From IMG/VR virus record IMGVR_UViG_3300035670_010947, positions 1-20,557 of that record: a DNA stretch of 20,557 nt, one strand, 5' to 3'. The DNA is from a virus. Positions 1 to 20,557 of this stretch are shown piece by piece. Position 1 is the stretch's first letter, and the number at the start of each line of letters is the position of its first letter. The notes under the pieces were generated by a model. The model saw nothing but the letters and a program-made list of their open reading frames with translations. It had not been told where the DNA came from and made no database searches. The position numbers were made by a program, and so were the translations under genes.

Positions 1-48
1 ATATCCATCTAAATATCCATCTACAACATAGCCATCTATTAGTGCATC
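1..48 (-). repeat. DGY tripeptide cluster at the left edge
   Basis: The last 16 visible codons of the left-hand gene (999-1014) contain three DGY triplets: DGYVVDGYLDGY. At DNA level this is an imperfect repeat of atatccatc / atagccatc separated by 3-6 bases. The array is cut by the window edge and may continue. The same tripeptide is tandem in the giant gene at 5146-5181. Confidence 0.6.
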
Positions 49-3042
49 AACATGAACTCCAGATATCCCTGATGAAAATCTAACCCTGCCTTTAGCTATA
101 TCATTATTTAATCCAACATCTTCACAGCCAACCAAAGTACCGTCAGAATATCGCATTGCTGGATAACCAGCAGCAGTTAAGCAAGTTCCAGACTTAGCCT
201 TAACAAAGCTATTGTATAAGTCTATAGAACATCCAGTTATTGAACCTGGAGGCAATGGAACTTTTATATTGGTATATTCAAAGTCACCAGGGTGAGGAAC
301 GCCTGGAGCGGTTAGGATATTGCCACTTGGTAGATATAGATCTCCAGGGACATAAGTTTGATTCTTATAAACAGGGGTGCAGTCTACTTCTGGTGTACAT
401 GCAGGCTCTACACATTCACAAGCGTTAGTCTGCTCCTCTATAAAGCTAGATCCAACATATCTCTTTAAATCACAAAAAGACAAGAAGTTATCTTGAAATG
501 GTGCTTCGATGAAGTTTATTTCAAAGTCAAAGCTTGCAAATGGTAGTCTTAATAAGCTTTTATTATCTGCATATAGATTGACCCTAGAACCGCTGGTAAT
601 TACCACATCAAATGATGAACTTGATTGTAAATCTGTTTCTACTCCTTCGAGGTCTGTTAAAGTTACTGTAACAGTAACTCCATCTACATCTATAGACTTT
701 GAAGCAACTAAGTAATCACCAACATTTGGATCCGTAGTTGTGGTTATAGAAAGTTTATCACCAACGCTTATTGCTAATGCATCTTTGTAATCAGCTACGA
801 CAAAAGATATTGAGGTCGCATCTATAACAGAGCTGGTAGATACAGTATCTAATATAGTGGGATAATCAGATGTAGATAGAATATTCTCAAGATGTAGAGT
901 TAAAACTCTAAACTCTGTTGGAGATGAGAAGTTGACATATCCATCAACTGCATCTTCCATTATTTCTACGTCTATTCCGTCTACCGTTCCATCATTATTA
1001 AGGTCAGATTTAATAAAGTCTATAATATTTAAATCACCATTTAATATCTTGCGCTCTGTGGACGAAGAGTTAATGGTATTGCCAAGGATAGGAACCATTA
1101 AGGATAGGTCGTTTGAAGATATCTTTCCGTCAGAATTAAGATCTCCTAGCTTCTGAATGCTGCATTCTACCCTGACAATTCTATACATTGCATTACATGT
1201 GCAGCTTGTATCTGGGACTATAACTCTGTTTACTAAGTTTGAAGATAAAATATCATTTCCTGGTTCAATTATCTGTATGGTATTTGCCCCAATCAATCCA
1301 GGCTTATCAAACACGCCTTCGTAAGTAGATGCAGCGCGAGTGTTGTTATCTTCAATTTTTGCCAATATCATTGGCACAGTATCTTCTCTTAGGTTATCTA
1401 ATTCTTCTTGGTTTACTACAGAGATTGAAGGAACGTCTTGTATTCTGGTAAAGACGAAGTTGTTAGTCCTTGGGTGAACTCCAGCCTCAGAGAACTCCTC
1501 TCTTTGTGATAGTATTAAATAATATGCAGAACCTTCAGATACAGTCCTGAGGCTAATATCCTTTTCAAAGTATGAAACCTGAGTATTTCCTACATATTCT
1601 CTAAACTTTGGAATTGTGACTGCAACTCCAGAATCGGTATATGCTGTACCATCAACAACTTGAACGGTGTCTGAATGTATCTGGAACCAAAGTGATGAAC
1701 CTGAGTCGTTAACGAATCTCTTGGTAATTGGATCATATTCTACATATTTTGACTGTTGTTTCCCGAATTGCTCTATAGTAGTTTGAGGAGTTCCGTCTTC
1801 GATTTTTTTAGTTACTTTATCCCAGCCTTTTTCCAAGATAACAGTTCCAACTCTATTATCACCTCTTCTGCTTACCAATATTGCATAATACTTTCCTTTT
1901 TCTATAGAAGGCTCAATATTTGGATCTGCAATTAAAGTTCCGGCAAAGTTGAATGATACCAGTTGCGGTGTTTCAGTTAGTTTATATCCCATAGATTCTA
2001 GATCTGCTTGGCCAAAAGATATTTCAACTAGCGGAGTTATTTCAGGATCATAATCTATTAAATCATTTGGTACAACACCGCCTGGTGTAGAAACATTTGA
2101 TGCAAGCTCATGAATTCCTATGACTAAGTTTCCGGAGAAATCAAGCTGCTCTGCAAGTGGTAAGCTTTCATCACGGGAGACGGACAACAAGAGATCAACC
2201 CTCTGTAAGTTATCCATATTAGACAAGAATTTTTGCCCATATGAAATAGAGGTTGCTCCAAGCTTTTCAAACTCAAGCTTCTCTCGTCCTTCCAGCTCAA
2301 TGTACATATCATTAATGTTGTTGTTTGCACCAAGTGCTAGCTCAATTTCATAAAGTATATCGTGAGATAAGTCTGAAGATATAAAATTATTTAGGTCATA
2401 GTTTGGAGACTCGACTTGAGAGTTTACCCTTGTGGCAGGATAAACAGACATCTGTGGAGCTTCTCTAAGAATCATATATCCAGAATCGCCAATGAGATTT
2501 TCGCTCTCGGCAGCGGAAACAACCTTCGTTTGTCCCGTACCACCGGAAAAATGATTAAAGATGATTGCAATGACTGAAGTAAAGAAGTGTTCGGTAACTC
2601 TTTTCTCGTTCTCATAAAACTCAACAAATTCTGCAACTAACTCGCCCTGAGAATTGGCTCCATCAAAAGCTCTACCAATTACCATTACTTTTGTTCTTAG
2701 CCTTCCCATTACATTGGAATCTATAAGCTCCAATTCAATTCTGTTTCCATAAACAGGATCAGATGGCTGAAGATCTAGAAATATTGGTTTTCCATCATAG
2801 CGACCCAATAGAATGTCATTCTCTGAAGGATTAGATCCATACTTACCTGGATTTCTAGTGTCCAATAGATTTTTTTGGTCAAATGGTGAACTTATAATTA
2901 TCCCGCTACCATGGAAATCTACAACAAGATTTGATGCTAGAGCATTATTATTAATCTGCTCAGTATCTAAATCTTTTTCAGTTACTCTATGTCCATCGTA
3001 AAAGTTAACTCTTTTGCTGTTAATACGCTCTTTCTTAGCCAT
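1..3042 (-). CDS. Putative tail fibre / receptor-binding protein with dockerin motif (3' end beyond window)
   Basis: The frame opens at ATG 3042-3040, 6 bases after GGAG (3052-3049), and stays open for 1014 codons to the left edge, so the C-terminus is missing. The N-terminus (residues 12-29, with NFYDG then KDLDTEQ) resembles the 'FYDG...DL..EQ' opening common in phage virion-attached proteins; this is recalled resemblance, not a search result. Residues about 380-400 (GKYYAILVSRRG) and 500-520 (SAYYLILSQRE) look like two copies of one beta module. Residues 632-700 hold two dockerin-type calcium loops. Residues 735-815 form a beta-rich module resembling segments of the upstream giant protein. 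Residues 875-888 are cysteine-rich (CECVEPACTPEVDC), and the visible end runs into DGY repeats. Its place after the gp25-J-giant genes matches the fibre position of P2-like tails. The role as fibre or adhesin is inferred from position and modularity; it could also be a baseplate appendage. Confidence 0.85.
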   Translation of the reverse strand, partial: MAKKERINSKRVNFYDGHRVTEKDLDTEQINNNALASNLVVDFHGSGIIISSPFDQKNLLDTRNPGKYGSNPSENDILLGRYDGKPIFLDLQPSDPVYGNRIELELIDSNVMGRLRTKVMVIGRAFDGANSQGELVAEFVEFYENEKRVTEHFFTSVIAIIFNHFSGGTGQTKVVSAAESENLIGDSGYMILREAPQMSVYPATRVNSQVESPNYDLNNFISSDLSHDILYEIELALGANNNINDMYIELEGREKLEFEKLGATSISYGQKFLSNMDNLQRVDLLLSVSRDESLPLAEQLDFSGNLVIGIHELASNVSTPGGVVPNDLIDYDPEITPLVEISFGQADLESMGYKLTETPQLVSFNFAGTLIADPNIEPSIEKGKYYAILVSRRGDNRVGTVILEKGWDKVTKKIEDGTPQTTIEQFGKQQSKYVEYDPITKRFVNDSGSSLWFQIHSDTVQVVDGTAYTDSGVAVTIPKFREYVGNTQVSYFEKDISLRTVSEGSAYYLILSQREEFSEAGVHPRTNNFVFTRIQDVPSISVVNQEELDNLREDTVPMILAKIEDNNTRAASTYEGVFDKPGLIGANTIQIIEPGNDILSSNLVNRVIVPDTSCTCNAMYRIVRVECSIQKLGDLNSDGKISSNDLSLMVPILGNTINSSSTERKILNGDLNIIDFIKSDLNNDGTVDGIDVEIMEDAVDGYVNFSSPTEFRVLTLHLENILSTSDYPTILDTVSTSSVIDATSISFVVADYKDALAISVGDKLSITTTTDPNVGDYLVASKSIDVDGVTVTVTLTDLEGVETDLQSSSSFDVVITSGSRVNLYADNKSLLRLPFASFDFEINFIEAPFQDNFLSFCDLKRYVGSSFIEEQTNACECVEPACTPEVDCTPVYKNQTYVPGDLYLPSGNILTAPGVPHPGDFEYTNIKVPLPPGSITGCSIDLYNSFVKAKSGTCLTAAGYPAMRYSDGTLVGCEDVGLNNDIAKGRVRFSSGISGVHVDALIDGYVVDGYLDGY
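379..420 (-). other. Cysteine cluster in the fibre-like protein
   Basis: Codons 875-888 read CECVEPACTPEVDC, four cysteines in 14 residues, and more cysteines follow near the visible C-terminal part (TGCSID, GTCLTA, GCEDVG). The spacing could suit a metal site or disulfides formed after release from the host, but it matches no binding motif I can name. Confidence 0.45.
943..1149 (-). other. Dockerin type I-like domain (two Ca-binding loops) in the fibre-like gene
   Basis: Residues 632-700 of the left-hand gene contain two EF-hand-like dockerin loops. Loop 1 is DLNSDGKISSND (residues 634-645) and loop 2 is DLNNDGTVDGID (680-691). Both fit the dockerin pattern D-x-N-x-D-G-x-[IV]-[SND]-x-x-D, with D/N/D/(S or D)/D at loop positions 1, 3, 5, 9 and 12 and a glycine at 6. 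Loop starts are 46 residues apart, somewhat longer than usual for cellulosomal dockerins. Type I dockerins bind cohesins in a calcium-dependent way in cellulosomes. No cohesin was recognised in this window, so the partner is unknown. The motif match is read directly; binding activity is inference. Confidence 0.85.
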
Positions 3043-3048
3043 CAGATA

Positions 3049-3052
3049 CTCC
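3049..3052 (-). promoter_or_regulatory. Ribosome binding site of the fibre-like gene
   Basis: GGAG on the minus strand, 6 bases upstream of ATG 3042. A second purine run (AGAGGA, 3064-3059) lies too far upstream to be the main site. The 39-base gap 3043-3081 holds nothing else convincing. Confidence 0.7.
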
Positions 3053-3081
3053 GTACATTCCTCTTTAAAATTAATAGAGAA

Positions 3082-6000
3082 TTAGCATTTTGTCTTAGTG
3101 AATTTTACCAAAGCATTTGTATGTGCTGGTTTTAATCTATTAACTAATTCTACTATTAAATCTTCTATTTGACCATCATTAATATCAATTACTTTATCAA
3201 AATTATCTATAACTTCAATATCGAAATTATAAATTCCTCTTTCTGGATCCATCACTGTTGCAAAGCGATCTACCTTTTCCATGTCGGCATCAAAGTCCAA
3301 TAAAAATGTTGTGGCATTATCTTGTACAACTGGGAATACTGTATTTAAATTCTCTGAATAGTTAATATCTACAGCATTGCCAGCGGGATCTGTAACTATG
3401 CTTCTCATTATTTTACTGAATCTAATATTATCCATTCTGGCTCTACAGTTTTTATTTCCAAATATATCTGAGCCTATAGATATAAGCTTAAATTCATCTG
3501 ACAGCGGTATCTTGTATTCTTTGTTTTTAAACTGTCCATCCTTCTGGATATACTGACCATAATAATATCCTGTACCATAAGTTAATCCTGTGCCGTATAA
3601 AATATATCCACCCTCATCACCATCGCAGAATATTCTCATTGTATCATACAGTGAATTCGTTTTATATAAGCAAAGTATTCTATGCCAGGTATTCTTTTTC
3701 CAATCAATATCAATTGATACTATATTATCTATGCCACCTGCAGTCATCAAAAATACAAGCTGATTTCTATCATTCTTATAGATAGAGAATCTATCTCCAG
3801 AAGAACCTAGTGGAATATAAGTTATGACTACATCAGTATTTTGTGCTGGTAGTGATTCTGCTAAGAAAATCTTTGTTCCATCAGGTGACAATCTTGCGCC
3901 TATGGAAAAATCTTTATCAGAACCTGTGCCACCTTCTAATACTCCTGATATTCCACTTCTAGATATTTCATCAAATATAATTGTCTGAGCCTCATTAGGT
4001 GTGTAAAGATCTTTAAATTCCTTGGTTTTCTTTAATAACTTTACGCTGAGGATCTTGTTTGCAGGATTATTAAGTTCTATAACTGTTGAGCTTTTAGAAG
4101 TTACCCTCTCCATCTTTCCGGAAAATATATCTAGATAATATCTAAACTCTTTATCATCAAAGGTATCAACAACTGGGCTAACCCATAGCTCAATACTTCC
4201 TTCGTTTCTTCTAAACTTTCCATCATTATTTAACAGTAACAGACCTTTTCCATTTGTAAAGTTTCCGGAACTCTTAAATAGTTCATTTACGCTCTTATTG
4301 CTCTTTGGGAATTCTTCTGCATTTCGATAGAAATCTGCCTCGTTAAATAGAGGACCGCCACCAGCCTTATGAACTTCGTAGAAAGTTCTAGTTGCCTCAT
4401 CTAAAGTATAACCCCAATTTAACATTTGAGAAATAAATAAGTTTGGATTATTAACAACTTCTAGTAGTGCCTCTTGCTTATCTCGTGATAGTGTATATGA
4501 TATATTATTTACTTGATCTAAGAATTTTGTATTTCTTAATCTTCTTGACTGCATTTTTATTGGGTTATTAAAAGGAATCAAGGTTAGAGTTTGGCTATCT
4601 GCACAGGCTGGATTTGATTTGTTATATTCATCCGTTATGCTTCTTGTTCCTGCAGTATATGCCTCAGTTACTCTAGTATCATTTGACATCTCTGATATTA
4701 TTCTAAACTGATCTATGATTCCGCCAAACTGCTCTTCCTCTTCAAAGTTTGAGCCAACGTATAGCTTATGACCAACCTCAGGAAGATTCAATCTTAGATA
4801 AGCTGGGAACTCTATATCATAAAAACCAGGATGTAATTCAAATGGATATGTGCCTGATGAACCGAATGTTGTCAAGATCATATGATCATTAACATAATCA
4901 AACACTTCACATCTAGAACCACCATTATTAGATACAGAGAGCAGGTCTTTTTCTTTTAATGAAATGACGGCTGTATCCATATAATCTGGGTCTACAACTA
5001 AAAGCCTACCAGTTATTTTTGTAACTGTTTTAAATAAGTTTGATGTATCATATGATCCATTTTTATTTATGGAGAAGAATTCGTAAGCATCTCCACTAAC
5101 AGTGGTTCCATGTATGGTGATAAAGCTTTCCTTTAGCAATGCTCCATAGCCATCATATCCATCATAGCCGTCATAGCCATCGTACTTGCAAAACTGAACG
5201 TTATCAGAATCAAATGTTAGAGTTAAAAATCTTCCTAGATTTTGCTTATATACATTTCCTTCTTCCGAGGAAACGCTATGATACTTGTTTGAGTTATCTA
5301 ATAGAATTTCAAAATCAAAGTAATAACCCAAACCCTCTTTTGGCTCTGGATTTATTGGCTGGATAGCAGTCTTATCAACTATAATTCTTCTTATTTTTAT
5401 ATCTTCAAATGACACAGGCTCTGCATGAACATTCTTGATAACACTCTTACCGCTAAAGTTAGATTCATTATTTAGGTAGGAAGAACTGGATAATGATAAT
5501 TTTGACTTTACATTTTCTAGATTTAGCCCATAAGTCCTTATATGGATATCTACATCTGTTGGCTGTACAGTTGCTACAGTTTTGCAAAGGTTATTCTTAC
5601 CAACAAACTCAATGATCCTGGTGTCTAGGTTTGCCCTAAATTTTGGATTTATAACATTGGTACCTTTTAGAATATTTACTTCACCAAACTCTATAGTATA
5701 AAATACTCCAGCCATTTCTTCTATAGAGCCATTTGGTCTGGTTCTAAATATTGCTAGTCTAGAGTTTCTCAAGTCTGTAAGAATAGGAGCTATAACTCCG
5801 GCGGTGGGAGGAAATTTAAATACTATATCAGATGCAGAGGTATTGAAAGATATAATTTCAACATTATCTCCTCTACCCAGAGTCACATTATTTGAGTCTA
5901 TTACGCTCTTAATTATATATTCTTGATTTACTAAGTCTGGTGCATTCTCTGAGGATTCAAATATTAAACTTCTACCAATCATATCCTGAGTGAATACTGC

Positions 6001-9000
6001 CTGATATGATGAGAAGATTGCATTTCCAGCTGTTACAGTTCCATCAGTATACTGAGGGCAGAAAACAATATCTTTTGCCAAGAAGTCATATAGTACTTCT
6101 TTGCTGATATCTCTAAATTTATCATTTAATCTGACAGGAATCTTGCCGCCGAATTTGAATATATTTGGTGCTTCCTGTCCATCAATAAACAAATGCATTT
6201 CATCTTTGTTATTGATTGTGTTCAACTTCCAGCTTGCAGCTATGTGGTGTAAGTCTCCGGGTCTAAAGTGCTTAATATTTGTGGCTAGATTCAACATCCC
6301 AGCCTGACCAAGCCTCTTTAGACTATCATCAAATATTCTAAAGTTTAAGAAGCCTTTGCCATCCTTAAAGATAGAGAAGCGTCTATCACCTTCTGACACA
6401 CCAGTATCAACTAGATATCGGCGCCTGTCAGAAGTTATAAACATCTCATCTACGCCATAAAAGTCTGCATATCCTTCATAGCCATATTCATCATAGCTAA
6501 GCTCTCCAGCACCATCTCTACCATCTACAGTGAATGAAAAGTCAACCCTTGAGTCAGTGCTAATAATAGTATCATTTGATTCAAGATATTTAGTCCCAGA
6601 CACTTCTGAGGCAGAATAGAATATTAAATCAATATCTGCAACGTTTGGAATATATGTGCTATGATATGAGTAGATATCAGAAATAGAATTATCAAATAAA
6701 TATAAGCAAATATTGGGGCCTTCGAATGGCTGATATCCATCGAAGGTTGGATTCTCAAACTGTCCAAATGGAGTTCTTTCTACGAAGAAATTATCTATAT
6801 AGATAGATACTCTTTTAGTTTCATTATTTTTAACTAGCCTATATTCGTGAAACTCTCCATCGTTCCAGATGTAAGGAATATATTCTATTATTGAATTGTT
6901 TGTTCCATCAACTACCAAGACTATAGGCTGAGAATCAACGGTAAGACCTAGAGCTAATTTTACTGAAAGATCTGCATCAGTTAATGAGATTGGAACGATT
7001 CCTGTAAAGTTACCATTAATTAATCCAGAAAAATATCCGATTAAAGATCCGGCTATACTAGGATCATATTGAGAAACTTTCATTGATACTACATATTCCA
7101 AATCTCCATTTGGACATGGATTGCTAGTATAGAGTAAGTTTCCTAAAACCTTATCCTCTTCAGTACAGTCGAAGTAATCAACCGATGGTCCAAGCCTATA
7201 AATTCCGTCAGATATGCTTGTATTGAAATCTCCAAACTTTACCCACTTCCCTGATTGCGTTTCTCTACCACCAATGACAACGTTAATAAGGTCAGTTTCT
7301 GCTTCATCAATCTTTGACCATCCGAAATCTTCTAGTAATTGATTTCCGCAATATCTGAAGGTTGCCTCACAAGCTATTCCTGTATCACAATTGTTTGTTG
7401 ATTCTTCTCTGTATGATCTTGAAACAGATGAGAACTCACCATCTGTGGTTATATTTCCACTTAAATTATAATTGGTATTTATATACTCATAGGTATTGGT
7501 CCAGCCACCTGATGATACCACAACATCTGATGGAACTTGCGTAGTGCGATTGTATCTAACTCTATAAATCCATTGTCCGATCTCCTCGCTCAATGGAGAC
7601 TTGCACAACTCATCAAACCAAATAAATATTCCACCATTAGATTCGGCTCCAGGAGGCTCCCCTACTGGAGATTTTGGATAGTCGCCTCTATTTATAGAAA
7701 ATGGTACGCGACTTGGACTCCAGCCTTCACCACCAATATGAATATCTTTTGGTGTAAATTTATTATATATTGTTCCATTAATTCTAGATATATCTATAGT
7801 TGATAGAGCATATTTTGTAAATACTCCAATTGCATGACCTTTGAAGTTTCTATCTATAATATCTAAGTCCAAGCTTAAGTTGCAAGATAGAATTGCATCA
7901 GTATAAAACATAGAGGTAGTTACAGTATCTATTTTAATATCTACTATGTTCTCAATGGGCCTTCTATTTATTTCAAACTTATGATAGTTGCTCCAGTTTA
8001 TAACGAACTCTTTTTGAAAGTCTAAAGCCAAAATAGACTTTGATGGATTATATTTAGATAGTATTTGGGCCGTCTTTGCAAATAGCTTGACCTTACCAAT
8101 AGGCTCTGAATTGTTTATTGCAATTCTTCCCTTGGTTGCGAGGTCAGTATTGTTTATTCCAAATTTCTTAACCTCAACTTTTAATATGTCATCAGGTATG
8201 GATCTTGTAAATAGTTTTCCTGAAGAATTATAAAAACCAGTTACCTGATAAAATATTCCTAGTTCATCAACCAAGATAAATGATTCTGGTGTTTGGTCTA
8301 TTATATTTGATGTATTTTTAAAAGTAAATAGGCTAAAGGCTGCATCTAGCTCTACCCTTATTTTAAGATCATTAAACTTTTCCAAAGTAGAAACATTATT
8401 TACTACATAACATTTGCATGGCTTGACATAGTATGGTGGCTCAAAGTTTGATAATAAATCACTCTTTGTATCACTATCTTCAATCTCAAACTCAAAGCCT
8501 TCAACATGCTTTAGGTTTAGAGATAATCCTACTGTTCTATTTCCGTCAGGTACTATTAGGCTTCCGGCATTGTATGCATTTGCAGGAGGAGATAATTCTG
8601 TTGGGAATGGTCCGCCAACAAAAGAACCTGGGCCTAACTCACCAACAACGAAGTAGGATTCGCTAACAGCTTCATCACCACATGGTACTTCTAATTCTAC
8701 AGAATTTACTGCTTTTGTTAATTCGTTATAGTTTGCTCCAATCATATCAACTTTAAAAACTGCGGATGTTTTGGAATTAACGGTTCTATCTAAATTTTCC
8801 TGTTCTTTATATATTCCAAAATATCCTACATCTAGTCCTTGAATTTTTGATGAATCTGATCTATAGTTAAATAGTAACAAACTACGTCCTGTATAATCAG
8901 ATCCACCAGCAAGGCTTATGTTTTTAATTGGCATAATATCCCAATTATTTTCAGCACTAAATGGATTGCTTCCGCTTCTAAGATAGAATGATTCTTCGCC

Positions 9001-12000
9001 AATATTATCTATATTAAAAGTCAGGGTTGCGTCATTATTAATTCCAGCCCATTCTGGACGCACCCATGCTTCAAGGGTCCCTTCATCTAATGAGATTGAA
9101 GATATAGATGGAATATTAACCACTACATCATCATTAAACATTAAACCTTCGCCAAATCGACCCTCTATGAAGTTGAGAACGCCCTTGTAATCTATATTAC
9201 CTGGTGATAAATAATCCCGTCCTAATATCCAATTTCCAAAGATTAGCTCTTGAATGTTGGGATTTATCTTGGTGAAAGACTTTACTAATTCCTTGTAAGA
9301 TGGTAAAGTTGGTCCCTTTGGAAATGATTGTAGTACACCCTTAATGGCATCGCGATATAATTCTCTATCAGTATTGACACCAAAGCTTCTAAAGAATGGA
9401 ATGTTTGTAAGGCTTCCAAAATTGACCCTCAGGGCCTCTCTGAGTGCGCCGTACCTATAGGTGACGAAATACTGCTCGCCCTCCTCTATCGCATCATTAA
9501 TGCTCCAATCTATTGTGTTATCACCGTACTCATACCATACAACTAGATTGTCTGCAACATATGTATAGTCCAAGAAGATAAATCCAAAACGATAGTCTAC
9601 AGCAATAGCAGTACCTATTTCTGGCATCTCAGAAGTTAAATATGTTATTTCAAACATTTCTCCAGCTGAGAATCCAGAATCACCAGGAATATTTATGGTC
9701 ATCTTACCATCAGCTATGGTAACGCTTGCTCTAACAACTATCTTAGAAACACCTACGGGATCTAACTTTGGCCTACTTACTGTTGCATCATTTTCTGCTG
9801 GTACCTCAACTCTTATCCTGGACAGATTATTATTTACATTGATAATCTTAAATCTATCGCCATTCTTATCTATTAAGTAATCGTTATCTGTATCTACACC
9901 TGCTAGGCTGACTGGCGTAGAGATATCAACTCTGGCCACACCAGGAGAGATTATATCAACATCTGCAATCTGAAGCTTGTCTAGTTTGGATATATTTAAA
10001 TCATCATCAAATGCAACTGTATCTCTCAGGACTGTTTTGGCATTATAAAATGTTGTAGCTGTGGCATCAAATATTGTTATAATAAAATCTGAACCGTTTG
10101 TATTTAGTCTTTTTCTCTGTCTCTTTTTAAAATCAATAACGTTATCTTCGAAGTATACAGAAGTAACATCGTAAAGGTTTCTTCCACCATTTTTAACTGT
10201 TAATTGCAACTCTTCTTTAGATGCTTCTGGAAGTCGGTCACCTTGATAGCTTGAATTTAAGTTTGCGCCCTTTAGATCAGAAATTTTAAATATACTGTTT
10301 ATACTGGTAATTTTATTTGGAACTAAGGCTGTATAATCTTCTAGAACGTCACAGACTATCTGCCTATTTCCATCAGGATCTTGCGCATCAGTTACTCCAT
10401 CATACATTCTTAATGAGTTTTCAAGATCAAGTATTGAGACTGTATTGTTATCATTTGATAGCTTTTGATATATGATTTCTGCAGTAGATATATCATCTGG
10501 GCTATTCTTCTTCTTTGCGGCACCTGATGCAGTTATGATATTTTTATATCTTGTATCAACATCTCCATAGCTATACTTTGCAGTACCTACAACTACCTCT
10601 TGATCTTTTCTTATGGCTACATAGATTATTCCATGATCATAATCTACTGTGTAGTCTCCAACCTTTCTCAGTCTAGATATATTTTCTTCAAACTTGGTTC
10701 CCTTTGAATCTACAAACGCTCTAGATATTCCACCGTCCGAAGTTTTGAATAGAGAAGGAGTAAGATTAATTGATTCGAACCATTTTTCATTTTTAAAGAT
10801 GTTATCATTACTTAGTTCTAGGGAAGAGTTTGTTATCATTCCAATGCTATCAAGGTTATTATTTAGAATTCTTTCCTTATCTAAATTAATAACAAATCCC
10901 TTTGTTCCAATAATTACTTCGGAATTTACTGTTGGTGGTATAACATCATTATTGCCGATACTTGCAGAGGTGATTAAGTTATTTGAATCTGGATCTCCAA
11001 AATACTGTATGTTAGCATCTAATATGGTTGCGGATCCATTTACCCCTTTTATCTCTCTGAAAAAGTAGTTTGTAGAATTTTGAGAGATAAGTTCTGCAGG
11101 AATTCCTGGTGAGAAAATAATGCTGTTATTTGAAGCATTTGATATAATTTTGGCTCTAAAAGCTGGGACAATAAACTCACCAACTACAGCCAATTCTTCA
11201 TTATCTATATTTAAGAATATAGCTTCTTCATCTTTTTCAGTTTTAACTTCGGGAGATCTATTCCCTGAAAAAGCAATCTCGGTTGCTGTATGAAATAATG
11301 GATTGTAAACTTCTCCAGTAGTTTGATTCAATATTCTAAATACATCAGTGATTGGAGCGTTTGCAGTTTTTATTCTAAATGATTGGCTCAATCTATTTTC
11401 AACAAATTCAGGCATGACCTCAATATGGCTTTTTGCAAGATAATCTATATCTTTTGCAAATACTTCTTCATATTGAATGGTTATTTCAGCTTCATCATTT
11501 GAAAGCTCTCTGTTTGGAGTGGCTACGAAATCTTGATTATATATTGAATAATCTAAATCTCTAGAGAATTCTTTTCTGTAATAGTATGTCGCAACAACGT
11601 TATCCTGCCCAGTTCCCTCTCCAACCTTTTGAGCGCCAGCAACATATACCTCTCCAGTCTCATAATTTATGGAGTACTCTCCAAGCATGGATGGTAAGTT
11701 GCTAATATTGAATTTAATTTCTTTCAGAAATGCTTGTGGCCTTTCTTCATAATTTTCTGCCACTTTGAATGTGACACCATTTAAGGATGGTATATCATTA
11801 GTTGCAGTAACTATTGGTGCCTGGCCAAGAAAAAATCTGCTAGAATTAGTTGGTATTGGCTCATTTGTAGATTGTTCAACTCTAGATACCAAAACCTGAT
11901 CTTCTAATATATTCCTGCCTGTATTTTTATAAAGGTAAGATACAACAAAGGTATCTACAATAGATGGCCTTGGAATGTTTCCGAACTCAGATAATAGTAT

Positions 12001-12918
12001 TTGGTTATCTTTTAATTGTGTAAACTTAAATGCAAAATCTTGATCATAGAAATTATCTTTTATGGAATATTTGTATTTCTCTATATTATATGATGTTCCA
12101 AGATTACCATTGCAGTCAGCTTCTTCGCCATAAGCTACATATGTTATTGATAGCAGCTTGATTACTTTTCTATTCTTTAGCGTTATTAAGAATCCATCGA
12201 AGCTATTGGATTCAGAATCAATATTGATTACCTCATTCTCTACCGCCACCTGCTGCAAAGAAATAGGGTAATATGGCACAGATCCACTTCTTGGCAGGGG
12301 GTTATTTGAAGTGTATTCCAAGACCTCTGTTTTTGGAGATACTCCAGTTGCACTTCTAGATACTCTAATTATCTCATATGCATTTTCATTAGCAAGCCTA
12401 TCGGTAGGTCCTGCAGTCCTTGTTCTTAACTCATCAACAACTTCTTCAGATATGTAATTATTGCTAAGAACTTCTCCTATTGTTTTTTGTGCAGTATAAA
12501 ATTCTTCAGCTTGAGCAGATAATATATTTTTTAAGTTCGTATTTTCTAGTTGAAAGAGATCTGGAACAAGCTCAAACATTCTATCTCTAAATGGATTGAT
12601 ATCATCAATTCCCACAAAGAATAGCTCTCTAGAAACAGAGTCGTATGGTATAACTTCTCCCTTTAGAGAGGAGAATAGGACCTCTTGCGTGTCAACAAAT
12701 TTTAGAAGATAATAATTACCAGCAACTTGTGGTCTGGTTTTTACAACAGCTACCTTACCCTCTATACTAACACCAATAACTTCAAGATCTGATACAGCCC
12801 CATTTAAAGATGAAACTTCAAAGTTATCAATGGATATCAGGGATGATAGATCTTGAGTAAAGGTGATCTTTAACTCTGTAGTAGATGGTATAGAAAAAGC
12901 GACTGGTCTTAGAGACAT
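3082..12918 (-). CDS. Giant multidomain baseplate/tail protein (gpI-position, LamG-rich)
   Basis: A 3278-residue protein, ATG 12918 to TAA 3084-3082, with AAGG 6 bases before the start. It directly follows Baseplate J, where P2-like phages encode tail protein gpI. Residues about 110-170 (LVPDLFQLEN onward) form a helical segment like a gpI N-terminus. The C-terminus has RLKPAHTNALVKF, resembling the PAHT ending of gpI/DUF2313-type tail proteins. Between them lie mainly beta modules. About 410-460, 753-793 and 1100-1137 share a 'Y.v.Y..G.iyv...Y.Y' pattern. Residue 520 onward carries a module also present in the J protein. LamG/concanavalin-like segments lie near 1244-1340 (GTLEAWVRPEW), 1943-2076, 2120-2250 (HHIAASWKL, MHLFIDGQ) and 2885-3170 (GSIELWVSP). 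Residues 2580-2591 are (DGY)4. LamG folds often bind glycans, so host-surface contact is plausible but inferred. The gpI assignment rests on order plus end motifs; it could instead be a large fibre. Confidence 0.9.
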   Translation of the reverse strand: MSLRPVAFSIPSTTELKITFTQDLSSLISIDNFEVSSLNGAVSDLEVIGVSIEGKVAVVKTRPQVAGNYYLLKFVDTQEVLFSSLKGEVIPYDSVSRELFFVGIDDINPFRDRMFELVPDLFQLENTNLKNILSAQAEEFYTAQKTIGEVLSNNYISEEVVDELRTRTAGPTDRLANENAYEIIRVSRSATGVSPKTEVLEYTSNNPLPRSGSVPYYPISLQQVAVENEVINIDSESNSFDGFLITLKNRKVIKLLSITYVAYGEEADCNGNLGTSYNIEKYKYSIKDNFYDQDFAFKFTQLKDNQILLSEFGNIPRPSIVDTFVVSYLYKNTGRNILEDQVLVSRVEQSTNEPIPTNSSRFFLGQAPIVTATNDIPSLNGVTFKVAENYEERPQAFLKEIKFNISNLPSMLGEYSINYETGEVYVAGAQKVGEGTGQDNVVATYYYRKEFSRDLDYSIYNQDFVATPNRELSNDEAEITIQYEEVFAKDIDYLAKSHIEVMPEFVENRLSQSFRIKTANAPITDVFRILNQTTGEVYNPLFHTATEIAFSGNRSPEVKTEKDEEAIFLNIDNEELAVVGEFIVPAFRAKIISNASNNSIIFSPGIPAELISQNSTNYFFREIKGVNGSATILDANIQYFGDPDSNNLITSASIGNNDVIPPTVNSEVIIGTKGFVINLDKERILNNNLDSIGMITNSSLELSNDNIFKNEKWFESINLTPSLFKTSDGGISRAFVDSKGTKFEENISRLRKVGDYTVDYDHGIIYVAIRKDQEVVVGTAKYSYGDVDTRYKNIITASGAAKKKNSPDDISTAEIIYQKLSNDNNTVSILDLENSLRMYDGVTDAQDPDGNRQIVCDVLEDYTALVPNKITSINSIFKISDLKGANLNSSYQGDRLPEASKEELQLTVKNGGRNLYDVTSVYFEDNVIDFKKRQRKRLNTNGSDFIITIFDATATTFYNAKTVLRDTVAFDDDLNISKLDKLQIADVDIISPGVARVDISTPVSLAGVDTDNDYLIDKNGDRFKIINVNNNLSRIRVEVPAENDATVSRPKLDPVGVSKIVVRASVTIADGKMTINIPGDSGFSAGEMFEITYLTSEMPEIGTAIAVDYRFGFIFLDYTYVADNLVVWYEYGDNTIDWSINDAIEEGEQYFVTYRYGALREALRVNFGSLTNIPFFRSFGVNTDRELYRDAIKGVLQSFPKGPTLPSYKELVKSFTKINPNIQELIFGNWILGRDYLSPGNIDYKGVLNFIEGRFGEGLMFNDDVVVNIPSISSISLDEGTLEAWVRPEWAGINNDATLTFNIDNIGEESFYLRSGSNPFSAENNWDIMPIKNISLAGGSDYTGRSLLLFNYRSDSSKIQGLDVGYFGIYKEQENLDRTVNSKTSAVFKVDMIGANYNELTKAVNSVELEVPCGDEAVSESYFVVGELGPGSFVGGPFPTELSPPANAYNAGSLIVPDGNRTVGLSLNLKHVEGFEFEIEDSDTKSDLLSNFEPPYYVKPCKCYVVNNVSTLEKFNDLKIRVELDAAFSLFTFKNTSNIIDQTPESFILVDELGIFYQVTGFYNSSGKLFTRSIPDDILKVEVKKFGINNTDLATKGRIAINNSEPIGKVKLFAKTAQILSKYNPSKSILALDFQKEFVINWSNYHKFEINRRPIENIVDIKIDTVTTSMFYTDAILSCNLSLDLDIIDRNFKGHAIGVFTKYALSTIDISRINGTIYNKFTPKDIHIGGEGWSPSRVPFSINRGDYPKSPVGEPPGAESNGGIFIWFDELCKSPLSEEIGQWIYRVRYNRTTQVPSDVVVSSGGWTNTYEYINTNYNLSGNITTDGEFSSVSRSYREESTNNCDTGIACEATFRYCGNQLLEDFGWSKIDEAETDLINVVIGGRETQSGKWVKFGDFNTSISDGIYRLGPSVDYFDCTEEDKVLGNLLYTSNPCPNGDLEYVVSMKVSQYDPSIAGSLIGYFSGLINGNFTGIVPISLTDADLSVKLALGLTVDSQPIVLVVDGTNNSIIEYIPYIWNDGEFHEYRLVKNNETKRVSIYIDNFFVERTPFGQFENPTFDGYQPFEGPNICLYLFDNSISDIYSYHSTYIPNVADIDLIFYSASEVSGTKYLESNDTIISTDSRVDFSFTVDGRDGAGELSYDEYGYEGYADFYGVDEMFITSDRRRYLVDTGVSEGDRRFSIFKDGKGFLNFRIFDDSLKRLGQAGMLNLATNIKHFRPGDLHHIAASWKLNTINNKDEMHLFIDGQEAPNIFKFGGKIPVRLNDKFRDISKEVLYDFLAKDIVFCPQYTDGTVTAGNAIFSSYQAVFTQDMIGRSLIFESSENAPDLVNQEYIIKSVIDSNNVTLGRGDNVEIISFNTSASDIVFKFPPTAGVIAPILTDLRNSRLAIFRTRPNGSIEEMAGVFYTIEFGEVNILKGTNVINPKFRANLDTRIIEFVGKNNLCKTVATVQPTDVDIHIRTYGLNLENVKSKLSLSSSSYLNNESNFSGKSVIKNVHAEPVSFEDIKIRRIIVDKTAIQPINPEPKEGLGYYFDFEILLDNSNKYHSVSSEEGNVYKQNLGRFLTLTFDSDNVQFCKYDGYDGYDGYDGYGALLKESFITIHGTTVSGDAYEFFSINKNGSYDTSNLFKTVTKITGRLLVVDPDYMDTAVISLKEKDLLSVSNNGGSRCEVFDYVNDHMILTTFGSSGTYPFELHPGFYDIEFPAYLRLNLPEVGHKLYVGSNFEEEEQFGGIIDQFRIISEMSNDTRVTEAYTAGTRSITDEYNKSNPACADSQTLTLIPFNNPIKMQSRRLRNTKFLDQVNNISYTLSRDKQEALLEVVNNPNLFISQMLNWGYTLDEATRTFYEVHKAGGGPLFNEADFYRNAEEFPKSNKSVNELFKSSGNFTNGKGLLLLNNDGKFRRNEGSIELWVSPVVDTFDDKEFRYYLDIFSGKMERVTSKSSTVIELNNPANKILSVKLLKKTKEFKDLYTPNEAQTIIFDEISRSGISGVLEGGTGSDKDFSIGARLSPDGTKIFLAESLPAQNTDVVITYIPLGSSGDRFSIYKNDRNQLVFLMTAGGIDNIVSIDIDWKKNTWHRILCLYKTNSLYDTMRIFCDGDEGGYILYGTGLTYGTGYYYGQYIQKDGQFKNKEYKIPLSDEFKLISIGSDIFGNKNCRARMDNIRFSKIMRSIVTDPAGNAVDINYSENLNTVFPVVQDNATTFLLDFDADMEKVDRFATVMDPERGIYNFDIEVIDNFDKVIDINDGQIEDLIVELVNRLKPAHTNALVKFTKTKC
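5146..5181 (-). repeat. Tandem 9-bp repeat encoding (DGY)4
   Basis: On the plus strand four 9-base units lie head to tail: atagccatc, atatccatc, atagccgtc, atagccatc. They encode DGYDGYDGYDGY (residues 2580-2591 of the giant protein), followed by Gly-Ala. The units differ only at wobble positions, so the peptide repeat is exact while the DNA repeat is slightly diverged. Confidence 0.9.
11265..11361 (-). repeat. Shared 'NxTTGExY' beta module, copy in the giant protein
   Basis: Starting at residue 520 of the giant protein: NAPITDVFRILNQTTGEVY, then a beta-rich continuation to about residue 551. It aligns by eye with two segments of the neighbouring J protein (HTPVLNVSRVTNKTTGEIY and NPPISNIVSVKNSNGVELY). 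The common core is [AP]P[IV]-x-[ND]-[IV]-x-x-[IV]-x-N-x-x-x-G-x-x-Y with one gap. The function is unknown. Confidence 0.5.
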
Positions 12919-12924
12919 GTTTTA

Positions 12925-12928
12925 CCTT
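12925..12928 (-). promoter_or_regulatory. Ribosome binding site of the giant gene, overlapping the J stop codon
   Basis: The sequence TAAGGTAAAACATG holds the J stop (TAA, 12929-12927), the AAGG site and, 6 bases later, the giant gene's ATG (12918-12916). The overlap of stop and ribosome binding site favours coupled translation. Confidence 0.7.
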
Positions 12929-15900
12929 AGGTGATTCTAAAATCTTTTCTAGATACGTTTGTAAATGTAATAGTTCCTGCAACTATTGATTGATTATCTA
13001 AAGCCTTTATATAGTTCCTTCTTCCTATCGTTCCGGATTCGTTAAACAAAGATATGTTTGCAGAATCAACGCCACGTACTGTGGTAACTACATTTATTAT
13101 ATCTGAATAATCTATTGTTGTACCAAGTGCCGCACTATTTAATAGGTTAACTACTGCATTGGAAACATTTTCAATTACAGTACTTGATTCTGTAGTAAAG
13201 TCATCGTTTACAATTATCTCTCCTGATACGTCTACAGATAACAATGGAGCTTCCTTAACCAGAACGTCTGCCGTTATACATCTTACGTTTTCTAGACCAG
13301 AAGTAACATCTATAATCAATTTATTTAAATTATATCTAACTGTAATTCTTTCTCCCTCTACTGGTGCCGTAAAACTGTAATCAGAATAATAAGAAAACCC
13401 TGTACCTGGTTGATTCTGTGATTCTATCTTTAATGATCCAGATAGTGATCCAGCTTGTGTTCTAAAGCCTGATGAAACTGAGACTTTGCTTAAACGAGAG
13501 AATCTTTTATCTGTAATTACTCTATTATTTCCTGGGAAATATAACTCTTCAAAATCGTTGGAGTTGTAAATTAAAAGAGAAACTCTTATAATCTCTCCGC
13601 TAGAAAATGATAAGGAATTGTTATAGCTAGTGGATGGAAGTATGAATTCTGTATTTGATAAAGAAGAATCTATATCTCCGACGCCTAAAGCATATAAATT
13701 ATTGCTTAGCTTTTGCCCTATTAAATCTGGAATTACCTCTGGATTGTCTACTGAATAAATATAGTCTACTCTTGCAATTCCAACTGTATCTGGAATTGTA
13801 TTTATGCCCAATGCAGACTTGATATCTCCAGATAGTTTAAACTTTAATCCATCTGTGCTTACACCAGCGGTTACATTTATATCTAGCCTGGTTAGAGTTT
13901 CTCCAGCAATCTTGATTTTTCCAGGGCGTGTTGTGCCAGAAGTGGTTAAAGATAATCTGGTTGGACCTAACTTTTGTGTACCAGTTATATTTTGATTTTC
14001 ATCATACTTATAAAATACTGGTTGATTGCTGTCAGTTATAGTGGAAAGATTGGCAGTAAATAATTTATTTGATAGTGAAGATCCGCTAATTGGAAATAGT
14101 GTAAAGCTGGAGTTTGGCATTAGGGTGATGATTTCCGCAATGTAATCAACATATACATCATCTCCAGTAAGCTCAAGTGCTTCAACATCCTCTAGTATTG
14201 AATTGCTATCCAAAATATCACGAGATGGTAAAGATATAACATTGTTAGCGAATGCACCATCAGTATTTGATATATCATACATTTCAATTTTATTATATGT
14301 TACAGTAACAGTTGAAGACATATCTACAGGACTATCTGTTGGTAATACTATAGTTCTGGCATAATATGATCCATCAGCATTGATAGTATTATATAGCTCT
14401 ACACCATTGCTATTCTTAACCGATACTATGTTGCTAATTGGAGGATTTGAAGAACTTATTATAATTCCTGGAACTAAAACATCTTCATTGTTTTCTACGT
14501 TCTGAATTGTTCCGGTTGTATTTACTGCAGTATATACGGAAATTACTCTACTTATATTATTGCTAACTGTAACTTGATACTCTAGGCCATCCTCAGTTGC
14601 TTCTACCTTAGATACTTCGCCTGAGATGCCATTGCTAGTTCCCCAGTCTATAGAGTTACTTACATTCTTATCTACAATTTGTGGCCCAGAAAATTCTCCA
14701 TTATAATCAATATATTTGTCATAATACAATCTCCAGATATAATTTACTGCAAGGACATCTGCTGGAGAGGGTAGTGTTTTTCCAGATATAACAATTTCAC
14801 CAGTAGAATTCAAGCCAGTTGCAGTACTTATATTCTGAGAATCTATAACATAAATTTCACCAGTTGTCTTGTTGGTGACTCTGCTTACATTTAGAACTGG
14901 AGTATGGTTTAGTTTTAGAATACTTTTATCTGCAGAGCTTATTTTAGAATTTTCTGCAATTATTGATATATCTTGATATACTTCGCTTATCTTCTTGGAA
15001 CCAGAGAATCTAAGTGGATCAACGCTATTTAAACCACTTTTGGTTATTGATTCTAGTCTAACCTTCTTTTCATTGGCTATAAATCTTATCTTATCAAATC
15101 CAAATGGACTTCCACCAGTTTCTGGATTGGTATCTTTTATTAGCTCATAGTTTCCACTTACATTACCATCGGCGTCCACTGTCTTTCCAACTAAAACACC
15201 AGAGCTACTACCTGTTACAGAAATAATTGCATCAACAGGCTGCTGAGGAACTTCTCCAGAATTAAATGCTTTTATTCTTCTCTCTTCTGATGTTAGAGTG
15301 GGATCTAAGCTTCCTTGCCCTAGAATATAATCATTTCTTTCGTCAGCCGCAGAACCGCTTCCAGACTTATCAGTATAGACATAAGACTCAACCACTTCTT
15401 GCAATTGCTTTCCGAGTATATATAAGTCTACCTTACCGCCAGTACCAGACTGTAAAATTCTAAAGCTACCATCATTAACTTGTATTGTCTCAGTACCATC
15501 TCTAAGCATCAGAGTATTTCCAGGTTCAATAACTATAGCGTCAGTAACTCCAGAGATGCTCAATGCAGCGTTTCTATATCCGAATGCTGTTCCGGTATTA
15601 GAGCCGCTAAAAACAGAAAAAACTCTTGCCCTAAATGCTGAATCGCTTTCTGAGTTAGCTCCACCATTAAAGGCGTTTAGATTTGTTACCCTGACAGATT
15701 CTCTCAGGGTGTGGCCAATTATTTGAAAGTTAGATATATTTCCTGAAGAGCCTGTATTCATTGCCCTCACTGGTATTTCTATTGCATATGGATCTGTAAT
15801 GCCTGCTAAGTTTAGACCATTTCTTAATCTATTGGCTGTTGCTGAAAATCTATTTTTCTCTGCAACTGACATTACATATGTTCCAATAGTTTTATATTGC

Positions 15901-16244
15901 AAACCAGAGCTAGACTCTACGTTTGTACCTTCAGGAATTGAAACGTCTGTGGATATATCAGAAATGGTAAATACTACTACACCATTAGCATTAGATCCAG
16001 TTCTTCTGGATATGCCGAAATTATTTGCCCATCTATCTAGGTCTCTACCGGTAGCTGACTCTGGAGATTGTTTTTCAGAAACAATTAGCATAGAGCTATG
16101 AAGCTTTTGGATTTGGTCTGCCTGAACATCAATAAATAAATCTCTAGCTACAGTTCCAGGCTTGGTATCTAAATTTGGTTGAGTTAATCGTAATCTTTCT
16201 ATTATCGAATTTACAATTTCACTAAAGGATCTAAATATTGCCAT
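12927..16244 (-). CDS. Baseplate J-like protein (gpJ / T4 gp6-type), enlarged
   Basis: A 1105-residue protein, ATG 16244, TAA 12929-12927. The first 250 residues carry Baseplate J hallmarks: FSEIVNSIIERLR at the start, the TGRDLDRWANNFGI region (65-78), a beta section with IPEGTNV (103-109), and NGGANSESDSAFRARV (193-208), the conserved 'GG.d.Es...fR.R' element. The C-terminal ~100 residues (IENVSNAVVNLLNSAALG, YSDIINVVTTVRGVDSANI) match the usual J ending. J proteins form the wedge ring of contractile baseplates with gp25. The protein is much longer than P2 gpJ (about 300 residues) or T4 gp6 (about 660). The extra length is a beta-rich insert at roughly 310-1010 containing at least two copies of a repeated module (447-508 and 600-658). 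It sits 9 bases after gp25 and 8 bases before the giant gene, so the three baseplate genes are tightly linked. Family assignment is firm; the insert's role is unknown. Confidence 0.93.
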   Translation of the reverse strand: MAIFRSFSEIVNSIIERLRLTQPNLDTKPGTVARDLFIDVQADQIQKLHSSMLIVSEKQSPESATGRDLDRWANNFGISRRTGSNANGVVVFTISDISTDVSIPEGTNVESSSGLQYKTIGTYVMSVAEKNRFSATANRLRNGLNLAGITDPYAIEIPVRAMNTGSSGNISNFQIIGHTLRESVRVTNLNAFNGGANSESDSAFRARVFSVFSGSNTGTAFGYRNAALSISGVTDAIVIEPGNTLMLRDGTETIQVNDGSFRILQSGTGGKVDLYILGKQLQEVVESYVYTDKSGSGSAADERNDYILGQGSLDPTLTSEERRIKAFNSGEVPQQPVDAIISVTGSSSGVLVGKTVDADGNVSGNYELIKDTNPETGGSPFGFDKIRFIANEKKVRLESITKSGLNSVDPLRFSGSKKISEVYQDISIIAENSKISSADKSILKLNHTPVLNVSRVTNKTTGEIYVIDSQNISTATGLNSTGEIVISGKTLPSPADVLAVNYIWRLYYDKYIDYNGEFSGPQIVDKNVSNSIDWGTSNGISGEVSKVEATEDGLEYQVTVSNNISRVISVYTAVNTTGTIQNVENNEDVLVPGIIISSSNPPISNIVSVKNSNGVELYNTINADGSYYARTIVLPTDSPVDMSSTVTVTYNKIEMYDISNTDGAFANNVISLPSRDILDSNSILEDVEALELTGDDVYVDYIAEIITLMPNSSFTLFPISGSSLSNKLFTANLSTITDSNQPVFYKYDENQNITGTQKLGPTRLSLTTSGTTRPGKIKIAGETLTRLDINVTAGVSTDGLKFKLSGDIKSALGINTIPDTVGIARVDYIYSVDNPEVIPDLIGQKLSNNLYALGVGDIDSSLSNTEFILPSTSYNNSLSFSSGEIIRVSLLIYNSNDFEELYFPGNNRVITDKRFSRLSKVSVSSGFRTQAGSLSGSLKIESQNQPGTGFSYYSDYSFTAPVEGERITVRYNLNKLIIDVTSGLENVRCITADVLVKEAPLLSVDVSGEIIVNDDFTTESSTVIENVSNAVVNLLNSAALGTTIDYSDIINVVTTVRGVDSANISLFNESGTIGRRNYIKALDNQSIVAGTITFTNVSRKDFRIT
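14272..14447 (-). repeat. Shared beta module, J protein copy B
   Basis: Residues 600-658 of the J protein begin NPPISNIVSVKNSNGVELY and end TVTVTYNKIEMYD. They align with copy A (447-508), which ends VLAVNYIWRLYYD, in both the opening motif and the closing 'V.V.Y......YD' strand, suggesting an internal duplication. Confidence 0.55.
14720..14906 (-). repeat. Shared beta module, J protein copy A
   Basis: Residues 447-508 of the J protein begin HTPVLNVSRVTNKTTGEIY and end DVLAVNYIWRLYYD. Its opening is very like the giant protein segment at 11265-11361 (NAPITDVFRILNQTTGEVY). The module is inside the long insert that ordinary J proteins lack. Confidence 0.55.
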
Positions 16245-16250
16245 GATTTT

Positions 16251-16254
16251 TCCT
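16251..16254 (-). promoter_or_regulatory. Ribosome binding site of the J gene, touching the gp25 stop
   Basis: The sequence GCATAAGGAAAAATCATG contains the gp25 stop TAA (16256-16254), AGGA sharing its last base, and the J start ATG after 6 bases. The layout is the same as at the J/giant junction. Confidence 0.7.
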
Positions 16255-16703
16255 TATGCTATTCTAACGGTTACAGACTCTGTAACTGTAGATAGTGCGC
16301 CAGTTTGTACAGAAATAAATATACTGTATAGCCTTGGATCAATTGTATCTCTTTCTGCCGAAATATTTAAAATACTTACGATCCTTTCTGATGGAGATAG
16401 GAATTGTCTTTGTGATTGGCTTTTTTGTAGAGCCATAATTTTTCTAATTGCATCTTCTACTGATGCCTTCATATCTATTTCTAATAGATCTTTATCTACT
16501 GAATAACCTATATCTAAAGCCCCAACATTGCTACCATAACTTTGATGAAATTTATTTTCACCAAGCTTAGTCAGCATGATTTTTACTATATCTTGCCTTA
16601 GCTTATAGTTTTCAGTGACGATAGCTAGGCTACCATCTGTTGCTATTTTGATATCCCCACCCTCTATTTTTAAATCAAAAGACATAGAATTATCCAGCCT
16701 CAT
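16254..16703 (-). CDS. Baseplate wedge protein, gp25/gpW (lysozyme-like fold) family
   Basis: A 149-residue protein, within the usual size of T4 gp25 and P2 gpW. It shows the family layout: a short beta start (DIKIATDGSLAIVT, 17-30), then LRQDIVKIMLTKLGENKF (35-52), then the YGSNVGALDIG element (56-66) equivalent to the conserved '..T..GE....P.yG..l...l', a helix (about 71-92), and closing strands ending TVTESVTVRIA. This protein joins baseplate wedges around the hub and contacts the first sheath ring in contractile tails. It lies directly upstream of J, the standard order. The start is uncertain. ATG 16703 has no Shine-Dalgarno sequence upstream. An internal ATG at 16685 (residue 7, MSFDLKI) has a weak GGA 7 bases before it and would also give a complete domain. 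Confidence 0.92.
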   Translation of the reverse strand: MRLDNSMSFDLKIEGGDIKIATDGSLAIVTENYKLRQDIVKIMLTKLGENKFHQSYGSNVGALDIGYSVDKDLLEIDMKASVEDAIRKIMALQKSQSQRQFLSPSERIVSILNISAERDTIDPRLYSIFISVQTGALSTVTESVTVRIA

Positions 16704-16767
16704 ACTATTTTGTTAAAAATAATAGAAAGAGGTGAATAAAAGTGGGCAAATTATTAGCTATATAAAA
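16704..16767 (-). other. 64-base gap before gp25, possible weak promoter, no clear ribosome binding site
   Basis: This is the longest gap in the window. Read on the minus strand it is pyrimidine- and AT-rich and has no purine-rich ribosome site near ATG 16703. TTGCCC followed after 19 bases by TATTAT resembles -35/-10 boxes with over-long spacing. No T4-type late promoter (TATAAATA) is present. Whether it is a promoter, an RNA processing site or only a spacer cannot be told from the sequence. Confidence 0.3.
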
Positions 16768-18861
16768 TTATTCTGGCTCTTCCTCTGTGGTTGTTGCACT
16801 AGATTCATTGGTATTTCTTGCATCAGTGTTTGATAATCCAAATTTAAATAATTGATAGCCCTGATAAATTAAATCTGTTAATTCATTAACAGATGGAACT
16901 ACATCCTTTTTTCTTCTGGATCTAGGTATTAAGCTTTTAAAGTCACCGTTCTTCATTCTTTCAAACTGTGTTTGTGTTAATAGTCCTAAAAGTGAATCTT
17001 CTGATATAGTAAATAAAGCTAGGCAGAACACTGCAATATCTAATGTTCCAATTCCTATATCTGTTCCGAGGGTGATGCCTACTTCACCAGTAAGTTCGTC
17101 TATAACTGTCCTTGCTCGCTCATCTCTTTGACGGGTTATTTTGGCAAGTTCTTCATCTATTCTTTTTCTTGGGACATCAACAATGTTTATTAATCCGCTC
17201 ATCATGTGTGAAGAGTATATTCCGGAAGTTCTTTGGGTTTGAAATTGCAAATCCAAAACTTCTTTTTCATTTTGAGATAAGAAAAATAAAAGTGAGTCTT
17301 CAACTAGCTTTTGGTTTTGAAGATTTACTAATGTAGACTCCGAAATTTCATCTTCTTGTCTTTCGGCCTGCGTCTCTGCTTCAGAATTTTGATCAGCATC
17401 TCCAGCAGATTCCTGATTTTGATCAGCCAGATCGGTTGTTACACTTTGATCATCAGTAGGTGTAGTTGGGGCCTGCTCCTCTTCCACTACATCTGCCCCA
17501 GTAATACCAGCCTCATTCCTGCTTAAGCTTACAGTGTATAAATTTGATGTAGCTAGAGGCCTTCTTTCTGCCGCTCCTGGATCCTGACTCTCTGGAGCTG
17601 GATATCTTTTAGCTTTGTCAATTTCATTTATTAAAGCATCTATATCGTAAACCATCTTTGTTGATAGTGCCATGATTGCACATTTAAGTCTAACAATAAA
17701 TAGTGCTTCTAATATACCATAATCATCTGTGGTAACTGTAGCATCACCTACAGTAATTTCCTTTAAAGCTCCTGGGTTTTCTGGATCAGAATATAAAGAA
17801 TTTGTACCTGTAATTTTATCAAGACGGATTCTAATTATACTTTCTAACAGCGACCCCTTAACTGTATTAGAGTTGACTTTTTTCATAAAGCTATTTGCAA
17901 ATGGTGGGGCCACAAGCTTTTCTGGTTCATTTACTGTTATAGATACTTTGGGGTCCTGAACTGGTGGAAATAGTAAGTAGCAAAACTTATACATATCCTT
18001 ACTCATTTCTTGTATATTTGCAGTTCTTGTAGCGGGATCTGTACCTGGAATTGGTGCTGCAGCCAATCTAGAAGGATCTACGAACTGCTTTGAAATTGGA
18101 TTAACGAAAGGATTATCTGTACCACTAACTCTTGAAAGCTCTTTAAGATCCTGAACCTGCCGGGTAATATCCTGAGAAGTAGTGGTGCCTTGTGATACAA
18201 CATCGTTATATACTTTTCCATCAGCGTATCTAAATGATAATAAATTTGCCTTTTCCTCAAGTGAAAATGATTCAATATTAATTTTATCAGGAATGATAAT
18301 TGTTGCTGTAGAATCCGCTGTAATATCATAAAAGCTATTGTCTATAATAAAAGTCCGACTCCCTGGAGGCTGATTTCGCTGATAGAATATATTAGTATCA
18401 ACTAGTCTGATATTTTGCTCTTCAAGCGCTCCAGTTATTGGATTTAAAATTTTCAATACGGTATCTGGAGAAACTCTGTGAACATCTCCACTTACTGCAT
18501 TCTGATCAAAAGAGATGCATGGCATACCCAACATTCTTAAGAAGGTATTCTCATAAGATTCCTTACTACCAACATTGGACTGAATATCTTGAATTAGTTG
18601 AGATCCATCCTCTTCAGTTGCATTTGTTAAGAAGAAGTCTGCAGGAAAATAGGATGATCGCATATTTCTAATTGATTGAGAAATATTTAAAAACTGATTA
18701 GAGATTTCCTTTCTAGATGTATCAACGGTATAGGCTCTTGCTAGACCATCCTCCGTTAAGTATCTGTAAACATCAAATCCTTCTTGCTGCACCTTTTTAT
18801 CTATACCATAAGATGCAGAAAGTACTTTTTGAGCTTGGTTAATTCTAGTTGTTAAATCCAT
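16768..18861 (-). CDS. Structural-looking protein of unknown family upstream of gp25
   Basis: A 697-residue protein, taken from ATG 18861; TTG 18864 is also in frame but GGAG is only 2 bases from it and 5 from the ATG. I do not recognise the family. The N-terminal 440 residues are mixed alpha/beta with no signal peptide. Residues about 457-509 form an acidic, Gln/Thr-rich, probably disordered linker (TTPTDDQSV, DADQNSEAETQAERQEDE). A helical region follows (SLLFFLSQNEKEVLDLQFQ; basic RKRIDEELAKITRQRDERAR). Next comes a hydrophobic stretch (about 594-620, GTLDIAVFCLALFTI), then a basic patch (PRSRRKKD) and an acidic tail (TTTEEEPE). The start overlaps the previous stop as TGATG, so translation is probably coupled. 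Its position just before gp25-J suggests a hub, tail-tube or baseplate assembly part, but nothing in the sequence proves it. Confidence 0.88.
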   Translation of the reverse strand: MDLTTRINQAQKVLSASYGIDKKVQQEGFDVYRYLTEDGLARAYTVDTSRKEISNQFLNISQSIRNMRSSYFPADFFLTNATEEDGSQLIQDIQSNVGSKESYENTFLRMLGMPCISFDQNAVSGDVHRVSPDTVLKILNPITGALEEQNIRLVDTNIFYQRNQPPGSRTFIIDNSFYDITADSTATIIIPDKINIESFSLEEKANLLSFRYADGKVYNDVVSQGTTTSQDITRQVQDLKELSRVSGTDNPFVNPISKQFVDPSRLAAAPIPGTDPATRTANIQEMSKDMYKFCYLLFPPVQDPKVSITVNEPEKLVAPPFANSFMKKVNSNTVKGSLLESIIRIRLDKITGTNSLYSDPENPGALKEITVGDATVTTDDYGILEALFIVRLKCAIMALSTKMVYDIDALINEIDKAKRYPAPESQDPGAAERRPLATSNLYTVSLSRNEAGITGADVVEEEQAPTTPTDDQSVTTDLADQNQESAGDADQNSEAETQAERQEDEISESTLVNLQNQKLVEDSLLFFLSQNEKEVLDLQFQTQRTSGIYSSHMMSGLINIVDVPRKRIDEELAKITRQRDERARTVIDELTGEVGITLGTDIGIGTLDIAVFCLALFTISEDSLLGLLTQTQFERMKNGDFKSLIPRSRRKKDVVPSVNELTDLIYQGYQLFKFGLSNTDARNTNESSATTTEEEPE

Positions 18862-20557
18862 CAATTCTCCAGTGATGTTCCAAATTGTTGCGGATCTGTA
18901 ATTATATCATCATCATTCTTTATCTTAGAGATCTTATTACCCTTAGCATTAATAAAGTATACACTTAATACTCTATCTACCTTAGATAATATGTTTATAT
19001 TTGTTTGATTTGTATTTTGTACTATTTGCTCTACGCAACCTTCTTCAACCTCTGTTGTTGTAGTTGAGGAGGAAGAACTCTGATATATTAAAGCCTCAAC
19101 TGTTCTATCGCATATCTTGCAGCTAATCTGCACCTCTCCAGGTTTAGAAGAAGTTATTTTTGCAATGTATTTATCACCCTGCTTCTCAACCGACAATCCA
19201 TTAGAATAGCTGATTAATCTTGCATCGCCCGTTTCATCTTTCTTAATCTTGACAGATATTCTACCAGAAAAATCTCCAACAAGTACTTCGTTGTAAATGT
19301 CTCTTGGAATTATTTCTATTGTTGCAATCTCTCCAGTTTCAACTATTCCGTTGTCTCCGATCCCTGCTGCATACTCACTAGCACCAAGGTATCTACTTGT
19401 TGACCTTGGAAATCCCTGCAATATTTGCGTTGATACAGATCCATCAACATATCCACTTCTTGGTGTAAAATCTGAATCATTTAAGATTTTAAATGAGGTA
19501 TTTAATCCGTTTATTGCAAACCTACATATATTGTTTGCAGCATCATTTATACACTGAATAGTCTCGTCATTTTGCTGCTGCAAGAATGGAATCTGTGATT
19601 GCTGTAAAGATTCCAATGTTTCAGGAGTTCTATTTCTAATTCTGGCAACATAGTCATTAAGATTGCTCTGCCAATTTTGAAAACAAATTTGAGCCTGACC
19701 AACTATATCTATTATATCCTGAGAATTATCTTCCTCTAGTGGGAAGCTATTTATAGAGGAAGTTACGCAGTATTGCTGTAGCTGATCTCTTATTGACCTC
19801 ATATCAAAGAAGTAAAGCTGAGGAAAGTCATATACTTTTATCTCTTCACCATCTTCTGTAAAATCATCATCTTTAGAGAATTTAAGTTTTGGAGCAGCCT
19901 GTGTATTGATTATTTTGGTTTCAATTTTGTCCACATAACCGTCAGCATTAAACTTGATACCCTCTTCCTGTACGAAGTATACATTTAACTCATCATCCAA
20001 TAGGCACATCATGGGGATATTATCAAAAGTTCTAGTGAATCTTTCTGATCCAATCTGTGTCACAGATACAGAATCAGGATCTATTTCATTAATTGGAACT
20101 TCAAACTCTAGATATAGTGGCTTTACAGATGCAGCCTTCTTATCAGAATCTACAACTAAAAACTCTTCTCCATCTATTGGGCTATACATATTACCAAAGC
20201 TTGCTATCTTTAGGTAAATTCCGCTCTTTTCAAATAGGGCCATGTGGTTGTCGATTGTTTGATTTGGGTCTATATTTACTTTTCTTAATGCTGTAGTCTT
20301 TCCTTTCTCATCAAAAATAAAATTACACTTACCACTCTTGTTCCCATTCTTCTTGGTCTTTGTAAAAGAAGATGAGAATGATACATTAAATCCATAAGAT
20401 GTGCCGCGCAAAGAATCTGTTTCTACTCCAATAGAGTCATAATAAGTTTGCCCAGAGTTATTTGCAACTATATCTCCAACCTCATACTCTATAGGAGTCT
20501 CAGTTGATCCATTTACATCCTGAGTGTAAAATTGAGCTATTGGTAATAACTTTTCTG
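18861..20557 (-). CDS. Unknown virion-associated protein with Ig-like domain (5' end beyond window)
   Basis: The frame is open from the right edge to TGA 18863-18861, giving 564 complete visible codons. A TTG at 20411 is not a credible start: coding continues upstream without a stop, with ordinary residues (VGDIVANNSGQTYYDSIG). The first ~190 residues are beta-rich. A helical middle (around 19560-19800, QLQQYCVTSSI; YVARIRNRTPETLESLQQS) follows. The region 19365-19085 looks like an Ig-like domain of the filamin/invasin type (ETGEIATIEIIPRDIYNE, DKYIAKITSSKPGEVQISC). A Ser/Thr run (SSSSSTTTTEVEE, about 19085-19040) then acts as a likely linker to a C-terminal tail of about 60 residues. The family is not recognised. 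Operon position and the Ig domain suggest a tail or baseplate-associated protein; this is inference. Confidence 0.85.
   Translation of the reverse strand, partial: EKLLPIAQFYTQDVNGSTETPIEYEVGDIVANNSGQTYYDSIGVETDSLRGTSYGFNVSFSSSFTKTKKNGNKSGKCNFIFDEKGKTTALRKVNIDPNQTIDNHMALFEKSGIYLKIASFGNMYSPIDGEEFLVVDSDKKAASVKPLYLEFEVPINEIDPDSVSVTQIGSERFTRTFDNIPMMCLLDDELNVYFVQEEGIKFNADGYVDKIETKIINTQAAPKLKFSKDDDFTEDGEEIKVYDFPQLYFFDMRSIRDQLQQYCVTSSINSFPLEEDNSQDIIDIVGQAQICFQNWQSNLNDYVARIRNRTPETLESLQQSQIPFLQQQNDETIQCINDAANNICRFAINGLNTSFKILNDSDFTPRSGYVDGSVSTQILQGFPRSTSRYLGASEYAAGIGDNGIVETGEIATIEIIPRDIYNEVLVGDFSGRISVKIKKDETGDARLISYSNGLSVEKQGDKYIAKITSSKPGEVQISCKICDRTVEALIYQSSSSSTTTTEVEEGCVEQIVQNTNQTNINILSKVDRVLSVYFINAKGNKISKIKNDDDIITDPQQFGTSLEN
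18867..18870 (-). promoter_or_regulatory. Ribosome binding site deciding the ATG 18861 start
   Basis: The sequence GGAGAATTGATGG offers two starts: TTG (18864) 2 bases after GGAG, and ATG (18861) 5 bases after it. Spacing favours the ATG, giving a TGATG stop/start overlap with the upstream gene. Confidence 0.7.

Follow-up and report, generated by a model that had tools for sequence, protein, structure and literature searches.

Baseplate genes of the window

The stretch of DNA analyzed here (the window) is the whole of virus record IMGVR_UViG_3300035670_010947, which comprises 20,557 bases. Four of its genes form the setting of the dockerin-type module described below.

1..3042, minus strand: putative baseplate arm or wedge protein with a dockerin (1014 aa, cut by the contig end; orthologues of about 860-1770 aa)
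3082..12918, minus strand: giant 3278-aa protein, probable baseplate wedge, with a LamG-like domain near its C-terminus
12927..16244, minus strand: baseplate J-like wedge protein, 1105 aa (PF04865, E 4.1e-25; phrog_6, E 9.8e-41)
16254..16703, minus strand: sheath-initiator-like baseplate protein, 149 aa (PF10934 below its cut-off; phrog_2669 and phrog_120)

The dockerin-bearing ORF runs from 3042 to 1 and is still open at the contig end, and thus its gene is cut. It directly follows the gene of the giant protein in gene order, and the J-like wedge and sheath-initiator genes (PHROGs) that adjoin it make up a contractile-tail baseplate cluster. The earlier note had described the product as a phage fibre-like protein; the tail setting is borne out, but the protein is better termed a baseplate-proximal structural protein than a fibre.

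The full-length AlphaFold2 model (pLDDT 83.4, pTM 0.80) has its best PDB matches among baseplate chains of Staphylococcus phage 812 (VIA Z 13.3, rmsd 2.9, 156 residues). The matched chain was named as the 1152-aa DUF4815 protein ORF65 (9euf, 9eui, and 9euj) through a sequence search with two pieces annotated in KJ206559. The fold is shared over residues 204-567 of the window protein, whereas the dockerin falls outside the aligned part. Gene order is also similar in the two phages, with a J-like gene and a large wedge protein gene followed by ORF65 or the window protein; ORF65 lies downstream of the large protein deposited as TmpF. However, the window's upstream wedge protein is three times longer, with 3278 aa against the 1019 aa of TmpF at a similar place. 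No DUF4815 Pfam match was found in the window protein or 43 orthologues, and profile searches built on the family and on the giant protein found nothing of note in phage 812 and no match in the examined region of Bacillus phage G. Kinship with phage 812 therefore rests on fold and gene order, and the window protein is described as similar to the DUF4815 proteins rather than as a member. These likenesses, drawn in part from a predicted model, support the view that it may work like ORF65.

Several other features were observed around these genes. DGY tripeptide repeats occur at the C-terminal end of the dockerin-bearing ORF (DGYVVDGYLDGY, window 1-40) and in the giant protein at about residues 2580-2593 (YDGYDGYDGYDGYG), and both are present in relatives. 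In one related contig, a LAGLIDADG endonuclease gene (L008:19650-20381) sits between the giant-protein and dockerin-protein genes. Glycosyltransferase genes (Pfam Glycos_transf_1 and relatives) lie downstream of the baseplate gene in four others, as a run of several in L002 (14599-22218) and at L024:11400-13673, L052:8154-10439, and L059:8009-9124.

A dockerin-type double calcium loop

The following features were assigned within the window protein; the helices and strands are those of the AlphaFold2 models.

1342..2433, minus strand: region with a fold like that of DUF4815 baseplate protein ORF65 of Staphylococcus phage 812, residues 204-567 (VIA Z 13.3)
1150..1185, minus strand: beta-strand entering the module, residues 620-631
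943..1149, minus strand: dockerin-type module, residues 632-700 (PF00404, PDB dockerin profile matches, and predicted fold)
1108..1143, minus strand: calcium loop 1, DLNSDGKISSND, residues 634-645 (sequence)
1087..1116, minus strand: helix after loop 1, residues 643-652
1006..1065, minus strand: linker with two short helices (residues 660-667 and 673-679), the site of about 90 extra residues in 7 orthologues
970..1005, minus strand: calcium loop 2, DLNNDGTVDGID, residues 680-691 (sequence)
946..978, minus strand: helix after loop 2, residues 689-699
883..915, minus strand: beta-strand leaving the module, residues 710-720
595..858, minus strand: second inserted beta-rich domain, residues 729-816 (model; best fold match phage T5 pb9, Z 7.8)

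Both loops carry D or N at positions 1, 3, and 5 and D at position 12. Their side-chain ligand positions 1, 3, 5, 9, and 12 read D, N, D, S, and D in loop 1 and D, N, D, D, and D in loop 2, and the earlier observation that both loops match the calcium-ligand positions of type I dockerins was correct. Pfam PF00404 (Dockerin_1) matches residues 632-696 of the ORF with an E value of 3.7e-5 and 24.3 bits (cut-off, 22.9) and is the only Pfam family above cut-off in the 1014-aa protein; a six-frame search of the window scored Dockerin_1 at 27.7 bits. The sequence profile of the region retrieved solved dockerins, the best chain with an E value of 1.8e-13 and others with 1e-10 to 1e-5, and the whole-protein profile reached the same PDB entries.

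The module was also modeled separately with AlphaFold2 (residues 604-724, 36 sequences), with a mean pLDDT of 89.4 and a pTM of 0.77, and a helix is predicted behind each loop. The top 22 Foldseek matches of this model are all dockerin entries, with modest E values (best, 4.7e-3). VIA-align superposed it on the double dockerin 8x39 with Z 8.5 (rmsd 2.2, 66 residues) and on the Clostridium thermocellum xylanase dockerin entries 2ccl and 1ohz with Z 7.4 and 6.6, respectively. The predicted helices at residues 643-652 and 689-699 favor a dockerin fold over isolated EF-hand-like loops, and the claim of a canonical dockerin at 943-1149 is upheld by the Pfam score above cut-off, the PDB dockerin profiles, and the predicted fold. 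The region is a dockerin-type double calcium loop, for which calcium binding is predicted from sequence and model.

Like type I dockerins (PF00404), the module thus has two calcium loops of 12 residues, with a helix behind each. However, it differs from them in several respects. Classical dockerins lie near the end of an enzyme, whereas the window module lies inside another domain, held in the full-length model between the long strands 620-631 and 710-720. In addition, 34 residues separate its two loops, compared with about 24 in classical type I dockerins.

A fixed module across a phage lineage

A first scan retrieved one relative, 62% identical and encoded on a 178-kb contig, in which the module occupies the same position. 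The use of the giant protein as a lead yielded further contigs, including some of 236-395 kb. Successive alignments produced 49 loci, which were deduplicated to 45 distinct proteins; one (L074) is a fragment, and the other 44 are full length or nearly so. The orthologues are about 25-62% identical and come from IMG/VR contigs of up to 428 kb. The bacteriophage group with the dockerin-bearing baseplate protein is large, uncultured, and mostly jumbo. A tblastn search of the INPHARED phages with the window protein and two distant orthologues gave no match, and the only hits of a dockerin consensus in that collection were five short fecal contigs without annotation.

Each of the 44 distinct orthologues has the two calcium loops at this site; the count comes from one MAFFT alignment of kin sequences, which do not represent 44 independent events. 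D634, D645, and D691 are each invariant (44/44), D680 is kept in 43 and D638 in 42, residue 684 is D or N throughout, and all ten side-chain ligand positions are retained in 39 of the 44. PF00404 is matched at E ≤ 0.01 in 27 of 43 orthologues, some of these below the curated cut-off.

The starts of the two loops are 46-64 residues apart in 37 orthologues and 136-156 apart in seven (L060, L062, L063, L067, L070, L071, and L072), in which about 90 extra beta-looking residues split the dockerin while both loops are retained. Such a segment between the loops, which is a further difference from type I dockerins, suits a structural insert. In the window group, the dockerin is succeeded by the second inserted domain (residues 729-816), which the distant orthologues L023, L024, and L025 lack. 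That this domain and the loop-separating segment are the same was considered and was not supported by hhalign (probability, 0.1%).

That the loops are chance acidic segments, or bacterial DNA misattached to a phage contig, is extremely improbable. EF-hand-like loops are short and common, and the Pfam score in the window is barely over the cut-off; nevertheless, 44 orthologues, some with as little as about 25% identity, have the loops at the same site, a dockerin fold is predicted, and the contigs reach 428 kb with surrounding baseplate genes. Conservation across the orthologues refutes the reading of chance loops.

Conservation was measured by Jensen-Shannon scores with sequence weights. The ligand columns scored 0.73, compared with a mean of 0.48 for the module and 0.46 for the whole protein (ligand versus module columns, permutation p about 5e-5). 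Positions 10, 11, 17, 18, and 22 of each loop, the cohesin-facing ones of classical type I dockerins, had a mean of 0.34, lower than nearly every random sample of the module columns outside the ligands. The calcium ligands are thus among the most conserved residues of the protein and the cohesin-facing positions among the least, which indicates that selection keeps the calcium sites, while the cohesin face is unkept or diversified. In this lack of conservation the phage module also departs from type I dockerins.

Dockerin-like phage proteins are not new to databases. BFVD and UniProt hold uncultured-phage proteins named automatically "Dockerin type 1" or "Dockerin domain-containing," such as A0A8S5NQH0 and A0A6J5RS54, for which a dockerin fold is predicted. 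The latter, a protein of 1332 aa, could be aligned over 241 columns and is possibly related to the long-spacing group. Gene 40 of VvAW1 resembles dockerin proteins (PMC3558961), and the "dockerin" of PMC5967307 proved to be a carbohydrate-binding module match. In the open-access papers searched, neither a study of these dockerin-named proteins nor an account of a dockerin in a phage baseplate was found.

Cohesin partners, hosts, and the role of the module

The cohesin family PF00963 was not matched at E ≤ 1 in 23 contigs of the lineage (6 + 17), eight of them longer than 300 kb and none rated complete, while the positive control, Methanosarcina acetivorans, was matched. A diverged cohesin would escape PF00963, as HMMs miss such sequences. 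The contigs also do not show several dockerin proteins per genome, as expected of a cellulosome-type system; in 22 of the 23, any match lies within the baseplate protein, and the sole contig with a further dockerin match elsewhere (G023) has a weak one (E 0.0067). A cohesin-dockerin system is known outside cellulosomes in the non-cellulolytic ANME archaea, in which cohesins and dockerins occur in the same genome (PMC9012536), whereas no cohesin was found in the phage contigs described here.

The cohesin search of the phage contigs that the earlier note had called for therefore came back empty, and its proposal that the fibre is fastened to a cohesin-like phage partner is not supported. A broader form of this proposal is that the module is a plug-in joint of the virion, docking a diverged or unrelated phage partner such as a receptor-binding protein on a baseplate arm. 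In favor of such a joint, the module is lost in none of the 44 orthologues, and the protein that contains it is similar to the DUF4815 protein ORF65 of phage 812, of which solved baseplates contain many copies (81 chains in 15 entries). However, the classical interface positions are unconserved, the extra segment parts the two loops in seven orthologues, and no cohesin was matched across the 23 contigs, and we regard this role as unlikely.

A possible lead on the host came from a scan of 84,980 genomes, in which one relative was found. It is 49% identical, includes the module, and is encoded on a 4.3-kb contig of a Zixiibacteriota metagenome-assembled genome (MAG). This MAG has 4 cohesin and 14 dockerin matches, and cohesins were found in 89 of 98 Zixiibacteriota genomes, compared with 1 of 14 control genomes. 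The phage gene is present in 1 of 132 genomes of the phylum. In tetranucleotide composition, the contig is closer to the phages (correlation, 0.81-0.91) than to other parts of the MAG (0.65-0.73), as is also usual for a phage, and the contig is possibly misbinned. Zixiibacteriota is thus a lead on the host, resting on one 4.3-kb contig, and not a host assignment. No papers naming Zixibacteria together with cohesin and dockerin were found in the literature search.

Because the only orthologue from cellular genomes belongs to a cohesin-rich phylum, the suggestion that the module grips host-surface cohesins, so that the baseplate would have an additional adsorption contact, is retained. Variation at the cohesin-facing positions is what a host-specific face would show. 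This role nevertheless hangs on a single, possibly misbinned contig from 1 of 132 genomes, and the module is internal and pinned by strands, with no terminal tether; it appears quite improbable. Taken together, a working calcium-dependent docking joint, whether to host-surface cohesins or to a diverged phage partner with swappable tail parts, is possible but doubtful.

The dockerin is probably a calcium-stabilized structural insert in a baseplate-proximal protein of these contractile-tailed, mostly jumbo phages. The strand-pinned insertion, the conserved ligands, the unconserved cohesin face, and the tolerated extra segment fit best with the calcium-stabilized structural knot that had been listed as a third possible role. 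Two Ca2+ ions would fold and rigidify the insert, which may serve as a calcium-dependent structural spacer or contact pad in a baseplate arm or wedge. It is predicted to pack on its own protein or on a neighboring virion protein and would not act as a cellulosome-style plug for a cohesin. Against a structural insert, a host- or partner-specific docking domain would likewise combine a conserved fold with a variable recognition face, and an insert that served stability alone might be expected to have disappeared from one lineage or another, whereas no loss was seen in the 44 orthologues. The remaining probability goes to roles other than a structural insert, a phage joint, or a host grip.

To our knowledge, previous work on dockerins has dealt almost entirely with their pairing with cohesins. 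In the uncultured, mostly jumbo phages described here, a dockerin fold is built into a baseplate protein throughout the lineage, with no detectable phage cohesin. Should the module be a docking domain, it would represent a new way for phages to attach or to assemble their tails, and if it docks to host cohesins, the phage would exploit the host's own scaffold system as a receptor. If the module is structural, it would clearly exemplify the use of a dockerin as a calcium-stabilized building block, and tail assembly or stability in these phages would be predicted to depend on calcium.
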